From: a virus
Direction: 5' to 3' (one strand)
Virus record (IMG/VR): IMGVR_UViG_3300042898_000725
Span: 1 to 37,699 of that record
DNA length: 37,699 nt
Part shown: one piece after another, positions 1 through 37,699 of the stretch
Layout of the letters: the number at the start of each line of letters is the position of its first letter
How positions within the stretch are numbered: position 1 is the first letter of the stretch
Position numbers and translations under genes: made by a program
The notes under the pieces: generated by a model
Told to the model about the DNA's origin: nothing
The model's database searches: none
The model's input: only the letters and a program-made list of their open reading frames with translations

Positions 1-76
1 GTGCATATTTGTAAACCCCTTTAGAGGACAGGTCGCATCGGCTGCGACTTTCAAAATCAATCCACAAAATAGTCAT
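1..76 (-). CDS. DNA polymerase family A, N-terminal piece (continues at the right end of the window)
   Basis: Read on the minus strand, an ATG at 76-74 opens a frame that stays open to position 1. It encodes MTILWIDFESRSRCDLSSLK and then GVYKYA. The IDFES segment is the first motif (DxE) of the DnaQ-type 3'-5' exonuclease that heads phage polymerases of this type. The frame continues without a stop into position 37699 on the same strand, where the rest of the polymerase lies. A Shine-Dalgarno GGAGA sits about 5 bases before the ATG. The start overlaps the 3' end of the HNH gene by 20 bases, which suggests translational coupling. Family members usually have about 10-15 more residues between the YKYA and DDDEVVTW segments, so a few tens of bases may be missing at the join. 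Confidence 0.85.
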   Translation of the reverse strand, partial: MTILWIDFESRSRCDLSSKGVYKYA

Positions 77-536
77 AATGTCTCCGCACTTTTATGGCGC
101 TTATAGTGGATTCATGCACGCCATACTCAATGGCCAACTGCCGTCCGATACCGAAAGCGTTTGAGTTAACGCGCGCGCGAATATCTTTTACTTGGGCTTC
201 AGTCAGCTTACCTCTTCGCTGATGCAATACCGCGTCTATATTGTTTTCGCTGCGCGTGCCCCAGCGCAAATTCTGCAATCGATTATCGCTAGGGTCACCG
301 TTTTTATGCAGGCACTCACACTTAAACGGCGCGGGGCCAACAAACGCCAGCAATACCAGTTTATGAACGCATTGGCTATTTCCGCGCCCCAAGGCAACGC
401 TTAAATGCCCTTGCGGCATACGACCCGGCTTTAACAATCGCCCATTAGCGCCGCGCCTAAATGTCCGCACTCGCCCTTGATCGCTGGCCTCATACAGCCC
501 TTCATAGCCCGGTATCGGTTTCCATATCTCACCCAT
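57..536 (-). CDS. NUMOD4-HNH endonuclease with C-terminal helix-turn-helix
   Basis: This 159-residue protein starts with a NUMOD4 domain (WKPIPGYEGLYEASDQGRVR, residues 5-24). An HNH nuclease core follows, with candidate metal/catalytic residues H58, H77 and N85/N89 in the CLHKNGDPSDNRLQNLRW segment. The C-terminal region 110-150 (LTEAQVKDIR, then GIGRQLAIEYGVHESTI) looks like a homeodomain-type DNA-binding helix-turn-helix. The layout matches free-standing homing-type endonucleases common in phages. It lies between the putative ssDNA-binding gene and the polymerase, overlaps the polymerase start by 20 bases, and has no clear ribosome-binding site. Its ATG is only about 12 bases after the T-run of a strong hairpin. 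It probably entered as a mobile gene and was kept in the operon. Confidence 0.9.
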   Translation of the reverse strand: MGEIWKPIPGYEGLYEASDQGRVRTFRRGANGRLLKPGRMPQGHLSVALGRGNSQCVHKLVLLAFVGPAPFKCECLHKNGDPSDNRLQNLRWGTRSENNIDAVLHQRRGKLTEAQVKDIRARVNSNAFGIGRQLAIEYGVHESTISAIKVRRHYDYFVD

Positions 537-548
537 GTTACGTCCAAT

Positions 549-627
549 AAAAAAGCCCTGTTCTGCATTCTCGTCTTGCGACGTTGGCGGACTCGGCAGA
601 CACCGAGCAGAATGCAGAACAGGGCTT
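549..627 (-). terminator. Three-way-junction terminator or attenuator upstream of HNH-polymerase
   Basis: Read on the minus strand, a perfect 19-bp stem (arms 609-627 and 553-571) ends in six T residues (554-549). The 37-base loop folds further. One hairpin has stem CTCGG/CCGAG (603-607 with 592-596) and a six-base loop. The other has stem CGTC/GACG (580-583 with 572-575) and a GNRA-type GCAA tetraloop. The T-run makes it an intrinsic terminator candidate for the upstream nuclease/ssDNA-binding transcript, but HNH and polymerase lie directly downstream, so regulated read-through is likely. Confidence 0.75.
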
Positions 628-647
628 GTCTGTCAGCGTGCCGCCAA
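584..647 (-). promoter_or_regulatory. Possible alternative (anti-terminator) pairing
   Basis: In the minus-strand transcript, TTGGCGG (647-641) and CAGACA (632-627) come before the terminator stem. They are complementary, in antiparallel order, to TGTCTG (602-597, a hairpin loop) and CCGCCAA (590-584, a junction strand) inside the terminator fold. The early segments could pair first and enclose the 5' arm of the terminator stem, or form pseudoknots with it. This is inferred from base complementarity only. Confidence 0.5.
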
Positions 648-679
648 GCACAAACACATACTAGCATAAGAGGGTGGCC

Positions 680-742
680 CCGGTTACCCTGCCAGCATCA
701 GGGCGAACCGACCAAGGAAGATCCTGATGTTTAGGTAACCGG
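680..742. other. Long imperfect hairpin in the 537-822 intergenic gap
   Basis: CCGGTTACC (680-688) pairs with GGTAACCGG (734-742), and inside it CATCAGG (696-702) pairs with CCTGATG (723-729). This gives a 9-bp and a 7-bp helix separated by an asymmetric internal loop, with a 20-base apical loop. There is no T-run on either side, so it does not look like an intrinsic terminator. No credible coding frame fills the 537-822 gap. The rest of the gap (743-822) shows nothing recognisable. Confidence 0.6.
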
Positions 743-822
743 TGCCATTGAAAGGTGGGGTACTCGCTGCACTGCCTTTGCATTTCAGCTAACTGGTCAG
801 CATCCGCTTTCCCCCGTGCTAC

Positions 823-1473
823 TTAGCCGCGACGACGGCGTCCTGCTGGCGCTGCTTCAGCCGGTGCTTCGGCCTCTGCTTCTGCTGCGGGTGCATCCGA
901 CTCGCCGTCCATCGAGACGAACTCGACGACTTCAAACACCGGCGTGTAGATGCGGCCATACGACTTGTGCGTGTAGTGATCTTTCTTCAGATGCACGACA
1001 GGCACGGGCTTGCTCTGGTCTTTTTCGACCTGCTCGGCGATCGCTACTGCCAACGCCTGAACGGCCTTCCTACCGCCGACGGACGTCACTGTGTAGCGCG
1101 CTTCCATGCCCTTGTCTTCGCCAGACAGACACTTCAGCGACATACCGATCTGCGCTTCCCAACCACGCTTGGCGTTGGGTGGTGCAGCTTCCATCTCTGG
1201 CAACGGCTCAGACACCGACACCATTTTCTCACCCAACACTTCACCATCACCCCACGCGATATAGCCGTGGATGAACGAGAACGGGTTGACTGCCCAAGTC
1301 GAATCGCTCTCGACTTCGGTTTGGTCAGCGCCGAACACCCAGTGACCGGTCTTGTCCATCTTGATGATGACGGAACCTGCTGGGCCTGCGGCGGTATCAA
1401 GCGCACGCAGAGCGGTGGTAAGCGACGCTACTGCTGGAAGGTTTGCACCTTTGAAATTAACAAGATTCGACAT
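823..1473 (-). CDS. Putative ssDNA-binding replication protein
   Basis: The protein has 216 residues. The N-terminal 180 residues look like one globular beta-rich domain (VIIKMDKTGHWVFGADQTEV, then WAVNPFSFIHGYIAWGDGEV). The tail is alanine/glutamate-rich (residues about 190-210) and ends in RRRRG. It lies 10 bases downstream of the DUF2800 nuclease and upstream of the polymerase, the place where many phage modules of this kind carry a DUF2815-like ssDNA-binding protein. I cannot place it in a family from motifs alone; the role is inferred from context and from the acidic tail, a common trait of ssDNA-binding proteins. A good ribosome-binding site (AGGAG, 7 bases before ATG) supports the start. 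Confidence 0.7.
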   Translation of the reverse strand: MSNLVNFKGANLPAVASLTTALRALDTAAGPAGSVIIKMDKTGHWVFGADQTEVESDSTWAVNPFSFIHGYIAWGDGEVLGEKMVSVSEPLPEMEAAPPNAKRGWEAQIGMSLKCLSGEDKGMEARYTVTSVGGRKAVQALAVAIAEQVEKDQSKPVPVVHLKKDHYTHKSYGRIYTPVFEVVEFVSMDGESDAPAAEAEAEAPAEAAPAGRRRRG

Positions 1474-1483
1474 TACTTTACTC

Positions 1484-2608
1484 CTATTGGATTTTAGAAA
1501 GGGCTGCAGTCAACTGCTTCCCGATTTGCAACACCGCTGGTCGTGGATCTGACTCCACTGCCAACGTATCGCCCGATGACACAGATACGACCATGTCAGC
1601 GGGAAATTCTATTTTAGCCTTTTTCAAGACTTTCTCAAGCTGTGCTGGCGACTTAATTGTCGGCGGCTCATACGCGTCTTCGATACCGTTGACGTCCGCC
1701 CACGCTTCGATCTTCGCCTTGTCCACCCACTGGCGCCGCGCCTGCTTGGCGACCATCTTGTAGCCTGGCACCGCAACACCGTTTTGCAGCATCTCGAACG
1801 CTAACGCACGCAGGTCGGTGATGTAGCTCTCAATCATGTCGGCCTGACGCAGCTGTGCTGCGATCTGCTGTGCAGGCATCTCAAGCAGTTTGGCCTTCAG
1901 AGCACGCTCGACTGCACCGTTCATGCGTGGGCAGATGGGTTTCGCAGCACACCAACGGCAGTGGTCGCCCTCTTGCATGGGTGGCTCTGGCCATGACGAC
2001 AGACGCACGGCGTACAGCAGCTCTTGCTCAAACTCTTTGATGCGCGCAGGTGTCGTCACCCAACGACGCACCATCGGGGGCTGCACGATGATGCACTCGA
2101 TCTCGTCTACCCCTTCAAACACCCACTGCGCGGCCGGTGTTCTCATCGCTGCTGCTGCGTAAAATAAGAGCTGAGGGTTTTCCACAGCATCAACAGATAC
2201 GCCATCGCCAAATTTCCAATCAAGAACGATGGCGCGTTTACCTTTACGCCCAAGTAGGTCAGTGCTACCAAAGACATTAGGCAGAAAATCGCCAAAGGCA
2301 ACTCGGGTTTCAACCATGTACTCCATCGTCTTGTCGGGGTCGATCTCGTCAAGCGCCGCGAGAGCGGGAATAATCTTCTCATCAATTAACTCCTGTGTCA
2401 GAACTTGATCTTTGTACTGGGCGCCAATGCACTGCTCTGGCTTCTTGTCGAACTCCAAGAGTTCAGCGATGACATTGTGCAGAAGAGTGCCACGGTCTGC
2501 GTGTTCGGAAGATGGCTTGGGTGGCATCTTCTGCACCAGCTTAACTGACGCCGGGCAGTTGATGACGCGTTTGGCGGTCGAGCCGCCGACAACATTAGAG
2601 TGATCCAT
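1484..2608 (-). CDS. PD-(D/E)XK nuclease, DUF2800 type (RecB/Cas4-like, cysteine cluster)
   Basis: This 374-residue protein carries the signature of the DUF2800 nuclease family. It has an N-terminal STAKRVINCPAS with C18, RGTLLH with H44, D117 in FGSTDLLG, the core D130-x-K132 in IVLDWKFGDG, and Q146 in NPQLLFYAAA. A C-terminal C217-x2-C220-x5-C226 group, with C18, could hold a 4Fe-4S cluster as in AddB and Cas4. Such proteins are expected to be DNA exonucleases acting in phage replication or recombination. It is the first gene of the leftward replication operon. The start is supported by GGAGG 5 bases upstream and by a promoter whose predicted transcript start is about 23 bases before the ATG. 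Confidence 0.9.
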   Translation of the reverse strand: MDHSNVVGGSTAKRVINCPASVKLVQKMPPKPSSEHADRGTLLHNVIAELLEFDKKPEQCIGAQYKDQVLTQELIDEKIIPALAALDEIDPDKTMEYMVETRVAFGDFLPNVFGSTDLLGRKGKRAIVLDWKFGDGVSVDAVENPQLLFYAAAAMRTPAAQWVFEGVDEIECIIVQPPMVRRWVTTPARIKEFEQELLYAVRLSSWPEPPMQEGDHCRWCAAKPICPRMNGAVERALKAKLLEMPAQQIAAQLRQADMIESYITDLRALAFEMLQNGVAVPGYKMVAKQARRQWVDKAKIEAWADVNGIEDAYEPPTIKSPAQLEKVLKKAKIEFPADMVVSVSSGDTLAVESDPRPAVLQIGKQLTAALSKIQ

Positions 2609-2637
2609 CCTTACCTCCGTTTTGTGATTGAGCCTCG

Positions 2638-2666
2638 ACTGTAGTCCCTAAAATAATCCTTGTCAA
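2638..2666 (-). promoter_or_regulatory. Leftward sigma-70 promoter for the replication operon
   Basis: On the minus strand there is a perfect -35 TTGACA (complement of 2661-2666), a 17-base spacer, and a -10 TACAGT (complement of 2638-2643, four of six consensus bases). The predicted transcript start is near 2631, leaving a leader of about 23 bases with GGAGG before the DUF2800 nuclease. Confidence 0.7.
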
Positions 2667-2680
2667 ATACTTTTTTAGGG
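2646..2680. promoter_or_regulatory. Symmetrical operator centred on the shared -35 of two divergent promoters
   Basis: CCCTAAAA (2646-2653) and TTTTAGGG (2673-2680) form a perfect 8-bp inverted repeat. Its exact centre (2663) is also the centre of TTGTCAA (2660-2666), which serves as -35 element for both strands. A dimeric regulator binding here could control both operons at once. No gene for such a regulator is evident nearby. Confidence 0.7.
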
Positions 2681-2689
2681 TGTTATATT
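2660..2689 (+). promoter_or_regulatory. Rightward sigma-70 promoter, probably giving a leaderless transcript
   Basis: The -35 is TTGTCA (2660-2665). The -10 is TTATAT (2683-2688, 17-base spacer) or TATATT (2684-2689, 18-base spacer). Counting 6-8 bases from either -10 places the transcript start at about 2695-2696, the A of the first ATG. The first gene would then have no untranslated leader. Confidence 0.75.
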
Positions 2690-2695
2690 TCGGCC

Positions 2696-2971
2696 ATGCT
2701 TGAAAAAGAAATCGAAAACTATTTTGTCTGGACAGTCGAGCGTGCGGGCGGCAAGACGTACAAGTTCAAGTCTGTCACACAGCGCGGGGTTAGTGACCGC
2801 TTAGCTTGTATGCCTGATGGCAGCACATGGTTTGTCGAGTTGAAAACCAAAGGCGGTCGGCTGTCCGAGCTGCAAAAGATCTTTCGCAACGACGTGTTGC
2901 GCTTAAAACAAAACTACGCCTGTTTATGGTCGAAGGAGATGATAGATGAATGGATTAGACAAATTAGTTGA
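2696..2971 (+). CDS. VRR-NUC domain nuclease
   Basis: This 91-residue protein is essentially one VRR-NUC domain. RGVSDRLACMPDGS carries D34, and WFVELKTKGGRLSELQ carries the E48-x-K50 pair and Q60, the catalytic set of this PD-(D/E)XK branch. Stand-alone phage VRR-NUC proteins are thought to cut structured DNA such as junctions or flaps during replication or recombination. I place the start at the ATG at 2696 rather than the upstream TTG at 2660, because the TTG lies inside the -35 box and the added residues do not belong to the domain. It heads the rightward operon with the SNF2 helicase downstream, a common phage pairing. Confidence 0.92.
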   Translation: MLEKEIENYFVWTVERAGGKTYKFKSVTQRGVSDRLACMPDGSTWFVELKTKGGRLSELQKIFRNDVLRLKQNYACLWSKEMIDEWIRQIS

Positions 2972-3218
2972 AGAGCTGGGCGGGAATTTTTTATTGGGCG
3001 GCGCAGTCATTCAGTTTTCTGACGCTACTTTTACAGACGCTTTTAAGACTATTTATGAAGCAGGCGCAGCAGCAGAGCGCGAGGCGTGCGCAGAAGCCTG
3101 TAATGGCGCAGTAGGGTCTGCGTCTATGTACGACAGTCCTGATTCTGCAAAATTTGCCTACGGCATTAAAAACCATTGCCAAGAACTTATCCGCGCCAGA
3201 GGCAACGATGCAGCTTAG
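2946..3218 (+). CDS. Small phage protein of unknown function
   Basis: This 90-residue acidic protein is preceded by GGAG (about 6 bases before ATG), overlaps the 3' end of the VRR-NUC gene by 26 bases and overlaps the helicase start by 11 bases. Residues 38-56 (EAGAAAEREACAEACNGAV) form an alanine/glutamate-rich helix of a kind frequent in small phage proteins, and the tail IRARGNDAA is basic. No catalytic motif is visible. Position suggests co-expression with the two nucleic-acid enzymes. Confidence 0.75.
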   Translation: MNGLDKLVEELGGNFLLGGAVIQFSDATFTDAFKTIYEAGAAAEREACAEACNGAVGSASMYDSPDSAKFAYGIKNHCQELIRARGNDAA

Positions 3219-4587
3219 ACCCTACCAAGACGAAGCCGCCGACTTCCTATACGAACGCGATCGGGCGATGATCTTGGCACCCGTGGGCGCAGGCAAGACG
3301 GCCATTACGCTGACGGCCATGCAGGCGATGATGCGCGAGCCGATGTTTGCGAATGGTCGCTGGCTAGTCGTTGCACCTAAACGAGTCTGTACCGATGTCT
3401 GGCCGGTCGAGATGGCCAAGTGGGCGCCGGGCTTGAGCTGCACAATTGCTGTGGGGACGGGCGAGCAACGGCGCAAAGCTTTTGACGCGCCTGCCAAGAC
3501 CGGCGCTAACGTGGTTGTCATCAACTATGACAATCTGCAATGGCTAGGCGAGATACTGCTCAACGGCGGCATGACGCTAGACAAGTTCAACTTCAAAGGT
3601 ATTGTGTTTGACGAGCTGACCAAAATGAAAAACCCGTCTGGCAAACGCTTTAAAGCTTTTGAAAAGGTCATCAAGGACGTGCCGATTCGATGGGGTCTGA
3701 CCGGGTCATTCACGTCCAACGGTCTGGAAGACGTCTTCGGCCAGTGCAAGATCGTCGATGAGAAGCTGCTGGGCCGTGCCAAAGGCGCCTTCTTGCAGCA
3801 ATACTTTGTATGTATGAACCGCGACTTTGGCGAGTGGTTGCCACGCCCAGGCGCCCTGCCGTTAGTCATGCAGCGCATCAAGCCGGCCACCTACGTCTTG
3901 GAGCCAGGCGAGTACAAGGACAAGCTGCCCGAGTGCCATGTGGTCGAGCTGCGCTGTCAGCTGGATGACCGCGCGCCATACGAGAAGATGAAAAAGGATT
4001 TTGTGGTGCAGTTTCCGACTGCGGAAATATTGGCGGCGAACGCAGCAGCCGTTACATCAAAGTTGCAACAGATGGCGTCTGGCTTTGTGTACGACAGCAG
4101 CCGGGTGGCATCCGACGTGCCGGGTCAGTTCATTAACAGCAAGACGGCAGTATGGTTTAGCGGGCACAAGTTTGACAGGTTAGACGAACTACTGGAGGAG
4201 AATCAACATGCGAATACGCTTCTTGTTTACCAGTTTCAGGAGGAGGTGGCGGAACTTCGTCGCCGCTATCCGAAGCTTGCCACCCTCGACGACCCCGACG
4301 CCATCAAGCGATGGAACGCAGGCCAAATCGAACTCCTCGCTGTACATCCCAAATCAGCCGGGCATGGCCTTAACCTACAGCACGGGGGAAGCCACATGGT
4401 ATTTCTGTCGTTGCCGTGGAGCCTGGAGCTGTACGAGCAAACGGTTGGACGACTGCACCGTTCAGGGCAGCTGCACGACGTCTGGGTTTATATCCTACTC
4501 GCCGACAAGACAGTTGACGAAAAGATCTGGGCAGCCCTGCACGACAAACGAGCAATTTCCGACATAGCAATGGAGGCATTGAAATGA
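3208..4587 (+). CDS. SNF2-type superfamily 2 DNA helicase/translocase
   Basis: With the start at ATG 3208 the protein has 459 residues and begins MQLRPYQDEAADFLYERDRA, the Q-motif-like start of phage SNF2 helicases. Motif I is APVGAGKT (24-31), motif II is VFDELTK (about 133-139, DELT in place of DEAH), and motif III-like GLTGSFTS is at 163-170. The C-terminal lobe has HGLNLQHGG and the motif VI segment QTVGRLHRSGQLHDVW. These ATP-driven translocases remodel DNA or protein-DNA complexes; phage members probably act in replication or recombination. An earlier ATG (3154) would add 18 residues but lies inside the preceding gene. AGAGG lies just upstream of 3208. Confidence 0.92.
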   Translation: MQLRPYQDEAADFLYERDRAMILAPVGAGKTAITLTAMQAMMREPMFANGRWLVVAPKRVCTDVWPVEMAKWAPGLSCTIAVGTGEQRRKAFDAPAKTGANVVVINYDNLQWLGEILLNGGMTLDKFNFKGIVFDELTKMKNPSGKRFKAFEKVIKDVPIRWGLTGSFTSNGLEDVFGQCKIVDEKLLGRAKGAFLQQYFVCMNRDFGEWLPRPGALPLVMQRIKPATYVLEPGEYKDKLPECHVVELRCQLDDRAPYEKMKKDFVVQFPTAEILAANAAAVTSKLQQMASGFVYDSSRVASDVPGQFINSKTAVWFSGHKFDRLDELLEENQHANTLLVYQFQEEVAELRRRYPKLATLDDPDAIKRWNAGQIELLAVHPKSAGHGLNLQHGGSHMVFLSLPWSLELYEQTVGRLHRSGQLHDVWVYILLADKTVDEKIWAALHDKRAISDIAMEALK

Positions 4588-4856
4588 CTGACAAACAACC
4601 CGAAGCCCTGCGGCTGGCTGATAGATTGGAAGCGGATGCTCAAGGTTTAAACCTTGGCGCTGAAGGTATGGGCTGGGAGCCAAGCGCAAACAATATGCAC
4701 GATGCAGCGACCGAACTACGCCGCTTGCATGAGGTGAATGCTGAGTTGGTGGAGGCGTTGGAAAAAATAGGGCTTTGCATTGCACATGACAATCCTAAAG
4801 GCGCAAGAAAAATTGCAGCAGCCGCTTATGCTTATGCTACAGGAGAACAACAATGA
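4584..4856 (+). CDS. Small helical phage protein of unknown function
   Basis: This 90-residue protein starts in an ATGA overlap with the helicase stop. Residues 1-20 (MTDKQPEALRLADRLEADAQ) and 40-65 (AATELRRLHEVNAELVEALE) are strongly helical and predict a short coiled coil. The type is common in the early regions of phages of proteobacteria; its function is not known. It is the first of a run of translationally coupled mini-genes. Confidence 0.8.
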   Translation: MTDKQPEALRLADRLEADAQGLNLGAEGMGWEPSANNMHDAATELRRLHEVNAELVEALEKIGLCIAHDNPKGARKIAAAAYAYATGEQQ

Positions 4857-4957
4857 TTGATGCCTTTATATTTTGGTTGATGAAACCGTTAGCAGAGATT
4901 GCCTTCTTTATCATTGTTGTTCTTATCTTGGCCTTCATATTCAGGGGGAAACTATGA
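4853..4957 (+). CDS. 34-residue single-pass membrane peptide
   Basis: The frame encodes MIDAFIFWLMKPLAEIAFFI and continues IVVLILAFIFRGKL, with a hydrophobic segment at about residues 15-30 and a basic end, so an inner-membrane peptide is expected. It shares an ATGA overlap with the gene before it and another with the gene after it, which strongly supports it as a real gene. AGGAGAACAA precedes the start. Its function is unknown. Confidence 0.7.
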   Translation: MIDAFIFWLMKPLAEIAFFIIVVLILAFIFRGKL

Positions 4958-5097
4958 CCATCACACTAACCCGCGCGGAAGGTTACTACTGCGTTGTATG
5001 TGGCAGGTTCCTGCCTGAAGAAGATGGCGTGGTCGTGCATGACGATGTGCCGCACCCTGTTGACATGGACTTTGGAGATGAGGAGAACCCGCAATGA
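4954..5097 (+). CDS. 47-residue putative zinc-binding mini-protein
   Basis: The start is the ATG at 4954, in an ATGA overlap with the membrane peptide and preceded by an AGGGGGAA ribosome-binding site. The protein begins MTITLTRAE and carries YYCVVCGRFL (a CxxC knuckle) followed by VVVHDDVPHP with two histidines, a plausible zinc site. The tail is acidic. The first seven residues, and the DNA encoding them, match those of the 5302 gene, which suggests recombination at gene starts. Confidence 0.7.
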   Translation: MTITLTRAEGYYCVVCGRFLPEEDGVVVHDDVPHPVDMDFGDEENPQ

Positions 5098-5294
5098 CAC
5101 CAAAAGAAATTAACGAGTTAAAGAAATTGCACAACCGATACCAAGAAGAAGGGCAAAAAGTTTACGCCTTAGTGATCGATTTGCATGAGAAATGCACCAA
5201 CTTGCAAAAAGAAATTCGAGAGGCCGAAGGCGAAGACTATGACCCCATCCCGCTGATCTTTGGCGCTGGTTTTTGGATTGACCCTGATCTGTGA
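5094..5294 (+). CDS. Small coiled-coil protein of unknown function
   Basis: The 66-residue product is helical and charged over residues 1-47 (MTPKEINELKKLHNRYQEEG, then KCTNLQKEIREAEGED). It ends with a hydrophobic DPIPLIFGAGFWIDPDL segment. It starts in an ATGA overlap and has GAGGAG upstream. No family is recognised. Confidence 0.75.
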   Translation: MTPKEINELKKLHNRYQEEGQKVYALVIDLHEKCTNLQKEIREAEGEDYDPIPLIFGAGFWIDPDL

Positions 5295-5301
5295 GGCAGC
5301 T

Positions 5302-5709
5302 ATGACAATCACACTAACACGCGAGGAAGCGCAGCAGGTGCTGGATGCAATGGAAGCAATGCAGACCTACACACGCGCAGAACGCAAAGGTTTACGGATA
5401 TTTGACGAAGCAATCGAAACCCTCCGCGCCAGACTTGCGCAGCCTGAACCGAAGCCGGTGGCGTGGATGTTGACAGAACTTGATGGCACTCCATTGATTG
5501 ATTGTGGCGATTTGGTTGTTAAGCAGCGCCCAGTTTTAGTAAGCGACAAAACGGACTGCATACCACTCTACACCGCCCCATCACAGCGCGAATGGCAGGG
5601 GCTGACGGATGAGGAACAACTAGAAATTATGAAACAGTTTGGGCCGGGTCAACGTAAATTATTTGCAGATGCCATCGAAGCCAAGCTAAAGGAGAAGAAC
5701 AGTGGATAA
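5302..5709 (+). CDS. Modular early protein of unknown function
   Basis: The start is the ATG at 5302 (GAGG 6 bases upstream), giving 135 residues. The N-terminus MTITLTREEAQQVLDAMEAM is helical. The middle (PKPVAWMLTELDGTPLIDCG) resembles segments frequent in phage early proteins, and the C-terminus is EWQGLTDEEQLEIMKQF followed by FADAIEAKLKEKNSG. The C-terminal module is repeated in the next gene and the N-terminal heptapeptide in the gene at 4954, so it looks like a mosaic. The family is common in phages but its function is unknown. Confidence 0.8.
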   Translation: MTITLTREEAQQVLDAMEAMQTYTRAERKGLRIFDEAIETLRARLAQPEPKPVAWMLTELDGTPLIDCGDLVVKQRPVLVSDKTDCIPLYTAPSQREWQGLTDEEQLEIMKQFGPGQRKLFADAIEAKLKEKNSG

Positions 5710-5920
5710 CTACGTGATTGACGGCGACTTGGTTTTTAGTGACCAGAGTTCCGCATTGAAGTTTTACCGTGAGCAGTATCACAAGAAGAAAGAATGGCAA
5801 GGGCTGACTAATGAAGAAATTCTGGAGGAGTACAGGCAAGCGTATGGCGATGATGGGGACTTGACTGATGTTTATTTTGCCCGCGCCATCGAAGCTAAGT
5901 TGAAAGAGAAGAACACATGA
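5702..5920 (+). CDS. Small protein sharing the C-terminal module of the preceding gene
   Basis: A GTG start at 5702 is preceded by AAGGAGAAGAACA and overlaps the previous gene by 8 bases. The 72-residue product ends with EWQGLTNEEILEEYRQAYGD and FARAIEAKLKEKNT, clearly homologous to the end of its neighbour, while its first 30 residues (MDNYVIDGDLVFSDQSSALK) are unrelated. This indicates duplication of a C-terminal module within the operon. Function unknown. Confidence 0.78.
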   Translation: MDNYVIDGDLVFSDQSSALKFYREQYHKKKEWQGLTNEEILEEYRQAYGDDGDLTDVYFARAIEAKLKEKNT

Positions 5921-6195
5921 GATACCTACTTTTATTATTGGCAGCGCCCGCAATGGCCGCCGCGCCCGACTACCTGACGTACACGAACGACATCAGTGTG
6001 CAGACAGTGTTGACCCAAGACCGTCCTAGCTGGTGCCACGGCATGAAGATGGCCTTTGACATCGACGGGCTAAACCGTGCGTACTATGGCTGCTGGGCCG
6101 CGTCGCAGGGCTTTGCGCACATTGAAATGTTGGACGGCAGCAAGCGTATTATCCCGATCTCTCGATTTAACAAACCCAAGGAGGCAACAAAATGA
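5917..6195 (+). CDS. Exported early protein with signal peptide
   Basis: This 92-residue protein starts MRYLLLLLAAPAMAAAPDYL: a basic residue, a leucine core and an AMA-A cleavage site near residue 15, so a mature periplasmic protein of about 77 residues is expected. The mature part has two cysteines (SWCHGMK and YYGCWAA) that could form a disulphide, and it ends basic. Phage early proteins exported to the periplasm can act in envelope or superinfection functions, but nothing here shows a specific role. It is coupled by ATGA overlaps on both sides. Confidence 0.8.
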   Translation: MRYLLLLLAAPAMAAAPDYLTYTNDISVQTVLTQDRPSWCHGMKMAFDIDGLNRAYYGCWAASQGFAHIEMLDGSKRIIPISRFNKPKEATK

Positions 6196-6338
6196 CTGAC
6201 TTCACCAAATACGAAACGCAGCGCGAAATTCTGATCGACTATCTGCACGTCATGATCGCCCGATCCGACTGGCACGGCGTCTCAGACGTCGCCAACGATC
6301 TGCGTGAACTGGAGGCCGAACAACGTGAAAAGAATTGA
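6192..6338 (+). CDS. 48-residue helical mini-protein
   Basis: The frame begins MTDFTKYETQREILIDYLHV and ends NDLRELEAEQREKN. It starts in an ATGA overlap with the exported protein and has a GGAGG-like site upstream. The product is amphipathic and highly charged, of a kind often seen in phage early operons. Its function is unknown. Confidence 0.7.
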   Translation: MTDFTKYETQREILIDYLHVMIARSDWHGVSDVANDLRELEAEQREKN

Positions 6339-6498
6339 CTACTGGAAGGCCAAACTAAAGGCCGCGCAGACCGAGGAGCGCATACGCCAGAAGGAACTAA
6401 ACCAGATGGCCAAAGCGTTTGAGCGGGCACTGCAGCAGGTTAATGACATAGAACAAAGGATACAAGATGAAAAAGCAAAGCTGGCGCGCACTGAATGA
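6325..6498 (+). CDS. Small coiled-coil protein
   Basis: A GTG start at 6325 is preceded by TGGAGG at a spacing of about 9 and gives 57 residues beginning MKRIDYWKAKLKAAQTEERI. The rest (QMAKAFERALQQVNDIEQRI) is a continuous charged helix predicted to form a coiled coil. It overlaps the previous gene by 14 bases and the next by 32. No family assignment. Confidence 0.65.
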   Translation: MKRIDYWKAKLKAAQTEERIRQKELNQMAKAFERALQQVNDIEQRIQDEKAKLARTE

Positions 6499-6661
6499 CC
6501 AGTTGCCGTCATTGTCAGAGGATGAGGTGTTCGCCTTACTGACGCACGAGACGTTGCATGAGCGCCGCAGCTCCCATCTGCAGCGCCTGCATCAGCGGTA
6601 CTGCGCGCTGCGTGACGCCCGTGAACGGCTAGAGATCATGGCAAAGGCGGTACGTCCATGA
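6467..6661 (+). CDS. Small arginine-rich helical protein
   Basis: This 64-residue product starts at an ATG with AAAGGAT upstream. It is helical (SLSEDEVFALLTHETLHERR, then LHQRYCALRDARERLEIMAK). It overlaps the preceding gene by 32 bases and the next by 4. It may bind nucleic acid, but no motif proves this. Confidence 0.7.
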   Translation: MKKQSWRALNDQLPSLSEDEVFALLTHETLHERRSSHLQRLHQRYCALRDARERLEIMAKAVRP

Positions 6662-6888
6662 AAATTGTCGAGTTTCCAAACCAAGTTAACACCGAAGAGG
6701 CGCTTGAGGTGTTGGATGATTTACGCAAACAGATTGCTGACGGCAGCATTAAGGCGTTTGTGGCCGTCGGGATAGGCGACGACCATACGTTATACGGCTT
6801 TTCTGCGTCAACTAAAAAAACCACGCGGCTTGAAATGATGGGCGCCATGATGGGTCTGCAATGGAATTACGTTGAGGGGGCGATGTGA
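6658..6888 (+). CDS. Conserved small phage protein, unknown function
   Basis: This 76-residue product has the appearance of a compact alpha/beta fold: KIVEFPN, a helix (TEEALEVLDDLRKQIADGSI), then strands (KAFVAVGIGDDHTLYGFSAS). Proteins of this look are common in phages and prophages of proteobacteria, without known function. It is coupled by an ATGA overlap upstream and a 4-base overlap downstream. Confidence 0.8.
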   Translation: MKIVEFPNQVNTEEALEVLDDLRKQIADGSIKAFVAVGIGDDHTLYGFSASTKKTTRLEMMGAMMGLQWNYVEGAM

Positions 6889-7130
6889 AGTGCCAGCACT
6901 GTGGTAGCAAGACCTATGTCGTAAACACCGCGCAGCAGCCAGGCGGCATCCGGCGCCAGCGCAAGTGTGACTCATGCAAGAACAATGCCTACTCAGCCGA
7001 GGTATGGATAGCAGGTAACGTTTTGGTGGGGAAATCGATTTATACTAATGACGAGGCGGCGTTGATAAAAAAGAAAGGCGTTGACGTCCGCCGCGCAAAT
7101 GAAGATAGGAGGAAAGACGATGCTTCGTGA
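6885..7130 (+). CDS. NrdR-like zinc-ribbon protein
   Basis: A GTG start at 6885 overlaps the previous stop. The 81-residue product opens MKCQHCGSKTYVVNTAQQPG and continues IRRQRKCDSCKNNAYSAEVW. The CxxC...CxxC pair and the IRRxRxC spacing match the zinc ribbon at the N-terminus of NrdR-type regulators, but the ATP-cone domain is absent. Phage versions are often stand-alone ribbons, and DNA binding is plausible. The remaining residues are basic. Confidence 0.8.
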   Translation: MKCQHCGSKTYVVNTAQQPGGIRRQRKCDSCKNNAYSAEVWIAGNVLVGKSIYTNDEAALIKKKGVDVRRANEDRRKDDAS

Positions 7131-7302
7131 TGGATACTTTATTAAGGAAGAGCCGCCCAAGATCGGCGCGCACTACATACCGCAGTTCTACCAACGGCCA
7201 TCAACACCTGAGGAGCGGTTTGTGCAGGACATCATGTTGGGCGCGCGGCCCTACCATCAGTCGCCGATGGTGAAGTTCTTAGGTCGGCTGTTGAGCGTAT
7301 GA
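7120..7302 (+). CDS. Small phage protein, unknown function
   Basis: The start at ATG 7120 has AGGAGGAAAGACG upstream, a strong ribosome-binding site. The 60-residue product (MLRDGYFIKEEPPKIGAHYI, then PSTPEERFVQDIMLGARPYH) has a proline-rich first half and a short basic tail. No family is recognised. Confidence 0.7.
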   Translation: MLRDGYFIKEEPPKIGAHYIPQFYQRPSTPEERFVQDIMLGARPYHQSPMVKFLGRLLSV

Positions 7303-7487
7303 GAGAGCTTGTCCTCATCTACTACGCAGGCATCGTGGTGGCCACCGTGGGCTTTCTGGCGGTCTTCGTACCAGATCAGCCCCGGCCAACACCGGCTGAG
7401 TGCGGTGTGGCCGAGTTTGCGCCTGACATGTCAACGCGCGACCGTGAGGTCTGCCGGCAATTACGCCAGCATCGTCACCGCATGTGA
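7299..7487 (+). CDS. Small membrane protein at the end of the rightward operon
   Basis: This 62-residue product starts in an ATGA overlap. A hydrophobic segment at residues 4-23 (LVLIYYAGIVVATVGFLAVF) predicts one membrane span, followed by a proline-rich and charged tail (RDREVCRQLRQHRHRM). The last 27 bases overlap the 3' end of the endolysin gene on the other strand, so the two operons converge with no space for a terminator. It could be a lysis accessory, but nothing shows this. Confidence 0.72.
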   Translation: MRELVLIYYAGIVVATVGFLAVFVPDQPRPTPAECGVAEFAPDMSTRDREVCRQLRQHRHRM

Positions 7488-7973
7488 TTGCGCCTCTGCT
7501 ACCCGACGCATCCAGCCTTTGCCGAAGGTTGCGAACGTCGGGAGCGACTTGTAGAACAACTCCTTCTCCATGCTGAACTTGGCGATCAAGTCCGTCTGAT
7601 CTGCGTCTTTTAACGCCTGCATGGTCTTGGGGCCGATGGCGCCATCAGGATTCGTTCCGATCGCTTTCTGCATCGTCTTGATCGCGCGCCCCGGCCCTGC
7701 ATTGATCGCAAAGTCGAACATCAGATAGTCCAGACCCATTGGCAGCTCGTCGGCCTTGACCGCATCCCAGTATTTCTTGCGGTACATCGGTGCCACTGTA
7801 GCCGGGGTCAACGCGCGCATCTCGCTTTCGCCAACAGCTTTGCCGACCCATTCTTCCCACACTTTCTTGGTAACGCCCAGATTGGTCATGCCGCCTGGGT
7901 CTTTGGGGTGATTTACAAATCCGCCTTCGTGCTTCAGGATAGCTTTAAGGGCTTCGTCGAAGTTCTCTGTCAT
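7461..7973 (-). CDS. Endolysin, glycoside hydrolase family 108 N-acetylmuramidase
   Basis: The 170-residue protein carries the GH108 signature LKHEGGFVNHPKDPGGMTNL, with catalytic glutamate E16, followed by NLGVTKKVWEEW. The second half (FDFAINAGPGRAIKTMQKAI, then NPDGAIGPKTMQAL) is the peptidoglycan-binding PG_binding_3 region normally found with GH108. It cleaves the glycan strand of the wall at lysis. There is no signal peptide, so it relies on the holin upstream, whose stop it overlaps by 4 bases. It is the last gene of the late operon. Confidence 0.95.
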   Translation of the reverse strand: MTENFDEALKAILKHEGGFVNHPKDPGGMTNLGVTKKVWEEWVGKAVGESEMRALTPATVAPMYRKKYWDAVKADELPMGLDYLMFDFAINAGPGRAIKTMQKAIGTNPDGAIGPKTMQALKDADQTDLIAKFSMEKELFYKSLPTFATFGKGWMRRVAEAQSHAVTMLA

Positions 7974-8380
7974 TTCTTGGCTCGCATATCAATGATTTTC
8001 TCAAGCGTTCTGCCGCCGAAATAGAACGACATTACCAGCATACCCCACTGACCCAAGAGCTCCACGAACGAGTCGGCGATGTCCACCAGCGCTGCGTCGA
8101 GGATGGCAAGTGCCATGTACGCCACCAGAATGTAGACCAGCGTTAGCGGGCGGATGTTTTTCGACAGCCAGCTGTCGCTGGCCATGTCGGACTTTAGGCG
8201 CTCGGTCAGGTTGTCTTGCTCCAGCTCGTAGAGCTTGGTTTCGTTAGCCATCTTGGCCAGCTCGCCATCCTGCGCCATCTTGGCCAGCTCCAGCTGCGCC
8301 TTGGCCTTCTGTTCTGGGTCAGGAATCAGTTTGTCGATCAGTTTGCCGCCGATACCCAGCAGCGCGTCTAGTCCTAGCAT
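7970..8380 (-). CDS. Holin, 3TM superfamily
   Basis: From ATG 8380 (AGGGGG ribosome-binding site 5-6 bases upstream) the protein has 136 residues and begins MLGLDALLGIGGKLIDKLIP. A central charged coiled coil (AQLELAKMAQDGELAKMANE) is followed by two or three hydrophobic spans (PLTLVYILVAYMALAILDAA, then LLGQWGMLVMSFYFGGRTLE). This is the layout of GTA/phage 3TM holins. It would form the membrane hole that releases the endolysin. The frame is open to 8431, but that would place the start inside the upstream gene, so 8380 is preferred. Confidence 0.85.
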   Translation of the reverse strand: MLGLDALLGIGGKLIDKLIPDPEQKAKAQLELAKMAQDGELAKMANETKLYELEQDNLTERLKSDMASDSWLSKNIRPLTLVYILVAYMALAILDAALVDIADSFVELLGQWGMLVMSFYFGGRTLEKIIDMRAKK

Positions 8381-8381
8381 G

Positions 8382-8999
8382 TCAGCCCCCTTGTTGAAAC
8401 ATCCACCGCATGAAATACCCAAACCCTGCAATCAGCACAAACACGACGATCATGGTGCCAACCGCTTGCACTGTCTCTAACCGCTGCGCTTTAGCGCGAC
8501 GCTGCTTCATCTCTAATGCTTTGGCATGCAGACGCTTCTCTGTTTCGGCCTGCCTAGCTGCTTCAGCTTTGGCTTCCCGGTCAGCACGCAGCTTACCCAT
8601 GCGCTGCCAGAACTCATCCCACATGCCGGCTTCTTGAAAATGGTAGGTGAAGATGTGCTTGATGTCGTCGTAATACTGCTTGATCTGACGATCGATGATC
8701 ATCAGCTCCATGACGTACTCGGCATCAGACACGTAGTCGAGCACGGGCTCACCTTTGGCAACCGCCGCTTCCTGCGCTACCTTGGCCTCTTCGAGTTGGC
8801 TGCGCTTGGTTTCGTACTTGCCGGCGGCTGAGAAGAATTTGGTCACGCCCGACATGGAGTCGGCTAACGTCTTGCCCGACTCAACCGCGCCGTTGATCTC
8901 ATCAAACGCTTCTTTGGCAAGGGCGGCAGCTTCCTTGACGCCAGTGACAACCGCTTTGACGCCTGCAATCGCCAGACCGATTGTCAACGGATCGATCAT
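8382..8999 (-). CDS. Membrane-anchored coiled-coil protein of the lysis region
   Basis: The 205-residue protein has an alanine-rich hydrophobic N-terminus (MIDPLTIGLAIAGVKAVVTG), a long charged helical middle (ADREAKAEAARQAETEKRLH) and a C-terminal membrane span (VGTMIVVFVLIAGFGYFMRW). Similar proteins occur next to holins in T7-like and other podoviruses, but their function is not settled. A spanin-like or holin-modulating role is possible; no lipobox or Rz pattern is present. It overlaps the gene before it by 4 bases and leaves 1 base to the holin start. Confidence 0.7.
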   Translation of the reverse strand: MIDPLTIGLAIAGVKAVVTGVKEAAALAKEAFDEINGAVESGKTLADSMSGVTKFFSAAGKYETKRSQLEEAKVAQEAAVAKGEPVLDYVSDAEYVMELMIIDRQIKQYYDDIKHIFTYHFQEAGMWDEFWQRMGKLRADREAKAEAARQAETEKRLHAKALEMKQRRAKAQRLETVQAVGTMIVVFVLIAGFGYFMRWMFQQGG

Positions 9000-9217
9000 T
9001 TGTCTTGCTTAGACTCCAGCCGGTCGAAGATCTTTCCAAGCATCTCTTTTACTTCGCGCATGTCGTCCTTGTAGTCCTCACGGGTGACGTAGACGTGCGG
9101 CATGGCACGCACGTCGGTATCCAGCCGGTCGATCGAGCGGTGAATGTTGTTCAGTATCCAGCCACCAAAGAAGCCGGCGACCGCAACAGCGATATTGAAA
9201 AGAACTTGTGAGTCCAT
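8996..9217 (-). CDS. Small membrane protein of the lysis region
   Basis: This 73-residue protein has one membrane span near the N-terminus (VLFNIAVAVAGFFGGWILNN, residues 5-24) and a charged coiled-coil tail (DDMREVKEMLGKIFDRLESK). The layout recalls XhlA-like haemolysin/holin accessory proteins. It lies directly upstream of the coiled-coil membrane protein and holin with a 4-base overlap, which supports a lysis role by context only. Confidence 0.75.
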   Translation of the reverse strand: MDSQVLFNIAVAVAGFFGGWILNNIHRSIDRLDTDVRAMPHVYVTREDYKDDMREVKEMLGKIFDRLESKQDK

Positions 9218-9220
9218 GCG

Positions 9221-9745
9221 TCACTCATAAATGATATTGATTGTTCCAGCGTCAAATGTGTCTGTGCCGTTGACGGTTGTGATGCGGACGCGGTCTAATG
9301 TTCCGCCAAGGGCAATTGCCCCAGAAGTTTGTGATGATTGACTACTGCTCTGAGATGCGTTGCCAGTGCAAACCCATGTATTCCCAGTAAGTAAAACCAA
9401 CGTATACACGCCTGTTTTAGTGTCTGTAGCCGCAGAAGTCCAAATTACAAAACCTGTAGTTATTGTGCCCGTATTAGTTAAAGTAGCGCTATTAAATATT
9501 TGAGCGTAAGACGAATACCCGCTAGTAGTAACCGACCCAGCGCCAATTTGCAGTTGTAAATTACTTGTACCACTTGTACTCACACCCTGAAGCATCACCG
9601 TAACTCGTTTCGCCCACGACGGGATGCTTGTGAAGTCAATCGACGTACCGGACGTCGAGGCAACGGCTGTGGCTCTCTGCAAGCTGTCATACACCGCACC
9701 CGTGTTAGTGGTAACCCCTGCGCTACCGTTGATCGTGACTGCCAT
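9221..9745 (-). CDS. Tail/receptor-binding-type protein, paralogue C of three
   Basis: This 174-residue beta-rich, Ser/Thr/Gly-rich protein shares two blocks with the proteins at 9748 and 10524: SGTSIDFTSIPSWAKRVTVM near residues 33-52, and a C-terminal TTVNGTDTFDAGTINIIYE. Between them the sequence differs greatly. The pattern of constant edges and variable centre suits trimeric fibre tips or receptor-binding modules. Its place downstream of the tailspike-type gene supports a virion tail role, but no family with known function is recognised. Confidence 0.75.
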   Translation of the reverse strand: MAVTINGSAGVTTNTGAVYDSLQRATAVASTSGTSIDFTSIPSWAKRVTVMLQGVSTSGTSNLQLQIGAGSVTTSGYSSYAQIFNSATLTNTGTITTGFVIWTSAATDTKTGVYTLVLLTGNTWVCTGNASQSSSQSSQTSGAIALGGTLDRVRITTVNGTDTFDAGTINIIYE

Positions 9746-9747
9746 AA

Positions 9748-10347
9748 TCAGCCCTCGTAAAGTATGTTAATGGTGCCAGCGTCGAAGGTACTGCTTGTAA
9801 GCACCACACTCAATATATTAAGCGTTCCACTTAAAGTAATAGAGCCCGTAGTTATAAAAGCTCTTGTAGCCGCGTTTTCAACACAGTTTGCAGAATACGT
9901 CCAGATGTTACTGCCAACCAAAGTCAGCGTTCCAACAGCAACCATGTTGTTGGCGGCGTTACTTATAAACCCAAGATTAAGCCCGTTAGTTATGTTTGCT
10001 AACGCAAAAGTGCTTGAACCGTTGGTTTGTATGTAGTTACAGTTGTAACCCGTAGACTCAACTGCTCCTGTATACCCTATTCTTACCAAAGCATTTGCAT
10101 TAGAAGCTGCAGTGCTTACGTTACTAAGCATTACCGTAATGCGCTTAACCCATGAAGGTATGCTTGTAAAATCAACCGAAGTGCCTGACGTAGTAGTAAC
10201 CGCCGTACCAGACTTAACTTGACCATACGCGCCGGTGGACGTCACATTAAACTGCGTCGTGCCATTGCTTTGAAGGGCTAGACTGCCGCTAGTGTCAGCG
10301 GTCTGGATATAGCCCGTTGAGGTGGAAGCATTCAGAGTAACTGCCAT
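9748..10347 (-). CDS. Tail/receptor-binding-type protein, paralogue B of three
   Basis: This 199-residue protein has an N-terminal region (ADTSGSLALQSNGTTQFNVT) typical of phage fibre repeats. It then has the shared block SGTSVDFTSIPSWVKRITVM, a variable centre rich in Asn/Ala/Thr, and the shared ending FDAGTINILYEG. It lies 2 bases upstream of paralogue C. A gene duplication followed by divergence of the centre is the simplest explanation. Confidence 0.75.
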   Translation of the reverse strand: MAVTLNASTSTGYIQTADTSGSLALQSNGTTQFNVTSTGAYGQVKSGTAVTTTSGTSVDFTSIPSWVKRITVMLSNVSTAASNANALVRIGYTGAVESTGYNCNYIQTNGSSTFALANITNGLNLGFISNAANNMVAVGTLTLVGSNIWTYSANCVENAATRAFITTGSITLSGTLNILSVVLTSSTFDAGTINILYEG

Positions 10348-10349
10348 AA

Positions 10350-10514
10350 TTATTGCTCCGCAGAGGGTTCAGCCGGTGTCTCGACAGGTGCTTCAGCCGG
10401 TGTCTCGACAGGAGCCTCGACAACTTGTGCAGCCTCAATCGCTGCTACTTCTTCCGCAGTCAGCTCGACCTGTGTCACTTCGCCTGTTTGTACGTTCACA
10501 ACGATTCTGTGCAT
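10350..10514 (-). CDS. 54-residue acidic protein with EAPVETPA tandem repeat
   Basis: The frame begins MHRIVVNVQTGEVTQVELTA, continues EEVAAIEAAQ, and ends with a Pro/Glu/Ala-rich tail in which EAPVETPA occurs twice in tandem. The N-terminal part resembles short proteins found beside fibre genes in many phages. It lies between paralogues A and B in the same operon, 2 bases from the next start. Function unknown; a fibre-assembly role is a guess. Confidence 0.7.
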   Translation of the reverse strand: MHRIVVNVQTGEVTQVELTAEEVAAIEAAQVVEAPVETPAEAPVETPAEPSAEQ

Positions 10515-10523
10515 GATGACCTC

Positions 10524-11096
10524 TTACTCGTAAAGGATGTTGATTGACCCAGCGTCAAACAAGTCTGTGCCGTTGACAGTAGTGATGCGTACTTGGGTCA
10601 GGGTGTCGGAAAGGGTTTTATCACCACCCCCGGCAATAACCGCGCTTGTGCTTTGCTTTAATACGTGATGCGAAACCCATGCGTTTCCACCAATGTTTTC
10701 AATTATTACAGAGCCAGAAAGAACATTTGCCGCCGTTGCTGACCGGATAACAAAACCAGCAGTTGAACTATCGACGTTGTTGCCTGCTGCTAACTGAACG
10801 CTTGATGAGATGTATCCTGTAATTTCAAAGCCTCCAGAATCCCCAAGTTGTATCAAAGGCAGGCTTGTCCCACTCGTACTCACCCCACTAAACATCACCG
10901 TAATACGTTTTACCCACGAAGGAATGCCAGTGAAGTCAACCGACGTGCCGGATGTCGATGCAACCGCCGTACCCGACACAATCGGCGCTAACGTACCCGT
11001 GGTAGCAACTAGCGTTTGCGTATTGCTGCCTGAGACAGCGGGGGCTGCGATCGTAATCGTGCCGCTTGTGTCGCCTGAGAGAACTACTGAAGCCAT
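10524..11096 (-). CDS. Tail/receptor-binding-type protein, paralogue A of three
   Basis: The 190-residue protein has its own N-terminus (VVLSGDTSGTITIAAPAVSG, a phage fibre repeat motif). It then has the shared block SGTSVDFTGIPSWVKRITVM, a variable centre, and the shared ending TTVNGTDLFDAGSINILYE. It differs from the other two paralogues mainly between these blocks. It lies downstream of the tailspike-type head-binding protein. Confidence 0.75.
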   Translation of the reverse strand: MASVVLSGDTSGTITIAAPAVSGSNTQTLVATTGTLAPIVSGTAVASTSGTSVDFTGIPSWVKRITVMFSGVSTSGTSLPLIQLGDSGGFEITGYISSSVQLAAGNNVDSSTAGFVIRSATAANVLSGSVIIENIGGNAWVSHHVLKQSTSAVIAGGGDKTLSDTLTQVRITTVNGTDLFDAGSINILYE

Positions 11097-11106
11097 GATT
11101 TATCCT

Positions 11107-11997
11107 TTACAAAACTACCCAGCGGCTGCCGGATGAGACGGTGACAATCACCGCTGCGGTGATGGCGTCCAGCGACACCGACTGCGAGATGTCGACCGTG
11201 TAGGTGCCAATACCGCCGGTGCCCGTGCCTAATTCCGTAATGACCGTGCCCGCCGTGATGCTGGTGCCTGCAATCACCGACCCTACCGCGACAGCACCTG
11301 ATGTGACGCTATCAATCGTCAGTGTCGTGCCTGCAATACTGCCGGTACCAACAAACCCGCCACCCAGCGTGATCGGGCCGGTGGTCATGGCGTTCTTGGT
11401 TGACGGAATTGTATAGCTGATCGTGACGGTCTGGTCATTTTCGTAAAACACTTCGTCCGGCCCACCGCCTGTCGCACCCGCCGCGCCGCCCACCTGACCC
11501 CATTGGTTGTTGCTAAAGCCCTCGAAGGTGTCCAGCGTGCTGTTGTAGCGCAGCATGCCTTCGGCTGGCGTGCCTGGCCTGTCCGTCGTAGCCCCCACTG
11601 GCATCTGGACGTAGCCCGTGCCGGAGAAGGTCACATCCAGCGTGGCTGAGAGGGTCGTGAACGCGCCGCTGTTAGGCGCCACGTCGCCAATCGGCGGTGG
11701 TGAGGCGAACGACAGGTTGTCGACAGGCACTAGGATGTTATCCGTCGTGTACTGGGTGACGTCGTTCTCGTCCGTAATTAAGAACTTGTACGCGATCGTT
11801 GGCTGCAGCCAGATGTTGGCCATGCCACGCGAATCCAGAATGATCGGGTTCGTGTTGGCGGTCGCTCCCGTCTGGTCGGTGTACGTCGCAATGGGTGTCG
11901 TCGTGCCGCCGGCGTAGGTGTAGACCTTACCAGCGACGAGCGGGTCGCCGTTAGCGTCGAAGAACTGCTGCTTGGGTGTTGGGGTTAGGGATGCCAT
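11107..11997 (-). CDS. Tailspike/fibre protein with P22-type head-binding domain
   Basis: Residues 1-95 ([20 protein letters not shown], then [20 protein letters not shown] and [20 protein letters not shown]) match the head-binding domain of the P22 tailspike family. The remaining 200 residues are beta-rich and lack an enzymatic domain, so this may be an adaptor that carries the small paralogues downstream. Near the end there is an inserted [20 protein letters not shown]-type module, followed by [12 protein letters not shown], an ending shared with the fibre at 17041. In P22 the tailspike likewise follows the ejection genes. Confidence 0.85.
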
Positions 11998-12000
11998 TTA

Positions 12001-14250
12001 TCACCTACGATTAAGATTGTTCTGGTCTTGCGGCGCCAAGGCGTTACTTAAGGTTCTAGCGGCGTTAAATTTTCCTGCGGTTAATTCAGGGCCGTACCGC
12101 TCAAAAGCCTTATACACCCTGCCCCGGTCGCCAAAAGGCACTTCGTTTAGCATGTCTTCAAAATTTTTACCGGACTCAAAACCTTTTTCCAGTATTTTGG
12201 CGGTTTTGGCGTTAATTTTGCCGGACAATTCACGCAGTATAACGTTGCCTGCAGTAGCTTTTACACCAAAAAATGGCAGCCGCAACTTAAACTGGTTTTG
12301 AGTAAAAATGTCTTTAATGTCCGCCGCACCTTTTTCAGCGCCGGCAACAATTTTTTGCCCTCGCTCCAATTCGCTTGCAACGTCGTCAAGCATCTTGTAT
12401 TTGTTGCCCATTTCGGCTTTGAGGTCAATACGTCCTGAGCCAAAAATTTGCTCAACTAATTCAGGACTTTCACCGCGTACCAATTTAATAAACCCAGACT
12501 TATCTTTTGCGCCATACAAGTCGCGGGCAACCTGCGCCATTTTGCGCTGGTTGATGACGTCCATACCGTGCGAGAAAGTGTCGAGGTAGTCTTTCCAGCC
12601 CGTGCCGCCAGCCTTGATAATGGCGTCGTCAATTAGCGGACGCACTTCAGCCAACAATTTGGACGCATATTTGGCAGACGTTTTAGGGTCTTTACCCGCC
12701 ATAAGCGCGTCAATAGTTTCATTTACGGTGTCTTTACGAATACCATAGAGCGCTTCAACGTCAATCACACCGCCGTTGCGGGCAGTCCACTCTTTGATTT
12801 TATTAGCTACGGTGGACAACACTTTGCGGTTGACGTCTGATACGCCAATCTTGGGGTTGTTTAGCTTGGCGTTGATGTCGCGAATGACGCCGTCAGTGTC
12901 TAACGGTTTCAAATTATTTGCCGCCAAACTGTCAGCACGGGCTTGTGCAAAACGAGCGCCTTCACCGTATTTAAGCGAGTCTTCTGCCGCTTTGGTCGCC
13001 ACGCGTTCTGCTGCGTCTTCCATTTCACCGGTAAACTTCAGCCTATCTGCGCTGACGTTTGGCGACAAATCCGCTTGCGTTTTAGCGGCGTTAAGTCGTT
13101 GACGCGCAGCGGTAAACCGACGCACGTCATCCACTTTGTCAGCAGCAACTTTACCTAATGTAGCCGCTTCGTTTTCTAACCCTTGTTTTAGTTTGCCCGT
13201 GTTAGCCGCCGCCATATTTGTTTCGCGCATAGGCGTAGTAACGTCAGTCAACGCTTCTTTAGACTTGACCAAATTGTTCAGAATTTCTGTGTTGGTTGCG
13301 CCGCCTGCCAAATTGTTTAGCGTGTTTTGGCGGGTCTGCTCACGAAATTGATCTAGCTTAGAATAAAAGTTCTTGGTGTCTTTAACGCGCGCTAATTCCC
13401 CCAACGCTTGAATTTGATTGCGGTCAAGGTCAGCAAACAATTCCGCTGCGCTTAAGTTGCCTTGTCTGCTTCTTATCAGCGCTTCAATTTTTGGTAAATC
13501 TTCGCCAGCAGCTTCGCGTGCTATTTTGGCTGCAGATCGTTCAGCGCCACCGCTAAATTTATCAACAACATACCCACCCCCTGCCGCAATTGGCGTTAAG
13601 GGGTTAGTGTATTTGGCCGCAGTATCAAACCCTTTAACCAACTTGCTTTCTATCGGGCCTACTTCAGCAGTTTTAGTTATGGCGCGTGTGCCTTTACCTG
13701 CAAGTTTAGCCATTCCTGCGCCGCCGCTAAACACGGTGGACAGGTCGCCCAAAAAGCCAATTGGGTCTTCAGCCATTGTGCGTTTAAGCTCTTCAGTACC
13801 CCCAAATCGGTCGGCCAAATACTTTGTAAAATTGTCGCGGGCGGTTAACGCACGTTCACGGGAATCGCCGCCGTACATAAAGTTGGGGGTAACCGGCTCC
13901 ATAAGACCGCCCACCAAATCACCTATGCCGGTTGTCGTTTGTATAGGGCTAGTTACCGCCGTAACAACATCCCCCACTACTTTTAACCCGCTTGCAGGCG
14001 CGTTGCGTATTGCGGCCATTGGCACTTCGCTTAACGCATAATTACGTGGGCCGGGGATTTCACTTGCAGTTTCAACGGTGGGTTCGGCAGTTCCTTCACG
14101 CGGATAGGTGTACGTTATTTCTGGCGACGACCCTTCCTGCTCTTGCGCGCGCGCTTGTTGGTACGCGGCGGCAACTTTTTCAAAGTCCGGCGTACCTTTC
14201 TTGTCCGCGTTTTTGACAATCCACGCCGCGTACTCTTCTGCTGTGGCCAT
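12001..14250 (-). CDS. Putative DNA ejection protein, P22 gp16 position
   Basis: The 749-residue protein opens with MATAEEYAAWIVKNADKKGT and PDFEKVAAAYQQAR, a start seen on large phage internal virion proteins. Next come a Gly/Ala-rich segment (GFLGDLSTVFSGGAGMAKLA) and long helical stretches. By size and order (third of three large helical genes before the tailspike) it corresponds to P22 gp16, which is ejected with the DNA; no sequence motif proves the match. Its DNA is less GC-rich than the coat and terminase genes. Confidence 0.7.
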   Translation of the reverse strand: MATAEEYAAWIVKNADKKGTPDFEKVAAAYQQARAQEQEGSSPEITYTYPREGTAEPTVETASEIPGPRNYALSEVPMAAIRNAPASGLKVVGDVVTAVTSPIQTTTGIGDLVGGLMEPVTPNFMYGGDSRERALTARDNFTKYLADRFGGTEELKRTMAEDPIGFLGDLSTVFSGGAGMAKLAGKGTRAITKTAEVGPIESKLVKGFDTAAKYTNPLTPIAAGGGYVVDKFSGGAERSAAKIAREAAGEDLPKIEALIRSRQGNLSAAELFADLDRNQIQALGELARVKDTKNFYSKLDQFREQTRQNTLNNLAGGATNTEILNNLVKSKEALTDVTTPMRETNMAAANTGKLKQGLENEAATLGKVAADKVDDVRRFTAARQRLNAAKTQADLSPNVSADRLKFTGEMEDAAERVATKAAEDSLKYGEGARFAQARADSLAANNLKPLDTDGVIRDINAKLNNPKIGVSDVNRKVLSTVANKIKEWTARNGGVIDVEALYGIRKDTVNETIDALMAGKDPKTSAKYASKLLAEVRPLIDDAIIKAGGTGWKDYLDTFSHGMDVINQRKMAQVARDLYGAKDKSGFIKLVRGESPELVEQIFGSGRIDLKAEMGNKYKMLDDVASELERGQKIVAGAEKGAADIKDIFTQNQFKLRLPFFGVKATAGNVILRELSGKINAKTAKILEKGFESGKNFEDMLNEVPFGDRGRVYKAFERYGPELTAGKFNAARTLSNALAPQDQNNLNRR

Positions 14251-14252
14251 TT

Positions 14253-15947
14253 TTATTTCCTTAAAACTGCATCAGCTGCGTCATACACCGAATTGTTAGG
14301 CGCAGCAGGCTGGTCATCTGCGTATGCCGCATCACGCCTTGATTTAAGATTAGTTTCTAACCGTCGTGCTTGGCTAACTACGCTTCTTAGCTGGTCTGCA
14401 AAATTGGGCGCGGCGGGGTCAATACGCTCAACAGCGTCTGCCACAATTTTCCACTCTTGCACGGCCATATTACCCAACTTACCTTCTTGTGACGCCAAAG
14501 ATTTACCAACTTGCGTAACTTTGCCTTTAACACTATCAAGCAGTTGTTGCGCGGCACGAGGCTGACCGCCTGGTAAAGAAGGTATTAGCGCGTTATACCC
14601 AGTAATCCCCTGCAATCCTGGGTGGGGTTTAATTTTTTTCTTTTCGTTACCTAACAAAGCATCAACATTTTTTTCAATGTCGTCAGCCATATCTTTTGCG
14701 GACGTAATTTTAGCGTCGTCAGCAAGGCGATCTTTTTTAAGTTTTTGTTGCTGCACTGGCGAAAGCGGCTTATTGCTTGCGTCATAAGGTCTAAGCGGTT
14801 GCCCCTTGTCATCCGTAATTAAGCGGCCTGTTCTTGCGTCACGCATTTCTGGGCCGTTTTTCCCTTGCACCATTAAAGTCTGTACCGGTGCTGGGTTGTT
14901 TACCGATATGTTTGTAGCCTGCTTATTTGCTTTTTTCCAATCTAAAAAGCTACCTTTATAGCCTTCAGCTTTTGCTCGGCGCCATTCACGTTCCATTTCA
15001 GTTTCTTTTTGCTGATCCAAAAAGTCTGTAAAAGAACCTTCAAACCCAGCGTCTACGGCAGCTTGATAATCACGTTGCGCGGGCGTAGGTGGAGGCGCAG
15101 CAGCAGCTGCTGTAAATTTAACTTCACCTGTAACGGGGTCAATTAGCTGGCCGCCTGGCGCAATTGAAACAGGCCTGTCCGGCGACGTAAATATAACTTC
15201 ACCAGTTTTAGGGTTGATTAATTGACCGCCGGGCGCGACAGATACTGGTTTTCGATCACCTTCGTAAATTACTCTGCCGGTAGGGGAAACCAAGTTTCCT
15301 TCAACAACAATAGGTTTTCCTTCGTCGCGCATAGCCGCAACGCGTTCTTTTAAGTCCATTAAACTCATGAGCGTTCTGCGTTGCCAATCCGGTATACCAC
15401 TATCATCTGCGGGCAACCCCGCCCGCATCTTATTGGCTTGTTCTTCAGTTAGTTCGCCAGAAGTAAGTTTTCGTTCAATGTCAGATTGAATACTAGCTAA
15501 ATCATCAAATCCAGCTATATCCGCAATTGCTTTATTTACTTTTTCTCGCGATATTTGATCTTTCTTTTGATCTAATTGAAACTCGCGCTCTTGAGTTCTA
15601 GCTTCCCGTTCCTCGCGTTGCGCAACAAAACCTTCACGCTTAGTTTGCTGATCCATAATGTCAGTCAAAAACCGAGGGGCTTTAGACGCTACAAGATTTA
15701 AATATTCTTGTGAACCAATTTTTATGCCTGGCGGCAAATTGCTGTGAATCTGCGCCAACGCGTTGCGTTGCAACGATAACTCTTCGTCATCTTTAGTTTT
15801 GCGCTTATATTCTTGCATTTGCAGCATATTCATTTGCTGCTGTTGGCGCGCGTTTTCTAGCTGCGATATAGCAGCCATTTGATTAATCGGCGACTCAATT
15901 TGAATGGGGCGAAACCCCATCGGTATACTTGTATCAATCTGTGCCAT
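14253..15947 (-). CDS. Putative DNA ejection protein, P22 gp20 position, with internal repeats
   Basis: The 564-residue protein is mostly charged helix with glutamine-rich and coiled-coil stretches (ENARQQQQMNMLQMQEYKRK; REEREARTQEREFQLDQKKD). Residues about 212-281 hold three tandem copies of a short beta module, the clearest being SVAPGGQLINPKTGEVIFTS and SIAPGGQLIDPVTGEVKFTA. It follows the gp7-like gene by 9 bases and precedes the gp16-like gene by 2, so it takes the position of P22 gp20. Function is inferred from order and composition. Confidence 0.7.
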   Translation of the reverse strand: MAQIDTSIPMGFRPIQIESPINQMAAISQLENARQQQQMNMLQMQEYKRKTKDDEELSLQRNALAQIHSNLPPGIKIGSQEYLNLVASKAPRFLTDIMDQQTKREGFVAQREEREARTQEREFQLDQKKDQISREKVNKAIADIAGFDDLASIQSDIERKLTSGELTEEQANKMRAGLPADDSGIPDWQRRTLMSLMDLKERVAAMRDEGKPIVVEGNLVSPTGRVIYEGDRKPVSVAPGGQLINPKTGEVIFTSPDRPVSIAPGGQLIDPVTGEVKFTAAAAAPPPTPAQRDYQAAVDAGFEGSFTDFLDQQKETEMEREWRRAKAEGYKGSFLDWKKANKQATNISVNNPAPVQTLMVQGKNGPEMRDARTGRLITDDKGQPLRPYDASNKPLSPVQQQKLKKDRLADDAKITSAKDMADDIEKNVDALLGNEKKKIKPHPGLQGITGYNALIPSLPGGQPRAAQQLLDSVKGKVTQVGKSLASQEGKLGNMAVQEWKIVADAVERIDPAAPNFADQLRSVVSQARRLETNLKSRRDAAYADDQPAAPNNSVYDAADAVLRK

Positions 15948-15956
15948 ACTTAACCT

Positions 15957-16598
15957 TTAAGCTTTAGCTTTATACGCGTTAAGAAAATCCTGCCCTTGCG
16001 AATAATTTAAGTATTGCCCAAGACCGCTAGTTAAAGCGTTTGTCATACCCATATACCCCGACGCTCTAGCATTTCCAGCCCCAAGCGCTAAATCACTTAA
16101 GTTAGCCCCTAATTGCCCTGCAGCGCTACCTACTGTATTGGCGCTGGTTTGCCCCATGCCAACCAAACTTTGCAGTGGGTTTAACTTAGCTGCACGTTCC
16201 GCTTGATAACGGTTAAACGCGTTGGTGTATTCCTGTGATCCTAATTCTTGACCAAATTGAGTAATACCGCGCAGAGTATTGCCCGAACGTAGCATGCCGC
16301 CAGCAGCTTTTGACGCTTGTAAAGCTTTCAAACCTTCTCTAAACCTAAACCCAACGCCAGGATCTTTTTGGTAAGTGTCATAATCAAACGGCGAGTAATA
16401 AGACGCAGAAACCAAATCGGGCAGCGCGTTATTACGCACGTCGATCATAGGTTGTTGCAACTCAACTTGTTTGTTAAATTGACGTCGCTGTTCAGCTGCT
16501 GCTGTTCTTGCAGCCTTTTCTTGCGCGTTGGCGGCTTTATTTGCGCCGTATGCGCCTACTACGGCGCTTCCGGCGATAGCTGCGGCGACCCAAGTCAT
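15957..16598 (-). CDS. Putative DNA ejection protein, P22 gp7 position
   Basis: The 213-residue protein has an Ala/Gly-rich hydrophobic N-terminus (MTWVAAAIAGSAVVGAYGAN) followed by an Ala/Glu helix (AQEKAARTAAAEQRRQFNKQ). The rest is Gly/Ser/Asn-rich with repeated short segments (LGSQEYTNAFNRYQAERAAK). Proteins like this are often annotated as DNA transfer or injection proteins in P22-like phages, and P22 gp7 (229 residues) is of similar size. It overlaps the cupin gene upstream by 4 bases. Confidence 0.7.
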   Translation of the reverse strand: MTWVAAAIAGSAVVGAYGANKAANAQEKAARTAAAEQRRQFNKQVELQQPMIDVRNNALPDLVSASYYSPFDYDTYQKDPGVGFRFREGLKALQASKAAGGMLRSGNTLRGITQFGQELGSQEYTNAFNRYQAERAAKLNPLQSLVGMGQTSANTVGSAAGQLGANLSDLALGAGNARASGYMGMTNALTSGLGQYLNYSQGQDFLNAYKAKA

Positions 16599-17056
16599 AG
16601 CGTTACTCCTTCAATTAAATCTGTTTTGACGTTATTGCGCGCGTCAAACAACGCGGTGAGGTCGGGCTCTAATAACTCAACCTCAATCTCGTCTAAATCT
16701 GTTTTGTCTGTACGGTGAATCGTGATGCCAATTGAATCTGTTACCGCCATTGTGACGCGTTTGGTGCCGGGCTGTGATTCAACTACATCGCCGGGCAATA
16801 AAGTAATCATACCGTTTTCAGTCCACGCCACAATTTCGCCCATAGCGCACAAAAAGAAATGCGGCTCTTTATGCACTTTGCCAACAATCAAAGTGCCCGC
16901 AGGGCGGAACACCTTACGCATGTACATGCCCGGCGAAAAGTGATGTTCTGTCACAAGTTCAGCTTGCGGCATTAACGCCATCTCAGCTTGCAAACGGTCG
17001 ATTTGCTCGCGGTTTGGTACAAAATGTTCAGTAATTTCGTTCACACCACCACCCAT
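16595..17056 (-). CDS. Cupin-fold protein in the ejection-gene block
   Basis: The 153-residue protein has the strand pattern of a single cupin barrel: MYMRKVFRPAGTLIVGKVHK, a histidine in KEPHFFLCAMGEIVAWTENG, and the second-motif-like LLPGDVVESQPGTKRVTMAV. Typical metal-binding histidines are only partly present, so metal binding is uncertain. It takes the place of P22 gene 14, between fibre and gp7-like genes. Two starts are possible: ATG at 17056, or GTG at 17044 in a GTGA overlap with the fibre stop. Its function in the virion is unknown. Confidence 0.75.
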   Translation of the reverse strand: MGGGVNEITEHFVPNREQIDRLQAEMALMPQAELVTEHHFSPGMYMRKVFRPAGTLIVGKVHKEPHFFLCAMGEIVAWTENGMITLLPGDVVESQPGTKRVTMAVTDSIGITIHRTDKTDLDEIEVELLEPDLTALFDARNNVKTDLIEGVTL

Positions 17057-18417
17057 CGTGACCCACTGGCCACCGTAACCGTTGTGCCGCTGGCTATCGT
17101 AATTGGCCCGGCTGACATGCCGGACGTGCCGGCGGCAATCGTGTAGCTGACATCAATAGTTAAACTATTGACAAATATGCCGTTGCCCGCTACGAAATGC
17201 TCAGATGTTAATTCACCAGTGCTAGGTTTGTACAGATATTTGGCGTTGCTGGTATAGATTGTGGACAGCGCGCCAGAGGTCGCAGCAGCAAACGTCGGGT
17301 AGACGTTCGTGGCTGTTGTCGTGTCGTTCGTAATCGTTGCGCCCGAGCCGGTCGGCAGCGCCCAAGTCGCTGTCGTGCCATTCGATGTCAGCACATACGT
17401 ATTGGCACCAATGGGCAGGCGAGTCGAGCTGTTGGCACCATTACCAAGGATCAGATCGCCCGTGCTGGTGACTGGCGACAAGGCATTAAATGCTGCGCTT
17501 GCCGTTGTCTGGCCCGTGCCACCGTTGGCAATCGGCAGCGTGCCTGTCACTTGCGTGGTCAGATCCACACCACTTAGCGTGCCACCCAGTGTCAGACTAC
17601 CGCTGGATGTGACCGTGCCGGACAGGCTAATGCCGTTGACCGTACCGGTGCCAGAGACGCTGGTGACCGTGCCCACGTACTGGTCGTTGGATGTGATCGT
17701 AAAGTTTGGGTACGTACCGCTGATGCTGGTTGTGCCCGCGCCGGTTAACGCCACTACTTGGTCAGGCAGCGTGTTGGTAATCGTAAAGCTGGGGTACGTG
17801 CCGGACGTGCTGATGCCTGTGCCGCCCGTTAACGACACCGTCTGGTCAGGCGCCGAGTTGTTGATGGTCACCGCCACTGAGCCATCGTAAGTTGTGCCGA
17901 CACTGTACGAGATGCCCGTGCCTGCAGTCAGCGCGTTAGCCACGCTGCCCGCTTGGCCGCTGATGTTGCCGGTAACCTTGCTGCCTGCAATCGACGTAAT
18001 CCACGTAGGGTCAGCGTATGAGCCTGTCGTATAGACGCCGTTGGTGACCGTGGCAGCGTTGCCGGTGATGTCGATACTCCAAGTGCCTGTAGCGCCTGAT
18101 CCCGTTGTGCTGGGCACACTCAGGTTAGTACGAGCCCCTGCCGCAGTGGTAGCACCTGTGCCGCCGTTATCGACGTCTAGGGTTCCTGCTAGGGTAATCG
18201 TGCCGGATGTCGTAACAGGCCCACCAGAGGTTGTTAAACCTGTCGTGCCGCCGGAGACGTTGACCGAGGTGACCGTGCCAGACCCACCACCGGTGTTGGC
18301 CTTGTTCAGCAAATTTAGGAAAAACCGATACCAATCCCGCGATACCATGCCTGTCCGGTCATCGGTAATCGGCGACTGGTTCTTGGGTATCTGCGGTTCG
18401 TTATCTGGGTTAGGCAT
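17041..18417 (-). CDS. Tail fibre protein with tandem beta repeats
   Basis: The 458-residue protein begins with a conserved leader (PITDDRTGMVSRDWYRFFLN) that may attach it to the virion, followed by Gly/Thr/Ser-rich fibre repeats. Examples are GGSGTVTSVNVSGGTTGLTT, two copies of an NGGTG(A/Q)TTA motif (VDNGGTGATTAAGARTNL and IANGGTGQTTASAAFNAL), and repeated SYPSFTITN-like strands. It ends GTTVTVASGSRWVVV, shared with the tailspike-type protein. In P22 order this is the needle position (gp26), but the sequence looks like a fibre, not a needle coiled coil. It overlaps the gp10-like gene by 8 bases. Confidence 0.8.
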   Translation of the reverse strand: MPNPDNEPQIPKNQSPITDDRTGMVSRDWYRFFLNLLNKANTGGGSGTVTSVNVSGGTTGLTTSGGPVTTSGTITLAGTLDVDNGGTGATTAAGARTNLSVPSTTGSGATGTWSIDITGNAATVTNGVYTTGSYADPTWITSIAGSKVTGNISGQAGSVANALTAGTGISYSVGTTYDGSVAVTINNSAPDQTVSLTGGTGISTSGTYPSFTITNTLPDQVVALTGAGTTSISGTYPNFTITSNDQYVGTVTSVSGTGTVNGISLSGTVTSSGSLTLGGTLSGVDLTTQVTGTLPIANGGTGQTTASAAFNALSPVTSTGDLILGNGANSSTRLPIGANTYVLTSNGTTATWALPTGSGATITNDTTTATNVYPTFAAATSGALSTIYTSNAKYLYKPSTGELTSEHFVAGNGIFVNSLTIDVSYTIAAGTSGMSAGPITIASGTTVTVASGSRWVVV

Positions 18418-19843
18418 TGGTGCCGGTCAATGCAAGTTCGGCACCCATGATGGCGATCTTGACGGGGTCGGTGCCCGACACCTCGTACACGCGGTCACGC
18501 AGCTTGTTGGTCATACCCAGACGGCGCCAGAAAGCTCTGAAGCCGTAATTGCCCATCTTGCCCATGCCAGCCCACTTTTCGTTCGACCATGTGTGACCGC
18601 CGTCATCTGAGAAGCGCAGCATGACCTGCGGGTCGTTGCCTTGGCCGATGACCAATCCAACACCTGTCTCGCACTCAAGCTGCAGCGCATGCTGGGCAGT
18701 ACGCTTTAAGTTGTTCTGGCCGGTAGGCAGCGCCCGCCATGACCGCAGCCATTTCTGTGGCAGGTTGTCGTCAGCGAACACGTCCAAGTCATACGCGTAA
18801 ATTTTGCCGTTCTGAAAGTCACCCACCACCACTTCGTTGTTGAAGAACATCTGGCAGTTGGCACGGTGACGGATGAACTGGCCGTTGGCAAACCCGGCAC
18901 GCTCATGCCAGGCTTGGGTCGCCACATCAAACACCCAAGTCTTCTGGGCGGTCGGGAAGGTCAACACATAGAAGGCATGGCCGTCTTGCTGGTAGGTAAA
19001 CGCAATCGCGTCTGAGATCGTGCCGTAGCTCTGGATGGCGTACTCAACCGCGTGGGTTGAGATGCGCTGGCCAGTGTAGCCTTGGGCACGGAACACCACG
19101 CCTTGGCCACGGGCATCCGACCCCAACCAGAACAGCGAGTTGTCCATCTTAGCGACCGAGAAGGTCGCAGCGCAGCCGATCTCGTTGACGGCACCTTGGA
19201 TGCGAGCCAGCGGGAAGGGCGTTGTGCCGGCGTCGTACCAGACCTCAACGGACTGGGTGCCGAACAGCCACACCTCACGGTGGTCGACAAACAGCGATAT
19301 TAGCCTGTCTGGCATGCCTTCTGCGCTTGCAAAGCTCAGGGGGTCAATCTGGGTGCCATCAAGCAGCTCAGACGTCCAGAAGCGGTCTGAATTGGGTTCC
19401 TGAAAGATAAAGTAGCCGTCCAGATAGCCGACAGTCACCGCGCCTGGGAAGTCGACGTCGGTAATCTCAGCGTACGCCTCAGTTGCCGCGTCGTAGATGT
19501 ACCCGTCAGGGTTGGCCGCAATGAAGAGCTGCGTGCCGTTATCGACCATCGACACGGGGCCAGTACCCGACACACCACCGATCGGTGTGACCGTCCAGTT
19601 GGTGTCGATGCGGTAAAGACGTGCGCCTGACACGGCGTAGGCGTAGTCACCGTAAGACCACAGACCACGGATGGGGCCGGTACCAACGGTTGCCAGCCTG
19701 CGCAAGCCCGGCGCGCGGTTTAAGTACGCAGGCTCCATGCCTTCCGGTGCCGGTGTGGCTTCGGGGTACAAATTTACGCACCTGCTGTCGGCGGCGTTTA
19801 CTGACCGAGCAACGTACGACTGGCCGAGGATAGGTGTTTTCAT
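18410..19843 (-). CDS. Head-completion/packaged DNA stabilisation protein, P22 gp10-like
   Basis: The 477-residue protein matches the P22 gp10 family in length and layout: KTPILGQSYVARSVNAADSR and NLYPEATPAPEGMEPAYLNR, then repeated beta-propeller-like strands (GLWSYGDYAYAVSGARLYRI; DHREVWLFGTQSVEVWYDAG). In P22, gp10 adds to the gp4 ring and closes the packaged head. It lies downstream of the gp4-like gene, but an HNH gene on the other strand separates the two. Its ribosome-binding site (AAAGGG) is in the 29-base gap between the two divergent starts. Confidence 0.9.
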   Translation of the reverse strand: MKTPILGQSYVARSVNAADSRCVNLYPEATPAPEGMEPAYLNRAPGLRRLATVGTGPIRGLWSYGDYAYAVSGARLYRIDTNWTVTPIGGVSGTGPVSMVDNGTQLFIAANPDGYIYDAATEAYAEITDVDFPGAVTVGYLDGYFIFQEPNSDRFWTSELLDGTQIDPLSFASAEGMPDRLISLFVDHREVWLFGTQSVEVWYDAGTTPFPLARIQGAVNEIGCAATFSVAKMDNSLFWLGSDARGQGVVFRAQGYTGQRISTHAVEYAIQSYGTISDAIAFTYQQDGHAFYVLTFPTAQKTWVFDVATQAWHERAGFANGQFIRHRANCQMFFNNEVVVGDFQNGKIYAYDLDVFADDNLPQKWLRSWRALPTGQNNLKRTAQHALQLECETGVGLVIGQGNDPQVMLRFSDDGGHTWSNEKWAGMGKMGNYGFRAFWRRLGMTNKLRDRVYEVSGTDPVKIAIMGAELALTGTNA

Positions 19844-19872
19844 TTAACACCCTTTATGGTAAACTCAAATTC

Positions 19873-20355
19873 ATGATTACCGCTGACCATATCCGATCTA
19901 TTCTTGACTATGACCCAGAAACTGGCGAATTTGTCTGGAAAGCGCATAGCCGCCGCCCTGATCTTGTCGGTAAACGTGCGGGCAGCCCAACTAACGCGGG
20001 TTATTGGGCTATTGCAATTAACAACGAAAAAAAATTGGCTCATCGGCTTGCGTGGGTGTACATGACAGGCAAGTGGCCGTTGTTTCACGTAGACCATAAA
20101 GACGGAAACAAACAAAACAATAAGTTTAGTAATCTTCGAGAAGTATCTCGTTTTGGCAATTTGCAGAATATCCGAAAACCAACAAAAGCTAATAAATCTG
20201 GTTTCTTGGGTGTTTCCGCGCATCAAGGAAAATGGCGTGTGCAAATTATGGCAAACGGCAAACGCATCCGCGAAAGTGGTTTTGATACGCCCGAACAGGC
20301 GCATCAAAGATACTTGGAGCTGAAGCGATTGCATCACCATACTTGCACCATTTAA
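19873..20355 (+). CDS. HNH endonuclease with AP2 DNA-binding domain (antisense insertion)
   Basis: From ATG 19873 the protein has 160 residues. Its N-terminal part (LDYDPETGEFVWKAHSRRPD) is typical of this HNH class. The HNH core lies at 57-100: H57 in LAHRLAWVYMTGKWP, then FHVDHKDGNKQNNKFSNLRE with H75. The AP2 domain is at about 108-150 (KSGFLGVSAHQGKWRVQIMA, then FDTPEQAHQRYLELKRLHHH). Such genes are self-mobilising homing endonucleases. It faces against the late operon, between the gp4-like and gp10-like genes, so late transcripts read through it as antisense. It is more AT-rich than its neighbours. Confidence 0.92.
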   Translation: MITADHIRSILDYDPETGEFVWKAHSRRPDLVGKRAGSPTNAGYWAIAINNEKKLAHRLAWVYMTGKWPLFHVDHKDGNKQNNKFSNLREVSRFGNLQNIRKPTKANKSGFLGVSAHQGKWRVQIMANGKRIRESGFDTPEQAHQRYLELKRLHHHTCTI

Positions 20356-20372
20356 AAGTTAATTAAACATAC

Positions 20373-21083
20373 TTAGTAGTTGCCAGCGTAGATGTTGTAA
20401 CGCTGGTGGGTTGCAACCAGCGCGTAAGGCATCGACATCACGTCGTCTGGGTTGTTGATGCGCTTCAAATTGCGTTTGGACGTCATGGCAATTCGAGTGA
20501 CTTGCGGCATAGGCTCAACACCAAACTCGTTGGCAATTTCCATCGCCAAGTTGTACTTGAACGCCCGCAGATAGCCTGGCGGGAACGACAAGACGGTGTT
20601 TAAGGTCGCCGGCTTAGTCAGCTCTTGCACCGACACAAAATGCCACTCCAAAAGCCTTGTGGGCTTCGGATAGATGGTCATGGTGATGTCGGGGAACGTA
20701 TTGTTGACGAACATGACCTGCGGGTAAGTGCTGGTCACGGTCTTGACCGCAATGCCGTTGTATTGCTGCTGGTTAATCAGCTTGATGCCGTAAGACACAT
20801 TGGTCTGCGGATCACGAAAGTACGTCGAGTCGTCAATCAGAATAGGACGATTGCCGACAAAGTCGCCGGTGGGACCCAACGTGCGGGTGATCTCGTCGGT
20901 CGGCCAGTTAAAAATCTGGTCTTCCGTACAGAAGACGGCCAGACGCTCAGTATTCCACGAATCAATCATTTGATTCATGGCGTTCAAGGCATCTTGAGCA
21001 GCCTGCGGAGAAGGTTCCTCACCTTCGGCCAGCTGGCCAATCAGCCGGAGTGCTGCCTTGATCTGGTCGAAAGCGGTTGCCAT
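20373..21083 (-). CDS. Tail accessory/head completion protein, P22 gp4-like
   Basis: The 236-residue protein has the gp4-family N-terminus (DQIKAALRLIGQLAEGEEPS, then AQDALNAMNQMIDSWNTERL) and the conserved FPPGYLRAFKYNLAMEIANE segment near residue 168. In P22, gp4 binds the portal after packaging and forms the platform for gp10. Gene order (coat, gp4, gp10) agrees. Confidence 0.9.
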   Translation of the reverse strand: MATAFDQIKAALRLIGQLAEGEEPSPQAAQDALNAMNQMIDSWNTERLAVFCTEDQIFNWPTDEITRTLGPTGDFVGNRPILIDDSTYFRDPQTNVSYGIKLINQQQYNGIAVKTVTSTYPQVMFVNNTFPDITMTIYPKPTRLLEWHFVSVQELTKPATLNTVLSFPPGYLRAFKYNLAMEIANEFGVEPMPQVTRIAMTSKRNLKRINNPDDVMSMPYALVATHQRYNIYAGNY

Positions 21084-21092
21084 GCAGGCTCC

Positions 21093-21293
21093 TTATTCTA
21101 CTGCCACAACCTCTGCAGGCGGGCGGCTACGACGACGTTTGGGTTCCAGTTCGTTGACTGGCGCCGCTGCTTCGGGAGCCGAAGGCGTGTCGGGATTATA
21201 CCGCTCCCAACCGTTTTGTTCATCATATTCAGCCTCCATCGCCATATTAGCGATTTTGGTGCCGTGAACAGCATGTCGTAGGTAAATTGTCAT
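21093..21293 (-). CDS. Small phage protein with basic C-terminus
   Basis: The 66-residue protein (MTIYLRHAVHGTKIANMAME, then EYDEQNGWERYNPDTPSAPE) ends in a Pro/Ala-rich stretch and KRRRSRPPAE. Proteins with this start are frequent beside gp4-like genes in phages. The short conserved N-terminus may bind the capsid or neck; this is inference. It has 9 bases to the next gene. Confidence 0.75.
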   Translation of the reverse strand: MTIYLRHAVHGTKIANMAMEAEYDEQNGWERYNPDTPSAPEAAAPVNELEPKRRRSRPPAEVVAVE

Positions 21294-21301
21294 AGTTTTT
21301 A

Positions 21302-21321
21302 GTAGGGGCCGAAGCCCCTAC
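21302..21321 (-). other. UUCG-capped hairpin in the late transcript
   Basis: On the minus strand an 8-bp stem GTAGGGGC/GCCCCTAC closes a TTCG loop, the very stable C(UUCG)G tetraloop. No T-run follows, so it is more likely an mRNA stability or processing element than a terminator. Confidence 0.7.
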
Positions 21322-21325
21322 AAAG

Positions 21326-21736
21326 TTACACGCAGTGAATCAACGCAAAGTTAAGTACGACAGCTTCTGACAAAGAGCCGCCAGAAATGTTACGCACAGT
21401 AATGGAAACTGACCCTGCACTTAGCCCAGACACCCAGCAGTTGTAAGAACCTGCAGTAGCTCCGGCAGCTATATTCAGAATAACAATATCGTTAGCGCTA
21501 ATAAGTGAGTTGTTCAGGGTAAACGTGACGTTGGTTGTACCTGCCAACGCAGCGTTATTCATTGTAATTTGACCGGCAGCCTTGTTCAACGTAACGGCTG
21601 TTGATTTGCTAGTAGCTTGCGTTACTGTACCTTGAGCAGCAGCGGTGTAGCCAAACTGTTCGTCAGACAGAATGTACTGGGCACCGACGATGTCTTGGTC
21701 TGTATACGCAACACCAATAGGTTTCGTATTAGACAT
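21326..21736 (-). CDS. Putative capsid decoration or structural protein
   Basis: The 136-residue protein begins SNTKPIGVAYTDQDIVGAQY and then turns into a beta-sandwich-like sequence (AGQITMNNAALAGTTNVTFT; VSGLSAGSVSITVRNISGGS). Composition and position just downstream of the coat gene fit a decoration or head-surface protein. Terminator-like hairpins on both sides suggest its own expression level. No named family is recognised. Confidence 0.65.
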   Translation of the reverse strand: MSNTKPIGVAYTDQDIVGAQYILSDEQFGYTAAAQGTVTQATSKSTAVTLNKAAGQITMNNAALAGTTNVTFTLNNSLISANDIVILNIAAGATAGSYNCWVSGLSAGSVSITVRNISGGSLSEAVVLNFALIHCV

Positions 21737-21749
21737 AATTTAGCCTTTT

Positions 21750-21773
21750 AAAAAACACCCCGCCGTAGCGGGG
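21750..21773 (-). terminator. Intrinsic terminator after the coat/small protein genes
   Basis: On the minus strand CCCCGC (73-68) and GCGGGG (63-58 of the 217xx positions) form a 6-bp GC stem with a TACG loop, a UNCG tetraloop. TG and six T residues follow (55-50). This is a good intrinsic terminator or partial terminator inside the late operon, just after the 83-residue protein. Confidence 0.75.
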
Positions 21774-21780
21774 CAATTAG

Positions 21781-22032
21781 TTAGGATACGGCGCCGTACT
21801 GCCACTTAGTGCCGTCAGACACAAACAGCTTGCCAGCGCCTGTTGCGTTGCTGGTGATGCCGAGTGAGCCTGCAGGTGCAGTGGTAGTGGTGCTGTTTGC
21901 GGTGATTGCGGTAGCCAGACCGTGAAACTCAACGCCGCCAGCAAAACGAATGATAGTGCCGCCGACAGCTTTAGCTGCTGAAGTATTGCCGTCGGAAAAT
22001 TGATAGGCGTCGCCGCCATTAGGAATTGCCAT
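21781..22032 (-). CDS. Small structural-type protein downstream of the coat gene
   Basis: The 83-residue protein (MAIPNGGDAYQFSDGNTSAA, then TIIRFAGGVEFHGLATAITA) ends GAGKLFVSDGTKWQYGAVS, a pattern common in phage fibre and head-surface proteins. It lies between the coat gene and the putative decoration gene, flanked by hairpins. A minor virion component is plausible but unproved. Confidence 0.65.
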   Translation of the reverse strand: MAIPNGGDAYQFSDGNTSAAKAVGGTIIRFAGGVEFHGLATAITANSTTTTAPAGSLGITSNATGAGKLFVSDGTKWQYGAVS

Positions 22033-22061
22033 GATAATTTCCTTTCAAATAGATTCAGTAA

Positions 22062-22079
22062 TGGGGGCCGAAGCCCCCA
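22062..22079 (-). other. UUCG-capped hairpin directly after the coat gene
   Basis: On the minus strand a 7-bp stem TGGGGGC/GCCCCCA closes a TTCG tetraloop 7 bases after the coat stop codon. There is no T-run. It would protect the 3' end of coat mRNA or mark a processing site. Confidence 0.7.
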
Positions 22080-22086
22080 CCAGTGC

Positions 22087-23289
22087 TTAGCCCCAGATAC
22101 GGCAAGCCATTTGCGGACGGATTGTGCTGTAGCCGTACAGAACGTCGATACGGCAAGGCAGACGGTCATTGTTGATGTCGTACTGACGAACAATACGCAT
22201 CGAAATGCCGTTGTGGACTTGGCGAGAAGCCATGTCAACGCCTTGAGGCATCAGCAAGTCCGCGGTCGCGAATGTGATCGCATCTTTGTGGTAGACGAGG
22301 TTCTGTGCGTACTGGCCAGTAGCCGAGCCAACCATAGTCACAGCAGCGCCCGAAGCAGGCAGTGCGGACACGGTAGCCAAAGCTTGCGAAGCCGAATACA
22401 GCGCTGGGTAGATCGACAGAGTTGCAGTCGAAGAGCCAGTAGCAGCGGCAGTCACAACGAACTGCTGCAGCGAACCAGTCGATTCACGGGTCTGTGGGTT
22501 AACAGCGTACACGTTAGCGATAGTGAACACGTCGCCGACATTCCATGTCTTAGACGAGCCAGTAAAGCTGATTGGCAGGGTGGACTGACCTTCAGTTGTG
22601 ACAGTTGAAGTCACAGTGATGGTGGTGCCCCAATCGCCGTTGGTGTGCTGCTTGATCGACTGAGACATGTTGACTTCGTCGAAGCCCAGCACGCCGGTGC
22701 CCATCATGCCGTTCTTGAACTGGCGGCTGATAGTGTCGGTTGGGTTAAACAGACCTTTCATGCCTTCAACCAGACCAGCGTTAGCAGCTGGGTTAACAGT
22801 TGCGTAGCGTGGTGACATCACAGCTGCGTTTTCGTTCAACTTCTGCTGAGCTTGCAGCAGAACGAGCGAAGTCGAAGGTACGGTGCCAGGCGTGCCGACC
22901 GAGTTACCAACGTATTTGTATGCGTTAGCAACGTCAGCATCAATGCTGGAAGCCAGCTGAGAAATACGAGGCTTCAGAACACGCTCTGCAAAGTCATCCA
23001 ACTGCATGGTAAGTTCGGCGGAGGTGAAGTTCACACCGATGTGCTTTTGCGAAGCCACGGTCAGGGTGGTGAACTGTTCGTTGTCGTCCTGAACTTGCAG
23101 GGCGGCGCCGTCGGTCACCAGAGCGCGGTCTGGTAAACGAATACGCAGAGTCGAGCCAATTTTTGCGCCTTCAACGGCGAAAGAGTCGTCGTACTGACGG
23201 TTAACGTTACGAGTGATTACCAGGTTGTTCTCGAGGATTTCGAGAGCCTTACGGGTAATCATGTCGATGGTAAGAATCGAGTTTGCCAT
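22087..23289 (-). CDS. Major capsid (coat) protein, P22 gp5-like
   Basis: The 400-residue protein starts MANSILTIDMITRKALEILE and continues NNLVITRNVNRQYDDSFA and IGSTLRIRLPDRALVTDGAA, the well-known beginning of P22-type coat proteins. SVTSAELTMQL-like text (NFTSAELTMQLDDFAERVLK) follows. P22 gp5 has 430 residues, so this one is slightly shorter. It builds the HK97-fold icosahedral shell on the scaffold encoded just upstream. A GC hairpin follows the stop. Confidence 0.93.
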   Translation of the reverse strand: MANSILTIDMITRKALEILENNLVITRNVNRQYDDSFAVEGAKIGSTLRIRLPDRALVTDGAALQVQDDNEQFTTLTVASQKHIGVNFTSAELTMQLDDFAERVLKPRISQLASSIDADVANAYKYVGNSVGTPGTVPSTSLVLLQAQQKLNENAAVMSPRYATVNPAANAGLVEGMKGLFNPTDTISRQFKNGMMGTGVLGFDEVNMSQSIKQHTNGDWGTTITVTSTVTTEGQSTLPISFTGSSKTWNVGDVFTIANVYAVNPQTRESTGSLQQFVVTAAATGSSTATLSIYPALYSASQALATVSALPASGAAVTMVGSATGQYAQNLVYHKDAITFATADLLMPQGVDMASRQVHNGISMRIVRQYDINNDRLPCRIDVLYGYSTIRPQMACRIWG

Positions 23290-23309
23290 GATTTATATCC
23301 TAAAAAAAG

Positions 23310-24095
23310 TTAGCGGTTACGTTGGGCTTCCCACTTCTTCATCTGACGCTGGCGATCCGCCTCAATCCACTCAGACGTAGTCATGTTCTTGATAGAACGT
23401 GGGTCAGTCGTGTCATAAGACGGCGCTCCAGAGCCTCTGCCTGATATAGGCGCGATGGGTGGTGGTGCGCTTGTCGTTTTTCTTAAAACCGGCTCAGAAG
23501 CCATTTTGGCTTCAATTTTGCCAATCTCTTTGGCCTGTAATATGGGCGACTTCAGTGCGGCAATGCGGGCGGCTTCTTTCGGGTTTGAGCCAAGATAATA
23601 CGCAATATCAGGGCCAATATCCGATGCTTGAATTGTCTCAGCCATCGCAGTCGAAATTGGCAGCTTGGGGTTGTAGGCGACTTGTTCAAAGTCGTCATAC
23701 TTACTCCGCGCGTCCTCTTCTCGATCGTGATACGCATCAAGAAAATCCATCTGTTGCCGCTCAAGTTCCCGTCGAGCCAACAATTCTTCTGCTTTGCGTT
23801 CCGCTAGTGCATCAGCGTAGGCATCGACAGAATCAAAATTTTCGACCGGCGGTAACTCTGCAGCTGTAGGTGCGGGTTGTGCCCTACGAGTCTGCTCGCG
23901 TTCCCACTTACGTTGCTCTCTTGCAAGCCTTTTGCCTACGATTGCATCCAGCTCTTCTTGTGTGAAGGTCTTGGTCTGCTGTTCGTTTGGCTGTTCATTC
24001 TCCGGCGCGTTTGCTTCTACAGCTACAGGCTCTGCCGTCGGTGCCTGTTCTGGCGCGGGTGAATCCGCTAACTGATTTTGCATCTCTTCAGACAT
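23310..24095 (-). CDS. Scaffolding protein
   Basis: The 261-residue protein is highly charged and low in aromatic residues. It has a disordered Glu/Pro/Ala N-terminus, a helical KTFTQEELDAIVGKRLAREQ segment typical of phage scaffolds, a coiled-coil centre, and a basic C-terminal helix (EADRQRQMKKWEAQRNR) like the coat-binding end of P22 gp8. It lies directly upstream of the coat gene. It directs procapsid assembly and then leaves the head. Confidence 0.87.
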   Translation of the reverse strand: MSEEMQNQLADSPAPEQAPTAEPVAVEANAPENEQPNEQQTKTFTQEELDAIVGKRLAREQRKWEREQTRRAQPAPTAAELPPVENFDSVDAYADALAERKAEELLARRELERQQMDFLDAYHDREEDARSKYDDFEQVAYNPKLPISTAMAETIQASDIGPDIAYYLGSNPKEAARIAALKSPILQAKEIGKIEAKMASEPVLRKTTSAPPPIAPISGRGSGAPSYDTTDPRSIKNMTTSEWIEADRQRQMKKWEAQRNR

Positions 24096-24149
24096 TGTCG
24101 ATTCCTAATGAATCCCTGACGTACCGCGTCAGTTCGGTTTACAGCAAGA

Positions 24150-24416
24150 TTACTCGTAAATTACTGTTGCAGCAACTGTTCCGCTAATCGCCACATAAAT
24201 GCCGTTCTTGGCGTACGCGCCATCAAGCGGCAGCAGGTACGACGTTGCGCCAACTGGCGTAAACGTACCCAAGATAGTGGTGGTTGTGGTTGCTGCAGGC
24301 GAATCGTAAACCGTGATGGTCGGCGTGCTGGAGGCCGAACTGACAAAGATACCCTTGAGCTTGCCAGCCATTGGTTTAATGTTGGCCGAAGCCGTGATGT
24401 AGGTGTAATTTGCCAT
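24150..24416 (-). CDS. Small beta-rich virion-type protein
   Basis: The 88-residue protein (MANYTYITASANIKPMAGKL, then KGIFVSSASSTPTITVYDSP) is Thr/Ser/Ala-rich with alternating strands and ends GTVAATVIYE. It lies between the portal-adjacent gene and the scaffold. A head decoration or minor structural role fits its composition; no family is recognised. The 54-base gap to the scaffold contains a small hairpin (CTGACG/CGTCAG, 24116-24132) without a T-run. Confidence 0.65.
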   Translation of the reverse strand: MANYTYITASANIKPMAGKLKGIFVSSASSTPTITVYDSPAATTTTTILGTFTPVGATSYLLPLDGAYAKNGIYVAISGTVAATVIYE

Positions 24417-24424
24417 GTTTTACC

Positions 24425-24787
24425 TCAAGCAAGGTACTTCAGTTTATAGAGCGTTGACATGTACAGACCTTCAATTTCATCGATAATGTTGTGGATTGCA
24501 GTGCAATCCTTATCGACAACCTTGTAGCGCACGGAGTGTATTTCTTCCAGCTGGTCTTCCAAAAACTCCACCACGTTGGTAGTCTTTTTGGCTGAGTGCA
24601 GCGAGATCGGGCCAATCAGACCGTACTTACCCTGATAGGCTTCCGCAAACGTGTCGGCCAGATCAATCACGCCGTCGTAAAACTTTTGCAGCGCCTTGTG
24701 TTTTGCATAGCTGCGGGTGTTCAGATGCACCGAATGCGTGACATCCCGCGCCAAAAACAGCATCCCTACAAAATCAGCGGCTTTCAT
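24425..24787 (-). CDS. DUF5856 family protein
   Basis: This 120-residue all-helical protein matches the DUF5856 pattern: ADFVGMLFLARDVTHSVHLN, then YAKHKALQKFYDGVIDLADT and AYQGKYGLIGPI. The conserved His, Glu and Asp residues and helix layout recall ferritin-like four-helix proteins, but metal binding has not been shown from sequence. It starts in an ATGA overlap with the portal stop, so it is translated with the portal. Its function in phage is unknown. Confidence 0.85.
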   Translation of the reverse strand: MKAADFVGMLFLARDVTHSVHLNTRSYAKHKALQKFYDGVIDLADTFAEAYQGKYGLIGPISLHSAKKTTNVVEFLEDQLEEIHSVRYKVVDKDCTAIHNIIDEIEGLYMSTLYKLKYLA

Positions 24788-27093
24788 AATTGCGGCTCCT
24801 GCGGCGGCATATTCATCATTTCGGGCGGCATTTCAGCCGATTGCGGTGGAATCATACCCATTTCTGGCGGCATTTGCTGCATTTCCGGTGGCATTCCACC
24901 CATTTCGCCGCCCATTGGTGGCTGGCCACCCATAGGCATCTCGCCTGGCAACTCGAGGCCACCACCTTCCATGACCAAGTCGCCGGCGGTCATGACGTCG
25001 CGCAGCGTTTGCATGACGACTTCTTGCACTTGCTCGGGGTTCATGGCGCCAGAGACAGCTGACAGACGTTGCGTCTCGGCTTGGTACGCCTTGATCTCGG
25101 CCTCGAAGTTCTTGCGCTCCAAATCCTGCACTTCGATCGACTTGTCGACGTTTTGCAGCATCTGATGCAGCTGATCCAGCTCCTGCGCCATCGCTTCCAT
25201 CTGCTGCTTGGCTTGCTGCATTTCGGGCGACTCGTCGCTGTCTTGCATGATCTTCGGATCGATAATCTTCTCGAACCGTTTTGCCATCTCTTGAGCGCCA
25301 GGCCAGTCCATGTTCTTGATGAACAGGTCGCCGGCGACTTGCCAGAGCTGCGGGTTCGATTGCAGGATCATACCCATCGCATCCAGTGCTTCCTGACGCT
25401 TGGTCAGGTACGACGGGCCGGTGGTGACCACAACGTCGTACTTACCGACGTTGGGGTTGTATATCTTGTCGATGACGATGTCAGGATTGTTTGCATCCCG
25501 AATCTCACGCACAGGTTCTGGCTGCATGGGGTTCAGCTTAACCATGTCGGTTTCGCCGTCCACACCGATGATGCGAGCCACACGCTGGGTGTCGTAAATC
25601 TTAGGAATCAGGTCGACCAGCTGGCGCGTTACGTGCCTAACAGCGCGTGCCAGATTGTCCACGTAATGATAAGTGCCAGTGTCAGACTGACGCTCGCGCG
25701 CCATAATCGCCTTGCCCGAACGCTCATTCGATGTCGCTCCCAAGCTGGTGTCGTACTGACCGGTGGTGGACTTGATGTCGTCTGACGCGCCCATCTTGGC
25801 CTGAATCAGACCGGTCTGCGGTAGTGGTGGCGCTGCCCTCTGGGGCAACGGCAGGACAGCTCCCGAGCCGTCAGTCACGTCCGGATTGACCTCCAGATAC
25901 GGCCAGTTCTGCGTGTTGGCCGTCTTCCACTGCATCTCGTAGCCTTCAAACTGGCCACCGTAACCAATGAACGGCGCTTTGGGTGCCAAGGCCAGCATCT
26001 CAGCCTCTTGGCTCGTCCAGTAGTTGTACATGCGCTGGGCGTCTTTGGCGTTACGCACCAGACCTGAGACGTACAGCTTACCGTCGACCTCAAACTCGTT
26101 ACCGATAACGCGAATGATGGGGATAAACCGACCAGCCCAATCCTGCTCTTCCAACATCTCGTAGCCGTTGGTCTTGCACCACTTGACGCGTTTGGCGTTG
26201 ACCTCACGGGTGCGGATCGGCTTGATGCCCATCTGCTTCATCTGTTTGGCCTCGGGCGAACCCTCGAAAGCCGTCACGTTGCCGGGGTACAGGTGCAGCG
26301 TAGCCTTGTCGTACTCGATGTAGTAATACTCAGCAATCCTCACGGTGTCCTGGTTGATCCAGACTGAGATCGACTGGTCGCCCACGCCTTGCGCTTGCAG
26401 GGTCGAGATAGGGCTTGCGTCTGGGAACATGCGCTCGTACTCAGCGCGCTGCAGGTCTTCGGTGACGAAGCACCACTTGGCGTCTGCACCGCACGGGTCT
26501 TGGATCGTCGGATCCATGTAGACGGAGAACGAGTTGCGGATGCGTGCGATCTTGATGTCCTGATCGAACGTGTCGTCGTCGCAGTATTCCGTCAGGATTC
26601 GGATGTAACCTTCGCCGTAGCTGACCTGGTTTTCGCAGGCGGTGTCGTAGGCGACGTCGGCGTCAGAGATGTACTCGATGTGCCTGACCATGCCGTTGTA
26701 GATTTCGGCGACTTCTGGGTCGGCGTTGTCGTCAGCGGGTATAACTTTGCCGCTCGGACGGTTTTGTCTTTGGTCATTGGTGACCTGTCGTACGTGTTGC
26801 GGCAGCTTGTTGATCGTCAACGTTGGGCGTGCATTGATCGTTTGACCTTGCACCGCACCACGGGTTGACAGCACGTCAGCTGGCCACTGCCAGTGGTTGT
26901 CGGGTGACCCAGCGTAAAATCGGAGGTCGTCCAGCTCGTCTTCCCGGCTCTCAGACAGCGCCGAAATAGCCATTTGCAGGCGTTTTCGCATGGTCGACAG
27001 CACATCTTGCTTGTCTGTGCTGATGTCGTCGGGCGGCGGATTACCGCCAATATCGGCGACTTTTGCTGCCTTATTTATGCCGGTATAGTCCAT
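24784..27093 (-). CDS. Portal protein, P22 gp1-like
   Basis: The 769-residue protein has features of the P22 portal family: RPTLTINKLPQHVRQVTNDQ and QRQNRPSGKVIPADDNADPE, then CENQVSYGEGYIRILTEYCD and the SFSVYMDPTIQDP segment. P22 gp1 has 725 residues. The last 70 residues are unusually rich in Met and Pro (repeated MPPEM) and replace the helical barrel end of P22. The portal dodecamer sits at one vertex, binds the terminase and is the channel for DNA. It lies 1 base from a small basic protein gene upstream. Confidence 0.93.
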   Translation of the reverse strand: MDYTGINKAAKVADIGGNPPPDDISTDKQDVLSTMRKRLQMAISALSESREDELDDLRFYAGSPDNHWQWPADVLSTRGAVQGQTINARPTLTINKLPQHVRQVTNDQRQNRPSGKVIPADDNADPEVAEIYNGMVRHIEYISDADVAYDTACENQVSYGEGYIRILTEYCDDDTFDQDIKIARIRNSFSVYMDPTIQDPCGADAKWCFVTEDLQRAEYERMFPDASPISTLQAQGVGDQSISVWINQDTVRIAEYYYIEYDKATLHLYPGNVTAFEGSPEAKQMKQMGIKPIRTREVNAKRVKWCKTNGYEMLEEQDWAGRFIPIIRVIGNEFEVDGKLYVSGLVRNAKDAQRMYNYWTSQEAEMLALAPKAPFIGYGGQFEGYEMQWKTANTQNWPYLEVNPDVTDGSGAVLPLPQRAAPPLPQTGLIQAKMGASDDIKSTTGQYDTSLGATSNERSGKAIMARERQSDTGTYHYVDNLARAVRHVTRQLVDLIPKIYDTQRVARIIGVDGETDMVKLNPMQPEPVREIRDANNPDIVIDKIYNPNVGKYDVVVTTGPSYLTKRQEALDAMGMILQSNPQLWQVAGDLFIKNMDWPGAQEMAKRFEKIIDPKIMQDSDESPEMQQAKQQMEAMAQELDQLHQMLQNVDKSIEVQDLERKNFEAEIKAYQAETQRLSAVSGAMNPEQVQEVVMQTLRDVMTAGDLVMEGGGLELPGEMPMGGQPPMGGEMGGMPPEMQQMPPEMGMIPPQSAEMPPEMMNMPPQEPQL

Positions 27094-27240
27094 TTATTTC
27101 ATCTTTTTCGCGGGTTTTGACGCTGCGCGCTTGGTTGCGTACGCGATTGCCACGGCCTGTTTGACCGGTTTGCCCGATTTTACCTCGGCTTTGACGTTTT
27201 CTCGGAATGCTTTTTCCGATTTCGACTTAACCAGTGGCAT
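27094..27240 (-). CDS. 48-residue lysine-rich protein
   Basis: The frame encodes MPLVKSKSEKAFRENVKAEV and then KSGKPVKQAVAIAYATKRAA followed by SKPAKKMK. It is one of three small, strongly basic proteins between terminase and portal, a combination frequent in phages of proteobacteria. DNA binding or scaffolding are possible roles. The stop is directly adjacent to the portal ATG. Confidence 0.8.
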   Translation of the reverse strand: MPLVKSKSEKAFRENVKAEVKSGKPVKQAVAIAYATKRAASKPAKKMK

Positions 27241-27241
27241 G

Positions 27242-27397
27242 TTACTTCCCCTTTTTAGCCGTTTTAGCCGATTGCTTGAAGTCTTTGGCCGTTGGTGCGC
27301 CTGGCGAGCCGGGTTTACGCATCTTTTCGCCGCTTCCGGCCTTAATGCGTGCTTGTTTTGCGTGAATGTTTGCGTACAGTCCTGGTTTAGTCGCCAT
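27242..27397 (-). CDS. 51-residue basic protein
   Basis: The frame encodes MATKPGLYANIHAKQARIKA and then GSGEKMRKPGSPGAPTAKDF followed by KQSAKTAKKGK. The YANIHAK and EKMRKPG segments are recurrent in small phage proteins near terminase/portal genes. It is strongly basic with no enzymatic motif. Function unknown. Confidence 0.8.
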   Translation of the reverse strand: MATKPGLYANIHAKQARIKAGSGEKMRKPGSPGAPTAKDFKQSAKTAKKGK

Positions 27398-27399
27398 TT

Positions 27400-27657
27400 T
27401 TAGCACTTCCATCGTTTGAGCGCCGCTTTGGCGCGTTCACCGTCTTTCGCGTTCGCTGCAACGGCACCCATTCTGGCGCAGAACGACTTCTTTCTGCCCT
27501 CGTCCGCTTTCGTCTTCGGGTGCGGTGCCGGCGCCTTCAAGTTCGAGCCCGTCTCGCGGTTGTACTTCTCCCGCCCCTTGGCCGTCAGGCCCGCGCCCTT
27601 GCTGACCGGCAGCTTCTCGCCTCTTCCGACGCTCAGTGACACGCCTTTCTTAGCCAT
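27400..27657 (-). CDS. DUF6321-type small basic protein
   Basis: This 85-residue protein (MAKKGVSLSVGRGEKLPVSK, then GAGLTAKGREKYNRETGSNL and KSFCARMGAVAANAKDGERA) fits a family of small phage proteins known as DUF6321. It is rich in Lys, Gly and Arg and ends LKRWKC with two conserved cysteines overall. It lies directly after the large terminase gene. Function unknown. Confidence 0.8.
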   Translation of the reverse strand: MAKKGVSLSVGRGEKLPVSKGAGLTAKGREKYNRETGSNLKAPAPHPKTKADEGRKKSFCARMGAVAANAKDGERAKAALKRWKC

Positions 27658-29196
27658 TTACGCTCCTAACCAGCCAGTTGCTCCCGTCATGCGGGGCGTG
27701 TAGCCATCATTGCGCCGTGAGGCGCGCTCAAAACTTGACTCTCGGCTCGCCATCGGGAACGCGAACGTCACCGCTAGGGCGTCGGCTGCGTCCGGTGAGG
27801 CCAGCCCGCGCGACTTCATCTCTTTCTTGCCTTCCAAGTAGATCGTACCCGACGAGTCGGGCTTCTTCATGGGGCCAGTCAGGTCGGCTTTGAGCTGCCT
27901 GTCGTTGGGGATGCTGGCTGTTCGTAGCCAGTCCTTCATCGCACCCCACATTTCGGCTCGCTTGTTGCCGTACATGACCGGTTTGGAGGACTTCCAACCG
28001 AAGTTCACTCCCCGCACCTTGTATCGCTGTTCTTTTAATCTGTCAAGTATCCCGTAGCCCAGACCACCCTCGTCGATGACGGTTAGCGCAGGCCGGTACT
28101 CCTCGATGGCGTCGATCACCCGACCGACGGTCGTCATGGTGTCCTCGCCGTGGTAGCGCTTGATCGCAATCAGATCCCGTCCTTGTCGAACGACGATGAC
28201 GGTCGCATCCGCGCCGCCTCGAGCTGGGTCAACGCCGATAACAATTGGCGCCGTCTCATCCTTGTATTTTGGCCGACTGGCGGCGTCGTCGAAAGCACTC
28301 GCACCAATAAACTGATCTTCGCCAGCTGATGGAAACTCTCCGTAGACCTCAACCCTAGCCTGCGGCGAATCCTCGCCATACTCCGCAATGATCTGCTCAT
28401 ATATCTGCTTGTCCGTGTCTTCGACTGTCCGTGAGTCGATATTCTCTGTCTGCCAGAAGTTGCGCTTGGCGTGAAAGCACTCGTAGAAGTAGCCTTGGTT
28501 GCGCCGTGGGTTACTGAACGCAAACCAATACCTGTCCAGTATGGGCTCGGTGAAGAAGCCCGCACCGACCGACCAGATGGCGTCCGGAATACCGGAGGCC
28601 TCGTCGAAGATCAGCATCATGCCGTCATGGTTGTGGACACCGGCGTAGCTGTCCGGGTTTTCTTCCGACCAGAGCTTACCTTCCGCTGCCCAGTACCGCG
28701 TGCCCTTCTTCAAGTCGCGCTCGACCAATTCAGTGAGCCACTTGGCAGGCGTCAGCTTGGTTGCGCTGATCTCCCACCAGTGGTTGTTAATCACCATCGC
28801 CTGCCACTTAGTCAGCTCACCCCATGTGACGGAGCGGAGCTGGGCTTCGCTGTTGGCGCTGACAATTACGGAAGAGCCGATGCGGGTGGTCAGCATCCAC
28901 AGGACGAGCCAGCTGACTAGCGCGGACTTACCAATCCCTCGGCCAGACGCAATTGCCTGGCGCAGGGCGTCCATGTCCATCTGACCTCGGTTGTTTCGGA
29001 TGTGCGTTGCGATGGTGCGCAGTATCTTGCGCTGCCAAGTGCGCGGGCCTTTGAACTTGGCCAGCGGTGTGTTGGGTTGCCCCCACGGGAAGGCGAACAG
29101 CACGAATGCTTCCGGGTCGTCAGCGATAGTCGGCGCCCAGAGGCGCGCCATCAGGAGCTGCTCGCCCTCGGCGTCATAGATCGGCTGTTGCGCCAT
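27658..29196 (-). CDS. terL: Terminase large subunit
   Basis: The 512-residue protein has the ATPase site of terminases: Walker A SGRGIGKSA (84-92, K90) and Walker B LIFDEA (195-200). The C-terminal RNase H-type nuclease has D323 in VIGVDPARGGADATVIVVRQ, D375 in LTVIDEGGLG, and the closing SPDAADALAVTF. It pumps DNA into the procapsid through the portal and cuts the concatemer. The P22-like context and permuted ends suggest headful packaging. A putative metallopeptidase gene separates it from the small subunit. Confidence 0.95.
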   Translation of the reverse strand: MAQQPIYDAEGEQLLMARLWAPTIADDPEAFVLFAFPWGQPNTPLAKFKGPRTWQRKILRTIATHIRNNRGQMDMDALRQAIASGRGIGKSALVSWLVLWMLTTRIGSSVIVSANSEAQLRSVTWGELTKWQAMVINNHWWEISATKLTPAKWLTELVERDLKKGTRYWAAEGKLWSEENPDSYAGVHNHDGMMLIFDEASGIPDAIWSVGAGFFTEPILDRYWFAFSNPRRNQGYFYECFHAKRNFWQTENIDSRTVEDTDKQIYEQIIAEYGEDSPQARVEVYGEFPSAGEDQFIGASAFDDAASRPKYKDETAPIVIGVDPARGGADATVIVVRQGRDLIAIKRYHGEDTMTTVGRVIDAIEEYRPALTVIDEGGLGYGILDRLKEQRYKVRGVNFGWKSSKPVMYGNKRAEMWGAMKDWLRTASIPNDRQLKADLTGPMKKPDSSGTIYLEGKKEMKSRGLASPDAADALAVTFAFPMASRESSFERASRRNDGYTPRMTGATGWLGA

Positions 29197-29199
29197 TAG

Positions 29200-29928
29200 T
29201 TAGTCTTTCGCAAATAGTTCAGGCCGTTCCCAATTGCGGCGCATTTTTTCTAGTTCTGGGTACTTTGTAGCTAGTCTGTCTATCGTATCTAATTGGCGGC
29301 GCAAAGTACGGGTGGACATATTTTTTTCTGCCATCTGCCGTGCTGGGGTTGCGGTAGCAAAATATTCGTTAATAATTTCGTAAGGGTCGGTTTGATCGCG
29401 TACCGAAGGCAATTCGCTAAGACGTATGTCAGTCATCATGTCTTCAAATCTATCGCGCGGCATTTGGTCTTTTAATTGTTTTGCAGGATGCGTGCGAAGT
29501 TTTTTCCCCGGCGCCAAATTCATACGTGCGTGTGAAGATTCGTGCAGCATAGTGTGCAACGCATTAAGCGTCTGTTCGGTCGTGGTGTCGCTGCCCATAC
29601 CAATGTAACCATATTTACCGTAAGGTTCCATTAACATAGTGTTAACGCCGTCAGGGGCAAGCGCAATTGTGCGTTTAAAGGTGTCAAATTCACCGGCATT
29701 AGTTTCGCCGCGCGGCATAAAGGTTGTTACTGTTGCTGGTGAAGTGGCTACATACTCGGGAAACTGCGCGCGCATTAGTTCTGGCAGCAAAGCAGAATAA
29801 ACATTAAGCGCGGCTTTGCGGCCTTTTTCTGGGCTACCTACGCTTTTAAACGCGTACAGCCTTTCGTAAGGCGACATGTTTAGCGCATTAGCTGGCGTGG
29901 GTGCGAGCGCGTTCGTTGGCTGTGGCAT
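29200..29928 (-). CDS. Putative zinc metallopeptidase (HExxH) between the terminase genes
   Basis: The 242-residue protein has LHTMLHESSHARMNLAPG, whose HESSH (residues 129-133) fits the HExxH zinc motif. E188 in EIINEYFATATPARQ is a possible third ligand, as in gluzincins. No signal peptide or membrane span is present. It overlaps the small terminase gene by 41 bases and ends 3 bases before the large terminase start. A sampled 60-base line is about 47% GC against 63% for a line in the large terminase, so it may be an insertion. Roles could be maturation of a virion protein or attack on a host protein; neither is shown. An internal ATG at 29877 is an alternative start. Confidence 0.75.
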   Translation of the reverse strand: MPQPTNALAPTPANALNMSPYERLYAFKSVGSPEKGRKAALNVYSALLPELMRAQFPEYVATSPATVTTFMPRGETNAGEFDTFKRTIALAPDGVNTMLMEPYGKYGYIGMGSDTTTEQTLNALHTMLHESSHARMNLAPGKKLRTHPAKQLKDQMPRDRFEDMMTDIRLSELPSVRDQTDPYEIINEYFATATPARQMAEKNMSTRTLRRQLDTIDRLATKYPELEKMRRNWERPELFAKD

Positions 29929-30343
29929 TTTCCAGATACTCCGGTTTCTGTTCGGTGATCAGCCCATCGATGACGCGTTCCTGCGCCTGTTGCAGCGCCT
30001 GCGTGATGCTGATCTTGTTCGTGATGTCCACGCTGATCTCCTGACGTGCTGTCCAGCCGTGGACGTGCTGCAGGATAGCCAGCGCCGCTTTGGCGTCGCC
30101 AGACCGGGCAGCTTCTCTCAGGTGGGCGCTGGCCTCGATCTCGGAGTCAGCGCGGCCCTTCATCGCAGCCATGTCCGCAGCAGGATCCAGTTCGCACAGC
30201 TGCCTAAACTCGGTGGGCAGCATGCCAGCAGCCAGCGCTAACGAGTCGCCTTTCAGTCCAAGCGCAGCAGCGTCATAGATCGCCTGGAGGCGTGACTCAG
30301 TCGCTTCCACTTTACGCGGGGTGAATGGGATTGATTTGAACAT
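29888..30343 (-). CDS. terS: Terminase small subunit
   Basis: The 151-residue protein has a helix-turn-helix-like N-terminus (ATESRLQAIYDAAALGLKGD, then SLALAAGMLPTEFRQLCELD), a central helical EIEASAHLREAARSGDAKAA stretch and a C-terminal tail. This matches phage small terminases that recognise the packaging site and stimulate the large subunit. It is the first gene of the late operon and borders the repeat-rich control region. Confidence 0.85.
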   Translation of the reverse strand: MFKSIPFTPRKVEATESRLQAIYDAAALGLKGDSLALAAGMLPTEFRQLCELDPAADMAAMKGRADSEIEASAHLREAARSGDAKAALAILQHVHGWTARQEISVDITNKISITQALQQAQERVIDGLITEQKPEYLENATANERARTHAS

Positions 30344-30359
30344 GGCTGCATATTAGCGC

Positions 30360-30389
30360 ATTTGTGGGTCATGTTGGTTACCCACAAAT
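30360..30389. repeat. Inverted repeat upstream of the small terminase gene
   Basis: ATTTGTGGGT (30360-30369) and ACCCACAAAT (30380-30389) form perfect 10-bp arms around a 10-base spacer, 17 bases before the small terminase start. It uses the GTGGGT core of the iteron family, so it may be the operator through which the iteron-binding protein controls late transcription. Confidence 0.75.
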
Positions 30390-30468
30390 AGTTGAATTAA
30401 AAAAATAAAAAAAATTGTTTGCGGAACCTCCGTTTTCGAGACCGGCCAGCCGCCGGCCCCCCACCCCC

Positions 30469-30607
30469 CAGGTTAGTAAGCACTCACTTACAGTTGCTAG
30501 GCTGACAAGTTAGTAAGCACTAACTAACCAGGTTAGTGAGTACTCACTAACGGTTGCTAGCCTGGCAAGTTAGTGGTCACTAACATATCAGGTTAGTGGT
30601 CACTAAC
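30469..30607. repeat. 60-bp tandem repeats containing five GTTAGT/ACTAAC dyads
   Basis: Unit 1 (30469-30528) and unit 2 (30529-30588) are 60 bases each with 12 differences (80% identity). A partial third copy covers 30589-30607. Each full unit has two dyads separated by a GTTGCTAG(G/C)CTG(A/G)CAA spacer. Dyads lie at 30472-30491, 30509-30528, 30532-30551 (perfect 20-bp palindrome), 30569-30584 and 30592-30607 (both GTTAGTGGTCACTAAC). Centre spacings alternate between about 36 and 23 bases. This is an array of binding sites for a dimeric protein. Confidence 0.9.
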
Positions 30608-30630
30608 TATTAGCAAACTGCTATCAAATC

Positions 30631-30639
30631 TGTGGATAA
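30631..30639 (-). promoter_or_regulatory. Perfect DnaA box
   Basis: TGTGGATAA is the complement of TTATCCACA, the high-affinity DnaA box. It follows the dyad array by 23 bases and precedes a T-run. One 9-base match alone can arise by chance, but its place between two repeat arrays supports an origin. Confidence 0.7.
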
Positions 30640-30704
30640 CTTTTTTGTTGCCATTTTGAGATGTGGGTCATGTGGGTTATTCTCGATGACCCACAATTTT
30701 TCTG

Positions 30705-30775
30705 TTTAAAATCAAGGGTTTAGGGCGTTTTGCCCTTTTTGCGCCAGAAAAAAGCCCTTTAAAATCAAGGGTTTA
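30705..30775 (+). repeat. 18-bp perfect direct repeat pair
   Basis: TTTAAAATCAAGGGTTTA occurs at 30705-30722 and again at 30758-30775, 53 bases apart (about five helical turns). A weak hairpin AGGGC/GCCCT with T residues lies between them. Role unknown. Confidence 0.8.
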
Positions 30776-30841
30776 AAGCGTGGGTCATTTAGGGCCCTTT
30801 TTTTCAAGTCGTCGGCTGCGTACGGCGTGGGGCATGGGGGG

Positions 30842-30876
30842 CTATACAGCAAACTACTGTATAGAACTACTGTATA
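30842..30876. repeat. CTGTATAG repeats: one inverted pair and one direct pair
   Basis: CTATACAG (30842-30849) and CTGTATAG (30857-30864) form 8-bp inverted arms. AACTACTGTATA occurs at 30852-30863 and 30865-30876, one base apart. These may be sites for another regulator. Confidence 0.75.
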
Positions 30877-31041
30877 AAATATAAATTCTAGCTTTACAGA
30901 TTTAATGACCCACATGACCCACAAAATGCCAAAAGCTAGTAGCAGACTAGGTTATCGCGTGGGTCATCCGCGCCATTTTCATGACCCACAAACTGCCCAA
31001 ATGACCCACAAAAAAACCCAAAAATAAATGCAAAACATTCC

Positions 31042-31069
31042 TTGACATTTATTTTGTTGTCGCTATAAT
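31042..31069 (+). promoter_or_regulatory. Consensus sigma-70 early promoter
   Basis: A perfect -35 TTGACA (31042-31047), a 16-base spacer and a perfect -10 TATAAT (31064-31069) point right. Transcription should start near 31076, 60 bases before the first early gene. Six of the nine ATGACCCAC sites lie in the 270 bases upstream, so it may be controlled by the same protein. Confidence 0.9.
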
Positions 31070-31135
31070 GGTGTCAGCAGTAAAACATTGTGTAGCAAAA
31101 TAACTGCCTATTTTTTAAGCAAACCGGAGAAAAAC

Positions 31136-31360
31136 ATGAACTTACTTAGTGAAAAGTTATATCAGCAAGCCGCGAAAAAAGCCGCCGCCGCGAAGAAAAA
31201 CGCGACGCATACTGTTGACGGCAAAAAATACAATCTGGAATTTGACGCACGCGGATGGTTTTACTGCGTCACGGATGAAAACGGCGAATGGGTCGTTAAT
31301 ATCAATTCGAAACAAGCCGCCGAAGCAAAACGATTCTTGACTAAATGGCTCACTAACTGA
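31136..31360 (+). CDS. Small basic early protein, unknown function
   Basis: From ATG 31136 (CCGGAG 8 bases upstream) the product has 74 residues. It begins with an Ala/Lys-rich helix (YQQAAKKAAAAKKNATHTVD) followed by a beta-rich part (GKKYNLEFDARGWFYCVTDE, then GEWVVNINSKQAAEAKRFLT). As first gene after the strongest promoter it should be abundant early after infection. No family is recognised. An upstream start at 31088 lies too close to the promoter and lacks a ribosome-binding site. Confidence 0.8.
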   Translation: MNLLSEKLYQQAAKKAAAAKKNATHTVDGKKYNLEFDARGWFYCVTDENGEWVVNINSKQAAEAKRFLTKWLTN

Positions 31361-31371
31361 AAGGCTAATCA

Positions 31372-31458
31372 ATGAAACCCACCATTCTCGAAATTGCTTG
31401 CGCCATGTTCGGCTTTGCATCGCTCGCAGTATTTGTTTTTATGTGCCTTGCTTATTAA
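31372..31458 (+). CDS. 28-residue membrane peptide
   Basis: The frame encodes MKPTILEIACAMFGFASLAV and then FVFMCLAY. The segment from residue 8 to the end is hydrophobic and would span the inner membrane. AAAGG lies upstream. It fills the gap between two clear genes in the early operon, but a peptide this short remains uncertain. Confidence 0.55.
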   Translation: MKPTILEIACAMFGFASLAVFVFMCLAY

Positions 31459-31478
31459 TTAACTAGGGGAACCGGCCA

Positions 31479-32123
31479 ATGAAAATCTCTGTTACTTCAA
31501 AACTTGACGGCGTGCGCTCATGGTCTCTGCAGGCACTCGAAACTTGCCCGGGCTCGATAGCGGCGCCTGGCCAGCTGGTCGACGCCTGCGCAGGATGCTA
31601 CGCCACGACCGGCAACTATAGGTTCGAGAATGTCAAAGCGCCGCGCAGGCACAACAAGGAAGACTGGCAGCGGATCGAATGGTGCGACGATATGGCACGC
31701 GAACTAGCCAAAGATACGCACTTTCGCTGGTTTGATTCGGGCGATATGTACACGCTCGCTTTGGCCGAAAAGATTCTCGAGGTTATGCGTCGCACGCCAT
31801 GGGTGAAACATTGGCTACCGACACGGATGCACAAGTTTCCGAAATTTCGGCAAGTATTGTCCGAAATGCAAGCGCTGAAAAATGTATGCGTGCGGTTCTC
31901 GAGCGATTCAGTGACGGGCCAGTACACAAAAGGTTTGCACGGTTCCGTCATTATCCCGACACCCGACGATGTCAAGCGCGGTATGACGCTCTGCGGCGCA
32001 TATGACAATGGCGGCGCTTGCGGCCCGTGCCGTGCCTGCTATGACAAGCGCGTCAAGGTGATTGCTTACCCTGCGCACGGCGTCAAGATGAGCAAAGTGA
32101 TCCGCATCAAATTGGCCGCTTAA
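31479..32123 (+). CDS. GP88-family cysteine-rich protein, possible Fe-S enzyme
   Basis: This 214-residue protein fits the phage Gene product 88 family: KLDGVRSWSLQALETCPGSI, then DACAGCYATTGNYRFENVKA and FRWFDSGDMYTLALAEKILE. Cysteines group as C23/C37/C40 near the start and C172-x8-C181-x2-C184-x2-C187 (CGPCRAC) near the end, with H200. Such spacing suits one or two metal centres, probably Fe-S. The SGD motif (87-89) is conserved in the family as I know it. No reaction is known. AGGGGA precedes the ATG. It is the largest gene of this early operon. Confidence 0.8.
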   Translation: MKISVTSKLDGVRSWSLQALETCPGSIAAPGQLVDACAGCYATTGNYRFENVKAPRRHNKEDWQRIEWCDDMARELAKDTHFRWFDSGDMYTLALAEKILEVMRRTPWVKHWLPTRMHKFPKFRQVLSEMQALKNVCVRFSSDSVTGQYTKGLHGSVIIPTPDDVKRGMTLCGAYDNGGACGPCRACYDKRVKVIAYPAHGVKMSKVIRIKLAA

Positions 32124-32134
32124 TAGGGGAAAAC

Positions 32135-32362
32135 ATGAGAACGATAACCGCAAAATATACTGGCACATGCGCCGCTACCGGCGCGCGCATACTGGCCGGC
32201 GACCTGATCCAATGGTCTAAGGGTCGCACGGTGCTATTAGAACGGCGCCGCACGGCCGTCGACACAATCACGCTCTACGGCGAAAGCGGCCCGCAAACGT
32301 ACTACCAGAATGCGCGCGGCCGGTGTATTGATGCGCCGTGCTGCGGGTGTTGCACCCTATGA
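32135..32362 (+). CDS. Small cysteine-rich protein
   Basis: The 75-residue product starts at an ATG preceded by AGGGGA. It has TAKYTGTCAATGARILAGDL followed by IQWSKGR, the shape of a small zinc-ribbon-like domain found in phage proteins, although the second cysteine of the first knuckle is replaced (CAAT). Four cysteines cluster at the end (CIDAPCCGCCTL), so the site may be rebuilt from the tail. The ATGA overlap couples it to the next gene. Confidence 0.75.
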   Translation: MRTITAKYTGTCAATGARILAGDLIQWSKGRTVLLERRRTAVDTITLYGESGPQTYYQNARGRCIDAPCCGCCTL

Positions 32363-32523
32363 GCGGCCGGTATCGCCTGCAATATGGCCGGCTGGATGAC
32401 TTTGGCGCCGTCATCCAGTGGCTAGATTACCCGCCGGCCACTGGCCGGTATATCACACGGCGCGTGCCACTACCGGCGCGCGCGGTTCCTACAATCGAGA
32501 CGCATGGGAGGGCTTTATGGTGA
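32359..32523 (+). CDS. 54-residue early protein, unknown function
   Basis: The start is the ATG in an ATGA overlap with the previous stop. The product (MSGRYRLQYGRLDDFGAVIQ, then WLDYPPATGRYITRRVPLPA) is arginine-rich with several tyrosines. Its last bases overlap the next gene by 7. No family is recognised. Confidence 0.65.
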   Translation: MSGRYRLQYGRLDDFGAVIQWLDYPPATGRYITRRVPLPARAVPTIETHGRALW

Positions 32524-32678
32524 AAACGTATCGTTTTGAGTGCGTATTACATATGCAAGCCGATAGTAAATCGGATGCCTGGCAAGAGTTACGCGAAGAA
32601 CTAGAGTTTTTATCTAGTCAATTTGGAAACATAATTTCATTCACAATTGAGAATTGTGATTTAACAGAGGAGGATTAA
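32517..32678 (+). CDS. 53-residue acidic early protein
   Basis: From ATG 32517 (GGGAGG 5 bases upstream) the product is MVKTYRFECVLHMQADSKSD, then AWQELREELEFLSSQFGNII and an acidic tail. Strand-helix-strand order suggests a tiny alpha/beta fold. Function unknown. An in-frame start at 32418 exists but lies far inside the previous gene. Confidence 0.68.
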   Translation: MVKTYRFECVLHMQADSKSDAWQELREELEFLSSQFGNIISFTIENCDLTEED

Positions 32679-32682
32679 CACA

Positions 32683-32886
32683 ATGGCAAAACTTAAAACC
32701 GCGATCCTACGCGCGCAGGAAACCGCCGGTTTCATTGGCTCGAATGAATCACTACTCTGGAAAGCCAGAGACGCGTTAACGGATGCAATCAATAATCGGG
32801 AAATTGACGGCGGTTTACAGAGCGCCGAATTCGCTCTGCAGGCAATCAATACCTACCTTTTGGAGACTGAACTATGCAAACAGTAA
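32683..32886 (+). CDS. 67-residue helical early protein
   Basis: A strong ribosome-binding site (GAGGAGG) precedes the ATG. The product (MAKLKTAILRAQETAGFIGS, then KARDALTDAINNREIDGGLQ) appears all-helical. It overlaps the next gene by 13 bases. No family is recognised. Confidence 0.72.
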   Translation: MAKLKTAILRAQETAGFIGSNESLLWKARDALTDAINNREIDGGLQSAEFALQAINTYLLETELCKQ

Positions 32887-33149
32887 AAATCGACGGCACC
32901 ACCTACAAAGTGAAATTCGACCGTGACCCGCTCGAGCTGGCCAAAGCGGCGCGCAAACCGTACAAGCAAAAGAAACCGAAAGATATCCGAAAGTTTCCGG
33001 TCCGCTCGGACCTGAGCACGGCTGAATACGTGCGCCAATATGATGCGCTCAATTTCCTGCAGCCGGTCCAATATTGGCCCGAATTGAACAGCGAAAGCAC
33101 TGCGCAGTATGACCCGACAATCCCATTACTCGAGGAAATAACAGAATGA
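32874..33149 (+). CDS. Basic early protein, unknown function
   Basis: This 91-residue product begins MQTVKIDGTTYKVKFDRDPL and has a lysine-rich stretch (AARKPYKQKKPKDIRKFPVR) that could bind nucleic acid, then an acidic C-terminal half. TTGGAG precedes the ATG. Its N-terminal DGxxYxxxF pattern resembles the DGKKYNLEF of the 31136 product, perhaps a shared origin. Confidence 0.75.
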   Translation: MQTVKIDGTTYKVKFDRDPLELAKAARKPYKQKKPKDIRKFPVRSDLSTAEYVRQYDALNFLQPVQYWPELNSESTAQYDPTIPLLEEITE

Positions 33150-33394
33150 AAACGCATACTGACACCAGCGCGCCCCATTGGCCGCAGCATCTCTGGCCGT
33201 ACACTTACACGCACGGAGACACCGAATTGCTCTGCTTCGTTGACTGGGAGCCAGGTGATCGCTCAGTCGGCTACTCAGGGGCCGCCTGGCTCATTCACGC
33301 TTACGCTGGCGGTGTGGACGTGGTCGATCTACTCAAAGACCATATCATCCGCGATATAGAGGGGGAAGCCGCATGTTCGCTTTCATTGGATTGA
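33146..33394 (+). CDS. Small tryptophan-rich early protein
   Basis: The 82-residue product starts in an ATGA overlap. It contains PHWPQHLWPYTYTHGDTELL and WEPGDRSVGYSGAAWLIHAY, with four tryptophans in the first 60 residues, then a helix ending in a short hydrophobic tail. No family is recognised. Confidence 0.72.
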   Translation: MKTHTDTSAPHWPQHLWPYTYTHGDTELLCFVDWEPGDRSVGYSGAAWLIHAYAGGVDVVDLLKDHIIRDIEGEAACSLSLD

Positions 33395-33432
33395 TACTTG
33401 CAGCCTTGCTGGCTGTTGTGCTAGGTTTATAG
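33373..33432 (+). CDS. 19-residue hydrophobic peptide
   Basis: The frame encodes MFAFIGLILAALLAVVLGL. Nearly all residues are hydrophobic, so it would insert into a membrane. AGGGGGAAG lies 8 bases upstream, a strong ribosome-binding site. It overlaps the preceding gene by 22 bases and is followed by the operon terminator. The size makes it tentative. Confidence 0.5.
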   Translation: MFAFIGLILAALLAVVLGL

Positions 33433-33477
33433 CGCGCGCACTCTCCACGCGCCGGCCATTGTGGCCGCTCTTCGGTT

Positions 33478-33509
33478 GCCCGTCAGGATCACCCCTGACG
33501 GGCTTTTTT
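33478..33509 (+). terminator. Strong intrinsic terminator of the early operon
   Basis: GCCCGTCAGG (33478-33487) and CCTGACGGGC (33494-33503) form a perfect 10-bp stem with a 6-base loop, followed by six T residues. It ends the rightward operon just before the convergent primase stop codon. On the minus strand no T-run follows, so it acts in one direction. Confidence 0.95.
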
Positions 33510-33510
33510 A

Positions 33511-35826
33511 TCATTTGACCAGTCGCACCGCTGATGGTGCCGGTGTTTCCTCGACCATGCGGCGCAGCTCTGACTTTGTGGCCGACTTGGCCAGCTCTGG
33601 CGCGCAGATGACGTGCTTGCGGGCATCGAAGTCGCGCGATCGCAGCCGCCCCATGTCGACCCAGCCGGCTTCTTTCAGCGCGTGCAAGAGTGCCTGCTGA
33701 ACGACTCGCGTGCCCATCGGCGCCCCACCCTGCAATCGATCGCAGAGGGTATAGAACGGCGCGGCCACTACGCCGGTCGAGAATTCGCCCAAGCGGCGCT
33801 CGATCATCTCGACAAGGTACGACTCAGCCGTTGACCTGCCCTGCTCGACCATGATGATTTTCGCTTCGGTCAGTGGCGGGGTTGCGCTCGGATTAAACCG
33901 TGACACGTCACGCTGATACAGCCAGCCGGCGGCCACAGCCAGCCCGCCAGCCTTGTACCAATCCCAGATCGCGCGCGATTCTGGCTCGGTCATCCTCGGC
34001 GCTTCGGAGTACGTTACGAACCATCGGCGGTCATCCCCCGATAACGATATCGGCACACGCTCATTGGAAAACGCCAGCACAAAGATGCGATTCAATGCCT
34101 GATACGGGTGTAAACCCTTGCGGTTGACTTGCAAGAAGTCCGGCGGCGCTGCAATCACGGGTTTCAGGTGATTCTCAAGCGCGCGGCGGTCTTTCGCTTC
34201 GCTCTGGCGCAGCTCTTCAAAGACCATCACTTCAGACTCGTAAGCATAACCCCACTGGGATTGAATTTCCTCATTGCGCACAATTGACACGTTTGAGAGC
34301 GCTTCCCCGCCGATGCCCCAGAGAAACGGCTGCCACATGGTGTCTTTACCGCTACCAGGGTGACCGATATGCAGCACAGCGTGATTGATCTTGCGGTTTG
34401 GGTGCTGGAGCTTATGCGCCATGACGTCCAGCACATGCTCACGCTCAACCGCGTCCGGTATCATGCGCGCCACATGGTCGAGCCACGGCTGCGCATTGCC
34501 AGGCTTAACCGCTGGCCGGTGGTTGATCCATCGATTGCCGTACACTTGACCCTCACGCGATACCAGCACGGTTTCGCCGGCAGCGTACGTGATGCCGGTA
34601 ATTGTCAACGCGTCTTTGGCCTGACGGTTTTCATCAAAGCAAATTGACGCCTCAATACGGCGCTTGCCCGACTTTGTCGGGTGAATCGAATAGCAGGTGA
34701 CATGCCGAAAGAGCGCGTTAAAAGTAGACCGAGCGATTTCCCGACGATCAGTCATATCAAAAAACGAATCCTCGTTCTGGATGTACGCAAAGCGCTTGTA
34801 CCAGCCCTCTTTTTCGACCCGATCGAGCTGCTTTTTCTCGACTTCGGCGATCACTTCCGCGCCCTTGTCGGGATACTCGGCAGTCGGCTGCAGTTTGGAT
34901 AGCGCCGTGTCCATCGCCTGCGCGAGTAGCTCTTCACGCAAGCCTGGCGAGTGCTTTGGCCCACCATTGGCGGCGACCCAGTCTAAAAACGCATGCGAGT
35001 CAAAATCCACGCAGTGCGAATGCAGGCAGCGGTACGACCGCGTCGATGGACTGTAGCCGCCCTCGGGGTTGCCATCGGTGTGCTCGTCCTTGTTGGGGCA
35101 GATGACGCCGGCCCACCCGCGAGAATTCGGCGCCGACAGCAGCACGCCCTGACCGGATAGCCACGCCAGCACGTCATCAGCACCATCGTCCGACAGCCGG
35201 ATAGGGCGCACGCCCAGCGATGACGGCTCGGAAGGGGTGACGCCCAGCGCCGCGCATATCTCGGCCAGTGTGTACTCACGCTCGGGGTGAAACTCGGTCA
35301 GCTGGGCAGCGAAGTTATCGCGCTCTGGCTTGATATTAATCGACCCTGGCAGTCGGAAGTTACGCACGGCGTTGTTGGCGCCTGGGTCGCAGTAACCGGC
35401 CTTGATAATCGCATCAATCGCAGCGGCGTACTCACCCTTGGTCGGCTGCTCGGAGAATGCGTAACCCCACTGGAACGAGCCGGCAGACGTCTCGATAATC
35501 CAAGTCGGCGGCAGGGGCGGGATGTTGGGCGCCTTCTCGGGATCGCCCACGTCATCTAACACCATGACCAGAACGTAATCGCAGTTGTCTTTGGATGCCG
35601 ATACGTGCCCGTCCTTGAACCGATCGACAATGAATGACGCGGTGTTACCGTAGATCGCCCAATCGGGTTTGGTCGGATAGTCGGGCAGGTAGGCCGGCCA
35701 TGTACAGATGACCGCGCCATCGGGGTGCAGCTGGATCTGACCGTTTTTGAGTTTGGGCTTCTGACGCACGATCAGTGCAGTCTCACCTTGTGGTGCCAAT
35801 TTGGTATAAAATTCGAGGAAATTCAT
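33511..35826 (-). CDS. Primase-helicase: AEP-type primase, zinc finger and SF3-type (DUF5906) helicase
   Basis: In this 771-residue protein, residues 1-185 look like an archaeo-eukaryotic primase domain: VLVMVLDDVGD with D91/D92, SAGSFQWGYAFSE, and NNAVRNFRLPGSINIKPE. Residues 240-275 carry a likely zinc finger (C243, H249, C267, H271/C272). The C-terminal half is a superfamily 3/DUF5906 helicase with Walker A GHPGSGKDT (488-496), Walker B VMVFEEL and the LAFSNERVPISLSGDDRRWF sensor/arginine region. It should unwind DNA and prime synthesis for the family A polymerase directly upstream. Confidence 0.9.
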   Translation of the reverse strand: MNFLEFYTKLAPQGETALIVRQKPKLKNGQIQLHPDGAVICTWPAYLPDYPTKPDWAIYGNTASFIVDRFKDGHVSASKDNCDYVLVMVLDDVGDPEKAPNIPPLPPTWIIETSAGSFQWGYAFSEQPTKGEYAAAIDAIIKAGYCDPGANNAVRNFRLPGSINIKPERDNFAAQLTEFHPEREYTLAEICAALGVTPSEPSSLGVRPIRLSDDGADDVLAWLSGQGVLLSAPNSRGWAGVICPNKDEHTDGNPEGGYSPSTRSYRCLHSHCVDFDSHAFLDWVAANGGPKHSPGLREELLAQAMDTALSKLQPTAEYPDKGAEVIAEVEKKQLDRVEKEGWYKRFAYIQNEDSFFDMTDRREIARSTFNALFRHVTCYSIHPTKSGKRRIEASICFDENRQAKDALTITGITYAAGETVLVSREGQVYGNRWINHRPAVKPGNAQPWLDHVARMIPDAVEREHVLDVMAHKLQHPNRKINHAVLHIGHPGSGKDTMWQPFLWGIGGEALSNVSIVRNEEIQSQWGYAYESEVMVFEELRQSEAKDRRALENHLKPVIAAPPDFLQVNRKGLHPYQALNRIFVLAFSNERVPISLSGDDRRWFVTYSEAPRMTEPESRAIWDWYKAGGLAVAAGWLYQRDVSRFNPSATPPLTEAKIIMVEQGRSTAESYLVEMIERRLGEFSTGVVAAPFYTLCDRLQGGAPMGTRVVQQALLHALKEAGWVDMGRLRSRDFDARKHVICAPELAKSATKSELRRMVEETPAPSAVRLVK

Positions 35827-35846
35827 TGCAGTCCTTGTAGTTGAAG

Positions 35847-35875
35847 AAGCCGCCCTGCCAGGCGGCTTTTTTATT
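35847..35875. terminator. Hairpin between polymerase and primase genes; T-run on the plus strand
   Basis: AAGCCGCC (35847-35854) and GGCGGCTT (35861-35868) form an 8-bp stem with a 6-base loop. On the plus strand it is followed by TTTTTTATTTT; on the minus strand only by TTCTTC. It is thus a better terminator for antisense transcripts, though it may also weaken leftward read-through from polymerase into primase. Confidence 0.65.
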
Positions 35876-37699
35876 TTCCGTAACGCGTCATTGTTTCTAC
35901 TTCAGCGGACAAAGGCAGTCCAGCCGCCCAATCGGGCGGGGTACACATCACTTGCTTTAGGGTATTGGGTGCATCAGGGTCGGCGGTCTCCAGCACAATT
36001 TCATCATGCACATGCAGCACGACATCATCGAGCTGGCGTAAAGCGTGCCGTAGCAGATCGTTGGCGACTGCCTGCGTTATGTTCTCACAGGCGAGCCCGC
36101 GCCACAAGCGGGCACGCGGCCATTCGGTTGCATCGGCTGCAGGTTTCCATGCGGCCTTGACGTACGTGATCTCGTCACCCTCAAACTTAGCAAATGGATA
36201 GCACAGGATGCGCCCGCTGGGCAGCGCGTACCAGAGATGCTGCTTATCGTACAGGTACGTCACCCGACCGGCGGTAAACTCGCGGCATGGGTTCCTGAGC
36301 GCCCGCGTGTACGCCTCCTCGAGTTTCGTCCAGTAGCGCACGGCCCATGCGTTTGAGCGGCGCCATGCGTCCACAATCCGGCGCGAATCGGACTCGGCCA
36401 TGATGACGCCGTAATTGCGCCCCATCGCACTGAAGGCGCCGATCGAGCCACCAAAACCCAGTGACAAGATGGCGACCTTGCCGATCTGGCGCTGATCTTT
36501 GTCTACGCTATCCTCAGGCACGCGGTAGATGCCCGCCGCTTCACGCTTGTAAATGTCGCGGCCATCACGGAAGACCTGCAAGACCTCGTCGGCCTGTGGG
36601 TCGGCTGACGCCCAAGCTGTCACGCGTGCCTCGACTGCCGACCAGTCGGCGACCACGAACTGCTTACCGGGTGCGGGTATCAGTGCGGGCCGGAGCATTC
36701 CTTTGAGAACATCTGTAATGCGTTTTCCAAATCTTGGGGTGATGCTGTGGCCTCTGACCATAGCGTGCCTAACATCATCTGGCTCTGCGGCACACTTGCG
36801 CGTGAAGTTGTGAACTTGCGCGCCATAGCTTGAAGCACGTCCGGTGGCAGAGCCTCCTGCAAATACGAAAGCACCTCGTACTCGGTGATCGTCTTCATCT
36901 GCCAAGCCCGCAAGGCGGCTGAACTTCGCAACTGACGACGCCCAGAGGTCATCCGCGCATTGAATGACGTCCGCAACATGGGCCGGAATTTCTTCATGGT
37001 TTTCCTCGGCAAAAGCTAACAAATTAGCGCGTACTGACTTGTCGATACTGTACTTCTGCTCGCCGTCCTTGTACACCTCCATCATCTTCAGCGCCTGCGG
37101 CCCAACTCTGTCCATGACCCACTGTTTCATCTTGGGGCTCCTGACGGACTTGATCTCGCCCTTAGTCAGGTCGGCAACCAGCGTCTCGATCTCTTCAAGC
37201 TCAACAGATGCGTAGCGTACCGCTGCGTGAGCCAGTGGCAGGTCAAGCAGCACGCCCCGGTCGTTGATGCGCTCGTTCGTGTGATAGTCGGCTAGCTCCT
37301 GATCGGACAGTGGCCGCATGGCCTGGCTGACTGCGCGCATGGTTCTGACGTCCTGCTCGCAGTACGCAATCATCTCAGCTACCAGTTTGGGGTCTTCATT
37401 AAACGATCCATCTGCTCGAGGGATAGACAACGCACGAATAAGTTGCGCGCCTCGGTGGTCTTTTCGCATGTTGCTGCTAATCGCCCGTCCGACGTCTTCG
37501 AGAGACCCAGGCAAGCAGTTAGCACGCGCTTGTGTCGCGGTGCAGTAGAACTGCTCGAGTTGAAAGTTACACTGTAGGACGTACCAAAAGATGAGGCGCT
37601 CGAAGGCGGCGTTATGCGCGCGTATTTGCCCTGTGTGCTGACGTACCACATCGGGGAACGGTTGATCGGGAGTCCAGGTGACAACCTCATCGTCGTCAA
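35871..37699 (-). CDS. DNA polymerase family A with 3'-5' exonuclease domain (N-terminus cut by the window end)
   Basis: The frame is open to the window edge and lacks a proper start; a GTG at 37649 is internal, since DDDEVVTWTPDQPFPD lies before it in the same frame and belongs to the protein. Exonuclease motifs are RAHNAAFERL and AYCEQDVRTM. Polymerase motif A is VVADWSAVEARV, motif B is RQIGKVAILSLGFGGS, and motif C is LHVHDEIVLE. The segment TGRASSYGAQVHNF is the template-binding region. Numbered from that GTG, key residues are D335, H548, D549 and E550. The missing start (IDFES motif) is at the left end of the window. It is the replicative polymerase of the phage. Confidence 0.93.
   Translation of the reverse strand, partial: DDDEVVTWTPDQPFPDVVRQHTGQIRAHNAAFERLIFWYVLQCNFQLEQFYCTATQARANCLPGSLEDVGRAISSNMRKDHRGAQLIRALSIPRADGSFNEDPKLVAEMIAYCEQDVRTMRAVSQAMRPLSDQELADYHTNERINDRGVLLDLPLAHAAVRYASVELEEIETLVADLTKGEIKSVRSPKMKQWVMDRVGPQALKMMEVYKDGEQKYSIDKSVRANLLAFAEENHEEIPAHVADVIQCADDLWASSVAKFSRLAGLADEDDHRVRGAFVFAGGSATGRASSYGAQVHNFTRKCAAEPDDVRHAMVRGHSITPRFGKRITDVLKGMLRPALIPAPGKQFVVADWSAVEARVTAWASADPQADEVLQVFRDGRDIYKREAAGIYRVPEDSVDKDQRQIGKVAILSLGFGGSIGAFSAMGRNYGVIMAESDSRRIVDAWRRSNAWAVRYWTKLEEAYTRALRNPCREFTAGRVTYLYDKQHLWYALPSGRILCYPFAKFEGDEITYVKAAWKPAADATEWPRARLWRGLACENITQAVANDLLRHALRQLDDVVLHVHDEIVLETADPDAPNTLKQVMCTPPDWAAGLPLSAEVETMTRYGK

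Follow-up and report, generated by a model that had tools for sequence, protein, structure and literature searches.

The alpha protein of P4 unites primase, helicase and origin-binding domain in a single polypeptide, and the P4 origin carries iterons. We know of no code linking wing residues to iteron bases for P4 alpha and, to our knowledge, work on how origin specificity evolves in initiators has mostly dealt with single elements. In staphylococci, the C-terminal domain is described as the part of SaPI Rep that recognizes the origin iterons, and Cch2 of SCCmec as binding direct repeats through its C-terminal part (PMC7581432). The origin-binding domain of P4 alpha is given as a winged helix in PMC10516667, which also contrasts the tail domain of NrS-1 polymerase, as a different fold, with that of the ASFV protein, whose tail is a winged helix. 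NrS-1 polymerase is described as recognizing an 8-nt sequence that has two copies in its genome (PMC7102993). Covariation between initiator and origin has been described for the PLE satellites, where changes in the origin go along with changes in the DNA-binding domain of RepA and a phage origin-directed nuclease was proposed as the driver (PMC8263062), and for begomoviruses, where individual Rep residues vary together with individual bases of the iterons and mark out replication groups (PMC2974675).

The locus analyzed here lies in a virus record of 37,699 bases, examined in full (the window). Like SaPI Rep, SaPI5 PriRep1 and Cch2 as described in PMC7581432, its primase-helicase is predicted to be a self-loading helicase with C-terminal iteron recognition and, by description, it can be likened to P4 alpha in having primase, helicase and winged helix in one protein. 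However, P4 is a satellite, unlike the phage of the window, and in the staphylococcal SaPI and SCCmec elements the origin immediately follows the helicase gene, whereas the putative phage origin is ~2.5 kb from the helicase gene, beside the terminase genes, and its specificity varies among the close relatives that make up one group. NrS-1 polymerase, a PrimPol-helicase, was the best structural match of the window protein, but has only two recognition copies in place of an iteron cluster. The PLE initiator differs in being the RepA_N protein of a satellite with an N-terminal DNA-binding domain. As in the iteron-related domain of begomovirus Rep, initiator residues covary with iteron bases, although Rep is an unrelated, rolling-circle protein of ssDNA plant viruses. 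Each element is thus already known; none of the open-licence papers listed in our literature searches describes a wing-iteron code that has diversified across a group of phages.

On its minus strand, the window encodes the terminase large subunit, a P22-like portal, and head and connector proteins, followed at the right end by a family-A-type polymerase and the primase-helicase; a NUMOD4/HNH homing-type endonuclease (57-536, minus) was also noted near the exonuclease gene. A short plus-strand early block starts after 31136. Between this rightward block and a leftward presumed small-terminase gene, named from position alone since its protein had no family match, lies a 0.8-kb iteron region; features in and beside it are the following:

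29888-30343, minus: presumed small-terminase gene (position alone)
30360-30389, no strand: 10-bp inverted repeat with perfect arms (30360-30369 and 30380-30389), including the terminase-proximal iteron 30364-30372 (minus)
30631-30639, minus: TTATCCACA, adjoining the left pair, read from the sequence
30663-30680, minus: left tandem iteron pair of the core (30663-30671 exact; 30672-30680 ATAACCCAC, one mismatch)
30681-30904, no strand: core spacer, AT-rich (58% AT), 224 bp
30686-30694, plus: iteron in the window-specific part of the spacer
30780-30788, minus: iteron in the window-specific part of the spacer
30827-30835, minus: degenerate iteron ATGCCCCAC
30905-30922, plus: right tandem iteron pair of the core
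30959-30967, minus: iteron in opposite orientation, a constant 45 bp after 30914, type-switching in relatives
30981-30989, plus: accessory iteron
31001-31009, plus: accessory iteron, poorly conserved among relatives
31042-31069, plus: early promoter, 12/12 sigma-70 consensus with 16-bp spacer, free of iteron overlap

A preliminary description of this DNA had reported nine copies of a 9-mer, here ATGACCCAC, in both orientations within about 650 bases. Nine exact copies were indeed found in 30364-31009 (four minus, five plus), and frequent random copies elsewhere do not occur: the whole window holds 10, the tenth being at 37114 within the polymerase ORF, compared to a mean of 0.26 and a maximum of 2 in shuffles. 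The ATGACCCAC cluster is a real, strongly non-random feature. The arrangement first described was also borne out, with two copies (30905 and 30914) adjoining without a gap, one (30364) in the inverted repeat, with 20 bp between this copy and the ATG of the presumed small-terminase gene, and six (30780, 30905, 30914, 30959, 30981 and 31001) within 270 bp upstream of the early promoter. A search allowing one mismatch added the sites at 30672 and 30827, the former making up, with 30663, a second tandem pair which the description had overlooked, along with the reader protein and the switching of iteron type.

The geometry of the cluster was compared using exact copies in 129 non-redundant phages. 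Same-strand sites were spaced 9 bp apart in 106 site pairs, while any other distance up to 40 bp accounted for no more than 4. Divergent tandem pairs (minus, then plus), counted where both core pairs were 40-300 bp apart, were present in 77 of the 129 phages, and convergent ones in 18. The shared core consists of two tandem pairs with 9-bp spacing, in opposite orientation, flanking an AT-rich spacer (AT content 0.58 versus 0.47 for the region, 74 cores). In relatives the median spacer length is 99 bp; the spacer of the window is longer (224 bp) because of extra sequence carrying the iterons at 30686 and 30780; a 24-bp direct repeat (30705-30781, TTTAAAATCAAGGGTTTA core) was also seen in this window-specific part. 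Several short repeats with a fixed geometry next to an AT-rich segment, one mark of an iteron-type origin, are thus present. GC skew had no clear turning point at the site, and TTATCCACA, which we take to be the DnaA-box consensus, is not a general part of the core, recurring at a near-fixed distance in just 16 of 77 cores. A 60-bp duplicated unit (30469-30609) holds five GTTAGTnnnnACTAAC-type palindromic repeats, which probably have another reader, since the same palindrome class accompanies different iterons in relatives.

The 18-base tandem form of ATGACCCAC was found in 83 IMG/VR stretches; in 78 of 86 loci with the 18-mer, a homologue of this phage group's terminase, helicase or polymerase was also present. 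Of the 408 exact 9-mers in the 86 loci, 403 lay within 1 kb of a tandem pair. Most of 80 terminase relatives lacked the 18-mer, though many were 93-99% identical in the large terminase, and many of those with the upstream region available carried another 9-mer of the same skeleton. At the same place, close relatives had ATTGTCCAC, ATTGCCCAC, ATAGCCAAC, ATGACTAAC or ATGACGTGC, and more distant iterons were ATGGCACAC, ATTACCCGC, ATTGCCTAC, ATTGCTTAC and ATTGACTAC. A large group of uncultured phages has a diversified iteron system, of which ATGACCCAC is the allele found in the window. When relatives were aligned to the window, sites 30663, 30672, 30914 and 30959 switched type in register, while 30364 and 31001 did not switch with type; phages with ATAGCCAAC core iterons still had GTGGGCAA or GTGGGTCA at the terminase-proximal site. 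The sequence class of the inverted repeat at 30360-30389 stayed constant while the core iterons switched, and this repeat may have a reader distinct from the helicase.

Whole-protein identity was uninformative about iteron type, because ATGACCCAC spans distant phages. Helicases ~96-97% identical but accompanied by ATTGTCCAC versus ATGACGTGC had a common block of differences at residues 728-739 (four comparisons, partly reusing the same phages). Columns of each candidate protein were then compared between the 25 closest pairs of different iteron type and the 28 closest pairs of the same type, in 64 non-redundant phages that had been retrieved through their terminase or helicase homology and not by iteron (set 1). 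Helicase column 729 ranked first of 770, changing in 20/25 versus 3/28 pairs (p = 2.9e-7, the pairs not being fully independent), followed by 734 (18/25 versus 4/28), 736 and 740, and none of 300 shuffles of pair labels matched the top value. Iteron types were called mechanically, on a skeleton picked after the first set had been seen, and two of the 25 different-type pairs were miscalls (L070, L210). In 65 later-fetched phages (set 2), 729 was again first, of 753 columns (19/32 versus 2/26, p = 3.6e-5), with 734 second and 728 third.

The same test speaks to the possibility that the small terminase subunit binds the cluster as a pac or cosB-like packaging start. Although the presumed small-terminase gene begins 20 bp from the first copy and iteron clusters adjoin this gene in relatives, its product, assigned by position only, did not covary with site type (minimum p = 0.11 over 149 columns, 24 versus 28 pairs). 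Presumed small terminases up to 98.7% identical accompany different iterons, and the terminase-proximal copy is the non-switching one, making a packaging start extremely improbable. Nothing tracked iteron type in the large terminase (minimum p = 0.013 over 511 columns) or the polymerase (minimum p = 0.02 over 605 columns) either, and on the column test all three proteins were rejected as iteron readers.

It was also considered that the sites are operators of a repressor or activator for divergent early and late promoters, with any origin elsewhere. The cluster does lie between divergently transcribed blocks, with iterons before a strong promoter, and an array of such form would suit a regulator. 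However, the early promoter, a perfect consensus whose -35 box is 32 bp past the last iteron, is overlapped by no site. None of the early genes tested is a general reader, because their homologues are too patchy among the 129 phages: the first early protein (31136) has homologues in 2 of them and the other tested early genes in 13 to 50, compared with 129/129 for the helicase, whose presence follows from the selection. As the protein found by covariation is a replication protein, we regard operators of this kind as improbable, while autoregulation by the helicase itself is possible. In the preliminary description, it had been suggested that one protein could control origin firing, early genes and late genes. 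What stands of this are the iterons, a probable origin and, from covariation, a single reader, but not the early-gene control, given the site-free promoter, nor the late-gene control, since the terminase-proximal copy does not track the reader. The sequence comparisons indicate that one phage protein very probably reads the iterons, and the helicase is the candidate:

33511-35826, minus: primase-helicase, 771 aa, proposed iteron-binding initiator with a PrimPol/RepB-like N-terminus, a DUF5906 SF3-type helicase and a C-terminal winged helix
33514-33864, minus: predicted C-terminal winged-helix domain, residues 655-771
33607-33651, minus: wing, residues 726-740 (GRLRSRDFDARKHVI), with residue 729 at 33640-33642

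An archaeo-eukaryotic-type primase domain was found at the N-terminus in structure matches to S-2L PrimPol (Z 14.3, residues 1-197) and RepB' primase (Z 12.0, residues 1-204), the Pfam RepB_primase match being weak and below cut-off. The D5/SF3-type helicase core was recovered with PF19263 at 43.6 bits (cut-off 27.6). The nearest whole-protein folds were the C-terminal region of NrS-1 (6k9c, Z 21.9; E 2.9e-14) and the SaPI5 primase-helicase (Z 17.1), of which PriRep1 fits the model over residues 426-769. The full 771-residue model had a mean pLDDT of 81, and a model of residues 655-771 reached 93-96 around the wing; both agree on a helix at 710-719, a strand at 723-728, a loop at 729-736 and a strand at 737-741, and in these models the predicted loop is the wing of the winged helix. 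Residues 655-771 alone gave weak matches (best Z 6.1), largely to winged-helix proteins, RFX5 among them, and Foldseek with this domain gave no match below E 0.001. The P4 alpha origin-binding domain was absent among the fold matches listed, which excludes nothing.

Since helicase and iterons lie within ~2.5 kb and these phages recombine, the covariation could reflect shared ancestry or co-transfer of neighboring DNA, with no contact between wing and iteron. With neighbors of <90% N-terminal identity in set 1, the wing predicted iteron type for 84%, where chance would give 21% and residues 1-690 gave 25%. The segment just ahead of the wing (residues 690-725) predicted it for just 22%, which argues that the link is not co-transfer of the gene end. 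Wing prediction was weaker in set 2 (48-65% versus 29-54% for the N-terminus). The intervening genes (GP88, families 14 and 20) shared type poorly even at high identity. Covariation was repeated in the second set and also on a helicase tree of 120 phages, where a parsimony count assigned 17 of the 32 inferred iteron changes to the 29 branches along which the residue class at 729 changed (p = 3.3e-10). We therefore consider ancestry or co-transfer very unlikely as the whole account. On the same tree, residue 206, far from the wing, co-changed without explanation (9/12 changes, p = 8e-7).

From the calculated clustering, core geometry, wing-iteron covariation with its replication in new phages, and fold prediction, we think it highly probable that the cluster serves as a replication origin, with a self-loading initiator of the PrimPol-SF3 type as its reader and the wing as the switch of specificity. 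By analogy, P4 alpha, SaPI Rep and NrS-1 polymerase would be the best models for how this initiator works. Primase-helicase subunits would bind the 9-bp iterons through the C-terminal winged helix, two per tandem pair, and the AT-rich spacer would melt. Because the pairs point opposite ways around this spacer, this arrangement may allow two helicase rings to load and to fire bidirectionally. Base specificity would reside in wing residues 728-740, above all 729 and 734, so that a change in the wing would entail a change in the iterons, and related phages would form distinct replication-specificity groups because their iterons change with the wing.

We tentatively suggest a hypervariable origin-specificity system, in which the 15-residue wing and its matched 9-bp iterons repeatedly co-switch by mutation and recombination, giving many compatibility groups in one freshwater phage population. 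The selective pressure could be escape from origin readers, such as co-infecting relatives, satellites or an origin-directed nuclease. For the PLE satellites the proposed driver is the ICP1 nuclease Odn, which mimics RepA, but no such chimera, with the winged helix fused elsewhere, was found here among 459 sequences and 385 domain matches. Four of the 385 matches fell outside recognized helicase ORFs; all four were 115-142 residues long, stood at the start of a fetched stretch and were read as truncated helicase ends. If real, the system would define replication groups in abundant uncultured phages, suggest a hidden conflict selecting for origin change, and supply matched orthogonal initiator-origin pairs.

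With more than 100 natural variants of one architecture in which wing and iterons co-vary, the recognition code becomes readable and can be tested base by base. It is conceivable, if somewhat doubtful, that these data yield the first readable residue-to-base code for a winged-helix initiator recognizing DNA by its wing. In the 129 phages, helicase residue 729 and iteron bases 6-9 were paired as follows:

Lys729: CCAC in 51 of 54
Arg729: CCAC in 5 of 5
His729: ACAC in 14 of 16
Thr729: CTAC in 5 of 5
Met729: TAAC in 3 of 3
Asn729: GTGC in 4 of 5
Gly729: CCGC in 3 of 5
Ala729 (n = 35), ambiguous: CAAC in 10, CTAC in 10, TTAC in 6, CCAC in 5, others in 4

With Arg729, the window falls into the ATGACCCAC group. 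Pairing of basic residues with a CC step (GG on the complementary strand), and of apolar ones with A/T-rich steps, is what would be expected of base contacts. Exceptions were inspected with a fixed-geometry core caller, which found 81 of 359 loci at the score used and served this purpose alone. Three phages (L113, L282 and L294) had CCTAC at the core position, matching the prediction from wing class. A further three, fetched by the 18-mer (L112, L151 and L159), had an Ala729 wing with ATGACCCAC and are unexplained. L052 is a true exception, combining a ATAGCCAAC-type wing with ATGACCCAC in the early-side core pair; its origin (5500-6330) is a hybrid, with ATAGCCAAC-like sites elsewhere beside the ATGACCCAC pair, possibly a recombinant caught in transition. 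Among related contigs, some fall into bins of Rhodoferax and of other bacteria from freshwater; two contigs with the helicase, L245 and L243, belong to one Rhodoferax metagenome bin, L245 carrying nine ATTGTCCAC copies, which is a mere hint at host or habitat.

Follow-up and report, generated by a model that had tools for sequence, protein, structure and literature searches.

A tandem array of SlmA-site-like dyads upstream of a phage small terminase gene as a candidate DNA element for host division control

The nucleoid-occlusion factor SlmA, a member of the TetR family, stops cell division across the bacterial chromosome. Its consensus site, GTAAGTGAGCGCTCACTTAC, is bound by two SlmA dimers at a 4:1 SlmA:DNA ratio (PMC4423959), and the same consensus oligonucleotide has been used elsewhere (PMC7468209); the 12-bp core of the site is GTGAGTACTCAC (PMC3116907). 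DNA-bound SlmA disassembles FtsZ polymers (PMC4423959; PMC4117426). An E. coli cell contains 300–400 SlmA copies and 24–52 chromosomal sites (PMC4423959), and in this species a multicopy plasmid with two tandem SlmA sites blocks division, with lethal effect and only when SlmA is present (PMC3573117; PMC4117426). Phage proteins that inhibit FtsZ are also known, e.g. Kil of phage lambda (PMC3961180).

The window analyzed here, a podovirus contig, is an entire IMG/VR virus record of 37,699 bases and has P22-like portal and coat genes. A non-coding stretch of ~0.75 kb separates a leftward packaging operon from the rightward genes. The first gene of the leftward operon, at 29888–30343 on the minus strand, is assigned as terS (small terminase subunit) from its position before terL and a match to an annotated TerS in related phages; its product has no Pfam or PHROG match. 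Tandem Repeats Finder (TRF) identifies a 60-bp repeat array of 2.4 copies in the intergenic region upstream of terS, at 30468–30609 (repeat score 179, 80% matches), with two full units that are 82% identical. A GC-rich element, CCGGCCAGCCGCCGGCCCCCCACCCCCCAG, flanks the array at 30442–30471, and a DnaA-box consensus, TGTGGATAA, the sole one in the window, lies on the other flank at 30631–30639 on the plus strand.

An earlier note, made from the DNA letters alone, had described two units and a partial third sharing about 80% identity, with palindrome centers alternating between about 36 and 23 bases apart; this description is borne out, the measured center-to-center spacings being 37, 23, 35 and 23 bp. 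The same note read the array as five GTTAGT/ACTAAC palindromes. Five SlmA-site-like dyads are indeed present, but the plain GTTAGT-N4-ACTAAC form is confined to sites 4 (30569–30584) and 5 (30592–30607), both of which are the 16-bp GTTAGTGGTCACTAAC with 0 mismatches to GTNAGTNNNNACTNAC. The other three are 20-bp dyads, each with 0 mismatches to GTNAGTNANNNNTNACTNAC: site 1, GTTAGTAAGCACTCACTTAC (30472–30491, plus strand), in which the right arm is ACTCACTTAC and not ACTAAC; site 2, GTTAGTAAGCACTAACTAAC (30509–30528, plus strand); and site 3, GTTAGTGAGTACTCACTAAC, a perfect palindrome (30532–30551). They differ from the published SlmA consensus at 3, 5 and 4 of the 20 positions, respectively. 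The array is not a chance occurrence, because the window matches the dyad pattern 7 times when as many as 3 mismatches are allowed (both strands counted), versus 0.02 expected in shuffles. Sites within 4 mismatches of the SlmA consensus number two in the window, both inside the array, and none occurs in 60 dinucleotide shuffles of the window. The array is thus a real element, and it is conserved.

Several other repeats are present in the region. The sequence GTGGGTCAT occurs in nine copies and in both orientations at 30364–31009 around the array, with 10 copies in the window versus 0.2 expected; in relatives, these positions are occupied by different repeated words (ATGTTGGCTATG or ATGTGGACAATG, for example), homogenized within each phage. 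The intergenic region also contains, at window positions 30705–30781 and 30852–30877, a direct repeat of 24 bp around TTTAAAATCAAGGGTTTA and a tandem pair of 13 bp, AACTACTGTATAG. No Rfam family is found in the array region.

A TerS protein search of IMG/VR yielded 239 related stretches; the 80 best loci among these were retained, and a TerL search added more. The array is located at the same place, directly upstream of terS, in most relatives with enough upstream DNA. In 81 loci whose TerS shows 73% identity or more, five is the usual number of sites, the outer positions GT-A, AGT, ACT and T-AC are near-invariant, and positions 7, 10, 14 and 18 are variable; a few of the loci that have a zero in this tally do contain the array, displaced farther from terS by an insertion (offsets near 800). 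The 16-bp form accounts for 138 of the 308 sites in the window-phage family. The earlier note had attributed the well-kept arms to selection for protein binding, to be checked by their conservation in related phages and given up if they were not conserved. The arms are conserved in these relatives, which supports such selection. The note placed the spacings close to whole helical turns for some pairs only, and helical phasing is not conserved across the family: spacings cluster at 21, 23–25, 29–30 and 37–40 bp within a full range of 20 to 54 bp, and phase coherence is weak (0.21 at 10.5 bp), without a helical lock. Five relatives (L050, L085, L125, L108 and L131; TerS 74–89% identical) keep the GC-rich flank, and other DNA replaces the array; the exact DnaA box is also kept in all of these except L085. 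Because these close relatives retain flanks without the array, the array is, on comparative grounds, an optional and dispensable module.

Similar arrays are widespread among other phages. Two pattern scans of IMG/VR identified at least 116 loci where two or more sites are clustered. Among the matches listed, a terminase gene pointing away from the array lies within the nearest four genes at 104 of 116 loci, and the array is usually positioned between divergent operons. Among the remaining 12, some are truncated where the contig stops or come from the same families, two (L202 and L266) have a PHROG-recognized TerS nearby, and L308, L317, L310, L333, L349 and L223 have arrays located elsewhere, away from the terminase operon. 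At the loci listed the array adjoins at least five TerS types with no BLASTP similarity to one another, and between groups the TerL proteins are mostly 20–38% identical where they match at all. Such a spread over unrelated phages is not explicable by the protein of one phage family and therefore points to a host protein as the binder. One of the two patterns was also run against 84,980 species genomes of bacteria and archaea; of its ten matches only L277 is clustered, and this is a phage contig within a betaproteobacterial bin, of which it may be a member by chance. A three-part pattern search of viral sequences gave one locus, exact 20-mer searches matched only one environmental phage record, and no array was returned when cultured phages and plasmids were searched by BLAST.

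Some of these loci have features of their own. The most regular array among the loci seen is in L170, where six sites at 715–874 have an exact 28-bp period. In L200, L204, L207, L209 and L243, GCACCA-N2-5-TGGTGC palindromes, up to five of them in L209, are found beside SlmA-type arrays; these resemble sites of the host regulator NtrC, and in some phages there may be arrays that serve further host proteins. Drexlerviridae coliphages contain GTTAGTGGTCACTAAC as a single site, within a 22-bp match (E = 5, for which chance is a possible explanation); in one such coliphage the site lies in a large divergent intergenic region (L293, 2999–3022; MN840485.1, 36409–36430).

The dyads closely resemble SlmA-binding sites. 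E. coli SBS17, GTTAGTGACCATTTACTTAC, has 0 mismatches to GTNAGTNANNNNTNACTNAC, as do window sites 1–3, which share the 20-bp dyad form of the SlmA consensus and SBS17. The 12-bp core is exact in site 3, at 30536–30547; sites 1 and 2 contain variants of it, and its center is shortened in sites 4 and 5. The pattern matched no phage origin or operator known to the earlier note, and no described one was found here, but the note missed that the dyad is a known host site. Of 80 genomes in the bacterial order of the L277 bin, 59 have an slmA that passes the NCBIfam cut-off, and the L277 bin itself has slmA. The recognition helix SEAALYRHF is invariant between E. coli SlmA and 11 betaproteobacterial SlmAs. 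The best matrix matches fall in the origin half of the chromosome in 13 of 15 cases, versus 44% for permuted matrices (p ~9e-4), a result of a small and weak test that comes from two genomes, includes orthologous pairs and has a terminator-hairpin-like top pair; for one genome, G113, 1.2 of 1.9 Mb was used. Such an origin-half bias is expected of chromosomal SlmA sites. Matrix-match numbers are not raised in chromosomes of the order, nor do its 80 genomes show an excess of the 20-bp form or the 12-bp core by count. The counts of these two forms carry little information, because reversing the pattern makes a poor control and chromosomal sites are degenerate.

Candidate binders encoded by the phage were also considered. 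No TetR domain is present among the families listed (25 of 34) for the 58 window ORFs, many small ORFs being without a family match; a direct search for TetR_N was negative for the window record and gave a single hit across 17 other phage contigs. An early phage protein, as proposed in the earlier note, is disfavored as binder because the motif adjoins unrelated phage genes and no TetR-type protein is detected in the window phage. Host SlmA is the most likely binder, rather than TerS or a phage repressor, because the array adjoins unrelated TerS types, some close relatives lack it, and a search of the window phage revealed no TetR protein. A different TetR-family protein of the host, recognizing a similar site, may be the binder instead.

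If SlmA does bind, the five-site array would act as a cluster for the host protein, with each site taking a pair of dimers. Multiplication of the phage genome would then supply many sites; by our own arithmetic, 250 extra ones for fifty genomes carrying five apiece. SlmA drawn onto phage DNA would break FtsZ polymers and keep the Z-ring off that DNA, such that the infected cell would not divide across replicating and packaging phage DNA. The gain may lie in a larger cell, in phage DNA being shielded from the septum, or in SlmA being drawn off the nucleoid. We infer that the host of the window phage has SlmA, that SlmA binds the array, and that division is blocked in infection. Taken as a whole, an array of SlmA sites serving division control in the infected cell appears to be the best explanation, with a probability slightly above even; for division control as the function of the array, considered alone, the chances are about equal. 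It is similarly a balanced proposition that many unrelated phages share a protein-free division-control element built from SlmA sites, whether independently acquired or exchanged among phages of SlmA-bearing hosts.

Transcriptional regulation via SlmA is the main rival. Here SlmA or another host TetR-family protein would bind the array to control transcription of the divergent terminase and early operons and would hardly affect division. The usual location of arrays between divergent operons fits this reading, as does the finding that V. cholerae SlmA can activate a promoter whose start lies 167 bp downstream of the SlmA site (PMC5519180). It is nevertheless unlikely. The rightward genes have a perfect sigma-70-type promoter, TTGACA-16-TATAAT (31042–31069, plus strand; 12 of 12 consensus bases), that lies 434 bp beyond the array, the position and number of sites vary without helically locked spacings, some arrays lie away from the terminase operon, close relatives do without one, and no general regulatory role of SlmA has been reported in E. 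coli (PMC3116907). Regulation by a phage protein, with the array as operator of a phage repressor or of the neighboring GP88 protein, is extremely improbable. The GP88-family gene (PF17338, a family of unknown function) is the rightward divergent neighbor at 31479–32123 and is also found in several unrelated array phages, but it is present in just 10 of the 46 records searched, 9 of them above the cut-off, and GP88 is rejected as binder on this count. For repressors more generally, no TetR protein is found in the window phage; other repressor types are possible among its many small ORFs without a family match.

Recognition by the packaging machinery would account for the location of the array, directly upstream of terS across the window-phage family and beside terminase operons in other phages. 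In this case, phage TerS would bind the repeats to start packaging, in a pac or cosB-like manner. However, one motif stands beside five TerS types unrelated by BLASTP and the sites do not co-vary with TerS type, phages with TerS up to 89% identical have no array, some arrays stand apart from the terminase, and the motif matches a known host-protein site. TerS is rejected as binder given the five unrelated TerS types and the array-less close relatives, and a packaging signal is improbable. The GC-rich element, kept in relatives with and without the array, is a possible candidate for the packaging site. An iteron-type replication origin bound by a phage initiator, the remaining alternative, draws on the DnaA box that follows the array in most relatives and on A-rich stretches close by. 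It is very improbable: the repeats are not the regular direct repeats of such an origin, being irregularly spaced over 20 to 54 bp with weak phase coherence, the array-less L050, L125, L108 and L131 retain the DnaA box, and the motif is common to phages of unrelated gene content. The packaging, origin and repressor readings each fail at least one test.

If division control by SlmA sites is confirmed, phages would block or steer host division with DNA alone, borrowing the nucleoid-occlusion protein of the host. It would explain a conserved intergenic element of many uncultured phages, and provide a sequence signature by which phages of SlmA-bearing hosts could be recognized. The dyad site is known; the phage-borne array of such sites is new with respect to the open-licence literature searched, in which none is described. 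Lambda cosB and SPP1 pac are terminase recognition sites, with repeated sites just upstream of terS, whereas the array motif is found beside unrelated TerS types and is absent from close relatives with conserved TerS. Kil-type inhibitors resemble the array in the proposed outcome, a block of host division during infection, but they are proteins or peptides, whereas the array would be a protein-free DNA element acting via a host protein. The chromosomal SlmA-binding sites of E. coli and Vibrio cholerae share the 20-bp dyad form and the 12-bp core with the array, and SBS17 fits the array pattern. These sites are scattered and mostly single, whereas phage arrays pack three to eight sites into about 150–250 bp of non-coding DNA. 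The engineered multicopy plasmids with tandem sites, pHC534 and p2SBSK, also place several SlmA sites on a multicopy replicon (PMC3573117, PMC4117426). Their outcome is a lethal division block, and by analogy the same is predicted for the phage array. Unlike these plasmids, the array is natural, kept by selection, and carried on a phage genome; if the division-control reading holds, it would be a natural counterpart to the engineered SlmA-site plasmids.
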